A DNA stretch of 64,000 bases, from the NCBI GenBank assembly GCA_021234155.1, contig JAJEKV010000414.1, positions 62,001-126,000 of the forward strand. Reading direction: 5' to 3'. Numbering within the stretch: the stretch's first letter is position 1; each line of letters begins with the position of its first letter. The stretch is from Isoetes taiwanensis. Lineage: Eukaryota > Streptophyta > Lycopodiopsida > Isoetales > Isoetaceae. The notes under the pieces were generated by a model. The model had not been told where the DNA came from, searched no databases, and was given only the letters and a program-made list of their open reading frames with translations. The position numbers were made by a program, and so were the translations under genes. Below, piece after piece: positions 1 to 64,000 of the stretch.

Positions 1-1220
1 TGTAGTCTGAAAAAGGTTCAAGCAAGCTGGCTAGACCGCCTTCATTCAGACCATGGCGCCTTCCCGGAGATGGTGATACAAAGCCCGATGGCAATGACTT
101 GCATATGGAGCTTAGGATCTTGCCTTTGGGCGTGCCACTAGGATACCCCCGTGTTTATTTTCAATGTTGTGCTTTTTTTTCTCAATCATGTATATGAATC
201 TCCATAACTTATGATGCTACCTCTAGTTTTTGTGATGCAACATGGCTTCTATGTACAAGCCTCTTGTAAATTCATTCAAGCGACGGTTCTTTTTTGGGAA
301 CATATAATATAAAATTTGCTTTCATACATGTATATTTCTTCTCTCTTTCCTTCTAGTTTCTGAGTTTATTTCTTCAATGTTTTAAATATATTCCTCATTG
401 TCTAGGTACGTTCAAGTATTCTGAGTCCGAGCACCATTTTCTGAAGCTCTGAAAGTTTTTGGGAACATGTAATCTAACGTTTACTTGCATACATCTTGTG
501 TATACATTCTCTCTTTCTATCTACTTTCGAGTCTATCCTTTAATGTCTTTTTAAGTGTATTCGAAAGCACCATTATCTTAAGCTATCAATGATCATGTCT
601 CTTCATTTCTTGTGTTATATTGCATGAGCTCAAGTTTCTAATTGTACATGAGCTTGCATTGCTCAAAAATTTTGGTGCGGACTTAAATTTGTCAATGAAC
701 CGGATGCTCAAAACCACATGGGTTCCTAATTGTTAATAGGGTTGCATTGCTCAAAAATTCCATCGCATTTCTTATTTTTTTGCAGCTTGCCTTGATCAAA
801 ATAACCATCGTTTTTAGATTAAAGTCAAACAAACATGGTTCAAGAACAACCATGAATATGAAAACCTTTCCAAATTGTTATATAAGGTTGTAATCTATAA
901 AATTCTTATATCGGCAAAGAATGACTTAAGACATGTCTAAGGTTTCATCTTGTTGTGAACAATGAATAAAACATTTGATTAAAGTCAAGCAAACATGGTT
1001 ATTAAACTATGAACACTGCCAAACCAAAGTCATAGCAAATAAATCTTGCAAAACATCAAAGCCTTACATGAACTAAAACTCAAAGAAATCTTATAAGACA
1101 TGTATTTTGATTCATGTTGTGAACAAAGAATGATAAAGTCCAAAATAAACATATACCAGCAACAATTTTAGAGAAACGCCAAAGGAATTGTCCGCAAAAC
1201 CAATCCTTTCTTATGTTTTT
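1..1220. other. AT-rich non-coding stretch with local duplications
   Basis: No gene is seen here. A degenerate tandem duplication is visible: a block from about 286, beginning with a TTTTTGGGAACAT motif and running into a CT-rich tract, recurs from about 454 with many substitutions and indels. Shorter direct repeats occur around 627/709 (sharing TTGCATTGCTCAAAAATT) and around 821/979 (sharing CAAACATGGTT). This looks like old repeat-derived DNA. Confidence 0.5.
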
Positions 1221-1526
1221 TTATCCATTAAAGCACCAAGTATTTGATGCACAATGTAGATGGAGATCTACACTCCCTTCTATAACCAATCTATCATTCA
1301 AAAGGAAATAGAAGTCACCATTCATTCCATATGTATTCAAGAACTCCCTACATTCATGTAAAGTCCATTCTTCCTCAACATGCACCTTCTTGCCATCAAA
1401 ACCAATGACTAAATCCATGAGGGGTGAGTTTTCTCCATGATCTTCTACTTGATCTCCAAGCCCAGTGGCATTTCTCCCATACACACTTCCTTCTCTCAAT
1501 AAGGAAATTGATGTATAAACCATCAT
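1221..1526 (-). CDS. Unrecognised small ORF, possible exon or gene fragment
   Basis: This 101-codon minus-strand reading frame starts at an ATG and is rich in charged residues, with a run such as GKKVHVEEEWTLHECREFL. I do not recognise a family. The composition is more protein-like than most chance frames in this AT-rich stretch, and no coding homologue lies next to it. It could be a fragment of a repeat-encoded gene or a chance frame. Confidence 0.25.
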   Translation of the reverse strand: MMVYTSISLLREGSVYGRNATGLGDQVEDHGENSPLMDLVIGFDGKKVHVEEEWTLHECREFLNTYGMNGDFYFLLNDRLVIEGSVDLHLHCASNTWCFNG

Positions 1527-1939
1527 CCATTAAATTGATTATGTCAACTCAAAAATTACGCCAATCTCACAGAATTTTCTAGTTTCCCTAGGGGCTTTTG
1601 TTTTTTTAATCTTTTTTTTTGACTTGATAAATCACATAAACATTGCAATTCCTATGTGTTTTTAGATGCGATTTGAAATATGCAAAAAGTATGGGCAAGT
1701 TCTTTAAATTCATGACATCAAAATCTTGAACATTAAGATTTAAAAAATAATGTATAACCGATAACATATTACATTATTTTCCGTGAGAACAACCCCAAAA
1801 TTATGGATACATGAAACGAATATCATTAAAAACAATCATATATTCCAATAAAATATTAAGGGGCCAATCCATGTTTTTTTTTCACATACATAGCAAGGTG
1901 TGGTTCCATGTCACTATTTTGTTTGGTTCTCGATGTGAT

Positions 1940-2730
1940 TCTAACACTTCACGCATCATCATACCCATAGCCGATTATTCATAATATAGGTATAAACCGG
2001 ACCGTAAAATTATCTCGCCACAAAGTTTTTGGATCATAAGACGGTGATTTAGGGGCCCGAGTTTGATTGTAGAAGCATTCAAGAGCATCAAGATTCACTA
2101 TGGTTATATCATCCCCGATTGAAGATAGCCTTGCCTCGTGGTATCTTCGGATTATAGAACCGCACAACAACAAATAATATATAACTTGATACAACAATGT
2201 AAATAAGAATGATGATTAAAACAATAATCCCTAAAATAATTGCCACTAGAAGCCCTTTAACTTCCTTTGAATAATGCCTCAGATTTGTACATATGTCAAT
2301 GGTATACATGGATTCAAAATAATTTTTTGTGAAGGGGTGTAGCTATATAAAAGTAAGAAATAAAATAAAATGGTCATTATGTTGCATATAAAAGCCAAAT
2401 AAAAGTAACGAGAAGTTTTAAAGGTGTTTCACTAGGATTAAATAAATAGCCCTTTTGAACCTACAAAATGTAAAGGATTGCAAGCAAAAGAATTGGTATA
2501 TAAAGCCACAACAAACCACGCCAAGCGTGATTTGAAATCTAATGTTAATGCACCCATGAAAAAATTCTAACACTTTCATGCACTATCATCCCCATAGCCA
2601 GATTATTCATAATAGGTATACATTGGACCAGGAAGTCATCTGTTGCAAAGTTACTTGGATCATGAGATGGTGGATTGAGCCTAAGTTTAATCATCAGAGA
2701 ATCACTTGGAGCGCCATCATAACACTTTGA
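1940..2730. repeat. Two diverged copies of a ~150-bp segment
   Basis: The segment at about 1940-2090 (CATAGCC then GATTATTCATAAT, then a GGACC...CAAAGT stretch) recurs at about 2566-2715 with roughly 70-75% identity by eye. On the minus strand both copies read as similar peptides (a proline/serine run, then DP, then an IPI motif). This suggests duplication of a once-coding piece. A hydrophobic 66-codon minus frame at 2109-2309 with a clear membrane-like stretch lies in the same area but cannot be assigned. Confidence 0.45.
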
Positions 2731-3199
2731 TTATTCATCCTTATTCTCGGATACCAAGTTGATCCAGCAACTCTTGAAGTTTCTCTTAGAAAATCCCCTT
2801 ATGCATTTTTCCGATTCGATGTAATGAGTGACGTGGTTATTACCCTTGCAAATCCAAATTCATGTTCCTTAATGTTTTATATGGTCCAATTGTGCATTCA
2901 AATAATCTCAAATGATTTATTCCAACAAGTTAACCTTGTAGAAGAAATTTAGTTATAGAGCAAAACCTAGTTAGCGACAAAAAAAAAAAATCATGCCAAG
3001 CGTGCATAAGCGAGCATCATATTGTAGAAGATACCTAGTTATAGAACAAAATAAATCACGCCAAGCGTGTATTAACAAGCATATTAATATTGTAGAGGTG
3101 ACATTGAGGATGTTTCACCAAAGACATAAGATAACTTATGTGTCAACATCATTGCAAGTTTCAAGCACGAAGTTTTACCACTAGGGTATTTTACCACCA

Positions 3200-3440
3200 T
3201 AGTTTTTGTTGCTAAGCCGCAAATTACACATGAAAATAATAGCAAAAAAATAATAGCAAACCATGTGTGTGATTTGAAATCCACTTTTCTATAAACCAAT
3301 GCAAGCTCAACATGATTTGATTTACGACTCACTCTTCTGTAGCAAATCACATATGAAATAATAGCAAACCATGTGTGCATCAAATTAAAAAACCATGTGT
3401 GCGTCTAGGACCCACTATTCTATAAAGCATGCAAAGCTCA
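3200..3440. repeat. Short tandem-like repeats containing CAAACCATGTGTG
   Basis: The motif ATAGCAAACCATGTGTG occurs at about 3250 and 3362 and again in part at about 3391. Each is followed by a similar stretch containing CTATAAA and GCAAGCTCA. The region looks like an irregular array with units of about 100 bases. Confidence 0.45.
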
Positions 3441-3608
3441 CCATGATTTATGATTCTCCTCTCTAAATCACGCTTTAGCGTGTGTTTTACATTCCTTCTT
3501 ATTCCCTCTTATGCTTGACTAGGTTGCAAACCCAAAGATCTAAAACCATGGATCACCAATTATATTTGCATGAGGAAGAAGCCCAATCGCAAAGGACATG
3601 CAAGAAAT

Positions 3609-4065
3609 TCAAGAGGATTGAGCACGCAGCAGTAACTTGCTTGCCGCAATTGAAATAGAAGAAATTATCGCCCCGTAAACAAAGATCGAGCTTTTCGGGT
3701 TGAAAAGCTTTGGGGCACTATACAACAACATTCTCTCGTAGCAAATCCAAAGGATCTCCCGATTTTCTCGTGGATTATAGTAGGATGTCTTTATGACAGT
3801 GGTAGCCAAGCACCAAAATAGCCGCCATAACGTGAAATCTCTTCATTTCATCACGTATTGGTGACAAAACCCCGATGAATGGGTCCGCTCGTGCCCGGTA
3901 TTCCAATCGACATGCATAATCATGGACAGGGATTTGTATAATTGGAACCATGCTAACAAATAGAACTAGAGTTTTATCTTTCTCGGCAAGAGGTCGCATC
4001 CGCTCGTAAGGGATTTTTTGCTCCGTGAGCTCGGATGAATTTTGCTCAAATGGGTCCGCTTGCAT
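3609..4065 (-). pseudogene. Unrecognised coding-like minus-strand segment, frameshifted
   Basis: Two overlapping minus-strand frames (4065 to 3775, then 3809 to 3609) read as one protein-like region with a change of frame near 3790. The first has a charged N-terminal part and the second a hydrophobic C-terminal run (SIFVYGAIISSISIAASKLL) that could be a membrane segment. I do not recognise the family. The frame change suggests a broken gene or a missed intron. Confidence 0.3.
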
Positions 4066-4070
4066 TTAAT

Positions 4071-6450
4071 TTGTTAATTGCTAAAAACAATGACGGATTT
4101 TTTTCGGATGGGTTTGGTCGACGAATTTATCTAGAACGAATCTCGCTTCTTCTTCCTCAGGGAGGCCCAGCAGGAGTTCGAATGTCTTATTGGCTTTTGA
4201 TTTAGATCGTGGACTCGTAATCTTGGATTAAGTGCAGAAAATAGTCGAGATCTTTTACTGTGGTAGTAGAGTATTCAAAAATATTTTATAAGAAATGGGG
4301 CGATCAAATAGAGCTTTACCTTTGTCTGATTCGTGAGCATAGAGATGGAATGGAGCTTTGAATTAGCGTAAGAGCTCTGAATCAAAGAACGAAGCTCAAT
4401 CGAAGAACGAATCCAAGTACTGCTTGATGACGAACCAAAGGATCACGGTTTGCCTACCCAAGCACGGTAATCCAAGTAGCACGGTTGATGACGAATCAAA
4501 GGATCACATGTGCAGGTGAAAGGATGAAAGGAGAAGCCATGGATCGAGCAAGAACCGCAAGAGAGAAAGCACAAAAGAGAAGCACAAAAGCACAAAAGGT
4601 ATTTTCTAAATTTGAATTTCACGCACGTGTTCTTGAAGTTTGAACTTTGTGCATCCGTTATTTTTTCTTTTCTTTTTTCACCAATAGAAAGCCTATCATC
4701 CACGACTCCCCCAAAATGTCCGCTTGGATCGAAATAAAGACAATCCTCCGACGAACAAATGATCCGACGACCTCCTCCGACGACCTCCTCCTCCCGATCA
4801 TGTTGGGATAGATTTAAACAAAGATGAGTTCTCGTTAAGACAAATCTTTGTGCATACCGACCGGGCGTTAAAAGCGAGCATGGATCGATTATGATGGCGG
4901 AACGGATCTAAGGCAAAGATAGATATGCTAAGTTTTTTTTCGCCAAAAACGACTCTCAGACGTTAGGTTGTCTCACGAATCGGCAGAAAGCAGGATTTTA
5001 CACACTCTCTATTCATGGATTTTACTATCACGTAAATGAATGCTTCATCCGGGTCTTAATATGAAAGTAAGGGTTCACATTCATCCTAATACTCTTGTGG
5101 CAGATTAGTACCATAATATGACCGGCCTGTGTCCCTTTTTTTTTTTTTGTTTGTCCTTATTGCTTTGGATACTAACCTTTTGACGTATCCGGCAGTAAAA
5201 AGGATTTCTTCAGAATTGAAGCTAATTTTAATTTTGGTGTTATGGGCATTCCACCACGCCAAGCGTGTACTTCTAGCATGTTTTTGACTTATTTTCAAGT
5301 CTTTTTTATCTTTAGTTATTTTTTTAGTTAAATCATTCTTTTTGGGTGTTTATGGGGTGAACCAAATTGCTTTCGAACCAAATTACTCGAATGTATGAGC
5401 TCTTTTAGCTTATTTTTAAGGTAAACTAGAACACTTTTTGCATTGCAAATAGACGGAATAAAAATATGTTATCCATTTAAATTTTTTTTATATGTTTATA
5501 TGTGTTAGAGCGGGAAGCACACATACATTTTTTAAAACCATTCTAGTGCGGCATGGCTAATTGGAACTTCTATGTAGGAATCCAAAACATGTTTGGTATT
5601 GGCACTATGTCTTCTAGTTTGAAATTGTGATATGGCACTAACTTAGAGACCCTTTTTTTTTTTTTTGTCATCTCTTCTTACCAACCAACTTCTTAATTGT
5701 GAGTTTCATTTTTCATGCCAATTTTGAAAAATTAATATTTGTTTTGTGATCTTTGTAGCTTTGATGGAAATGCTATATGGTGCTATTATATGTATGCTAG
5801 GATGATTTTTGAACCATCAATCTCAAAAAATGAGCTATGCAAGTTTCTTTGGGATAATGGGTGGACAAAAATTGTAATTCTATAAAATATATAATGGATT
5901 CTTTTTTCTTATTATGATGTTCCATTTGCGAAACTCATTGGAGGTGCCAAAGGAAAAGTTAATAACTCATTGGAGGTGCTATATTGTGAAATATTGTCTA
6001 TTTTCTAAGTAATATGTTATTATGTTTTCATACTTTTGACATGAAATTTGTGAATTTGAATATGCTACTAAAAACATGCAATATAAAATTTGTCCCAAAA
6101 TTAAGACATAATCCCAATTTATTTGAATGATGGTTTATAGCATCTGGTTACACAACTTGTACCTGTTTAACACCATAGAAACCAGAAATGTATTGAATAC
6201 AATGAGAATAGATATATGCAAATGTAAAAGCTGATGCTAAAACTTATCAATCCTCACCTAAATACAAATGTGTCATTAGCAGGAGTGCACCTTGTGATTT
6301 GCTTCCCAGTTTCATGATCCCTTTCCTTCCACCGCCGTAAAATATACTCTCAGGACTATTAGGGGATACATCTCGTGATTGTATAAGTCTGGTGCAATCC
6401 TAATTGAAGTTTAGCATTGAAATAAATAAGAGAAAACATGAATAGGAAGA
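4071..6450. other. Non-coding, repeat-rich stretch
   Basis: No gene is recognised. There is a short direct repeat (GATGACGAA.CAAAGGATCAC at about 4427 and 4487), a small GACGACCTCCTC repeat at about 4767-4795, poly-T runs near 5138 and 5654, and otherwise AT-rich DNA. Confidence 0.4.
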
Positions 6451-6456
6451 AACACT

Positions 6457-7092
6457 TTAAATGAGCATCTCACTCATCCTCTTTTCTAAGATTCTTAAAT
6501 ACTTCTCCCGCCAAAATGATCTCGGTATCTTTGTCAATAATTTGCGGAAGGAACTCAAGATCCATAACTTTTCAGACTGTAGATCAACCTCTACCAGCTT
6601 CCCAACTCCTCTAGTCGATATAGTGTAATGATATGCATGAAACCATATACCTCTTTCTTTCAAGCTCCTCATGGTCGAACCTTTGAACAATGGATGACCA
6701 ATTCTACAATGGTACACTTCAAGTATGCTAGTTATACTCTTGGCTTAAAACAACATCAGTAAAATCCCCGAGGAGCAAAGAGAATTGGATTCAGTGAAGG
6801 AAATGAATGCTTCATTGAAATAGATTCCTTTGCCATGTCGTGTGAGTCATATGCATGTTCCCCAACCAGATCCATTACAGTCTTACCTCCAGGTTCAAAC
6901 ACAAATTCTTTTACTCGTCCCTTCCAATGGGCTGAACAATCTGACTGTTTAGACCTTTTCACACCATGGTAGCCACATGCAACACGCCTCGTTGTCACCT
7001 AGGAACCAATTACGAGATGGAGCTTTTCCCATTCATCTTCTTCATTCTTGTTATTGCATAAGAAAATAGTCACTGCTCCTGATCTTGGCATC
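6457..7092 (-). pseudogene. Unrecognised minus-strand gene fragment with an in-frame stop
   Basis: On the minus strand an ATG near 7092 opens a frame (MPRSGAVTIFLCNNKNEEDE...) that meets a TAG at about 7000 and continues in the same frame for 80 more codons to 6756. A second coding-like frame follows at 6717-6457 (HCRIGHPLFKGSTMRSLKER...). Charged and aromatic residues are distributed as in a real soluble protein. I do not recognise the family. The internal stop, and another stop between the two blocks, argue for a decayed gene or unrecognised introns. Confidence 0.35.
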
Positions 7093-7539
7093 TGAAACGA
7101 CAAAAGAAACCCTGAATCAAAACCCTGAATCAGAAAGAAATCAAATGCCAAAACTAGATCAAAATGTTACCCCGGCACTTTTGATCGAGTTGAGGCTAGA
7201 CCCATGAAGGCTGATCGAGAACCCTAAATCAATTTGGATGTCACGAAAACCCAAATTGGGAAATCAGATTTTTTGCATGTATTAACTATTGGATGCTCGA
7301 TGCCATGCATTGTAGTTATTTCGCACCTCACCTAAACAAGATTCCTAAATATCTAACATGTCTTTAGGGATTTCTTGCACTACTTTCTAAATATTTGGGG
7401 CATCCTTTGCCATGTAGACATGCCATTTGAACAAAGAGCAAGCCCCTTATTGGTGGATTGCAAAACTGATGTGGAATTTCGAGCACTTTTTAAAAGGATA
7501 TTCTAAGACCCCCATATTTTCTCTAATGTAACTTTTTTG
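7093..7539. other. No feature seen
   Basis: AT-rich sequence between the minus-strand gene fragment and the helicase remnant. Nothing recognisable. Confidence 0.4.
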
Positions 7540-8146
7540 TCAACAATTAATAAGAGTGTTGACAATATCAATGGTAATTGCGTTCTTAGTAGACTTTCTA
7601 GTAATGACAAGCCATATTATAGCCATGATCACATCACCGAACAAGTTTTAAGTCGCATACCCACTATCCCTATGTGACATCGATTTCCTAAATAACTTCA
7701 CCCATGTTGGAATGGGACCACCTAAATAAAACTTAAGGTAGACGCTTATATGTCACATTATGAAACGACTAAACATGGAAAAGGGTCCGCAAAAATGCAA
7801 GAGTTATGGTCGTTTTCGATGCATAAAATTCGCGATGGTAAAAGTATTAGATGATACAACTCAAGAGCATGCATGCACATATCCAATCTCTAGAACAGAC
7901 TTCTTTTATCTAGGAACCAGCTCGGGACCATATATAGAAGACCATTACGCAACCATGTTCAACAGCTGCCAAGGATTAACATTGGACCGCGTCGTTATCG
8001 ACTTACATACGGATGTATTTGCACACAACCAATTATATACCACACTTAGTCCCATGCGGACAAGAAAAGACACGCTCATCTTACTTTCACTAGATAACAT
8101 TATGAATCGCATTATAAATGTTGTTTATAAGGAGTTGCTATGTTGA
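7540..8146 (+). pseudogene. PIF1-like helicase C-terminus, probable Helitron remnant
   Basis: The 128-codon frame at 7760-8146 ends in a block reading NSCQGLTLDRVVIDLHTDVF followed by HNQLYTTLSPMRTRKD. This matches the last conserved motifs of PIF1 helicases (SQGqTLD.V.iDL..pvF.hGQLYvALSRvr.r.d), which in plant genomes mainly come from the RepHel protein of Helitrons. Upstream, in another frame near 7555-7650, a segment reading LSSNDKPYYSHDHI resembles the conserved block preceding the C-terminal motifs. Frame changes, a serine-proline replacement in the last motif and the absence of the N-terminal helicase and Rep domains show a truncated remnant. The 3' end expected of a Helitron was not located. 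Confidence 0.7.
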
Positions 8147-8496
8147 TAATGCATGTTCTACCTCAATCTTTTCTTACACAGGTCTCACAAGAAAATATAA
8201 GAATTAAACTTCAAATAAGGTATGCACTCTCCAACTTTTACAGTTATCAGCAGCATGTATCTTCGACGATTTTCTACATAGGTGTGCACGACTTATCCAA
8301 CACTCTTCTGCAAATGATACTATCACATATAAAAAGGAGTTGTTATTATAAGGTACGTTAACAAAAAAAAATAGAGAAAAAAAACTCCCTTTCCAGCCCC
8401 GTACTATAGAGATGACGTGCTATTCAATTACCATGGGATTCCCCTCATGTCGCGTTGTGGGGTACAAAAAAGAAATTAAGTCAAGATCAAAAAAAG

Positions 8497-8720
8497 CAAC
8501 CATCGCGATGGCAGCCTAGTGGTCAAGCTATTGGCAATGGGCGACCCCCATCTAGGCCCAAAATCCACTAACTATCATCGGATGCACAAAAAGAAGAAAA
8601 AAACAAAATGTTCATGCAAGGGACAAAACTTAGTGGTAAAGCCATTGGTAATGGGCGACCCCCACCTAGGCTCAAAATCCACTGACTCTCATCGATTGCT
8701 GGAAACAAAGAAGGACGGGA
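8497..8720 (+). repeat. Tandemly duplicated tRNA-like SINE head
   Basis: Two units with a period of 114 bases start at about 8517 and 8631. Each has TAGTGGT.AAGC..TTGG, similar to a pol III A box, and about 35-40 bases later GGCYCAAAATCCACT, similar to a B box (GGTTCRANNCC). The units end in A-rich DNA. This fits a tRNA-derived SINE head copied in tandem. Two overlapping reading frames cross it but have no protein family look. Confidence 0.45.
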
Positions 8721-9100
8721 CAAACAATTGTGGGAATTCCATGGTGGTCGACTATAGCGCCTATCTATCCTATGGGCACAAAACACGGGGCAAAAGTGCG
8801 GGTTCAGCCCCCATGTTTTCAAGTTATCTGCTCGAATTGATACATCAACTAGTCCTAGAAATTCTAACCTATAGACGAGCGAAGTTAGAAGGATTTAGGA
8901 TGCTAATAGTGAGTCTAACTGCACGTGTTTAAGCAAAAAGAAACGATCAAGAGGTTAGCTTCCTAATTGGGAATTTCTCACCATTGGACATTATATAGTG
9001 GATCTAATCGAACAGGTTAGGAACGTTATAATGGATCCAGTTGAATAGGCTAAGAACCAAAAAATGTGCACGGCTTGGTCGCCACGATAAATTTCTTGTA
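8721..9100. other. Upstream region of the TGD3-like gene, no feature seen
   Basis: Contains small imperfect repeats (GAACAGGTTAGGAACG and GAATAGGCTAAGAACC around 9009-9058). Nothing else is recognised. Confidence 0.35.
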
Positions 9101-9112
9101 GGTATAAAATTT
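9100..9112 (+). promoter_or_regulatory. Candidate TATA box of the TGD3-like gene
   Basis: GGTATAAAATTT lies about 125 bases upstream of the start codon at 9231. This spacing fits a TATA box plus a short 5' leader. No transcript evidence is available. Confidence 0.35.
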
Positions 9113-9230
9113 CAAAATTGTATTAAGAGGGAGTAGAAAGTGAAAAATACCTGGTTTTCCAATGTTTCGTAGAATACACATAGATACGCACACAACTTGA
9201 ATTCTTTTGCACAAGCTCTAGTTTTGCAAA

Positions 9231-11881
9231 ATGGCCACGCCCCTTTCTGTTCCCATCACATCATTCCGGCATAATTATGCAGAAAGGAGGCCATTCCTCT
9301 ATGGCGCACAGGAGCATGTCGGAATTCGAACTACTATTTCCCTCACCCAAGGTCGTCTTACAGCTCCAAATATTATTTGTTCTTGTAGTTCTTCTCCTAT
9401 CCCCACATCTACAGCTGCAGACAGCCCAATGGCGCTTCTGCTCCAGGTGATCTCTTATTTGAAACTCGCACAATCAATTTCATGTCTCTATTGAATAGAT
9501 AAGTATCCTAAACCTTAATTTTGAATATTATTAGCAGCCCGATTCCAAAGAAGAAGGAGATTATAGTTGTAATAGAGAAGCAGCTGGAGATGACTCTGAA
9601 GTATTTATAGAGTGCCGTGAGGTGTATAAATCGTTTGGGGAAAAGCATATTCTCAAAGGAGCAAGCTTCAAGGTAAGAGGAAAATATTTTTTTCTTGTTT
9701 CTCCCTCTGTTACTTGTCTATATGGTATGCCCAAACATGCTCTTTTGTTTTCCATGGTTATTTTAATTGTCACATTTATAACAACATCGCTAATTGATTT
9801 ACCATATTCTATAAAGTATATGCAATATTGCACATAGCCCCTTGGTGTTTTAACTTGGGCTAAAGACAGCAGTCATTTTTTCTCCATGTTGTTCTCTGCA
9901 GTTTAGTTTTCTAATGTCAAGACTATGTTATGATTTAAGTAGATTCGACATGCAAAAGCTGTAGGTATTATTGGTCCATCTGGCATGGCACTGGGAAGTC
10001 CACAATTCGCAAAATAATGGCTGGCCTACTTCCTCCTGACAAGGTGCTATATGTTTATCAGTTTCTTTTCCTTTAGAAATTGCTTTTCATTTTCTCTAGT
10101 TCTCTTTGAATGTGATAATTTTATTTGTCGATTGTTTTCCAGGGTGAAGTCTATATACGTGGCAGGAGAAGGTGTGGTTTGGTTAGCGATGAGGAACTTC
10201 CTGGGTTGCAGATTGGGCTGGTAAAACTTTTGTGTCTCTTAATTGCTTAAGATACACAAGACAAACAAGAAACACAATCAGAAAACTAGTAACATTCTTT
10301 TATGGAATGACAACCAATGTGATCTATGGGTTTTGGATTTTTGGACGTTTTCAGCAGTATTCTTTTTTCCTTGGGAAGGAATGGAAGTTTTATTAATCAC
10401 ATAGTAGAAATTGTTACATCAGATAAAGATCCTACATGGATCATTCGAAAATAAGCATAAAAAAAGCGGATATGAACTCTGCATGATGCTGCTCTCATCA
10501 GTCAGATATCCATTGAGCACATAAAAAGAATCTCCCACAAATAACCAGGTGTATAGCAGATAAGTTGAAGCAGATTCGAGGAAGGAAGAAGCTTCCAGAC
10601 TGATTCAGCGTAGCCAGGAGGAAAGGCATCGATCACCTCGAAAACACTAACTGTGCACTTGGCTTCAAGAGTGTTTTAGTGGGACCTTGCACATTAAATT
10701 GCTGAAGTGCTTTAGTTGTACTTTATGGTCTGTGCAGGTTTTTCAAAGTTCTGCTCTGTTTGACTCCCTTACAGTGCGTGAAAATGTTGGGTTCATGCTG
10801 TAAGTTGTCAATTGATTCATATTTCATGTCATTTTTCTAACATCTTCACCAGTGGTCTTCATGAAGCATTTACAATTGATGCAGATACGAGCATTCCTCT
10901 CTTTCAAAGAATCATATTGCAAAGCTTGTGACAGACAGCTTAGCTGCAGTAGGCCTCAAGGTTGGTGTAGGATCCATGGTTGTAGAAGAGATTTTAATAT
11001 CTTTACTGACCGGATAATTGGCATGTCTGTAGTGAGGACAGATTATTTGTTTGTGCATCAAGTAATGAAAAAATGTTTGAGGTTTTATGCATTTCCCTTC
11101 TGTTTATGCATGACATGTGTAGCTGAAATATTTTCCATCTTCTGCACCCTTATGGACAAGTTTTTTATTTATGTAGGGAGTTGAGGACAGGCTTCCATCT
11201 GAGTTATCTGGAGGCATGAAAAAACGTGTGGCATTGGCTCGGGCGATAATATCTGATGTAAATGATGAAAGCAGCGAGCGGAGGTACAGTTACATATTGA
11301 TCATGAGGTTGCTAAGCTAAGCCAATATATTCCCAGTTGGCCCTTTTGCTTCCATTTTCATAGCTATGCAACATTGTAGAAGTTAAATCGTGTTCTTTTT
11401 TGTCTAGTTCTAAGTGTTGATGTTTATTTTGTAGGTTGTGATGTATGATGAACCAACTGCAGGATTGGATCCCATAGCATCGACGGTGGTTGAGGATCTC
11501 ATACGTTCTGTCCACATAAAAGGCCGTGATGCCAGTGGAAACCCGGGCAAAATTTCATCATATGTGGTTGTAACCCATCAACATAGCACAATACGGAGAG
11601 CTGTTGATAGGTAACAGCTTATGTCTAAATACTGATCCACCACTTATATACAAAAATGCTGACAAATGTGTTTCATGACATAAGGATTTTATTCCTTCAC
11701 GATGGAAGAATTGTTTGGGAAGGAGCAACGGCAGAATTTGATACAACAGTGAATCCAATTGTCCGACAAGTAAGCATTTTCTGTATATGCATTTATGTTT
11801 TCTTAAAATCCTCACATATGATGTTGTTCCACATTGTTTTAGTTTGCTGAAGGGAGCTTGTCTGGTCCAATACGTTACTAG
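9231..11881 (+). CDS. TGD3: TGD3-like chloroplast lipid-import ABC ATPase, ten exons, two small frameshifts
   Basis: The product would be the ATP-binding subunit of the TGD1-TGD2-TGD3 importer, which moves ER-derived lipid into plastids (MlaF/Mkl-like family). Exons read as 9231-9446, 9538-9672, 9943-10043, 10143-10220, 10738-10799, 10885-10960, 11177-11283, 11435-11610, 11685-11769 and 11843-11881, all with GT-AG borders and matching phases. Motifs: plastid-type N-terminus (about 70 residues), VYKSFGEKHILKG, Walker A region GIIGPSG, Q-loop VFQSSALFDS, signature LSGGMKKRVALARA, Walker B VMYDEPTAGLDP, H-loop VVTHQH, and the family end SGPIRY. Corrected length is about 356 residues, close to Arabidopsis TGD3 (345). 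Two breaks: TGGCA is duplicated at 9981-9990 inside Walker A, and one base is missing just before 11283. Without these the frame is open throughout. Either a recent pseudogene or an assembly with indel errors. Confidence 0.88.
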
Positions 11882-14800
11882 ATCTAGTCACATCGCCTTT
11901 GTACCTGGCGAGGGAACTCCTACTAACTTGTATACCTATGACTATGTTAAATACCTACTGAGCAATGGCATGATTGCCATGTCCATTTCATGTGTACCTG
12001 GAGGGTTTGTCACAGTTCGTGGTGTAATGTCAGCTTATGTGATACCGGAAGACAGTTGATACTTGATCCTGAGCGTCCAGTAGAATTTATGCAGTGAGAA
12101 AGACAAGTATGGCAAATCAGTCAGCAACCATTTAGCAATGATAAGAACTTTGAATTCTGCATTCCCACTTTGCAGCTTGTGCTTACGACCAGCAGAATGG
12201 ATGATCCTTTAAATTCATCTACACTTGTAGGTGTAGCATTCCATTACCTGTGCAGGAGAAGGATAACTTATAATAATATCTGTTCTAACAGTTTCAGATT
12301 ATGCTGAATGAAGTGTGGTGATCTATTTTCGTTAAAATTGAGGAAAGGTTCTAAACAAGATACAGCATGCAAGGTTGTCTTCTGCAAGGAGCCAATGAGA
12401 AATGAGATATTTAGGACATTAGCTGAGAAATCGATGAACTAATGGTATGAATAAGATGGTTGCAGGCTTCAGAGGCTTAGAGCACAACTGGAATTCTAAG
12501 GATGAGTTATGCTACAGACCGTACACATGCCCAACGCATCTAGTGATCTTATAACAAGCAAGGTCAGGCTCTGGGAACTAGATAATTCAGCTTGATTTAG
12601 AGAATGTATTTCTATAGAAGCGTGGATATAATAGTGATGGTTATAAAGGAATAAAGAACAAGGAGTGCAGCTATGGGAAATGGTGGTACATGGTATGGGT
12701 ATCTGTCTTACTTAGCCAACCATATATTTCTTCCTTCCAGATATCTTAGAAGAAAATGAGACGTTCCCTGGCACAAAAGGTGGCTCAGATTGAACAGGGA
12801 GGTCTGGCCAGAATGCAGAACTTTATTGTGCAGAACATTTATGAGCAAGCAAACAGGACAGCTACGCTCAAATACTCAAGAGAGACTCCAGCAAGATGAG
12901 AATCCCTGTTAGTGCTGCACTACTTGGTAAAAATAGACATCAAATGATGGTGTCTTATACGTTAATGCTCAAAGGGTAGATTCTGCTAGATCTCCAGGCA
13001 ATGCATAAGATTATTGTTACCAGGGGATTTAACTCCATAAAATATTGGTGCATGTTCCTAGAGCCAATGCATTGCAAGATTGAGACTGGTAATGAAGGAT
13101 ATGAATGCTACAAGAGGTCCCTACACTTCACTTGCACTGTCCCCGTGTAATGAATAGTTTGGGACAGAATGCATTGTGTATTGTATTATATTAATTTATG
13201 CATCTTAGTGCTTTCAACATCGCTGTGTAGATTGTAAAGCTTCCGTTAAGTTCTAAATATCATGTCGGCATTATTGTAACGAGTTCAATAAAAGTATGCA
13301 CAATAGGTCCATTCTTAGTGCAATCTTACAGACTTTCCAGGTCCAACCAGCTGGAAGTTTGCTTTTATGACTAGAGAAAGAAAATTGCGAAGTTTAGGCT
13401 CAAATACCCTATATGCAAAATTCATTGAGACTACCTGTTTCATTAAATAGAGATAATGTTTCATCAAATAGAGTGGTTTAACGTCTTTGAAGCATCAAAT
13501 TCATGAGAAGTATAAACGCAAACCATCATTTATGTGCAATAATGTTCAAAGAACACGGACAATATATTTGAGATATATCTTGTCTGTTCCGCTAAGGATT
13601 TTAATCGCAAAGTGTGCCCATCCTTCTTTAGAACATGGATAAATCCATTTTTTGTAGATATATAGATAAGCATCATACTTCATTAGCCATTATTGCAAGA
13701 CGTTTGCTTATATAAACACCTCAATTAAAGAAAAGCAGACCATACTACAGATCCAGACAACTACCTGTCTAGATGAAGAGCTTGCATAATATTTACCAAA
13801 ACATATAAAAAATCAACATAAAGTAGCCGACAATCAAATTAGGTATCGGGTTGGTTGTTACTTGAGAACCAATTGGCATACTTTTGAGCAAAGTATATTC
13901 GGTCTCTTCAAATGAAATTCCTTATTATAATTTTAGTTCTCCCTTTATGTCGAATTTGCATCATCCTCCACCCTCTTGTCTGTTGAAGTCTTTTAATCTT
14001 AATCTGCTTTATCTCAAAGTGGGATTTGGAGCTTTTGGTTCTTTATTTGACAAGCTTTTGAATTTGGTTTAGCTCTTTTTCCCAATCACCAATCTTCCAC
14101 CCGATCTGTTTAATTGCATACATAAATTAGAAAATAAAGAAAAATTCCAAAGGTGTATTTCTCCTTAATCTTAAAGTGCTTTAACCAACTCTAATCGCTT
14201 TTTTAGCAAACTACAATAGCCTTCCAATTCAACCATTGAATCAGAGGCCAAGAATATGGGCATACACGGCAGCCATCAGAGAGAATACAAAGAGCTCAAA
14301 GGAGGATCCCAAAACCCCAAGAACACTAAAGAACACTGTTCTGGACCACCTTAGAATTTGGAGCTGTTATATGCCCACCGTCTGCAATTATGCCTCTTTT
14401 TCTTTAAAAGTATCATAAGATGCGTGTTAGATTATCGATGCTAAGTTAATATATGTTTATTCTTCTTATTGAGTTTATAATCATTCTTCTCTCACCGCTT
14501 GTGATCATGATGATTAGTTAGAACTCTCTCGATTAGGATAAGTGTAGAAGAACATCGTTGCATAGCATTCTCATATCACATCACACTTGTGGTCGAGTAT
14601 GAGGGATTAGGTACTTGGATGCATAAATGTGTTTAAGACTATATGTATGTACCAAGGGGGATTCACTTGTGTTATGCATATAAACCATCTGAGTGTATAC
14701 TAAGTGGTTTTTTTATTGCCTATTTTGTACTTATAATAAGAGGTATTTACTATTTATCTCGGCTTGTCTAGTTATATTTTAAGGAGTATAAGCCAGTTTT

Positions 14801-15639
14801 CTGCGTATGATAAGGGGGTTTTGTTTGACCCTAGGAACGCAGATGCCATATCCAAAATACATATAGGTGAATCCTCTGGGGCATATATTAATGGAGATAT
14901 AGCTAGAGATGGTATAATACTCACATGCATTTTCTAGCCGCACGAATGGTTTTGACCCCGTTGCCGGTTCCTGTACTCTTGTATTGGAATAAATAATTGA
15001 ATTAGGCAGAGGGAGACACTGAGGAAGTCCATTTAAAACCATGCATCCAAGGCACATTCAATGTCCTGTACCTAAGGGTGATATATGGGCTATGTTACAG
15101 ATTCACTGTTGGAGTTTATGCCCATGGTCTGCCCTTGAGGATGATTTAGTAGACCCTATTTGCAAGAGGCCCGAGAGAGAGGGCAAATGATGTGGATTTT
15201 CCTAAGGCATGTTCTTATGCCAACTTGTCATTCTGCCATATCTGTTTGACATTGAAGCATGAACCTTTGCTTAAGGATAACCATGAGAAGATTGATCGTG
15301 GATTAGGTTTATTATTACTATTATTTCATTGTTGTTATTCATGGTTGAGTTACTCTATGCATACTCTGATTCTTAGTTATTATGATAAGGGCGGTTCACT
15401 TTTGGGTGCCATACAAAATGTGTCTGCATCCTCACAAGGAATCAGGTAATACTGATTTTTGGTACAGCAGGTTCTCACTTAGGTAAGAGAACGACAAAAT
15501 TCATGATTTCTTTCATCAACTCTTGCAACTGCACTTAAAAGCTTCTAGAATAATTAGCTTAGTTTTAGTTTTTAAGCTGATCCTCAATTTTGCATTTTAG
15601 CATCCACAAGTCCCAAAGAGTTTGGAGTCAGTATGATTG
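11882..15639. other. 3' flank of the TGD3-like gene and long stretch without a recognised gene
   Basis: The first kilobase is probably 3' untranslated or flanking DNA. AATAAA-like motifs occur at about 12650 and 13288. Further on are only AT-rich sequence and short open frames without family resemblance (for example 13884-14072, 14236-14418 and, on the minus strand, 14779-15057). Nothing was identified with support. Confidence 0.4.
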
Positions 15640-15915
15640 GGCCCATGGTCGCACCTATTAAAGGTCTTGGTGGAGCCGTCCTTCTATACAAGGTCCAAGT
15701 CTAGTGTTTGGTTGTGTCCCTTGCTATCTGGAATGACTTGGATCAAGTGCAAAAAGTCTTCTTGGCACATGCGCTGGGAGTGAAGTCCACGGTCCAATAT
15801 CAAATCCTATTACATGAGACAGGTTTCTTGCCTCTTCAGAGAGCAATCCTTGATCGCCACATCGTCTACTTTCAGAAGGTGGTCTATAGGGACGAGCTCG
15901 TCTCTTCAACTTGAC
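15640..15915 (+). pseudogene. LINE-type reverse-transcriptase ORF2 C-terminal remnant
   Basis: The plus frame reads GGAVLLYKVQV, a stop, then LAIWNDLDQVQKVFLAHALG, VKSTVQYQILLHETGFLPLQ and RAILDRHIVYFQKV. This pattern (a W..l..vQk.FL...LGvk..t.Y..lL.EtG.lPl block) is typical of the region downstream of the reverse-transcriptase domain in plant non-LTR retroelements. The stop and the lack of any upstream reverse-transcriptase motif show a 5'-truncated dead copy. No poly-A tail was located with confidence. Confidence 0.55.
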
Positions 15916-17344
15916 CTACACTATGGCCTTAACACTATAGTTGTCCCTTGATGAACCCAAATGGGTTCATTCGTACACTTTTTTTGAAATTCTATTATAG
16001 CTTCGAGATAAAGAATTTGTCTACATACTCACAATATGTTGTCCTCCATGAGTGTACATATAAGGAAAAATTTATGAAAAATATAAAAAGCTTCTAATAC
16101 CAAATATAATATGGAGCCGAATGCAAAGGGGTCAAGTTTATTTTCAAAGTCTTTAGCATTTCTCACATTATTTTGCAAATATGATTTGTAACTCATGATA
16201 TGAGAAATCTATCACAAGAAGAATTAGAAAAATCTATGGTAGATTTCTCGAGAAATAATTCCTTAAAGTTCGAAGTTCAGAAGTTCTTTATGGACCCAGT
16301 TAGGTCCCCCGAGGGTCAAAATTTTGAAAATTCATAGTACTGCTCCACTTTTTAAAAAATGAAATCCATTTAGCAAGACGTGTAGTACTTAGTATCTATT
16401 TCCATTGAAAAATAATAGTACCTTCACATCCTTATTCTATTTCAAATATCATGGATATGAAATGGTTCCTGGATGCCTATTTTTCATAAATTCCTTAGGG
16501 ACCTGACTGGGTCTCTCAAGGATTGAAATTATGATTTGCTCATTGATACATCAAATTTTTATGAAATCACATGAAATTTGAAAAATGAGTAGCACTTATA
16601 GGCTATGTTCATAGAAAATTAATATTACCTTGAAATTTGTATTCCATATTGAGTATCATGAGATTATATCATATCATCGAAACCATCGAATAGAGTGTAT
16701 TTCAAGGTGTGATTGTGCCAAACTTGTGAAGAATTTTATTACGCCATATGGTGAATGCGACGACCGTATTAACCTTATAATTCAGGTGTTCATATTTAAA
16801 ATCTCATAAGTATCATGAAGAACTAGTCCCTAATATGGAGCAGGGATTGAGGGACCCATAGGGGTTGATGAACCCAAACAGGTCCTTGAGACAACTCTAG
16901 TGTTAAGCCCTACTGGAGGGAAAATAGAGCTCAATGGCTGGCCTGATGGAATGTGCAGGAGCCCAGATGTATATAGATGCAAACAGATGTTTGCATTCAT
17001 AGGTGCTGAGACGGAGGAATCTCCTGCATCTATACAATCAGGCATTGTATAGATGTTGGGGACATCAAATACACTTTTGTCACATGTTATTTTCCAATCC
17101 ATTACAACTTGCAATAAAGAAAGCGAACCATAGATTACCACATGGCATAGCTTTATGTGGTGTTAGCGCCACCATCTCACCAACACCACAATACATAATA
17201 AAAAAAAGGGAAAAAGAAAACAAGGTGCTACGCACGGAGGGTTGCCTTCTATGGCCGGAGGGTGAAGTGGCTTAAATCATAGCTCAAAGTCATGTTTTGA
17301 CAATCAATTCAAATTGCTATTTCTAGACAATAGAATACTTGATA
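15916..17344. other. Non-coding stretch with diverged repeats
   Basis: No gene is recognised. Phrases such as GGACCC/TG...GGGTCC/T and GATGAACCCAAA..GGT recur near 15951, 16294, 16500 and 16866, suggesting old repeats. A plus-strand frame around 16870-17040 (LSPTGGKIELNGWPDGMC...) looks weakly coding but has no recognised family. Confidence 0.35.
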
Positions 17345-17833
17345 CCATGACTTTATGGGACTTGGCCCGAAGAAATCTTTGGTGCTTTCAAAGATGGAAG
17401 AAGTATTGCAAAAACTCATTTGGACTCAACACCGGGAACACGAGCTCCTAAAGCCAACGGGTTTTTGTGCCTCATCTAATTTTTCCACTTTACAAAGCTT
17501 GTCAACAAGGTCCCTAAATGTTAAAGCCCTAGGAGCAAAACCTTTCTCAACCATCTGCTCACACACATCTACTATCAGATCAGATCTCTCATTCTCACAA
17601 AGAGCAAGAAAGAGAGTATTATAGAAGTGTATTAGCTCACAAAGATCGGGATGCAACTTATGTGAAGCAATAACCTCGAAAAAGCCTTTGACTTCATCCA
17701 ACTTTCCAACTTTACATAGGCCCTTCGGGGAATGAGTTGAATGTTATGTTCTCTCGAGCCATCTTTTTGTAGTAAAGATTTTGCATCATCAACTTGTCTC
17801 AGATCGGCTGATCTATCAATAAGGGACGTGCAT
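17345..17833 (-). pseudogene. PPR protein remnant, downstream part, cut by the CACTA element
   Basis: On the minus strand this reads as pentatricopeptide repeats: KGLCKVGKLDEVKGFFEVIA, then LIHFYNTLFLALCENE, then LVDKLCKVEKLDEAQK. PPR proteins bind organelle RNA. Upstream in the gene (higher coordinates) the frame shifts (MARENITFNSFP in one frame, DVKTCTSLID.SADLR in another). The sequence stops at 17833, where the CACTA element begins, and resumes at 26801. Several frameshifts show the gene had decayed, before or after the insertion. Confidence 0.7.
17831..17833. repeat. Target-site duplication CAT, left copy
   Basis: CAT directly precedes the CACTA terminus and matches CAT at 26801-26803. 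Three-base duplications are the rule for CACTA elements. Confidence 0.75.
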
Positions 17834-17860
17834 CACTACCACCCCAAAACCGGGTCCACA
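17834..17860 (+). repeat. CACTA left terminal inverted repeat
   Basis: The 27-base terminus pairs with the reverse complement of 26774-26800. The first 14 bases (CACTACCACCCCAA) are identical, and GGTCCACA is shared after a four-mismatch gap. Confidence 0.85.
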
Positions 17861-18690
17861 TGTTGTTTTTAGTTGTCTTTTGAAAAAAACAACACAAAAA
17901 ACTATGTGTTGTTTTTTGTGGGATTTGCTAGAAATGACGTGTAGTTTTTAGCAAAATTTTTATACATGTAGTTTTTGTTGCCAAAAGTCTACGCATAGAG
18001 TTTTGTCAAAATTATCTACACGTAGGAATTAACGTATATTTCTACATGTTGTTTTAAAAGTAGCTGTAGTTTTCAAGTGTTGCCTTCTTAAAAAGTAGAC
18101 ATGTGGTTCGTAATACAATTAAAATGTCTACATGTTGTTTTTTAATTGTTGTTTCTTGAAAAAACATTTTTTTTTTTTTTTAAGTAGCTGTAGTTTTCAA
18201 GTGTTGCTTTTATAAAAAGTAGACATGTGGTTCATAATACAATTAAAAGGTCTATATGTTGTTTTTAACTGTTGTTTTGGAAAAAAAGAACACTATGTTT
18301 TTTAAAAATAGCTGTAGTTTTTAAGTGTTGCTTTCCTAAAAAGTAGACATGTGGTTCGTAATAAAACTTGAAAGGTCTATATATTATTTTTTAGTGTTGT
18401 TTTGCAAAAAAACAACACTAAAAACCACATAAAAGATTTTGTCCAACTTTATTAAAACTACACATAGTTTTCGCATTTTTCTTTAGCTATGTTGTTTCTA
18501 AACGTTGCTTTCTTCATAAAATAATACATGGTTTCAAGAAAAGAAAAAAAATGTTTTTTCAAGAATAGTTATTGTTTTAAGTACTTTTTATTATAAAATC
18601 CATATTTTTCAAGTGATTTTGTTTGAATAAAAGACATGGTTAAAAACGTGGTGTTAAAAAAAACATTGATTGCATTTGGTTAAAATCGAT
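17861..18690. repeat. CACTA left subterminal repeat array
   Basis: Dense repeats of GTTGTTTTT and GTAGTTTT motifs. A 124-base unit starts with TAGCTGTAGTTTTCAAGTGTTG at 18061, 18185 and 18309, each followed by AAAAGTAGACATGTGGTTCRTAATA. Subterminal arrays like this are where CACTA-encoded proteins bind in studied elements; binding here is inference. Confidence 0.75.
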
Positions 18691-18879
18691 TATTGCAACC
18701 ATTTTGTTTAGCATACTTTATAGCCTATGATCAAGAGATTATTTTATCATATATTCCATATAGGAAGCTATTAAAATTTATGAACAAAATAGCTTGAAAC
18801 TTTTAATGGCGCCAACCAAACAAATGATATTTAAAATTTATTTATACAAACAACATAGCAAAGCTGATAAGAAGAACGT

Positions 18880-19243
18880 AATGCCCATAGGTTTGAGGGT
18901 ATTTTAATGGAAATGATCATAACTTTTTGTGATGATCCAAATGAGAATGAGCCTTTCAGAGCTATTGTAAGGAGGATGAAATCTTCCCATCAAAAGTAAG
19001 ATCATATAAATCGGAGTCTTAAATCACAAGTTATGCTATTTTTAATACACAAGGAAATTGTAAAAATTTCAGAGGGATTTACGAGACCATAACTTGAGAT
19101 TCCGAATCCGATTCAGGAGATGTTAACTTTCATGGAAAGTTCTCAATCTCTTCTACAATATATCTGATAGACTCATTCTCATTTGGATCATCACAAAAAA
19201 GTTATGATCAATTCCATAAAAATACCCCAAACTAGGGGCATTT
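18880..19243. mobile_element. Foldback MITE nested in the CACTA element
   Basis: The left arm starts AATGCCCATAGG...GGGTATTTTAATGG and runs through GATCATAACTTTTTGTGATG to AATGAGAATGAG near 18955. The right arm, ending at 19243, is its near-perfect reverse complement, giving arms of about 70 bases in a unit of about 364 bases. The interior has no coding potential. I could not define a target duplication, so the superfamily is open. Confidence 0.65.
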
Positions 19244-20272
19244 TGTTAATTTTAGCAAAACGTAAGGGGGTATTTCAGAGTTTTTCCAAAAAAAAAAAAG
19301 GATGGCTATAGCTATGGTAGTCCAGGAAAGAAAATAGTCTGCCCCTGTTCTATTCCAGAGCACGGTTCGTGAAAAATAAAACCATTCTTGTATTTTGGAG
19401 ACAATTAAAGCCTGCAAGAATTCAGAAAATCCCTTGTAAGATAGCCATGGCTGCAAAACTTGCCTTCTGGTTTCCGCAAAAAGCTGGTGGGCTGTTGAAT
19501 TAAGAGAGGAATCTGGTACCCAATCCCCAAATTCCAATGTTATCATAATGCTGCTCGATTTTGATTGAGAAATTCCAATCTGGAGCAGTCTGTATTGTCT
19601 GCTAGAGATTCCAATAAAATCTTAAACAAAAATCTGGATAGACTGCAATAAAAAAAAGCCTGATCATTAGCAAATTATTACAGTTTGCATCCTATTTAAC
19701 GTACTGCAAAAATACAAATCAAAATTCCCTACCGCATCCATTCTGCCAAATCCAAAGATATCCTGGTCTACAGCTACTGCCAGTTTGGAAATCAATGAAT
19801 AACACTCCTCAAACTATGCCATTTCCCAACTATGCCATCATCTGTGCTTCTCATCGACATAATCAGCTTCAGGCAGGTAGAATGACCTCCTTTCCTTTGA
19901 ATCCATCTATTCCATGATCACCATAGCTCTATGCGAGCATTTGCTTGGAGACGAAAACCTATTGCTTTCTAATGAACTGTTCAAGAGCCTCCAACTTCGG
20001 CATATCAACATAGAGCTGAGATTTATATGCATACATGGGCTTTTACATAGCATAATATACTAAAACTGCAGCTCTGATTCCTGAACAGGATGGTGCCAGA
20101 TTACTCTTGGAGGTAGAATGGCATGGTCGGAAGATGGCATGGCCGGAAGTGGCTGGAAGAATGGCATGACCGGAAGTGGAGATCCTAAATAGGAGATAGA
20201 AGCGGGATAGGAGATTGAAGCAAAGAGATAATATCAGATATGAGCATCAAATGAAAACCCTATTACAGAAAC
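19244..20272. other. CACTA interior, no gene recognised
   Basis: A minus-strand frame at 19232-19546 is open but has no family resemblance. Near 20110-20185 there is a short tandem-like repeat (GGCATGGYCGGAAGTGG / GGCATGACCGGAAGTGG). GGAGATAGAAGCGGGATAGG at about 20191 resembles AGCGGGAAAGGAGATAGAAG at about 20599, so similar sequence flanks the PsbQ-like exon. Confidence 0.4.
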
Positions 20273-20560
20273 AGAAGGGGGCGGGGGGCCTTTAATCACG
20301 ATATCAGTATTGGCAGATGAAGATTGAACGGCGGAACCGACAGCCACAGCGGCGGCAAGAAGCCCTAACATGGATCTGCGGCCCTGAAAAGCTTCATCTC
20401 CGGTAGATGCCGAAGCTCTGATCATGGCAGGAATGCGATGGGCAGAAGGGGCGCTCTTTTGGGGCAAAGAAGATCCCAGGATTCCCGATCTACGGCCATC
20501 AAGAATGGCGTTGGAAGCTCCACACAGTGCTGCCATGGATGTTCCGACTGCCTGTGCCAT
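20273..20560 (-). pseudogene. First exon of a PsbQ-like photosystem II gene, captured fragment
   Basis: PsbQ is the 16-17 kDa extrinsic subunit of the oxygen-evolving complex on the lumen side of the thylakoid. From an ATG at 20560 the minus frame gives 96 codons: a plastid transit peptide (MAQAVGTSMAALCGASNAIL...), a twin-arginine RRSMLGLLAAAVAVG thylakoid signal, an SANT processing region, then DIVIKGPPPPS. The end matches the start of mature PsbQ (IVVGPPPPLSGGLPGT). A GT donor follows in phase 0 at 20272-20271, exactly where the next codon should be Gly. No later PsbQ exon lies downstream on this strand within the element, so this is an isolated exon, probably carried by the CACTA transposon. 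Further upstream is GC-richer sequence with CCTATTGGCC (CCAAT-type) near 20680, so part of the promoter may have come along. Confidence 0.7.
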
Positions 20561-21225
20561 CGCCACTCCTCTGTTCTCTATTCTGTTGCATTCTGTTTAG
20601 AAGCGGGAAAGGAGATAGAAGGGGGAAAGAGGCAGCATCAGATCTGGGCAGTTAATCTCCACCGTCAATCTAGGCCAATAGGATCCCAGGACATGGATCA
20701 CCATCTCAGCCGCTCATTTCAGCGGTTGGATTGATACAATTTTATCATGCATATTTTGATAGTTTATACCCTATTTTGGTAGTTTTCTTTTGTTAAATTT
20801 CATCATTCACAAAGCTCTATGGTTTTTAGGCTCTAGATTATACCGTATAACTTTTGAGCGATGTATATACTGGCCACCGTCACGTCATCTCATGCCCCCC
20901 ATCCCATGATGCCTTTTTTTCCATGGGGCATCGATGATGACCCCATTCAAACTATATTTTTTACGTGACCATATTTCATTCTTAAAATAAATCATGCATT
21001 TTTATCACTCTAGTGGCCATGATTCAAAATCCCCACTACCTCTATCTAGATAATTTGTCATTGTATGTCATGCTCCACCGGGTTTTGCAAATAAGCTAAT
21101 GAGTATTTGTCCGATTTTTGTATAGAAACTCAAACCCTACCGGTTTCTTTGTGGGCAACAAAAGCTTCGAAACACAAAACGAAGATTCCAACTTAAATTA
21201 AGGACACTAACACCCTATTTTTATG

Positions 21226-21862
21226 CCTGCTAATGGCATGTTTGAGCCACGTCACATATTTGAGTCTATGTGGCATGTTTGAGCCACGTGTCATGTTTGA
21301 GCCTAGGGTATGTTTGAGATGCATGTCACATTTGAGTCCATGTGGCATGTTTGAGCAAAGGTGGCATGTTTGTGCCACATCTCATGTTTGAGCCGAGGGT
21401 GGCATGTTCTAGCCCTAGGGGCATGTTTGACACAACATTTCAATTATCAAAAAAAACATACCAAAAAAAAAAAAAAGGGAAAAAAAAGATATCATTTGAA
21501 AGAGCATTTTTTTATGACCTTAATGGCATGTTTTAGCCTAGGGACATGTTTGAGCCTAGGTGGCATGTTTGAAACTAGAGCATGTTTGACCCTAGGGGGC
21601 AATACTTGAGCCTAGGTGGCATATTTGAGCCTATGTGGCATGTTTGAGCGAAGTGATTGAGACTATGTGGTATGTTTGAGCCTAGGGGCATGTTCGACCC
21701 TAGGGCAATGCTTGAACCTATGTGGCATGTTTGAGACGAGGTGTTTAAGTATATGTGGCATGTTTGAGACTATATGGTATGTTTGAGCCAACATCGCATG
21801 TTTGAGCCACGTGGCATGTTTGAACATAGGGGCATGCTTGAGCCTAGGAGCACAACATTTCA
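21226..21862. repeat. Minisatellite block A, 19-bp unit, diverged
   Basis: Diverged copies of GGCATGTTTGAGCC followed by five variable bases. The array is interrupted by a unique A-rich stretch at about 21430-21520. Unit length drifts, but GCATGTTTGAG recurs throughout. Confidence 0.75.
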
Positions 21863-22830
21863 ACCATAAAAACTAGCGGTGAAGGACTTGGGGCAAGGGA
21901 TTGGAAAAGTGTAAAGGATGAAGCTCTTCTTGAAGAAAAAATATGCACGTGCCATAAATTTAATCTTGGATGTAGGTACCCTTTGGATTTGAGTTTGTGG
22001 ATTAGAATCAATGTTGGAGAGGAAAATGATGTAGAAAGGCACTTAAAAGGGGCATGATTGGCATTCTAGTTGTACCAATTTATTTCTAATGCATGGATAA
22101 GTAACCATTTGTTTCTAATACATGGATATGACAAAATTATTTCTCACCTATTAGCATAGGACATTAATAAGGATCTGAAGGTGACAAATAGGCTTCTTAG
22201 GATTGATAGTCAATCATGAATTTCAAAGAATTCATTACAACAACGGAAATTTGAACCTTCCATGCATTACCTTACATAAGGTATCTAGATTCGGAGAATA
22301 TTGTTTCTTCTTTGGTGCCACCTTGTCTTCCAAAGTCGCCTCTAAAATTTGTACTCTGAATTTTCTTTTGAGCATGCTTTATCTAGTGTGAAAAGTGGTT
22401 TCTAATAACCATATAAAACCAAATTAACAAAACATATTCAATTTCCATTTTGCTTCCTTTCTTTTTGCAAATGGCCAAATTCCATATTATCTCAACATTA
22501 ATCATTCGAAAAATCCTTGGGATGAAAGAATGAATTTTATTAAGCATTTTATTATGAATCATAATGCGAGAAAATGAAACTACTTTAAATGAAATAATAG
22601 TATCATCTCAACTTTAGTTCCACAGCTTGTTTGTAAGGAAATAAATATAGAAAGAAAGGATATGTTCTTACTATAATCTACATTGTGTTGAATTTTCACC
22701 GGTGTGGATGAGAAGTATTATTTAAAACAAGTAAGCATAAAGCGTGCGGTGCGAGAAAATGTCACCATCCCAACATTGTGTAAATTAAGTGGGATGCAGC
22801 ATGGACCACTACCACTCGTCCCATAATCCC
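21863..22830. other. CACTA interior, non-coding
   Basis: AT-rich sequence with no recognised gene or repeat. Confidence 0.35.
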
Positions 22831-23125
22831 TGTTTATTTTCTCCTTCTGACCAAGAACATCTCCTGATCTTGGAAGAGTAATAGTTTCACCGAGCCGACA
22901 ACAACAATTTTGTTAGTAGCCTCTTTTTCGCCAACATGAATGCCACGAGGAGAAATACCGGACTTCTTTGCTTGTAGGTTGACATAGCCTCCATAGCCCT
23001 AAACAAAAGCGGGGCCTTCTACAAGGATCTTCACTCGATCCGGAAGAAAGGAAGAAAGCGCAAAATTGAACCTGCTCAAAGCAGGGTCCTTGAACAGTGG
23101 ATTCAATGGTTGGATAGGAAAATCG
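22831..23125 (-). pseudogene. Second coding-like fragment inside the CACTA element, family unknown
   Basis: The minus frame reads PIQPLNPLFKDPALSRFNFA, then FLPDRVKILVEGPAFV, one TAG, then GYGGYVNLQAKKSGISPRG and EKEATNKIVVVG. Composition and length without stops (apart from one) look like a real protein rather than AT-rich chance. I do not recognise the family. The stop falls in GTTTAGGGC, which could instead be an intron acceptor. A captured host-gene piece is the likeliest explanation given its position. Confidence 0.4.
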
Positions 23126-23212
23126 AGCTCCAGGAGGGGTTGCATTAGCATCTGACCTCGGCGGAGGAGTGCCGCAAGGAAAGGCTACCTTGAGAACATT
23201 TTTGTTGGAACT

Positions 23213-23520
23213 GCGTGGCATGTTTGAGCCACCTTGGCATGTTTGAGACTAGGTCGCGTGTGGAGCTGTGTGGCATTTTGGAGCCTAGGTGGCATGTTTG
23301 AGCCGCCTTAGCATATTGGAGGCTAGGTGGCATGTTGGAGCCATCTTGGCATGTTGAAGCCGTGGCATGTTTGAGCCATCTTGGCATGTTGGAGTTCACA
23401 TTGGCATGTTTGAGCCACCTTGGCATGTTGGAGCCTAGGTGGCATGGGTGGAGGCCCACGTGTCATGTTTGTGCCACCTTGGCATGTTGGCGCCTAGGCG
23501 GCATGTTGGGCCCGTGTCTA
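23213..23520. repeat. Minisatellite block B, 19-bp unit
   Basis: About fifteen copies of the same 19-base unit as the larger array, alternating TTTGAGCCACCTTGGCATG and TTGGAGCCTAGGTGGCATG types. The block starts abruptly after the coding-like fragment. Confidence 0.8.
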
Positions 23521-24781
23521 TACCTTTAATTGAATATAAATCTTGTGTCTTATACACCTCTCACGAATGTCGAGGAATAAGTATGTGTCTAAGACACTAT
23601 GCTTACACAACTATATAAGATAGTGTGTTCACACATTTGTCACTTGAGTTGGGTGACATACTTGGTCTAATGCTTTACAATAAGCTGCTTCTTGAAAAGT
23701 ACAAGATCATGAAAATTTTGAACCTGTTGTAGAAACAGATTAACCTTAGATGGCTATAGTCCATGCTTCAACACATGTGTCTCCCTTAGACTTAGAAAGC
23801 TACATGGTGAATACTTTAAGAAGATGGTTATGCTTTGTCTTCAATGGATGAGACAGAGAGCCATTGATGCATAACATCTAACTCTCCCTTATGGGTGGTT
23901 AAAGAATAGTATGATCGGTTTGATCTTGAGCATAGTTAAACTCTTGACATCCACTTTATGGTCCGATAAACCTTTTACAGGTTATACTGATTTTAGAGTT
24001 TGAATGTCTACTCATCATAATCCATAGGGATCCATATTGCAAGGTAAGGAAAAAAGCGACTTTTTTCTTGAGCTTTGTCTCCACAAATATAAAACCAAGG
24101 TTACTATACCAATGGGAGACTTGACATGAGTTTTATGAACATGTACACTATCTGGCGCTTATTTTAGTTTATTGTTGGACAACCAAAAAAAAATGCATTC
24201 TACATGGCGATTATTGCAGACCACCTCTTAGGCCAATCGACTACTTAATGAGTTGGACATGAGCTACTTTGGCGCTTCTTGGAGAAGGGTGGTCTTACGC
24301 CCACGAAATTTGGTCATCAGGGTAATGTCGATGTTCGAGTCCATTGGCGAGGCAAATTATAGTTCCGGTGGGAGAGTACGCTCATTTGTGACCGGGGTTG
24401 CTCGTCCATGGCTAGGGGTCTTCGGGGAGAGGACCTTTGGGGCTTAGCCGCTTTCGGAAGGTTTAAGGGTCCATCTTCTAGCATCAATGCCCTCCTCTAT
24501 GTGATGATATTATGCAAGATCTTGGTCGAATCGACTAGGATATAGCCTCCAAAATGTAAACCACATTGTGTGTTGCTAGCTTGTTGAAGAGTTTATGTTA
24601 TGGAGGTCGAGTTTTGGTCGGTTGCACTTGGGATATAGTCGAGACGCTGCTGGTGAAAACACAAAGTAATAGTAGCATGTTATAATGAGAAGTATCTACA
24701 TATTATAGAGACACTTCTCATGATCAAACTATAATTTTATCTTTTGCACATAATATTAGCCCCTATTCGGACTGGGTGTCG
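23521..24781. other. CACTA interior between minisatellite blocks
   Basis: A plus frame at 24253-24447 and a neighbouring frame (LEKGGLTPTKFGHQGNVDV) near 24280-24420 are weakly coding-like. No family is recognised. Confidence 0.35.
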
Positions 24782-25925
24782 GTTTGAACCACCTTGGCAT
24801 GTTTGAGCCACCATGGCATGTTTGAGCCACCTTGGCATGTTGGAGCCTAGGTGGCATGTTGGAGCGTGGAATGTTTGAGCTACCTTGGCATGTTTGAGCC
24901 TAGGTGACATGTTGGAGCCTAGGTGGCACGTTTGAGCCACCTTGGCATGTTGGAGCCTAGGTAGCATGTTGGAGCCCACATGGCATGTTTGAGCCACCTT
25001 TGCATGTTGGATCCTAGGTGGCATGTTGGAGCCTAGCTGGCATGTTTGAGAACCTTGGCATGTTGGGCCCACAAGTGGCATGTTTGAGCCACCTTGGCAT
25101 GTCCGAGCCACCTTGGCATCTTTGGAGCCTAGGTGGCATGTTTGAGCCACTTTGGCATGTTTGAGCCACCTTGGAATGTTGGAGCCTAGGTGGCATGTTG
25201 AGCCCACGTGGCATGTTTGAGCCACCTTGGCATGTTGGAGCCTAGGTGGCATGTAGGAGCCCCGCATGGCATGTGAGCCACCTTAGCATATTGGAGCCCG
25301 TGGCATGTTTGAGACACCTTGGCATGTTTGAGCCTAGGTGGCATGTTGGAGCATAGGTGGCATGTAGGAGCCCGTGGCATGTTTGAGCCACCTTAGCATA
25401 TTGGAGCCCATGTGGCATGTTTGAGACACCTTGGCATGTTTGAGCCTAGGTGGCATGTTGGAGCCTAGGTGGCATGTTTGAGCCACCTAGGCATTGGAGC
25501 CTAGATGGCATGTTGGGAATCCACGTTTTGAGACACCTTGGCAAGTTGGAGCCTAGGTGGCATGTTGGAGCCACATGGCATGTTTGAGCCACCTTGACAT
25601 GTTGGAGCCTAGGTGGCATGAAGCCCACGTGGCATGTTTGAGCCACCTTGACATGTTTGAGCCTAGGTGTCATGTTGGAGCCTAGGTGGCATGTTTGAGG
25701 CACGTTGGCATGTTGGAACCTAGGTGGCATATTGGAGCCCATGTGGCATGTTGGAGCCTATAGGTGGCATATAGGAGCCCGCATGGCATGTTTGAGCCAC
25801 CTTGGCATGTTTGAGCCTAGGTGGCATGTTGGTGCCTAGGTGGTATACTTGAGCCACCTTGGCATGTTGAACCCTAGGGTGGCATGTTGGAGCCCACATG
25901 GCATGTTTGAGCCACCTTGGATCTA
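24782..25925. repeat. Minisatellite block C, main 19-bp array
   Basis: About 1.1 kb of a 19-base unit in two alternating versions, GGCATGTTTGAGCCACCTT and GGCATGTTGGAGCCTAGGT, giving a 38-base higher-order period, roughly 55-60 units. Because 19 is not a multiple of three, the minus strand cycles through all phases and reads as a 19-residue peptide repeat (MPPRLQHAKVAQTCHVGSN). This explains an apparent 176-codon frame at 24737-25267 and several others. It is not a real gene. Confidence 0.9.
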
Positions 25926-25989
25926 ACCGTTGAAGGTATATTTCACGAATGTAAAACAATACGATACATTCCCAAACGAGAAAGACAAA

Positions 25990-26770
25990 CAATATTCCGT
26001 GGTGGTGCTTTGCTTAAGAAATAGCCTCAAAAAACCAAAAAAAACCATACTTCCTTAAGAAATAGCAACGAAGTTATAAACCACACCACTTAAAACCACA
26101 CTTCTTTAAAAATAGCCACTTAAAACCACACCTCAAAACCATACTTACTTTAAAAATAGGTAATTTAAGAACTACACCTAGTTATATAAACCACACCTTA
26201 AAAAAATCATACTTCCTTAAAATAACTTCTTAAAAACTACATCTAGTTATAAACTACACCACTTCAAAAAACCATACTTCATTAAAAAACAACCACTTAA
26301 AAACTACACTAAACATAAACCACACTTCAAAAAGAACCATACTTCTTTAAAAACAATTTATTTAAAACTACACCCACTTATAAATGACACCTCAAAAACA
26401 ACACCTTAATTAAAAATCACACCAACGAAAACCATACTTCATTTAAAAACAACCACTTAAAAACTACACCTCCTTATAAACCATACTTCAAAAACTATAC
26501 TTCCATAAAAACAACTACTTAAAACTACACCTAGTTATAAACTACACCTCAAAAAACAACACCTTCTTAAAAACAACACCCCCTCAAAAAAAAGCAACAC
26601 TTCTTTTAAAAAAAACGACACCTCAAAAAAAGACCACACCTTCAAAAAAAAAAGAAACTATAGCTCCGTAAAAAAAACTACACCGCCTCCTTAATAAACC
26701 ACACCTCCACATAACCACATGTAGATTTTTTGGAACAACGACATGTGGTCTTCTTATTACTGTTGTTTTT
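25990..26770. repeat. CACTA right subterminal repeat array
   Basis: An A/C-rich array of AAAACCACAC, AAAACTACACC and ACTTC.TTAAAAA motifs in irregular units of about 60-70 bases. AAAACTACAC is the reverse complement of the GTGTAGTTTT motif in the left array, so the two arrays are in inverted orientation as expected for CACTA ends. Confidence 0.75.
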
Positions 26771-26773
26771 AGG

Positions 26774-26800
26774 TGTGGACCTAGAATTGGGGTGGTAGTG
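26774..26800 (-). repeat. CACTA right terminal inverted repeat
   Basis: Reverse complement starts CACTACCACCCCAATTCTAGG and matches the left terminus at about 23 of 27 positions. Confidence 0.85.
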
Positions 26801-26803
26801 CAT
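26801..26803. repeat. Target-site duplication CAT, right copy
   Basis: CAT immediately follows the right terminus and matches 17831-17833. Confidence 0.75.
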
Positions 26804-26920
26804 GTTTTGACATCTTGTGGAACATTATATTGCCTTGAGGCCCTTAGTCATGGCCATTAAGAAATAATTCAAAAGCTCATTCATCCGAGAGCATCACTCT
26901 ATGCGATTGCAACCAAAAAT
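26801..26920 (-). pseudogene. PPR protein remnant, upstream part
   Basis: The minus strand reads MNELLNYFLMAMTKGLKA, then after a small frameshift YNVPQDVK, which joins across the collapsed CAT duplication to TCTSLIDRSADLRQVDD on the far side of the CACTA element. It is the 5'-side continuation of the PPR remnant at 17345-17833. Confidence 0.6.
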
Positions 26921-27330
26921 TCAAAGCAAAATGGAGGTACATAACTTCCGGATAATTATGCACACTTCAATAAATGTTGTAATCTATCAAACCAAATTGG
27001 CTTTTCAACTAATAAGAATTTCTAGGAAGAAAATGGCTTACCGGATAAATATCCAATGCCTCAATCTCATTTACCTTCTTAAGATCGAGGCAAAACTAAG
27101 GGTTGCTGTGAAAAGTAAGTGGTTCTTGGTTGAAGCTCCTCTTCATCACGTAAAATACCCTTTAGCCATTTGTTTAAAAGGAAATTTAATAGCTAAACCT
27201 TATAAAAGCAATAGCTAGGACTGATATGCCCGACAACATAAGTTACACGCCATATAACAATGAATTGTCTCTACCGGGAAAAACAATTCTTACGGATTAA
27301 GCAAGTCTATGACATTTCGAGGGTTTTTCG
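26921..27330. other. No feature seen
   Basis: A 105-codon plus frame at 26901-27218 has no family resemblance. Nothing else is recognised. Confidence 0.35.
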
Positions 27331-27708
27331 TTAGCGCTTCATCCTGCGACCCTAAAATACTCTTCATCAATCAAACATGTGTACACGTTATATTGCTTAC
27401 TTGCGGATGGGGATGCCAGCGTTTTTTGCCATACGGATGCTACGATGCCCAAGATGAAATGGCCACCTTGTAGGAGTTCCGAAGAGGACTTGCATGAAGT
27501 ACGAGGCGCACCAAATTGGAGCTTGGTCACTTGGATTACCGGGGTTGGAACATCGGCAATCCGAACATGCGAAACCGGCCGGTTTACGGAGCAACAAACG
27601 GTTTGGGCGATTTGCCAAAATATCCCTCGGTATATTCCAGCATATACCTAGGATATGCCACAAACCCACTTAAGGAAGGGTTTGCCCTAGGGGCAACCCA
27701 AAAATGAA
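27331..27708. repeat. Dispersed repeat, copy 1
   Basis: This segment of about 380 bases (starting GCGCTTCATCCTGC, containing GGATGCTACGATGCCCAAGA and ending in CATATACCTAGGATATGCC) recurs in the same orientation at 46317-46714. Open frames on both strands are probably incidental. The family is unknown. Confidence 0.7.
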
Positions 27709-28134
27709 CACTTTTTGCCTAGCCATGCATTTATACCCCTATATAATTTAATACTAGTAACGTGTGTGCAGGCGTTGCTGGCGCAAAAAAGGGCATCGTC
27801 TATTTGAGCATTTAATATAAGACAGTTACTTAAAGTGTTATCCTCTAGATATAACGAAGCGATGCAACACATGGGAAAGAGGTGCATGGGCACTTGTGCA
27901 AGCTTGTAAGATTAGACATAATTTAAGATAAGGTCTAGGCACGATAAGCTTAAGTATATAAGCCAACATGTTACCAAGATATCATCGAAGCAATGCCCGA
28001 CTACCTTATCTACAACATGCTTTAAGGATGACAATAATATGAGTTAATGGTCAACAATATCAATTTGCTATAATGGATTCAGCTGTAAATGCATATAGCA
28101 CCACCTCCATCAATATTATGTTGTTCTATTCTAT

Positions 28135-28760
28135 GCCAAAGGGTATCACTAAAGAGGATTAATGTAGAGTTAGTTATATTCTCATCAACCACAACTTTGA
28201 CAACATTGTTAAGTGAATGTAGTACAATATACGGCAACATAAGCTCTGAGTTGTCAATATTGAGGTGTTTCAATGTTTACATGAAATGGCGAAACCACTT
28301 TCGATGAAAGTACAGAATTATGTTTACCAATACTAAAAGCAATATTGAACCACGTTTACCAATACTAAAAGTAATAGTTGTAGACTTTAAGATCAACATA
28401 GAGAAACGGTAAATATGCTTAGAAAATCATTGTTAAGTCTTGGAACTTCTTGTTCTAAGACTCGGCCAAAGGGTGTCACTAAAGTATTAGTGTAGCGTTA
28501 GTTATATTCTCATCAACAACAACTTTGACAACATTGTTAAGACAATATACTGGCAACATAAGCTACAGAGTTGTCAATATTGAGGTGTTTCAATGTTTAC
28601 ATGAAATGGCGAAACCACTTTCAGTGAAAGTATAGAATTATGTTACCAATACTAAAAGCAATATTGAACCACGTTTACCAATACTAAAAGAAATAGTTGT
28701 AGACTTTAAGATCAACACGGTAGAGAAACGGTAAATATGCTTAGAAAATCATTTCAACAT
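28135..28760. repeat. Tandem duplication, 330-bp period
   Basis: GCCAAAGGGT.TCACTAAAG starts at 28135 and again at 28465. About 300 bases of each unit align at high identity. Each unit also holds an internal direct repeat of TTTACCAATACTAAAAG. Confidence 0.8.
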
Positions 28761-28858
28761 AGTAACGAAATTGTTTATCTTCGCTCCTTTCAAGATATCT
28801 CAATGTCTATATATATGGTTCATATCATATTTGAATTCACCTCAATGTATATAGCGTT

Positions 28859-29300
28859 CTAACCGACATGCCCTTAACCAAGCTGGCAAAACCGTCTAGA
28901 CGTTTATGAGTAGTCGCTTCTACCCATTTTATGGGGTGTCTCGGGGCGCCCCACAGGCACATTCAAGGTTGAATACTTCGGCGGTCTACCATGGGCCGTT
29001 ACGGTCTCTCCCACTAGAACTATGCTTTCGTCCTCGAGCATCCGAGGCTATACCATGTCACAATGATTATCAAGTCTTTGCAAATTACCCATGCATATAG
29101 GCACCCATGGAGACTTCGAACTTCGAGACACCTTTCGATACCAAGCCCCTTATGCGTTCCTAACCGACATACCCCTAATGGCCCGGGCAAAACCGTCTAA
29201 ACGTTTATGAGTAGTCGCTTCTACCCATTTATGCGGTGTCTCGAGGGAGCCCACAGGCACATTCAAGGTCGGGAATACTTTCGGCGGTCTACCATGGGCA
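28859..29300. repeat. Direct duplication, 300-bp period
   Basis: A 140-base block starting CTAACCGACAT and containing GTTTATGAGTAGTCGCTTCT and CGGCGGTCTACCATGGGC occurs at about 28859 and 29159. It is GC-richer than its surroundings and resembles repeat-element sequence. Confidence 0.75.
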
Positions 29301-31234
29301 GATTATTAATGAAGGAGGTGATCTAGATAATTTGTATACGATAAGCATAGCAACCAGGTATACACATTGCCTCTTCCATATTGGATGTACATTATATAAC
29401 TACCTGCTTATTCTGCCATGACAATTCATATTTATCAATTTCTCAAATAGGAGCATGGTTTTCAAATAAGCTGAACATGTTCCAAGCCTGAATTATTTCA
29501 TATTCTCAACTAAATCGTACAAAGATATCAAATAGCAAATTCATTAGTTGAGAACTGCACCCAAAGTCTTGCTTTGACATTATACAATCCGTGCCAAAAT
29601 CATGAAAGAAAGCAACACAGTTAAAGTTTTTCTCCTAGTTGTTGATCTTCTAACATGAAACTAATTGAGCACTGAAATTTATAGCCCTTACAACAAAGGG
29701 CTAGGAGTCTCCATCAAATATATGATAGGTTGCATATTGAGCTTAGTTTATGATACATTAGTTTATGATAATATTAGACATTGCGTCCATTCCTTCATTT
29801 TATCATGTCTAGCTCAATTGGGCAACACATTTAGAAGTCCCTGTAAACTTCTGCCACAACAGTAATGTTACAGTAATAAAGCCTCCTTGAGGCCAGCAGT
29901 ACTTGCAAGGGAAGAAAAGGGCGGATTTAACATATAATAAAGGAGAGCATCATGGAATGTGCTTCATATCTTTGTCATGGAATAGTTCATGGTACAAATA
30001 TATTCATGGTTTCATGGAGCATATCCACAAAGGTAAAAGAAATTTACGCCAGGAAGAAACAAAGATTGCAACTTCGGTGTGGAGTACACAGAGTGAATTT
30101 TCATTTTCCTATAACACGTTAGACAGCAAAGCTTCAGAAAGCAAAACATAGCGCATTAAAGTGAAGAAAAAGGAAATAGAGGAATATGAGGACCTTATAA
30201 TGTCGAGAGGGTTTTAAGTCCTTGAAAATACACCCTGAAGACGTAGCAAAAAATAACCACGATATGAGTGGCGTCCAAAAGTGCTCATTTAGAGCAAACA
30301 AAGTTTTACAATCTGCTTTCGGTCGGGCACACTACCACCTTCAACGAACACAAGCACCACAAAACTTCTAACCATTCTCTCCATTTCAGGTCTGGGTTGC
30401 CACGATAAGCGAGGCTTGGCTAAATTCAAGGTTTCTTTTTTTTTGCATGTTTGCAAGGAAGATAAATCGTTGTTAGGCGGGGCCCCTAGGCTTATGGTAA
30501 ATCCATAAGTGCTACAACCCTCATGTTATGCTATGAGCTTGGAGTATAATAGATGTGTTACAATATGGACATGCAGCCTTAGGAAGTACTTAAGAGTGGA
30601 TATACTTGAACACTATACATGCCATCATTATTTACGATATGGTTTTAATCAGCATTGGCACAACAAAACATGTCTTACTTTTAAGCACAAAACTGTAATT
30701 TCCTTACTTGTAGCTAAGTCCCTATGAGCATCAAAGATCCAACTTGGCAATCATAATTTCTTCCTCTAGCTATAAGTTGCTGCAAAGTGCTCATAAGCCT
30801 GACACAGATCATGACTTATCAGTTACATGGAGAAATAAATCATCATGAAGTTGGCTTACCATTTGATGACGTCTACCAGATTATGAATGAGACTAATATG
30901 CTTCCTCCAGGAAGCCCTCTTCATCTTCCATATGAAGGCAGGGGATCAATGATTTGCCACTCATCATGGTCCTGTAAAGAAAGACGACCTCAAATTGATC
31001 ATGACTAAATAAAGATTTTGACACATTTTGATACCTCAAAGATCCTCTTACTACTAATACATTATATTGTTGAATCAGCACCACCACGTAATGTAGGGAG
31101 GATAAACTTACTTGAGTTGCAACATTTATTTTCTTATGTTGTTAATCCAGGAAAAGCTTCAATAGAAAAAGGTGAAGCCTTCATCTTTTCTACATGAAAC
31201 CACAAAGGAGAAGCTTTGATAGAAAATGCCATGT
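29301..31234. other. No gene recognised
   Basis: AT-rich stretch with short frames only. A plus frame at 30787-31008 is proline- and histidine-containing but unassigned. Confidence 0.35.
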
Positions 31235-32010
31235 ACTATCAGGACATTGGATCTGCAAATACTACTTCATCTGGTTTGATGCCTTGTAGTTGCATATCCT
31301 CAAGACACCGGGTTGGCCTCTTCAACTTTCCCCTTTGAGTATTATCCTGTAATAATTGCTCCCCATGTGACTATATCTCTATTTGCCAGCCCATTAAAGA
31401 CCTCGCATGCATCATCAAACTTTCCACATTTCACATACATATCAACAATGGTATTTCCCACAACAATATCGCATTGAAAACCATTCTCAATAATTTGCTT
31501 ATGAACACCGCCGCCTTTTTCTTATCCTTACCGATCTTCGACATAAGCCTTTAAGGCGCTTAGAAATATAGCCTTGTCGGGTTTTATATGCTCAAAAGCT
31601 GCATCCTCTCAAACAAATGCGGAGCAATAAGTCCTTCTCCATCTTTGAGCATATCCGGAAATCATTGCTCCCCATGTTACAACATCTCTATCTAGTAGCT
31701 GGTCAAAGATTTCACCGGGCTTCTTCCAAGCTACCACATTTGGCATACATATCAACTAGCGCACTTCCTACAATTCTAGAATGAATTCCAGCCCTAAGGA
31801 TACGCCCATGAATGCTTCTACCCGACCACCGCTCTATAATATCTATCTTTGCTACAAGCCTTCAAAATGATTGCAAAAATAATCTCATTAGGTTTTAATC
31901 CCTTACGAATCATCATATCAAAGCATTCAAGAGCAAGTGTGGCCATCTTTGGATATATCCCGTAATCATTGAGCTAAATGCCACCAAATGCGGATGTTTT
32001 AACTGGTCAA
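31235..32010 (-). pseudogene. PLS-class PPR protein remnant, downstream part
   Basis: Read on the minus strand, repeats appear in order: IFDQLKHPHLVAFSSMITGY near 32000, IFDQLLDRDVVTWGAMISGY near 31700, then IENGFQCDIVVGNTIVDMY, VKCGKFDDACEVFNGLANRD and IVTWGAIITG near 31470-31350, and LEDMQLQGIKPDEVVF near 31280. The VTWG/VVGN..VDMY..CG patterns are those of PLS-type PPR editing factors. Frameshifts and stops between repeats show a pseudogene. The gene is interrupted at its 5' side by the insertion at 32016. Confidence 0.75.
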
Positions 32011-32015
32011 AAATC

Positions 32016-33541
32016 TGTGGCGCTCCCGAACATATCACGGGCGCTCCGGACGTATACATACGGGGACTTCCCCCTCCCATGGCAATCAGCTCACCATGGC
32101 GGGGCCCTCCGTTTAACTTCGGACCATCTATAGAAAGATGCGGGTGAAGGACACCGGAGGTGTCATTCGGCCCGCCTTCAATGGGACTCCTATGTCGAAA
32201 GCATGAATACAAGGTTAGCATACGGCATAATCATATCATAAATAACCACCACGAAGGGTGGCACATCCATCCAACTGATGATAACAGAGAAGATACATCT
32301 AATGCTAAGGAAAACACCCTAAACCCAAGGTTCTACCCCGGCTCAGACTCCAATGAGGATCGGTGATGGCTAGGTCTCGGGGAGATCAGCGGGCGAGAAT
32401 CTTGGCATGGCGTTGGCTGGCATAGAACATCGGCTAGGATTGTCCACTCCATCCGCCCCTCCACATGCACACTTTGCGGATGGTGAATCAAGCTATGGCG
32501 TCATTGTAGCCTTCAGGAGGCGCAATCCCAAGGCATCACCCGCCGGGACTACTCGGGTTAGATCTCCCCGGTCCGATGAGGCGGTCGGGAAGTGTCCCTT
32601 CCAGTCAGCGATGATTCCATGGGTGAGCTAGAGAATCGTGCCGCATCGGCGACCCTCGCATCCGTGCAGACCTACTCCCCTAACTTTATCTTCAAAGTAC
32701 TGGGATGATCACACCTTGTACCGGGGGGAGTGTCGGACCCATACCCGAGCCCTCTACGTGGTGGCTATTAGGCCTAGCTCACTAAAGGAGTCCAAGTAGC
32801 CTTTTATGCTTAGGCGAGACCCCACCCCACACTTCATCCTCGACCCCTTATCGGTGCTTCAATCATGCCATAGATTCCCCAAATTTCGGTGGGATCTTGT
32901 GCCTGGCGCATGATTGGGTACTACGGAGCTACTAGGAGCATACTAATGAACATAGGTTCTGAGGTCTCTACCCCCTTAATCCCTGCTTCTGGAAGAACTA
33001 CTTGAGAGATGCTACCAAAGATACACTCATCCATCTATCACAAAGCATAATCAATAGTTGAGAACAGGTTCTAACTATCAAACAAGGGTTAATCATCCTC
33101 AAAAGACAAGCAAGAAGCTGGCAGAGGCTGGCCCTAGAAATATCAAACTAATCTATCTACTAACCCGAATTCGGATGGAACCATTTGTCATATGGGATCT
33201 CCATCTTGAACGACTGGGCCAAAGCCTGCCTCGTCCCCTGGATTCGATTTGGGGCAAATTGGGATTGGGATCCAATTTCTTTGCCCCAAATTGCTTGATC
33301 TCCCCGGCCAATCGAAGTTTGGCGGTGTCCTCTTCTAATTAATTAATTAGCCTAACTTAATTAGCTTAATTAAGTTAACTAGATAATTATTCCTTAATTA
33401 TAGGTAATTAACCCCTTATTAATTTAGCATAGCTAAATTAATCCCTTGTGGTTAGTCTACATACCCCCATGATGGCATATCCTCGGCCCGTGACGTGTCA
33501 GTATAGTTATACATACACCGTATAACTATGTGGAACGTCAC
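32016..33541. mobile_element. 1.5-kb insertion in the PPR remnant, probable solo LTR
   Basis: The insert starts TGTGGCGCTCC and ends ...GGAACGTCAC(A). The two ends are short inverted repeats (TGTGRCGYTCC), as at LTR borders. AAATC flanks the left end (32011-32015) and AAATC the right (33542-33546). If the right border is taken as CACA, the duplication is the four bases AATC. No gag, protease, reverse transcriptase or integrase motif is visible inside, so a solo LTR or a non-autonomous element fits best. The interior has short frames without family resemblance and a GC-rich left part. Confidence 0.6.
33335..33541. repeat. AT-rich tract and hairpin at the right end of the insertion
   Basis: A TTAATTA-rich tract (33335-33450) precedes an imperfect palindrome at about 33489-33541: GTGACGT...TATAGTTATAC, short loop, GTATAACTA...ACGTCAC. 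ACGT cores in both arms could be bZIP-type sites, but no function is shown. Confidence 0.5.
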
Positions 33542-33546
33542 AAATC

Positions 33547-33790
33547 CTTCGATGCCTCTTCTAGATCATCGAGTTAGCATACATATCAACCCGGTATTGC
33601 CCACAACAATATCGGTGGAGTCCTACTTTAGTGATATGGTCATGGATTTTGTACGCCTTGCTCAATAGCTTTGCCACATGCTTTCAAAATGCTTGAATAT
33701 GTAAAATCCGGATTGATGCTCTCATATTCCATTGTGTTATAGAACTCTAGGTCTCATTTATTAGGGCAGTAGTCCTGTTAAATCCTTTGT
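33547..33790 (-). pseudogene. PLS-class PPR protein remnant, upstream part
   Basis: Minus strand reads EFYNTMEYESINPDFTYSSI, LKACGKAIEQG, then with frame changes KIHDHITKVGL, IVVGNT and DDLEEASK. This is the 5'-side continuation of the PPR remnant that resumes at 32010 (IFDQLKHPHL) across the insertion. Confidence 0.65.
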
Positions 33791-34101
33791 TTCCTTCAAC
33801 CTAATTTTTTAAAGTTTCCTTCAACTAAATTTTTCGAAGGGTTGGGCAAAATCGATCCAATGCGACAATAGAACTTTAGGCCATTATGCACTAATTTTCA
33901 AGATCTCTAAAAAAAACTGAAGCGGCATAATTTCTGAGGTGGGTCAACCATGCCTATTGGGTAGAAGCATGAAAGGGTGGGCAAAAAAGGGACACTTTTA
34001 TACATTTACCTCCTTCTGAGGTCTCATTTATTAACCTAATTTTCAAACGGGTTGGGAAACTTTAATGCACTAATTTTCAAAAAAAAAAAAAAAAAAAAAA
34101 A
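33745..34101. repeat. Diverged direct repeat and poly-A run
   Basis: GGTCTCATTTATTA occurs at about 33751 and 34020, and ATGCACTAATTTTCAA at about 33887 and 34066. A run of about 23 A follows at 34079-34101. Confidence 0.5.
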
Positions 34102-34367
34102 GGGACCTCCTTCCTCGATTCTTTGATCCGCCCATTCCCAACCCTGCTTTGCTCCCGCCATAGCGGACCTTTGCAAGGTCGATCATGGACCCTAAGCCAC
34201 GATACTCTCCCATTATCACCTAGACCGGGAGCTAGGGTTTAGGTTGTAGGAGGGTGTGATTTTGTGCATTCATTAGTGATTGATCAAGCCCTATTAGTAG
34301 CAGCAAGAAGCAATGAAAAACAAGGTCGGATCAGTCGAAGTCGCCAAGAACCAAGGGTTTGAAGCCC

Positions 34368-37300
34368 ATGGCAACCCCGAGCCCTAAGCCATCGGCGGCG
34401 GCCGGGGAAACTAAAGACAACTCTGGAAAATCTTCATCATTGCCCGAGTTGCTCAAGGTTAGCATTAGGCGACTTAGGACCTACAATTTTGATTCGGTTT
34501 TTCAGTGCATTTGCAAGTGGTTCATGATGTTTGGGGCTCTGAACCACCAGCTGTTAGGGGTTACCAAGATGCGGGATCAAGGGGTTTGGATGGCAGATTT
34601 TCTTAAGAAATATGAGCATGTATTCGGCAAAGCGGAGATCAATAACCATCACATTCCATTGTACTTTGCAAGGGCCTTTGCACTTCATTACAAAGGCATA
34701 CAAATTATTTGGAATGAGGTAAAGGAGAATGCTATTTCTGCTAAAAAAGAGCAAAAGGAGTCGATGTTACACATGCGGTGACCCTAAAATCGTCAATGTA
34801 AAATATGCAAGGTAAATCTGCCCACAGTCGGTTTAGTACGGATGGATGGGTTGAAGAAATTGGTTGAGAGTAGACTTGTGGATGCTACTATCTTGATTAG
34901 TAGATTGAAGGAGTTGAAGGACAAGAGGAAGCTACTTGAATCCGAGATTTGCGGGCTAGAGAGTGAGAGAAGCACATTAAGTAGGGTTGTCCAAAAATCG
35001 ATGCATGAGATAAACACTTTCGGCTTGCCAAAATTCTGACACTAAAGGCGGCCGGGGCAGCCAATAGATTTGCAAATGGCATTGGCAAGTCACTTTGAAG
35101 AGGAAAAATCAAGTTTTATGGAGGAGATGAAAAATTTAACAAAGCCAATCGAAGACATGACTTACGAGTTGCGGACATTAGCCTTGCCATCCATGAAATC
35201 AGCAAGGATTTGGAGATGAATGAAATTAGTGAGAGTAGGATAAAGGACATGATGTTACATCTTGAAACATCGGATGTAATTACCTTGCATCCCAGTCCCT
35301 GTTCTTGCGTGGATAGTAAGGCATCAAATCCTCGTGTGAAGAACACATCTTTGCTCTTGCAATGCATGCCTTTGCGATAGTATTTTGGTGTTGCCATCAT
35401 GTGGACATCCCTCTTGCCTTCTTTGTCTCTCATACCGTGTCTCTACCGAACCGGTGTGTTTTTCATTGTCTTTGGCCTCAAGAACTTCGTGCAAATATGG
35501 GAATTTCTACTCAAGGTAATTTTGTTCACTTGATTTCATTTTCTGATGTAGGAATACTTTTTGATATGCAAGTGCTTATTTTTAGATATGTATTTGTTTG
35601 GTAGAGTACTGAATCGACATTTACCTTCTACATAGACTTAAGTTTTGTTGTTCTGGAGAATGAATGTAGTTCAAGGTGCTTGGATTTGGATCTGTACATT
35701 CTTTACGTCATTTACATTTCTTTCATGTACATGCTTTCTTGCTTCACTTAAATTTACATCATGTACATGCTTTCTTGCATAACTTACTGGACTGTCTCAT
35801 GTAGATGCTTTCTTGCATGACTTACATTTATTGACACTTTACATTCTTGATTCCTTGTTTGTTAGTTTTGATTACATTTACTTTTTGTTTTGCAGAAACA
35901 GGGAGCATCAAGAAACCTGAACCTGCTGTAACAGGTAATGTAAACATGTAGATGATTTGTAAACATGTAGAATTTTTTCAGATCTGAGTCTAGCTAACTA
36001 GCCATTGTCATATGCAGGTGTGAAGCCATTCCTTGAAGGAAGAACCTTGCTACCTGAATTCTCAGATGTTTCAGAACCTAAACCAACCAAGGATGATGCC
36101 ATGTCCGGCGGGACTCCTTCTACATCAGCATCACCTATTAAGGCATTCTCTCACAGCTCGGGAAAGACAGAATCAGGAAAGTTTGTGGAGATGGCAATGC
36201 CCAGAATCAGTAAGTTCAAATTTAATTGAGTTGATATAAGCTTCAATATTATTTCAGGTTGCTAATTTGTAAGATGTGTGATTGCAGGTGGAATTAGTCT
36301 TCAAGAGGAGATCCCAAATTTGGATGCCGAGTTGGCTTCCTTGACTCAGCAACAGGTTCCTATCAAAGGTGAGCAGACACTTTTATTTTTGTATGGTGTC
36401 ATCATTAATTTAGCTTATATTTGTCCATTCATACAGCTGAAGTAGGTGGCGAGAATATTGACCAAAATCCCCCTACCCGCGGAAGAAGTACCGACCATTG
36501 TTGAGGTTTCTACAATAGGTCGCCATTTAATGAATGTTCTTTTAACTTGTTTTACGATAGTATAGGTATTTAGCTACTTAATTCTTTAGTTGTGTTTGTC
36601 TTACACTACCTATTCGAGCACTTCATATGTACTTCTTTGGTCTTGAAGCTCAATATGTTTTCCATTTCTTTTAGAAAAAAATGGCGTGAGACTTGCTTAG
36701 CTAGTTTTGGTTTTTAAAGCTCATCAAACAGTAACATTTGTTCATGAGGTGCATATTCTCTAACTGGTTATGGCAGATGAAGATAAGAAAGCACCAGCAG
36801 CTATAGAAACGATTATCGTGAAGGAGGAGGATGCTCCCCCAAATAACAAGCGGAAAACTCGAGCCAGAAAGGATGCACCAGCTAAGAGTGCAGCTAAGAA
36901 AAGGTATGCACTTCATCTTAACTCACACCATTTCTTCAACTCACACCATTTCTTGTAGGCAAAAATCTGTTGAAGACACAAAATCTCTTGAAGATTCTAA
37001 ATCCGGTGAAGAATCTGATGCTGATGCAAGGTAATATTATGAAACATTTGTTTTTATGCACCTGCATGATACTTGACACTTCAATTTGATCCTTGTAGGA
37101 GCATGCGTGAGAAACTGTGTTCTTACACGCCTTTCGTGCCTTTCAAGGATAGCCCCCCTGATCCTCCCATGAAGGTGGTCGATATTGACCTTGAAGAACT
37201 CTGTGCACCCAGATCAAGAATGACAAGCCGCCTTATTGAACTGTATGGCAGGTATGCACAAGGTGTTGTAGATGTAATTCTGATTTCATCTCCTATTCTT

Positions 37301-38095
37301 TGTGTATTTATAATGAAGTATAATTATGACCTTATCTTCTTGTAGGTACCTGCATCATAATTTGCCATCGGAGTGGAAGAACAAGATTTTCTTTTATCCA
37401 TCTTTTAACTTTCACTTGTTCAAGGAAGCTACAGCAAGTAAGAAAAAAACCGAGGCCTCAAGAAACATTGTAGATATCGTGTGAAGCTTGAGGGAATGAA
37501 AGGGCTGGTTATGTCAAAATGCCAGTATGTTCTTCTACCCGTGCTTGAGAATGAGCACTTTGTGTTGGCTATATTTGCCTTTGCAGAAGGGAATCCTATA
37601 GTTCTTCGTGCACCATCGATTCATATATTGAATAGTCTGAAAGCTTTTGCGACAAATGAGAAGGCAATTAGAGGGTATGCATTTCTATCTACTTTCTCCC
37701 ATTCCTGTCTACTTAAATATTTACATTTCTACTTTTAAATGTGCATGTGCGGGTTTCATACGCGAATATTGACTCAATCAATGAGTCAAACCTCAAGCGG
37801 TGTTGATTTTATTCGCAGAAATAATGTGAAGGGGCTTGAACATCTTGAAGTACCTCAGCAGCCCGATCTGTCGAATTGCGGCTTGTATGTGATGGCCTGC
37901 ATGCACAAATTTGTGAACGCAGTTGTCGGAAATAAGGAGTTGAAGGTAAGTGTCCAATTCTCTTGCAAGCTTTTAGTTTACACCATTTTTACATTTCTGT
38001 TTGCTTTAATGCACTATGCACAGGTTACAACAGGCTGGTTTTCACCGCGATTATCGCTAGCTCGGCGAGCATGTATGCAAGAAGCCACCGCTTAA
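34368..38095 (+). pseudogene. ULP1-like (C48) cysteine-protease gene, multi-exon, frame-broken, TE-associated type
   Basis: The C-terminal part resembles SUMO-protease-like ULP1 domains often carried by plant transposons. It reads YLHHNLPSEWKNKIFFYPSF, then MSKCQYVLLPVLENEHFVLA (catalytic His in EHF), then QQPDLSNCGLYVMACMHKF (Gln and catalytic Cys), and ends FSPRLSLARRACM. The expected Asp after the His block is replaced (IVLRAPSIHI). The first exon (from ATG 34368) gives a Ser/Pro-rich start and FDSVFQCICKWFMMFGALNHQ; a coiled-coil-like part follows at 34842-35340. Likely exons: 36019-36210, 36776-36902, 36960-37031, 37100-37251, 37346-37480, 37819-37945 and 38034-38095, with GT-AG borders. 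Frame changes near 34790, 35100-35160 and 37460 indicate decay or sequence errors. No terminal inverted repeats were found, so membership of a Mutator-type element is only a possibility. Confidence 0.6.
35700..35830. repeat. Short intronic repeat CATGTACATGCTTTCTTGC
   Basis: Three near-copies of CATGTACATGCTTTCTTGC lie about 50 bases apart within a presumed intron of the ULP1-like gene. Confidence 0.55.
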
Positions 38096-38530
38096 GCGGT
38101 GTGAAGATGGAGAAGCCATTGATGTATCGATTGGTAGATGAATCTAACCATTTGTTTATGAGTTTTGTGGATGAGCAGGTTGTTTTCAGATTTGATCAAC
38201 ACTTGGTTTATGCTCGATATCATAAGCCAGCGTATAAAATTAGGATCATTGGTAATACCTTGAACTGCCTAATGGAATCACTGCATAAAAATCAGACTTT
38301 GTTTTGGCCTAGTTGCCTTCAAAATTTGGATGTACTTGGCGAGTGCCTCAACCAATTAATTTTAAAAAAATGACATATTAAGTTGTGCCATATGGCATTA
38401 TTCTAAAGCATGTATCTGGTTTCTGCCAGTGTCAATTTATCCCAAGTGTTTTGTATGTCTTTCATTTCTCCTGTTCTTAAATTATCCTCATAAAAGTTCT
38501 ACCACTTATTGACAACTTAAGCTCATATTA

Positions 38531-38668
38531 GATGAGTGCTTCAAGATGATGAATGTGAGGTCATGATCTTACATGACTTGATCATTTGAGATGGGTTGGA
38601 TGAGTGCTCCAAGATGATGAATGTGAGGTCATGATCTTACATGACTTGATCATTTGAGATGGGTTTGA
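38531..38668. repeat. Tandem duplication, 68-bp period
   Basis: GATGAGTGCT.CAAGATGATG starts at 38531 and 38599. The two 68-base units differ at very few positions, so the duplication is recent. Confidence 0.85.
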
Positions 38669-41600
38669 TGATAGTGTATGCTTGATACATCCCATTTCTT
38701 TTCAGACTCACTAAGTCCCCAACACTTGACTTACACAGTGCGGTGACTTCGGTTCGGACTATGTACCTTCACATTCTTCTGCGGCAACCTCTCGCACTCG
38801 GACTCCAACTTTTCATGGGGTCCATGACGAGGAGGTGAAGGTACAAATTGACTTGATGGATACACTTTCATCCCCCTCGAAATGTTAGTGCAAGGTATTT
38901 CAGTTTTTTTGATAAGTGCACACTTTTTGCTTCCATCCCATCTTTGTGACTTCATGATTTTGAGCCCATGGGATTGAGATGGACAAGTGCATTGACAATT
39001 TTGTAATCTCGACCATGTACATGAGATATCTCTAATATATAATTGTAATATGGAAGGTAAGGGGCCAGCTTAGAAGCTAGTGCATTTAATGGAAATTTAT
39101 GATATGAATTGTACACGTGTCTACATACAAAAAAATTTGGAAGGCGGTAGTTTCTTCCGGAGGTTTCGGGGAATTTCTTCGGAGGGTTTGAGTATGGACT
39201 TGAAGCTTTTGGCAACTTTCAACGGAAGTTTCTAGCCTATTCTTTCAAGCATTATATATAAAGGGCAAGGATCGGATGTGAAGCCTTGAGTCAAGAATGT
39301 TTTAGATGGCTTGTGTTTTGATATAAAATGGAGTAGCGGTGGCAATCGAATCTATAACAGAGTTTGATTGCATTTTGATCGTGTTCGGAGTTTAGATAAG
39401 GAGATTAGAGAAGGAGATTAGTTTCGATTTTTGAAAGAGCGGCGGTTGTGGGCTGTCATTCTCTGTGCACCCATCGCATGTTTAAAAGATGGCGTTTGTA
39501 TAGACTGAAGTTATGTGAGACTTAGGTTGGGGTTTCAGTCCTAAAAGAAGCTTCGGTTTTAGTTTCGCTGGATTCGGTGCCTAGAAAGCTTGAGCTGTCC
39601 CCCAAAACCACAAAAATCTAAGAAGAGTTGTGGACCGGTTTTTAAATGATCATTTCTTTTTAAAGGAAACTACGGTTAGGTGTGTTCCTTAAAGCAATCA
39701 TTGGTAACAATTCATCAATTGGCGTTTGTTTGTTTATACCGAATCTATTTGTTATTAGAAAGGTGTTGCAAAAAAAATTTCCAACGATGGTGCTCTGATG
39801 GCGAATAGCACGCATTGGTTAAATGAAATTTGTGATTAACTAGGCGGAGGCGGATTACTTTTGCGAATGAAAGGGCGGAGATTATATTGGAGTCGGATTG
39901 TTTGAAACTTCGAAGTAAGTAGGAGTTTGAATGTTTCAGATATATCGTTTTTTCAGAGAGGTTCCAAAGCTCTCTTAAAATTTGGATCGTTAAGGTAGCG
40001 GAAGCTCTAAGCTCTGCTATGTTGCCGTGAAGTTCTAAGTTCGCAAAAGCTCTAAGATCTGGCGCATTTGGTTTGTGAGTAGCAATAGTCCGAGTTGAGT
40101 GATTGAAAATAAAGAGTTGAATGATTGAAAATAAAATTTTGCTCTATTGCGAATTAGATAGTTGAAAAGGAAGGCATTGCGAGGTAAAAGCAGAGAAAAA
40201 AAATGGCTCTAAGCTTTGCGAGAATAGTGATTTTTTTTTGTTATCGGATGAAAAAATATAGCGTGTGATTCAGTTCAAATTACGTTGTCGTTGCAATAAT
40301 CTTATCTTGTGAGGCTCGAGTTATTTGTATTACGTATATCTTTTAATTTGCCCGAAGGGTTTCTTTTCGCTATTCAAATACCTTGTGCATACAATAGAGA
40401 AGCATTTGAAGCGGTGAAGCATTTTTTTTTTTTGACATTATCCATAGATGGAAAATTTGGACAAACACTAACTTGGTATGAATCGTATACTTGCAAGAAG
40501 CATGGATTACAATTACCTACCTTTTATTGATGGATTGCTTGGTTCGTAGAGGTTCTAACTACGCCAACACTAACTATGAAGCATGGAACAAAGATTCACC
40601 TTGGAGTCTGCAAGCTTCAATTTATTATTAGACTTCATTATAAGTGGCTCGAAAAGGTATGTCTTAGGCGTTCGGGTTAAATCATTGCTAGAGCTCTTTT
40701 CTTGAATTTTTGGGAGGCATCGAGAATGATTCGATTTGATTAGATTTGATCGGCTTGCTGTAGAAGAATTCCGTGTACACCACGAAATTTGAAGCAATGG
40801 CATGCCCATTAGCACGGTTTGACAAACAATTTACTACGTTGTTTTGGATCTTGAGTCCATACCTTGCGGACAAACACAAATTAGCCTAGTGAATGAGTTT
40901 AGCATTCGAGGAGGTGCATTAATTTGCATTCTTATAAAAATAGAAATATTAACCCACCTTTGCTATCGAGCGCCAATCTCGGGATAAAACTCAACTCATG
41001 TAACATTCTATTTTGTTTTGTTGAAATTTTTAAGCCAATAAGCGAGGCCATAAACACCGGCCGATGGTACAATCTAAGCGCATAATACTTATTTCTAGCT
41101 TCTGTTGTTTTATATGTGGCACTTCAAGTACTATATCGTGGAAGAAGAATGGCTTTTAAAGCGACATGTAATAACAAACTTTGGATAATGAATTGAGTTT
41201 TCTTGGATAATGTCGACATGACTACAAAGAGCAAGGCTAGCTCCTTAAGCGTTGTTATAGGATCCAACTTTAGAGGGCATTCTTGAAGAAAAGAGAATCC
41301 ATGCAACATGGGCTTAAGATGGAATTACAATAGAATGCTTTCGGCATGGGCTTGCCGGATGGGTAACTTGCAATAGAATGCTGATCAGGTGCCATAGTGC
41401 AAGTTGCAAATACATCTTCCTAGTGACATAGAGATGTTCGTCTTAAATGCCCTCCACATAAAAAATTATTCAAGATGTTCGTGTTAAATGACCACATAAA
41501 AATTATTCAAGAATATCATTCCTAGGATTCTATCACATAAAGGGCAATAGTGAAAGATACGTTATGATGACCATTCTCTAATGGTGGGACGAGGCAACTG

Positions 41601-43049
41601 GTCCTCCCAAGGCAATTGTGTTATGTTGCCAATATTTGATCAAGTAGTTTAGATGAAGCAAGCCAGCCTTTTTAGCAAGCATCTTTTGCATAGATTTTAA
41701 TTAATTTACGATGCATCATTAAATTTGATGCATGTTCTATCCACATTTAATTTTGTTGTACCTAAAGATTGTCATGATGTTAAGGCAATTTGGGTTGCAT
41801 TCTACCTTATCTGCAAGTAGCACCGCATTGCCATTTGGGGCGCTTTCTTTCCACGAACCCTTATCAAAGTTCAAAAGTAGGAGAATTACCTCTCATTTCC
41901 GACCTAATTTACCTCCTTGAAGTTTTTGCATCGGGTTTGAAGCTTTTACCTCTACTTTTTGTAGCTCCGTGTACTTCTACATCCATTTGCAACATTTTTG
42001 GCATGGAAACATGCCATGTTGGAAAAAATGAATTGTATCCGTTTGACAATATCTAGGACACGTAAACTTGGCTAGACGTGGCTAGTGGACAATTAAAAAG
42101 CTGGTCTACTCCTTGAGAATTATTTGGAGTAATGGGACTTCGACACAATTTGTTTGGTGTTGTGCCCAAAGGTTGCCAACTCTAGGGCTTTGAATGCAAC
42201 ACATAAAAATGTAAGCGATGGCGGTATAAACAAAAGTAACCATTTTCTCTTCTTATATTGTGAACGTCATACTCCATTTATCTTTTGCAAAATACAAACT
42301 AAAAGCACAACTCTGTGGCCCGAATGGTACTTAAGAACAAATTCTTGTAGTTGTAAATTTTGACATGTACATGAGATCTGGTTGTAAATTTTGAAGTCGA
42401 CCATGTCATTATTTTGACATTGTGAACATGTACACTATTTTGACATTGTAACCACCTCTATCTAAATATATAAAATCTCTATCTCCTTCTTATTGTCAGG
42501 ACACTTCATGAATTAATCAAACCTTGCACTTTGTGTTAACACTTTTAATTTTACAAGGTCAATAAAGACCCCACCAATTCTAAAGTAGCCAAAGTTATGG
42601 TTTAGGGGTACAACATAAGTGTCCCCCATATAAGTCCCCATTCTAAAGGATACAATATAAGTGTCCCCATTGTTTTAAAAGAGGCATCTTGAGCTATGTC
42701 AAGTATAAGTTTATCTTGTAAATATTACCGGATCAAACAAGCAAATTCAAAACCACAACACTAGGCACTTCCAAAATGGCTCTTACCATATATACACTCA
42801 CGAAATATGAACCATTAACCTAAGGTAGCCATTAACCTTGAGTTTTCAAGTACAAGTACAAGTGTCTCAAGTACATGTACAAGTGTCTTGAACCTATGTA
42901 TTCACTTTAATATTGAAAACAAGTGATCGAATTGTTACGCTGGCCAAACACATGACAATAATTATGTAGCGATGTACAAAAGGTAAACTTGATACAAGAA
43001 CAGAAATTCAATTACATCTACAATCTCGAGGGCAGATTTCCTAATGGCA
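38669..43049. other. Long stretch without a recognised gene
   Basis: AT-rich sequence with short frames on both strands. A minus-strand stretch near 41640-41520 reads LPWEDQLPRPTIREWSS and then HYCPLCDRIL, vaguely like the zinc-binding tail of LINE reverse transcriptases, but support is too thin to annotate. At 42340-42440 small repeats of GTAAATTTT and CATGTACA occur. Confidence 0.35.
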
Positions 43050-46040
43050 TCGTTACCAATCGGGAGGCGGTTCATATGCATAAGCGGCACCTTTTATCTT
43101 GTGCTTGGTGGGCTCCAATGCGGCGAACCCTAATACGGACTTCGGGAGGGACAAAAACCTTCTTCTCTTTTTAGTAAACACGTATGTGATGGCAAAACTA
43201 GGGATCATTTTCGAAGTAGTTGCCTGTAATAACCTCATCACCTCACGAAAAATAAGTTTCCATAGTCATCCATGGTATCTACCCGGTACATGTTTTGCCG
43301 GTGCATTGAAGGATATAATAAGGGACCCCCTCATGATTATGCGGGTGTGAAGCATCCAAAATAATCACCAACCTGCGGTCCTCGTCAATATTATCCTCGT
43401 CATTTGCCCATAAATCCCTCGGCCTCATCAACATCTCCGGGATTGATCTTACTAATTGGCTCTAGTTTTCGCAACTCCCACCTACCACAATGGTCGGCAT
43501 TCTCACAAGCGGGCCAATTAAAATTGATGCATGCTTTGCAAAAACATGAAAGAGGTGCGCACAATAATTTTGTAGCATGGTTTGAGTCTATTGAAGACAC
43601 ACAATGAAGTGATTGCACGCCTTTTTTGGGAAGTACATCATATGCTTGGGGTGATCAATGTCGTCCACCTCCCCGAATACCCTCTCCACATCTGATTTTT
43701 TCTCCCTCAATACTTGACACTTTGATTCTTTTGCATCTTTTACTATCTTCCCATCCTTTTTCCTTTGTTACGCTTCAAGCCACAATTTAGAGATTGCCCC
43801 TTCCCCATCATTGTGTTCCCTTCCCATGTCCCGAACCAAAGAAATTCCCTTTGCATTCTTATCTTATGTTGAACATGGTATCTTGTCACATGATAGAATG
43901 CTCTTCTAGATTTAAACTGGGCTGCACAACCATCGGACCAAACCAAATGGTATTTCAAATGGCCACCACCATTCTCTTGCAACCATTTGAGGTGCATCTT
44001 GAATGCATCTTGTACGAAGTGGGTATCATGAGTTTTGTCGTCTGAAATAAATGAGTGCACACATTTTCTCAATCTGCCATTTACCTTGAACATGGTGATA
44101 TGAACCAGAATACTAATTTGTTCATTGTACCAATGCTGAGCTTGAATCTCGTTGAATGGCTTCAAAGTATAATTTTCAGAAAAATCAACAACTGATAGCA
44201 CTGAATCGTCGCGAAGTGTTCGTATGCATTCTTTGAACTGCTTGCTTTGCCAATGTGCCATAAAATTGTGATATATAAACTTAGACATATGGTCAAACAT
44301 CTTTGTTCAACATCTCTTTGCACGCGCCTTCTTATCAACTAACCGACTGCCGGGAAGTTCCCTTCTTTGAAGGTTCATTAACATAGTTATAGACTTGCCA
44401 ATCGGCCAGAATCCTCGATGCTTCCATCCTTCTCTCTCGAGACACAACTCAATTGCTTGTTTCCCACAAGCTGTCACATTTTGTTTCCATCGAGGGCTAG
44501 CATTGCCACTCCTCATCGGTAGCCCTCGGGCATACCATGGCTCTCAAAGCGTGCTCACATTATCATAATTGCTTCTTAGCTTGGCAAATCCGGCATTAAC
44601 CACTGACACACACACATTGCAATTGCAAGTACAATTCGTGGAATTTTGACCTCATCATATTGAAAGCCTTCTTATATAAATCTTTTGCTCATGCTTCACA
44701 CAACAGCGGGTATTCCTCTCCTTTAGCTTTTTCATTATGCAAGGAGGTTTTAAGTATTAATTGCACGATGCCAATTTTGACTTTTGGATCTTCGATCAAC
44801 AAAGATTTGGTATAATTCAGCCTGCAAAAAGTACCTTTGTCAGAATCTTACAAAATATTAGAATGTACATTCTATATGTTTTTAATGTATCTTCCATTCT
44901 TACATCTAAGTACTTTCTTCCTCAAAACCCCACATCCTTACATAATAGCTACTCTATGAAAAGCATTCACATATTTTCTTGACATCTACTACATTCCTCG
45001 ATAGCTTCCTTGGTTTTATTTTCTTACATCTATAGCACATCTCGGTTAGCTTCAAGTATACCTTCAAGTTGGATTCAATGTAAAGCATGTCAATATAACT
45101 TCTACAAGAAAAAACTGAATAACATTTCTTGATGCATGATGTGGAACATGCTTGTCTGAGAAAAGACTATCTTGTCACCTGCAAAAATGTAGAAAACATC
45201 TACATGACTACATACATTCCTAGCTAAAGTACATTTGATGTTCGGATCGAAAATTCAAAAACTATGTGACTCCTCCATGACCCTAAAATACTAGCATGTA
45301 CACGTGTAATGTCAATGTCTTGAATTGGTTCAGTCCTCTTCTTCATGACATCTCTTACCTTTGGTGATACTTTTGTATTATCTAACGGTGAACAACTTCT
45401 CGTCCTTCATAGCACGATCTATGGCATTTTTTTTCTTGGCTTTTCGTCCACTGCTAATGCCCCTGATTTGCTCCCTACGGTGACATTTTTTCCTCCTTTC
45501 TACCGCTAGCTTCATATTTCTAGGATGCAATTTGAGGATTTTGGTCGCGGTGTGGTCTGCTGTAATACTCCTTCCTTTCCAACTACCATGGAAAGAACAA
45601 CGTGTTTTGGCGACAAGCTTGTCATTGCTATTAGCACGTTCACTTCTTGGGAGGCCATCCTTAAGGTTTTCAAATAAATCTCTTTTTCACAATAGCCTCT
45701 TTAGGCCTTCCAACAACAGGGCCAAATAAAAAGTCCAATGTACTATCACGGAGCAATTTTCCGACAAAAGTTTTTTTACGTTTTGGATTCAATCTAGAAA
45801 CTTGATTTAGTATGTGATTCCGCGAGAATCATTCACCCTTCTTCTAATCTGTTTTTATCCCATATCAGAGCCTCTCTCTTGCATCTTTTTGATGAAGATT
45901 GGTTGTCCCAGGAAAAGAAATGCATGTAGAGTCCTCCTCAATAGCAAAATTCCGAATCGATGGTAAGTCCTCCTCAAGAACAAGATCGGATTGTTGTTCT
46001 GGTGAATTTGATTACGCCATAGCTTCATACATTCCAAGAT
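43050..46040 (-). pseudogene. DDE-like transposase gene remnant
   Basis: The best-kept block is the minus frame 44300-43743. It reads VVDFSENYTLKPFNEIQAQH, then FISDDKTHDTHFVQDAF, then LVWSDGCAAQFKSRRAFYHV, then LWFGTWEGNTMMGKGQ. Acidic residues in FSEN, SDG and nearby blocks fit a DDE/RNase-H-like transposase core. The upstream frame 44516-44307 (WKQNVTACGKQAIELC...) belongs to the same protein. Downstream, 43618-43400 reads CFCKACINFNWPACENADHC, a Cys-rich tail. Further 5' pieces at 46037-45480 (SPEQQSDLVLEEDLPS; LNPKRKKTFVGKLLRDSTLD) look coding but shift frame. The gene is broken by stops and frameshifts. Similar proteins are, from memory, found in mosses and some flowering plants; the superfamily is not certain. 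Confidence 0.55.
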
Positions 46041-46316
46041 CGATCAAGCGGGCATAGAAATGGGGATCCTATTCTTGGTTCCAATGAGAAAGGGATTTCA
46101 ATCCGGTAGCTTCAATCTGTGGAGGGAGTTCAAAACTCAAAGCGTGCCCCAAATTAGGTGGGTTGCCAAAAATAATTGCAAAGAATCTCACGTGGACCAA
46201 AAGCATTAATGATAGGCAGCCCATGTAAAATTCAAATTTTACCTTAAATTCACTTTAAGCTAGTGTATTTTTACATCAATTTGCAAAATACAAGACACCC
46301 TTTCATGCTTCTACCC

Positions 46317-46714
46317 TATTGGCGCTTCATCCTGCAGCCTAAAACACTCTTCATCAATCAAACATGTGTATTACGTTATATTTGCTCACTTGCGGATGGG
46401 GACACCAATTTTTTTTTTTTGCCATACGGATGCTACGATGCCCAAGATGAAATGGCCACCTTGTGGGAGTTGATTCTTAACCAATTAGCAATATTCCAGG
46501 AGGACTTGCATGAAGCACGAGGCGCATCAGTTGGGCTTGGTGCGCCCGTTACCGTTGAACATTGGCGATCGAACATGCGAAACCGCCGGTTTACGAGGCA
46601 ACAAAGCGGTTTGGCGGTCGCCCGAGGGAATATCCCTCGGTATATTCTAGCATATACCTAGGATATGCCACAAACCCATAAACAAGGGTTTCCCCCCTAG
46701 CAACCAAAAACATG
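46317..46714. repeat. Dispersed repeat, copy 2
   Basis: Matches 27331-27708 in the same orientation, including GGATGCTACGATGCCCAAGA and CATATACCTAGGATATGCC. This copy has about 25 extra bases near 46470-46500 and lies just beyond the 5' end of the DDE-like gene. Confidence 0.7.
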
Positions 46715-46949
46715 ACAATGGTGCCATAATCACCTTGGAACCATCTCAACAACAATAAGCAATGTATGGAGCAAGGCATGCATGGTCGTGACCAAAACCT
46801 ATATCATAACAAAACAATAAACAATAGCGTAATAAATCGGAAGCAAGGCCAATGAAGATGGCCATTCATATGGTTGCTCTACAGCATCTCATAACACCTC
46901 TTATGTCGGTGAACAATTCTCTTACCACGCTCATCACACAAACCATTAA

Positions 46950-47050
46950 CATCCAACATATAAAAATTAAATCCTCAACACATAACAACCAATACATAAC
47001 AACCATTGACATTAACAACCAACACATAACTACCATTGACATTAATTAAC
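46950..47050. repeat. Short repeats CATAACAACCATTGACATTAA
   Basis: Three irregular copies of CATAAC.ACC...GACATTAA precede the 47-kb MITE. Similar sequence precedes its relative at 51 kb, so it may be part of the element. Confidence 0.5.
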
Positions 47051-47062
47051 ACAACCATCTGG

Positions 47063-47413
47063 TCCAACACATTTAAATTAAAATCCCCTTAAGCCCCCTC
47101 TGGTTTGGGTGCATATTCACGCGGGGGTGACTCTAGGGCGAGAGGCTGGTTGGATAGGCATATTCACCCCTTATTCCTTAATCTACACCGTGCGTAAAGT
47201 TCCTCGTTTGTGGGGTATGCAAGTACAAAATTTGCTATCTTGTATAACAAGATTCAGCAAAATACTATAAGATTTCAAGCGGAATACTATATAGTGTTGA
47301 TTTAAATGCGTGCAAAATACAATTATGAGGGCTCTCGCTGCCCTATGTCACCCCGTGTGAATATGCACCCAAACGGAGGGTTTAAAGGGGGATTTTAATT
47401 TAAATGTGTTGGA
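47063..47413. mobile_element. MITE with long terminal inverted repeats, 351 bp
   Basis: The left end starts TCCAACACATTTAAATTAAA and continues through ATCCCCTTAAGCCCCCTCTG and GTTTGGGTGCATATTCAC. The right end at 47413 is its reverse complement over about 65-70 bases with a few mismatches. The interior is AT-rich without coding capacity. No clear target duplication was found, so true borders may lie slightly outside. Confidence 0.75.
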
Positions 47414-47992
47414 TGATGAAATCAAATATCTGTCAATAATGAATATATATTATCAATCCATGATTATTATGTGTTAATTATTATATATTGAAAGAATTTT
47501 ATATGTTGAATGTTAATGTGTCTAAAGATTTTTGGCCTTGCCGGAGGCCTTAGGGGCGTCCCCCCTCCCAGATGTGACAAAAATTTTTAGAATTCAAACC
47601 GAGAAAAAACTAGAATTCATTTGAGGCTTCATCTTTGCAGCTTTTTGAATTTCATCACAATAAAACAAATAGAACATAAGTAAAAGTTACCATAAAGATA
47701 GAGCAGATTGATCCCATTATTAAAAGTCATAAAGTTTGCAACACCCATACACAAACATTTTTCTTTGGAATTTATGGTGACCTTTGGCCTCCATGGATTC
47801 TTGTGGTGAGAAACCAAAGTGGGAAACTTTTTGCTTGTTAGCACAAGGATCTAGAAGCCTTGGAATTTGCTTAATAACTGCCTCAAAATCTAAAAATGCA
47901 TGGTAATTTTTGCAAGCTTCATTCGGAATGAGCCATAAAACAATATCAATAAGCGCAATCATTATTCGGTGGTAGGATGTGAAAGCCCTGCA

Positions 47993-48390
47993 AACCCGGC
48001 CGAAAAATTGCTGTTTTAGCATAGATAGCAACCAAACATATCTAAATCATACACTATTAAAAGATCTCGGAGAGAGCTTTCCAACATAATAAAAATCATC
48101 TGAAGCGAGCTCTCGGATCAAAAGTTATGATAAGAAATGTGTTGTCGTGAGAGCGCACTACATGCGCCCTTCAAGCCCCTTCATGTGCCCAACCCGGCCG
48201 AAAAATGCTGTTTTAGCATAGATAACAACCAAACATATCTATGTCCTACACTATCAAAAGATCTCGAGGAGAGCTTTCCAGCATAATAAAAATCATCGAA
48301 GCGAGCTACGGATCAAAAGTTATGATAAGAAATGTGTTCTTAGGTGGGAAAGCGCACTACATGCGCCCTTCAAAGCCCTCCATGTGCCCT
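47993..48390. repeat. Tandem duplication, 198-bp period
   Basis: AACCCGGCCGAAAAA(T)TGCTGTTTTAGCATAGATA starts at 47993 and 48191. Both units run through AAAAGATCTCG.GAGAGCTTTCC to GCGCACTACATGCGCCCTTC. A smaller duplication follows at 48430-48525 (CCATTGGTTGTTGACCATT twice). Confidence 0.85.
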
Positions 48391-50089
48391 TCAAGCCCTT
48401 CATGTGCCCATTATGCACCCACACACACAAAAAGAGGGCTTTGTTTGTGATCCATTGGTTGTTGACCATTATGCACCACGCACAAAAAGGGCTTTTGTTG
48501 TGAGCCATTGGTTGTTGACCATTGAAAAAAAAAAAGGCTAAAATCAATGGCTCGAGAAATGGTGCACTCTAGATATGCGCATTAGTACATCCATTTGAAT
48601 ATGTAGCATTATAGCGAGGGGGTTCTTGTTGTATTTTTGTGCGTTTTTACTAAGGTTTTGCTATGATTTTTGTGGTGTATTTCCATTGGCGTACTAATGC
48701 ATTATATCTAGAGTGCGCTATCGCTTTCATTGTTTTTTATGGCACTTAGACAATGGTCTAACCCTTGAAAAAAAAAAATGTAATATATTGAAAAAAGAAA
48801 AAATGGAATATGGCATGCAAGGCTTTCGAGAGGTGTTACTTTAGGGTTCTTACGGAATTAGGGTTCTCTTTGGAAAGACCTCTCTGCATTTGAAGCTCTG
48901 TTCTTACGCAACACTAACAAGTTTTGAATTTCATCCTCTCTTGATGGGCTTGAGTTTTCATCGGGCAAATCCTTATAACAGATCCAGAAGTTAATGTCTC
49001 CCATTGTTTTTGCGAGCACCGCGGGTGAGGAACTGCGAGGGATTTCGGGGTGTTTAAGGCGACTTGAGAATTCTAAAAAAGGGCCGGGGTGGCTGCTTCC
49101 ATGATCTATTGAACTTTCTTATTATGCTTATGGCGATTCTTACAAATCGGCGGCCGAGATAGGCTAGCAAGAGGCGTTTTCCACGATGACCCATTCCGTC
49201 GGTTCAAAATCGGTCAAACACGGACAATTCATCACGGGAATGCGGTACATATTTCTCTTTTGCTTGGGGAATTGCCTATGCAAGACTTCATAAATTTACC
49301 CTTTGCTCCTTGGCCTCTGTAAGTATGCTTGTGCAAGAATGCATGTTTTATAGATTAAGCGGTTTTATTTTTTTGCCCCAGATTCCAACTTCTTGTCTCC
49401 CCTCTTATGCGCTATTTTCGGAGTTCCAAAAGACATTCTTTGTTGGATGCGATATTTTTGTTCGCCCAATGCTCGTTGACATGTATAACAAACCGCGGAT
49501 CTTTGCTTGGCTAATGTTTTTTTCTTTGCGCAATTTCCGCAGTATTTAATCATTCTTCTTTGCTTTGCCGGGGATGAAACAGCGGCTCTGTATATCTTTT
49601 TCCTATCTAGCTTCGGGTTCATGTCTTCCTTTTGTACGGCTATTTGAAATGGTGATGGCGAGAAACCGGGGCCTTTCAGCGGTATTTTTCTTGCTTTATC
49701 TCTTTACATTACTTAAAAATGCTGATTACTAGTGAAGGCGGCTTGGAAGACCTACATCTAAGTGATCAACATGATGCCGCGGATGATCTGAGGAGGAAAT
49801 TGAAGTCCTTTTCAATGTGACTCTGTTTTACGTAGATGCTAAAATCCGAGCCTCTCGATGATGCATTTGTTGATCAAACTACATACGCTAAGTCTAAAGG
49901 CCGTGTATATCAGCCAGATTGTGGATGTGGCGATGCCCTATTCTAGATAATTTTTATGAAAATGTTCCACATCCAGTGCGAAACTTAGAAAGGGTTCTGA
50001 TCTGCTAAAAGCGGATCATTCAAAGGTGGAGCATGTTATACGAGGGTATATTTTTAGATATCGGCTTTTATAATTATTTGTGGCGGCAA
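48391..50089. other. No gene recognised upstream of the kinase remnant
   Basis: Contains the end of the CATGCGCCC repeat region and short frames only. The part near 49600-50080 could hold decayed upstream sequence of the kinase pseudogene. Confidence 0.35.
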
Positions 50090-50900
50090 GACAACATCCA
50101 TTGGGATCATCTTGAGTGTAAAATTCTAGAGGAAATAGGACAAGGCTTGGTGCGGTGGGGTGTCTGAGCACTATGCATTCCATTCAATGAAGTGGTTGCG
50201 GTTAAAAGTCTCGATCTAGAGATGCAAAAGCAATCGGTAACTTACTTCCTCTAATAATAATAAATAACTAAGATGCTAAATTTTGCGTTTTTGTAATTTC
50301 GATGGATGGGGCTTATCTGGTATCAAACATGTAAAATGTTTGCTTTGGAATTTTCACGACCTTATAGTTAAGGAATGAAAATGCCTGACCAAAAGTATCT
50401 CTTACACATTCATAATCTTCTAACCATTGTCATAGTTGCTCCATCCCATGTATGACAAGTTAGTTTATAAATTCGTTGCATTTGGTTTTGTAAGAACATT
50501 TGTTTTAAAATACATGGTAACTTATAGGTGTTGGAAGATTTTTTCTTCTTAATTTATAAAGTAGGCACTAAAATGCATGCGGCATATAGTTTTATGGATG
50601 ATGCATTGATGGCCAATAATTATGTAAGTCATTTCTTGATTTGCGGGGATGACATCAGAAGGGAGGCTCAAACAATGAGCCTCATTAATCATCAATGTTG
50701 TAAAGTCATTATTGTTCATTTGTTGTATTTTGTAACCTTTGGGTGGTTATGCCATATATATTTGGAGGCTTATATGCGCACATAATGAAGGCGGTATACC
50801 TAGATCATTTCGAGGAGACTATTATTGCCACATTTTTAAAAGAATCTTTAAAAGCTTTGGACTACCTTCATCGACATGGACATATTCATCATTGATGTTA
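50090..50900 (+). pseudogene. STE20/OSR1-type (BLUS1-like) protein kinase remnant
   Basis: At 50121-50236 the plus strand reads KILEEIGQGL, a disturbed stretch with a TGA, then ALCIPFNEVVAVKSLDLEMQ followed by a GT donor. This is the glycine loop and VAVK lysine of plant germinal-centre-type kinases. At about 50646-50690 comes IRREAQTMSLINH. At 50739-50897 comes LWVVMPY, then GGLYAHIMKAVYLDHFEETI and ESLKALDYLHRHGHIHH, with the HRDVK motif broken by a frameshift. The rest of the kinase (DFG onward) is absent. In plants the family includes BLUS1, which signals blue light in guard cells, but the exact paralogue cannot be told. Stops, frameshifts and truncation make it dead. Confidence 0.75.
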
Positions 50901-51132
50901 AGGTGATCCATTGTGATGCAAGGGAATTGAGATTATAAAATGTACTCATAGTTGTTTTTTGCAATGGAAATAATTTGTTTGTCTTGATGTTATTATGCTT
51001 TTTAGTAATTAATATTTAGGCCCATAAAGTTTTCCTATGTTTGCTTTAGTTAGGGCCGAAAGGAAAAAAAGATTTTAATATAACAATAAACACACAACTA
51101 CCATTAGCATTATTAACACAAACCATTGCATT

Positions 51133-51380
51133 TAACACATTTTAAATTAAAATCCCCTTAAACCCCCTTTGGTTTGGGTGCATATTCACCGAGGGGGTTA
51201 CTCAGGACAGAAGAGCTATGGGATGGGCATATTTGCTCTTTATTCCTTGATCTGGACCCGTACATAGTGATCCTCGTTTGTGGGGTATGCATGTACAAGT
51301 TTTTTGTATCTTGTATATTGAGATTTGCAAAATACTATAAGGTTTGAGAGAATGTACTTAATGGTGTTAATTTTAAGGAA
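51133..51380. mobile_element. Partial relative of the 47-kb MITE
   Basis: Sequence from AACACATTTTAAATTAAAAT through GGTTTGGGTGCATATTCACC, GATGGGCATATTTGCT and CTCGTTTGTGGGGTATGCA to CAAAATACTATAAG matches the left arm and interior of 47063-47413 in the same orientation. The right inverted arm is missing. Confidence 0.7.
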
Positions 51381-53290
51381 AACCTTAGTGAAAAGCGTAC
51401 AAAAACACAAAAAAACCCACATTATTATGCTACATATTGATGGCTTGATTGGTAGTGGTCCCTACGATAGCGTTTAAGGGCTCATCACCTTCAATAATTT
51501 TAAATATGGAGCGATGACTCAATTTTACATTAAAAACTCTCTTTGATCAGCAGGGGCAAAAACATCAGATAAACAACTAGAAGGGGAAGGAGGAGAAGGG
51601 GCTGAAGGCTAACAATCTCTTCTTGAGTCGTGACGACCTCCACAAAACAAAATGAAAGAGCTCCAAGCTACAAGTCACGACCTCAAGAACAAAGAGCAAG
51701 CAAGAAGATTGAACTACAAAATTCAAACCTTGCAATTTGTACTAGAAAGCAATACCAAAGATAACAACACATGTGAAAATCCTCCGAACAAGGGTGGGTT
51801 GCCCTCTTTATGACCTAGATTTTCCCATCATGTACCAAGCCAAATCCAAAGCGCCTTTGGATTTGGGCGATTCCAAAAGACAACACCAAGCTAGATATAG
51901 CATGGATTAGCCAAATCACAAGGCAAATCCGTCATGCAAATCCGACATGTAAGATATACATGTGCCCGATTTAGACCTCTCCAAAACTTTCCAAAAAAAT
52001 AAAGAAATAAATAAATTTGTCAAACCATTGCCTAAATGCCAATGGCATTGTATTTGCCATACTAAAAAATCATAAAGAATACTTAGCGTATAAAAATGCT
52101 TTTAAACCCTCATATCATTTAACATAAAGATTTTGGCAACAAAAAAAAATCCAAAATAGCAACCCTAAAAAAGCTATACCTCCAAAACCATTAAAACTTT
52201 AGGCCTTGTCTCCCATTTTGCAAGATAATAGCAATGGGTGCCTTTTTCTTTAAGTAAACACACAAATTTAAAGTACACAAGAATTATTCATTGTGAAATT
52301 AAAGCGTGAAGGAGCAACTAAATTGTATGCCAATTTTACGAATACACAATACCCATTCTTGGAGCATTCTTATATGTCAAAAGGTAGTACAGCATGGCAT
52401 TTATGTGAATAGGTTGCCCCTCATATTGCAGACCAAATCAATGGAATCCCATGTATCTGTCCAACTTTCTCTCAAGCCTCCTCTCGGGATTTATACAATG
52501 TATTATACTCTTTATTGATATGATCCCAGAAAAGTATGTTTGCATTTTGCGTTCACATTAGCTTTCTTCCATATGACGATATGTTTCACCTTACAAACAA
52601 AAAATAATGTTGTCTTCCAAAAAAGATAAAGGAACAAATACTTTATTTAATTAAAAGTTATCAAAAAGGAGTAAAAGTGACGTTTAATAGATAATGACGC
52701 ACATCCCTTCTCATCCAAGCAATTTAAGAACATTATTTTCCAAACTTCAGGTATGATATTGACAGTTATGACATATCTGACCTAGCATAGTGGTTAAATG
52801 ATGAAAAACACAAGTATTTTAAAAACCGGAAAACATACTCTCCTACTAGGGCAACTAAATGTAGTCATATAAATGTAGTCATTTTATATGACTAAATGTA
52901 GTCATATTAAATTGATCATAGAGGAATAAGTAGATCAATTGGAAGTACATATAGGACATTCAATAACAACAAACGAGGATAGGAACATAAAAGGACAAAC
53001 AAGTCTAATTAACGTGTTGACTGAATAAAATAAATGGACTTGATTTTACAATGTGCGGTAGTTGCAAATTGATAAGTGGTTAACAACTTAAAAGGCATAA
53101 AATCCACATCAGTTGTTACTATGTATGTTACTCATGTTGACATGTATTGGTGCAAAATTGGCGGTCTTTGTTCAAATGTCCCAATCCTAGCCCATACCAT
53201 ATCTACGGACCGTAAAGCTTACCTTATAAGGTGTATACCCCATAGGTAATTAGAAGAATCATGTATTAAGTGGTAATGTGGATTTATGTT
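51381..53290. other. No gene recognised
   Basis: AT-rich sequence. Near 52857-52915 the motif AAATGTAGTCAT recurs three times around a small palindrome. Nothing else is recognised. Confidence 0.35.
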
Positions 53291-53298
53291 AGATATTT

Positions 53299-53428
53299 TA
53301 AACAAGGTGCACCCTAGACTACCTCATATCATCAGATTTGTCGGACCCATGGCACAGGCCATATGTGAGCTAAACAAGGTGTGCCCTAAACTATCCGGAT
53401 CATTAGATCTGTTGATTCTATGGCTCAG
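53299..53428. repeat. Short diverged direct repeat, 74-bp period
   Basis: AAACAAGGTG..CCCTA.ACTA occurs at about 53299 and 53373, each followed by ATCA..AGAT.TGT.G and a TATGGC/CATGGC element. Confidence 0.5.
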
Positions 53429-53529
53429 AGTATATATAAACGCCTCTTGTTTCAAATACGATATTGTTTGACACACTTATGGTTCTAAAATATCATATAC
53501 AAAGGTGCCTATGGTTTTCAGAAAGCTGC

Positions 53530-54090
53530 ATATGGTTTTGAGGATATGATATACGAGGGATCTATGCATTACAAACACTATGATGAAGATTACAAACCCC
53601 TATGACAAAGGTTTGACTTCAAGATGGAAATTCAATAAGTTTTCGGTTACTTTGATGAAGTTAGTTGATGTGTTTTGCGTTGGTGCAAGTCCTGTAGCTA
53701 GTCGTGAAGGGTGCATGAATCAATTTCAAATGTTCATGGAGGCTTTGTCAGCTGCATGTCCTACATGTAGCGTTCATGAAGCATGGCAGTTTTGCAACTC
53801 TGTGAAAGAAGAGGATGGAAATATTTGGTATGATTGATATCCAGACATGATGAAGTTATGGCAAGTTGTCATGCTTATGCTAGTTAGTAGTGCTGCATGT
53901 GACGGGGATTTTCCAAAGCAAAATATACTGAAGACGACTTTGAGAAACCAAATGCTTTGGATGCACATATGTTGCTTGGATTTGAGCACCCATTACAGAA
54001 GGATATCAACTGAAGTGATGTATTTGAGACATGGGCTAGTACTCGTCATAGAAGAAGAGGCTGAAAACCTTGAAGATGGTTTACATTGGA
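53530..54090 (+). pseudogene. hAT-type transposase C-terminal remnant
   Basis: The plus strand reads YDKGLTSRWKFNKFSV...MKLVDVFCVGA and QFQMFMEALSAACPTCSVHE. After a stop it continues MMKLWQVVMLMLVSSAACDG, DFPKQNILKTTLRNQM. The last part matches the hAT dimerisation region (LW......vSSAaCErgFSkqN.iKt.LRNrm). After one frameshift comes SDVFETWASTRHRRRG, the usual tail. Replacements (CDGDF for CERGF), stops and frameshifts show a dead fragment, and the catalytic part upstream is missing. Confidence 0.65.
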
Positions 54091-54170
54091 AAACCAAATT
54101 ATGTAAGTATGTTTGCGATTATATAACCTTGTTTATTTTGAATTTTGATCCCCGCCCCTATCCCTAATAA

Positions 54171-55993
54171 AATCCATTTGACTAATACAACCAACAACTA
54201 ACATGACTATTTTCCATGTTGGACTTAAGGTTTTTTTTTTTTTTTAAATAGGCAATTTTTCACCAATAGCCGCTCACATGGCATTTGTTAAGGAAATCTT
54301 TTCGTGGGTGAGAATTCTCGAACGATTTTTTTTGCATTTTTTCTCTTTTTTCCGGCCATTTTTGGCAGATTCTAGCGAGATTGTGGTAGTGCCGCTTAGC
54401 AAGGGACAATAGGAAGACGATTGGCTGTCAACGCAATGTTTTCGCAATGAAAAATTACTTGTTTCGCGGTGAAATTTGAAGGTCTCTTTTGTTTTGTTCA
54501 ATTACGATTCCGTACTTTTGGGTATAGTCAATTCATAATTATGAATTGAATTGAATTGGTTTTTAACGTTCTCTCGGAGACTAATTGGTCTATGGGACAC
54601 AATACAATGAGTAACAATAAATGCCAAATAGTTGCAAACCAAAATCAATTACCCCTAGGTAGTTGCAAACCAGCGTGCACAGTGTATCGAAGATCCGATA
54701 TGGTTCCAAACTTCCAATAAAAACTTGTAGTACGTGTGAGGACGACATTGTGAGAAACATGGAACTTACCACACATAGATGGAACATGGACAAATTCAAG
54801 TCGTCCACATTTAGGTTGGATAATAATGGACACATTTTGGTCTAAAATATTAGAGAAATGGGTCTACGTTAAAAACGTTAGGTGGCATGGCATATAAAAC
54901 GTCTCTGTCTACTGAATGCTCAGTAATAACCAACAGGTGGCCATTATTTAATGGCCTTGGTTCTTCCACGTCAGCCTTATTTTGCAAGCCACATTGGACG
55001 GACCGGATTCTGCCCTGCACCCCTAAACCCTTCTTTGTTTTTTTTTTTAATTTCCTCCGGTTAACCAGGGCCCTCGTTTCTGCCATAAACCATGCCGGTC
55101 TTTCACTTTGCATCAATTCCGGCGCATCAGTCAGTCCCTTTTAAATCTTCAAGTTTTTTTTTTGCAGATCGTACTTGCCAATCTAGATTTGTAAATGCAG
55201 CAACCACACCCGAACAACTACGGCAAAGGTCAATCATGGATTTTTTCTTGGCATTTTCTCTTTCCTCGGGTTGAAGAGTCCCTTCAGCTTGGACCCATTT
55301 CGGTTTTGTCCGTTTTCTACGTCTTCATTCTTCATAGTGGCTTCGGGCTAAATAAATCTCGCTGTCATTTTCCTTCCTCTTTTGAGTAGATCTGCCCAAT
55401 TGCCCGGCCCTATTTTATGGCTTAAGGGTTTAATTTCTGGCCACTGGGTGGTTTCCTGGCGTTTTCAAGTGCATTGGATTTGGCGGTCGTGCTTCGACCT
55501 CTGGAATATAGTTGTTTAGTTTTTCTTATATGAACGTGGGTGTAGTGGTCTTCTTCTGTTCTATTCTACCCTTTGTTCTTTGGATTGATCCAGCTTGAAG
55601 TTCTTTTGGTCGGCTATGGCTTGTCGGATCTCTGCATTGATTCTGGGCTCAAGAATTTTGGATAGAATCAATGTCGAAATCTAAGCTGCCATACAAGACA
55701 CTGCAAAACTTCGTTCCATGAATAATTGGCCTCAATTTTATTCTCTCCTCATGTTGAAATGGCGAAATGCATATGTAGGTTATGGTAAAATATCTCTTAA
55801 CCTGTGACGTCCTATCTAAGTTTGGAATAGAAGGAAGATGCAGTGCTTGACTGAAAACTACAGATGGAGAATGCATTTCTCAAATGAAAGTCATGTAGTC
55901 TCAGATGGAGCTTGCACTGGTATGGGAAACAGAGCATTCAACAATTTTTAAAATTAAATACGGCTTAAACAACCGTAGCAGTTTTCAGGCAGG
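54171..55993. other. Upstream region of the LRR receptor-like gene
   Basis: A short hairpin-like ATTCATAATTATGAATTG at 54532-54549 and a CATATAAAAC motif at about 54890 (TATA-like) are present. ACGTCAGC lies at 54968. CT-rich sequence from 55020 to 55400 could be 5' leader. No transcript evidence, so the promoter position is open. Confidence 0.3.
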
Positions 55994-58931
55994 ATGTCAA
56001 AAATGCGATATGCAACGTTATTTTTGTTCTTCTTGCTTTGCAGAATTGGAAGAGGATTTTGCCTCTGCGATGATGGTATAGAGAAATTACTTGCTATATT
56101 TCATTAGGTTTTGGGCTCATTGGATCCGGTTTGCAGGTCAAGCCTTGCTTGCTTTTCGAGCCAGCATAACATCAGATCCTAATGGGGTTCTATCTAGTTG
56201 GAAAGCGGTCGATGAGACTCCATGCCAGTGGTTTGGCGTTGGTTGCTTTAATGATGAACTTATTAGTCTGTAAGTAGTCGAACCTATCATGCCTTTTGCA
56301 TTCTACTAGGATCAAGCACCTCAAATCGTCTCGTACGATGACAAATAGAGAAATTCTGATGTGTAGAACGGATTGGAAAGAAGCATGACTTGCCGCGGCT
56401 TAAAAACACAATTTGTACATTTTGACGAAGCAGTTTCTGCATTTTTTCTTAGTAATGTGTACTGATGAGATTACAAAATTATATGCATTTTTTTAAGCTT
56501 ACTGTTTTCTACAAATTTATTTACAAGAATTGAGTCACTTTCACAAAGCAGGAACTTATCTGGGAGCAGCTTGAGAGGAAGGATTCCACTGCTTGGCAAG
56601 CTGGGAGCTCTACAAGTTTTAGATCTTTCAAATAACCATTTAACAGGGGCAATTCCTCCCGATATAGGAGCACTGATCAATTTAAGGATATTGTGAGAAA
56701 ATACTACACTCTTTGCTTTCTGCTGCATCACAATTGTCTTCTTGGGGAAGCTCCTGCTTAACTATGACATACCATATCTAGGAACCTTGGGCACAACCTT
56801 TTGAATGGACGTCTTCCTCCAGAACTTGCAAATCTTGTTGACCTCCAGGAGCTACACTTGAATAACAACAATTTTTTTGGTTTTATACTTGAAGATGATA
56901 TGGTGTTTGCTACCTATAGAACACATCTGGAACTGTAAGCTCTTTGTTAATTCGTATGCCTATTTATCATTTGTTATATCTTAACCTTACCTGTTTGCAG
57001 CAAGGATCACATTGCTGCAAATGCTGGACTTTGCAACTTAAAACAGTTGATGCTGGTTGACTTGTCAAGTAACTTTCTTCATGGAGGCATTCCAACTTGC
57101 CTACAGAAACTGCCACGGTGAGATTTTCTAAAGGAATGCCTTCTTTGGGCTAAAGTACCTCACATCTTTTTCTTATGGCCATCATATTGGTGCATTTTCA
57201 GAGTGAATTTTGATAACAACTGCTTACAGTCTCCAGAATGGGGTGTTTCCAAGATTACACAGAGTCAATGTGGTAAGTTTATTTTGTCCTTGCTCCAGTC
57301 TCTCTGAGGGACAAACTGGTATTTATGTAATCTTTTGCAGGAACAAAATTTCCAAGTCGTCTGCAAGAGCTACCAAAGAGATTAAATCCTCCAAAGCCTA
57401 AAAGCAAAAAAACAGAGCCCCAAAGCGTAAAAGATAAGAATCATAAACAGAATGTCATGGTTCTTGGGACCTTATATGCATTACCTGGAATAGTGGTATT
57501 TTTATTAGCCATCTTTGCTGCCATTGTGTTCTACTACAAACGTAAGCCTGCTGCAGTTAGCCCTTGGAAAGCTGGAATGAGTGGCAATTTGCACAAAGCA
57601 TTTTGTATAGGTACTTCATTTCCAAACTGGTTTTTCGCTGCCGGATTGCCTCTATTATTTCTGAAGTCTTTTAACTCTTATGGGATAGCAGAAGTTCGGT
57701 ATTTACCTTGGAAGAGCTTCAGTCAGCATGCGAAGACTTCAGTAATATCATTGGCTCTTCTCCAGATAGTATTATATACAAAGGTACATTGAAAAATTTA
57801 AAAGAGGTGGCAGTTACAAGTATACAGGTGTCTTCTACCTCATGGAGTACAAGTCTCGAAATTTTCTTTTCGGCCAAGGTTTGTTCTTGATTGTGGCATT
57901 GGTGGAACTTGTGAATGTTGCTGTAGTTAGTTTCTTTGTTTGTTTCAGGTGGAAGCTTTGGCACGAATGAAACATGAGCATTTGGTCAATTTGGTTGGAT
58001 ATTGTGCTTCGGAAGTTCCTTTTGCTAGGATGTTGGTATTTGAGTATGCACCCAATGGGACAGTGTTTGAGCATCTACATTGTATTGCATTTTCTCTACA
58101 ATTTGGTTGATGTTTCAAATTTTGCTCTCTTATGTGTTTTCTTGTTGTAGTTGAGGGTCTGAACATCTGGATTGGAACACCCATGCGTATTGTCTTGGGT
58201 ACAGCTTCTGGATTGGAATATATGCATCATCAGCTTGTGCCTCCTGCTAGTCATATGAACTTTGATTCAACTGCAATATTTCTAACTGAGGATTATGCTG
58301 CTAAGTAAGACTCCTAGCATCTGATACTGGGAGATTTTAGTTAGCAAATATTTGTTAGCAGTAGCTTACTTTACCTTTCTGCTTTCAGTTGGCAGAATTT
58401 GGGCTTCCCAAAACGATAGCTATGAAAACTGAAAAAGAAAGTCCTTTAGTAATGCGATATGTTATGATGACTTGGAGGGATCCGACAGACTTGCACCAGA
58501 TTTTTGAGAGTAATGTATTCAGCTTTGGGGTCTTCTTATTAGAAATAATTAGTGGCCGGATTCCGCATGACAAAGATGGCTCGATTGTTGAATGGGTAAG
58601 TACAGTTATAGATAGAAACAAATTCAATTTGTGGTTGAGTTCCATGTATCTCTCAACTTAAACCTTGTTGCAGGCACTGGAGTTCATGAGTTCTCAAGGA
58701 ACAATTAAGTATATGGTTGACCCATCACTTAAGGCTTATGATACCAAACAACTTGAGACAATCTGTGATATTGTTCGGCTATGCATCCAATCTGATCTGT
58801 CGAAACGGCCAACCATGAAACAAATTTTGAGAATACTTACCACGTCCTTAAATGTGCCAGAAATCATTACTTGTCCCAAAAATCCTGCCCTGGCTTGGGC
58901 AGAACTGGCTATATTGTCTCCAGTTGATTAA
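55994..58931 (+). CDS. LRR receptor-like pseudokinase (At1g63430/At5g41180 group), twelve exons, small frameshifts
   Basis: A plasma-membrane receptor-like protein, about 635 residues. Exons: 55994-56075, 56137-56269, 56552-56692, 56782-56934, 57001-57117, 57202-57272, 57341-57610, 57692-57878, 57949-58081, 58151-58304, 58389-58595, 58674-58931, all GT-AG. Order: signal peptide (ATLFLFFLLC), LRR cap (ALLAFRASI, W..VDETPCQWFGVGC), four to five LRRs, membrane segment around residues 272-298 with a YYKRK stop-transfer, then a kinase-like domain (ACEDFSNIIGSSPDSIIYKG, VNLVGYC, RMLVFEYAPNGTVFEHLH, NVFSFGVFLLEIISG) ending AWAELAILSPVD. Catalytic residues are absent: VAVTS lacks the Lys, SHMNFDS replaces HRD, AEFG replaces DFG. 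Arabidopsis relatives are also atypical. Single-base losses near 57692-57707 and 58388, and paired losses of 1 and 2 bases in exon 10, break the frame. Confidence 0.85.
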
Positions 58932-59598
58932 ATAGTGGGGTGCTTAATCTGCAAGGAAATGAATCCCTGTAAATTGTCACAAAAAAGAGTATTGTGGGTG
59001 TGTGTGAGAATTACGACAAGTCTTAATATTTCAAGGATGCATAAAAGAAATAATGATGCAAATAAGAGAACGTGTGTTGATATTTCAAGAAGGATGCAAA
59101 TAAACTTCCATTATTCTCGTCTTTTAAGCCCTAGACTTTTCCTTGAAATTTTACAAGGCGAACTCCAAAGTATGTATTCAGACTGTACGCCTAAGTAGAC
59201 AGAAGTGAGAAAAAGATGGGATATCTATTTAGGGATCAGATTGTGGTTGTCACATTTAAACGAAACAACAAAACATTAGTTGGAAGGCACCAATAGTTGA
59301 TTTGGTACCAAATTTAGCAGCATCCAGGAACGGCATCTTATTGTACAGTACTTGATACCAAAATTTAGCATTAGCATATAGATGAGGACCACCATAATCG
59401 CAAGTCCATGAACGAGATCCCTCAATTATGTGAGAGATCGCCATCAAAGATGAGCGAACCTTACTTTTTGGCTTCAATCTTGTCTCTGTAAATAACAGTG
59501 CTTTCCAGATGAATATGGTTTAACTAACATTCCTGGCTTTAATATTATGCATTCTAAAGGAAACACGGAAGGATGGTAGAAGGGACACCTTGTCATAT
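58932..59598. other. 3' flank of the LRR receptor-like gene
   Basis: Probable 3' untranslated region and flank. A minus-strand 73-codon frame at 59256-59477 has no family resemblance. Confidence 0.35.
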
Positions 59599-60362
59599 AA
59601 GGAACGAAATGGCACATCTAGTAGTTAAGGTTGTAAAAATTTCAGCAAAAGATACTTAGGGCCCATCAGCATTACGCCATTTTGAAGGCCTCACTATCCG
59701 CATTACGTCATCTTGGGACATACACAAACAAGGTGCTAGGGCACTTAGGGTTGGCATGTAATGCTTGAATAATTTAGAATAGTATTCCTTGTGAAGGCTT
59801 CAATCTTTCACAAAGAATATTATTTTAAATTACTCAAGCGTTACATGCCAACATCATCCTCTATCTACTTCTAAACCATAAAAATGGTGGCGATTGTTTT
59901 CTATTTCTCGAATGCTTTTATAGAAACGAATCTAGTAGAATTAGGATGTCTTATCACAAATTTAGAATATCCTAGTATAAAATGTTCCTTAACTTGGCGA
60001 ATTTAATGTAATTAGGATTGCAAAAATTAGAATTTAATGTTCCTGAAACAGGGTGCAGATTGCTAAATCTTCGAAACAGGCTCGTAATATATCTAAGGTG
60101 GGGGTATAGAGAAGCCAATTTGACCGCGGAGAGAAGGACAGTGAGAATCCCTAGGATATTATACCATTTGCCACCAATTGTCCTCGGGTGTTATAGAAGA
60201 TCTCCATACATTTTGAACCGAAGGCACATTACTAGATAGTAACAGCTGCCAAACCAACGATCCAGATTAAATCTGATCCTCAGATACACGAGAACCGGGG
60301 CATTAAGGAAACGAAATGGCACATCTAGTAGTTAAGGTCGTAAAAATTTTAGTACAAGATAC
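59599..60362. repeat. Pair of ~57-bp direct repeats 706 bp apart
   Basis: AAGGAA(A)CGAAATGGCACATC followed by TAGTAGTTAAGGT.GTAAAAA occurs at 59599 and 60305 with few differences. The pair flanks a 700-base segment that includes a foldback. This could mark an insertion or a segmental duplication. Confidence 0.7.
59750..59852. repeat. Foldback element, 103 bp
   Basis: GTTGGCATGTAATGCTTGAA...AATAGTATTCCTTGTGAA pairs with TTCACAAAGAATATTATT...CTCAAGCGTTACATGCCAAC, giving arms of about 47 bases and a tiny loop. Size and structure suit a short MITE or a hairpin RNA source. Confidence 0.7.
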
Positions 60363-62127
60363 AATGTCTTTGATAATCATCCGAAGCACAAATTCCATGA
60401 GCACTAGGGATCATGAATGCCTTTATCATCTTAAACGGTAGTATTGCAAATTAGTTTATATCTAACTATCTAGGCAAATATACTGAAGGCAACATGACAA
60501 GATGTTTAATCAAGTTAAAGAGCAGAAAGCTTTCGGTGTCATACCGCAAATGTCAAGTGTTTTTGCAACATATAATGCTTGTATTCTTGTTGATGGCTTT
60601 TCTACTAATACATTGTCAATGTATCTCAAGATCCTTCCCAACTCTATCCGCAAATCGACAAAACTTTGCTCCTTAAGCCAAGTAAGAATTCATGCATATA
60701 AAATAAGGTGCTAACGTACTGTGGGGTTGCTTTTGCAACTGAATCTTAGATGGAGTGTAGTAGCCTGGCTAAGCTTTCGTGGAAGATGCTTTAGTTTGGC
60801 ACTTAGGATGCAAGAATTTGATGCTTTAAAGGGTAACGGTCTGTACATCTAGTGTTTTGAGTGCGTGTATTAGTACGTGGGTGGAGGTTGGTAATGAATA
60901 TAGTAGTGGTGATCTTTGAAGTTGGATATAGCATCATAGGCAACAAAACTGTAAGAGAAACTAATGAATTACTATGTAGTTTGAAATTAGAGAAAATACT
61001 GAGTTACCCTGTCATTTGACAAGTTGAAGTTGGAAATGTTTTATGGTGTTGTATTAAGCGATAGACATTCATATGCTCCTAGTGGGATTGCCTTCTCCTA
61101 ATTTTTAGTTGCATTTTCAATGTATTTCTTTTGTAGTTGATTACACATATATATCGACAAATCTTACGTATGCTCCATGCATAGATTGGGATCTTTGTTC
61201 TTGTTTCCTCTATGTGATTCTCATGCTACTAGTGTGAATCCGTTATAAGGAACGTATGCAAATTATAAATGTAAATCATAAGAACAAAACATTGCATGCT
61301 AATCATATTTGATGTCCTATACTTCAGACTACTCCTAGAAATGTAATGCATAACAACAATAACAATATCAAATATATTTGATATATCATACGCTGAACTG
61401 GATGGAAATCATCCGCTTTGGGGGCGGAAACGGCTTAACAAGGTCAACATAATGCTCGTTTCTAATTTCGTTCTACACATTTTTACATTCATTTGGTTCT
61501 TAGGTGGTTCTATAAACAAACAATTTCATAAACCAACCTTGCAACATCAAAATGCAACAAGGTAACCCAGGCATCACTTGTCAGATGACACGTGTTATCT
61601 AGAAACTTCTGAACCCATGCTAGGAGCTGCTTGTTGAACAGCTCCAAATATCAAGATAACTAGTTAAATCATGGATTTTAAGGGGTCTTAACAAATCCTA
61701 AGAGCTATATTATCACATAGATGAACCATTAGAGAGTCATGCATATTATTCAAAACCATAGCCCAATATGTATCAGATTACTCCTGCAAAGCAACAATTA
61801 TACAGCCTACAAAAGCCATATTACCAAAGCAATAGTTGTGCATGCTGCAAAAGCCCTATTACCAAGATAGAATTGCAATTATGCAGATAAGAATACCTGT
61901 AGCTAAAATCTCATAATATATTAGTTTTCATATCGCGGTTCATAGAGAAACAAGGCGCACAAATTGATTTTATACTAATCACATTCATTAACCTCTTTAT
62001 ATCTACAATGAATTGAACAAAATTCTTGGTATTATACACCTCATTGTAGTAGCTTGTACATTATTTACATTCTTCCTGCAGGGCACATAGTGCAAAATAT
62101 GTTTAACTCTCTATCTCTTTAAGTCTC
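60363..62127. other. No gene recognised
   Basis: AT-rich sequence. Short frames at 60018-60239 and 60502-60714 have no recognisable family. Confidence 0.35.
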
Positions 62128-62909
62128 CTAATTTGGCCGCATCTTGAATATAAACTGAAATATAGTTGATTTTTCAAGCTGATTCCGTCTATCACTGTCA
62201 TTCTTTGGAAGCATCCTTAAGATCTCCAATTCTTTGGCTTTGGGTACCTGTGCTCTACCCTTACTGGAGTCATCTAGGTCTCCTTTTTCTAGCAGACTCA
62301 CATTTCTCCTTTTTATGTTTTTTATCTTTGTGTTTCTCATCCTTGATCCTCTAGTTTTCTCTTTTCCTCCTTACTTGAATGAGATTCATCTTGAATAAGA
62401 CAGTCACCTTCAGCAATTTTGTTTTCATTCTCCTTCCTTTCCCTCTTTTCCTTCTTAGAGGAATAGGGTTCATCTTGAACATCAACTTGATTTAAAATTG
62501 CTATAGTATCATCGCCTAGAAATTTACCTTTAAATTGTTTCTTTGTACCTTTTCTCTCACTTTGTGGGGTTACTATTGTGCCCAACTCAAGAGCCCCATC
62601 TTTAAGAATTTCACTCTGAGCATTAGTCCATAAGAGATTCCAAGGCTGCAATCCATACCTTCCAAGAACCAACTTTTCATATCCTTAAAGGACCAAAGCA
62701 TCTTCTCAAACGCCTCATGGCAAAAACAAGTTGGCTTTCAAAACATGAAGATTGTAAAACTTTAGCCCAAAAATTGTTCCTCGTACCATAGGCAGTGCTT
62801 CTAAAAATTTCTGACCAAGTTGGCTCAATGAGAATTTGTAGCTCCTTGTGATTATATTATTGTAGATGGGCATAAGCCTGCATATAATGCCACCCACTTT
62901 CTTTAACAT
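62128..62909 (-). pseudogene. Unrecognised minus-strand gene with Lys/Glu-rich region, frame-broken
   Basis: From high to low coordinates the minus strand reads MPIYNNIITRSYKFSLSQLG...GTIFGLKFYNLHVLKANLFL (62909-62715), then RYGLQPWNLLWTNAQSEILK and a Lys/Glu-rich stretch with repeated DE..SSK.EKR (62672-62337), then KELEILRMLPKNDSDRRNQL (62340-62128). The pieces are in different frames with stops between them, which suggests a decayed gene or unrecognised introns. I do not recognise the family. Confidence 0.4.
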
Positions 62910-64000
62910 CTTGCAAATGAACGTAGGATGGCACTTAAAATTTACTTATTATATTGCACGAAATGATCTACTTGCTTCAACATCTTGGGAGGTTTTGCAA
63001 TGTTTGCCAAATATAAAAGACCATTAAATAAAACATGTTTTGCATAAGGAGTAAAGAATCAGGTTATAGACACAGCAAAAACAAGGATATATTGTTGAAA
63101 TGGTTGTCTACCCTACTCTGACCTAAGTTTCAAAATGCGAATGTATTGATAAGGGCGTAAATATCGGGTTCCACAATCAAAGCTAGTCAAATGCATACGC
63201 TGGACCATTTTCTAAAATCATTTGAGAGCCTCGTGATCCCACAGCTCTTTACAAAGGGAAAAGTTATATAATACCGGAACAATGCATAACACAAATCTCA
63301 GAAAATTGTTTGTTGGAACTACATCGCACAACATAAAATTGGATATGATTATTATTTATCTATATATGACTATAACTCATCCAATATAGACCCACCTGAT
63401 CCCGAATTCAAGATTTCAATCGATCGGATGACTGAAGCTAGCCAATGTGCATCAGAAAAACAATTCCCACTGTTATCATTATGCTGCCACCATAAAAAAT
63501 GTCATAAGATAAACAGACTTTGTAAGAGTTTCTGAATTTTCTTATATATATATTCAGATATATTACTGGAGCCTGAATTTTTTTGCCTAAAGTCAGGCTT
63601 TTATGGAAGGCATAGTTTCTTTAAGCTGGAATTTCGCTTTGAAATTTCCGGTGATGTGGTGGGCTTAAAAAACATCAATTAAAGGAAAGTGGCCTCACAC
63701 GCCAACTAGAAATTTCGTTTAAATTTCTAGATCGTGAGAGGCCGATGAAGAAATTTTAATCAGATTGAAATTATGTCGACGTGTCAGCTGACGTGGCAGA
63801 AATATAAAAAAGAATCGGGACATTTTATCAACCTTTTGCTTGCGTTTTCTCTGATTCGGCATGCAGCCAGAGGTCTTGCCAAAGATTTACTTGATTTTTC
63901 TGCTAGATTATGGTCGGATCTGCCTCTTTCATACTGAATGCCTTGGAACGCCACTGTTTCTTCGTGACTTTGGGCATTTGCAAGTTTTTAGTAGCTTTAC
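62910..64000. other. No gene recognised; small perfect inverted repeat at 63703-63731
   Basis: CTAGAAATTT and AAATTTCTAG flank a short loop at about 63705-63730. ACGTGTCAGCTGACGTGGCA at 63779-63798 has ACGT/CACGTG-like core elements common in plant promoters, so this may be upstream of a gene starting beyond the window. Confidence 0.4.

Follow-up and report, generated by a model that had tools for sequence, protein, structure and literature searches.

A first exon of PsbQ inside a non-autonomous CACTA element of Isoetes taiwanensis, probably acquired by filling of an internal gap

Main finding

The window analysed here is a 64,000-nucleotide stretch of the Isoetes taiwanensis genome (C125:62001-126000, on a contig of 222,832 bp), and it contains a CACTA element into which most of the first exon of PsbQ, a piece of its 5′ leader, and the start of its first intron have been copied. 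The reading we consider likely is that a gap in an already existing CACTA element was filled from the PsbQ locus by microhomology-guided template switches, that the block so formed was later transferred, and that the exon is a passenger. The way in which CACTA elements acquire host DNA is unsettled, and related elements with and without the exon, together with a surviving parent gene, provide junctions on which models can be tested. The searches covered a genome of 1.66 Gb in 1110 contigs, which carries a plant PsbQ gene.

The CACTA element and its insertion

The borders of the element are as precise as the original prediction had proposed. The first 14 bases of the termini, CACTACCACCCCAA, are identical in inverted orientation (14/14) and are followed by a further 8-base match, GGTCCACA; the 3-bp sequence CAT is duplicated on both sides, and the subterminal repeats are inverted (Table 1). 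The motif TGTAGTTT occurs in five copies on the plus strand of the left end and in eight on the minus strand of the right end, with one and zero copies, respectively, in the opposite senses and none in the middle. Words common to the two ends are more often inverted than direct (84 vs. 45 for 7-mers, 58 vs. 29 for 8-mers), with TGTAGTTT at the top of the 8-mers. A genome search with the joined flanks found five places matching across the join at 85–86% (C1077, C295, C1018:39.55 Mb, C1094, and C1054:0.17 Mb), and the two empty sites with a correctly oriented alignment, L040 and L042, read GACGTGCATGTTTTGAC, with a single CAT. These empty paralogous sites therefore identify the CACTA element as an insertion. 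The left 567 bp of the element match in 40 of the 40 places scored (the window included), from 646 first-look candidates, so that the family sharing these termini is a large one, and the prediction is not refuted on this point, as it would have been by termini without any repeat family. The element thus combines inverted CACTA termini, a 3-bp duplication, inverted subterminal repeats, and a genomic family with matching termini, which are the marks of the CACTA superfamily (DTC).

No transposase was found in the eight ORFs scanned with Pfam, out of 27 of at least 50 aa; among these eight, PsbQ alone reaches the cut-off, and a SecG match (E 0.4) lies far below it. The element is read as non-autonomous, and it may contain degraded transposase pieces. 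A genome search with PF02992 (Transposase_21) gave at least 167 matches from 150 scored of 2312 candidates, and among the matches listed none is tied to the termini of the element. As to other cargo, the seven ORFs scanned from relatives yielded nothing beyond one PPR match below the cut-off and one reverse transcriptase fragment, both at the C1018:40.35 Mb locus.

Table 1 Features of the element, in positions of the window
Feature	Position	Strand	Basis
Non-autonomous CACTA element, 8967 bp	17834..26800	.	Inverted termini and CAT duplication; empty paralogous sites; no transposase in 8 of 27 ORFs scanned
Left terminal inverted repeat, CACTACCACCCCAA..GGTCCACA	17834..17861	+	
Right terminal inverted repeat	26773..26800	-	
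CAT target-site duplication, left	17831..17833	.	Single CAT in empty sites L040 and L042
CAT target-site duplication, right	26801..26803	.	
Left subterminal array, 3 x 124 bp	18046..18420	+	k-mers common to the reverse strand of the right end
Right subterminal array, degenerate AAACTACACC repeats	26078..26652	-	
19/57-bp tandem array, GTTTGAGCCACCTTGGCAT type	24782..25920	.	
PsbQ-derived segment (part of the 5′ leader, exon 1 through codon 95, beginning of intron 1)	20224..20601	-	Alignment to C1054:7241688-7242094 and to relatives without the piece; switch points ambiguous within the microhomology
Coding part of PsbQ exon 1, 95 codons: transit peptide, thylakoid transfer domain, and initial residues of the mature protein	20276..20560	-	
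Junction of 29-bp deletion (end of exon 1 and native splice donor gone)	20273..20277	-	
Block nearly identical to the C1018:43.47 Mb element	19290..21050	.	Substitution counts

The parent gene and the captured segment

A PsbQ profile search of the genome returned four stretches, namely the copy in the window and three exons at C1054:7240971-7242035, which make up the one complete PsbQ gene found. The joined exons match PsbQ at E 4.5e-67 over positions 5-204 of 204, and they also match solved plant PsbQ. The alignment with the mature chain (1nze) starts at query residue 87, which means that exon 1 comprises the targeting part plus the first mature residues. Since the parent exon 1 measures 298 bp, its native donor, CTCC/GTAAGT, is in phase 1. 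Exon 1 has a GC content of 57%, vs. 38% for the window.

Aligned to this parent, the captured segment includes 37–41 bp from the 5′ leader, 95 exon-1 codons with 96% identity, and some 50 bp from intron 1, and the presence of intron sequence means that the copying was from DNA. The Pfam match to PsbQ (E 5.2e-8, profile positions 4-71 of 204) and the alignment confirm the proposed identity, a PsbQ exon with targeting signals and the first mature residues captured by a CACTA element; the window copy does not contain the full-length lumenal domain of PsbQ (PF05757). The exon had been described as a clean one of 96 codons ending at a phase-0 donor. It is indeed a near-complete exon 1, but it lies on the minus strand with 95 codons, and 285 of the 298 bp are kept, the last 11–13 bp being lost. 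The 29-bp deletion has also removed the native donor, and the coding sequence now runs straight into intron sequence; the TCT/GTTTCT after codon 96, which we infer to be the supposed phase-0 donor, is the deletion junction with that intron sequence. Nor was promoter sequence carried along, as had been thought possible: the copy stops within the leader, the upstream DNA of the parent is absent, and the sequence that precedes the exon in the element has its matches in relatives without PsbQ and in other repeats (40 scored of 347 candidates).

The absence of any later PsbQ exon was correctly foreseen. None was found inside the element by profile search, and among full-strength matches in the profile and DNA searches exons 2 and 3 occur at the parent only. 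Ten weak matches (72–75%) to one 100-bp stretch of exon 2 were considered as possible exon 2 fragments; the four examined belong to one repeat family without a protein-level match and were therefore not counted as PsbQ. A degraded whole-gene copy, produced by segmental duplication and invaded later by repeats, would account for the intron sequence. However, the junctions are sharp on both sides and identical in two elements at different places, and exons 2 and 3 have no full-strength counterpart away from the parent, which makes such an origin barely credible.

The original prediction had also envisaged an exon ready to splice onward, giving rise to new lumen-targeted proteins, for which no support was found. 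Either this or a lumen-targeted micropeptide of 108 aa could be argued from the frame that stays open from the PsbQ ATG for 108 aa (its stop ends at 20234) and from the targeting region of the parent, kept at 96% identity. However, the native donor is deleted, the parent promoter is absent, the sequence ahead of the exon consists of repeats, and the second copy of the exon (see below) is frame-broken as assembled, which may be a consensus error. In addition, the seven nucleotide differences from the parent over 285 nt (four amino-acid changes and three silent ones) are, from this alignment, too few to demonstrate selection either way. We thus hold a mobile targeting exon to be very unlikely, and the exon is read as a passenger without demonstrated function.

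Related elements that carry or lack the PsbQ piece

C1018:43.47 Mb harbours another element that carries this PsbQ piece, with a deletion at the same place, in keeping with the proposal that further CACTA copies with this cargo be sought. In contrast, the piece is absent and both flanks are present at five sites of four related loci (C395, C981, C1041, and C225 twice, here C225a and C225b), and the parts of these loci that were examined contain no 16-mer of the exon. In C395 and C981, a tandem repeat with copies 81 and 105 bp apart, respectively, runs through the site, and the filled copies miss 53 and 80 bp there. C1041 and C225a show a looser form of the repeat, 73 bp apart, and are more diverged at the site; C225b, whose site is also more diverged, has none of the exact repeat words searched. 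Two further relatives are uninformative, because the site is deleted at C1018:40.35 Mb and C1040 has no homology there. A loss of PsbQ from the unfilled relatives would be less parsimonious than a gain.

Comparison of the parent with the unfilled element shows microhomology at both junctions, AGAG or GAAGC on the left and TAGA on the right. When 100,000 pairs of junctions were simulated at random, matches of 4 bp or longer, a threshold chosen after the data had been seen, arose at frequencies of 0.019 and 0.020 at the single junctions and of 0.00031 (31/100,000) at both jointly. The five unfilled sites, together with two junctions that each show 4 bp or more of microhomology, therefore favour template-switch repair inside an existing element.

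The principal alternative is a tandem insertion, in which two elements flank PsbQ exon 1, suffer complementary terminal deletions, and move as one hybrid. PMC13317346 and PMC8903248 give this model for the origin of Pack-CACTA and other Pack-TYPE elements. However, the flanks of the PsbQ piece are no more than 53 bp (C395) and 80 bp (C981) apart on the unfilled relatives, and two independent deletions would have to end, by coincidence, at almost one spot in an element some 9 kb long. We consider tandem insertion improbable here.

Probable block exchange between the two PsbQ-bearing elements

The window element and the C1018:43.47 Mb element do not diverge evenly. Over 19290-21035, leaving aside 20247-20456, they differ by 7 substitutions in 1534 aligned bases, vs. 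30/979, 19/453, 46/1203, and 58/897 in the other aligned parts, i.e., 0.5% in the block and 3–6% elsewhere (Fisher p = 2e-7 against the 30/979 part and 1e-10 against the 46/1203 part). This pattern of substitutions suggests that the 1.7-kb PsbQ-bearing block was probably exchanged or converted recently between the elements.

The stretch set aside shows a peculiarity of its own. Within 20247-20456, the alignment with the C1018 copy spans 201 bases and shows 30 substitutions along with 6 gap events, and its CAG/CTG and CCG/CGG sites are changed in 17 of 21 cases, vs. 2 of 75 outside; for other trinucleotides (CAA, CAT, AAG, GAT, and their complements), the figures are 4/35 inside and 5/265 outside. 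Changes such as CAG to CGT are not the product of cytosine deamination. Our best guess is a consensus error that depends on base modification. The frame of the C1018 copy is broken as assembled, and if this is such an error, it is no evidence of decay.

A proposed course of events

The gap-filling reading may be set out as follows, for one capture with two descendants and two junctions whose exact points are ambiguous. A non-autonomous CACTA element with older cargo would have existed beforehand, moved by a transposase supplied from elsewhere. A break or a stalled fork would then have occurred in the tandemly repeated stretch inside one copy of the element, and the gap would have been repaired from the PsbQ locus, of which about 400 bp were copied; AGAG or GAAGC and TAGA presumably guided the switches, as the junctions suggest. 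The 29-bp deletion would have removed the native splice donor during or after capture. Finally, the PsbQ-bearing 1.7-kb block would have passed between the two elements, probably by gene conversion or recombination, as the uneven divergence indicates.

Exon-1 pieces in other repeat families

A genome search with exon 1 yielded 122 candidates, and the 40 of them that were scored gave at least 42 matches. On the basis of identity and of the query range covered, 12 of the listed matches were provisionally assigned to a family B, and 14 to a family C. In family B, eight were examined (C1105, C223, C908, C889, C921, C944, C1056:8.78 Mb, and C1100) and are 83–86% identical to the parent; the six examined of the 14 in family C (C1102, C1061, C952, C919, C734, and C1044) are 98–99% identical over 85–91 bp. 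The flanking DNA of the examined members is common within each family, and they match the CACTA element in the PsbQ piece only (C1100 was compared with 19290-21050 only). On its right side, family B extends as far as TATAAGAT, and C1061 has an additional 37-bp piece of intron 1 that is absent from the window copy. A pattern search for CACTA ends at the six family C loci found none, save three chance-like words. Since pieces of exon 1 occur in two repeat families besides the CACTA one, three or more separate captures are probable, which is the simplest reading of these alignments; a shared intermediate may lie behind the copies.

Comparison with known systems

PMC8277862 describes a preference for GC-rich DNA in Pack-MULEs and in multicopy Pack-TIRs, and not in single-copy ones. 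We put forward, tentatively and at somewhat less than even odds, a broader idea in which the GC-rich exon 1 of PsbQ is a recurrent capture target of unrelated repeats (at least three times), and in which this CACTA family takes up DNA where a tandem repeat lies inside the element, through template switches that microhomology guides, as a plant counterpart of gap-filling capture. Among the matches listed from the open-licence PMC literature, no title or abstract opening reports a captured PsbQ exon. The value of the element lies in its being a filled/unfilled case for the mechanism of capture; it also illustrates, on close reading, that a promising "mobile targeting exon" can prove to be without its splice donor.

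We regard the element as a Pack-CACTA whose passenger exon is without its native donor, i.e., as host-DNA capture of a known kind. Pack-CACTA elements are known from Arabidopsis and other plants (Catoni et al. 2019, via PMC8903248 and PMC13317346). Like them, the element is non-autonomous (8 of 27 ORFs scanned), has CACTA termini, and carries host coding DNA copied from elsewhere, with an intact parent at C1054. Where those sources propose a fusion of neighbouring insertions, the comparison of filled with unfilled relatives suggests here that a tandem repeat inside the element was filled. Tgm-Express1 of soybean (PMC1947982) is likewise a CACTA element with host gene fragments that keep exon and intron sequence; however, its fragments are spliced into chimeric RNAs, whereas the captured PsbQ exon is without its native donor. 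The animal Pack-TIRs formed via gap filling or FoSTeST, according to PMC8277862, share with it the breakpoint microhomology and the capture inside a pre-existing element. In contrast to them, the present case concerns a plant CACTA element, an internal tandem repeat, and a parent on a different contig; the same paper calls an extension of gap-filling capture to the Pack-MULEs of plants worth exploring.

Clustered changes in the second PsbQ copy

The second PsbQ copy, carried by the related CACTA element at C1018:43.47 Mb, differs from the PsbQ piece of the window element in a strongly localized manner: 17 of the 21 CHG sites inside the clustered stretch (Table) are changed, whereas only 2 of 75 are changed outside it, and CAG is frequently read as CGT within this stretch. 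Judged from this sequence pattern, the CHG-clustered changes look like a possible modification-linked consensus error.

Table. Features of the related CACTA loci
Feature	Coordinates	Remarks
Clustered changes	L009 (G000:C1018:43464700-43474699), about 3550-3760	Aligns with window 20247-20456
Insertion, about 760 bp	L002:2305-3065	Adjoins PsbQ block, splits second element; TTATCTTATC repeats at end
Weak PPR-like frame and reverse transcriptase fragment	L025:6661-7782	Related locus C1018:40.35 Mb

The insertion in the second element resembles a non-LTR retroelement and may be one.

PsbQ-like pieces in other repeats

PsbQ exon-1 pieces also occur in repeat family B (L004, L010-L016), with 83-86% identity to the parent gene and, in L016, intron 1 aligned as well, and in family C (L017, L018, L032-L035), in which a piece of 85-91 bp with 98-99% identity is adjoined by other repeat DNA. 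A further repeat family (L036-L039) contains a 99-105 bp stretch with 75-78% DNA-level likeness to PsbQ exon 2, for which no protein-level match was found.

Target site and variable cargo

The window element is hosted by a repeated sequence (flanks 17574-17833 and 26804-27063) having at least five paralogous copies. By eye, the reverse strand of these flanks resembles a PPR-type protein; no 90-aa ORF covers the PPR-like flank stretch in the paralogous-site locus L041. At C1018:40.35 Mb, the weak PPR-like frame is fused to the shared cargo, and, because this locus carries both that frame and the reverse transcriptase fragment, the cargo varies among members of the CACTA family.
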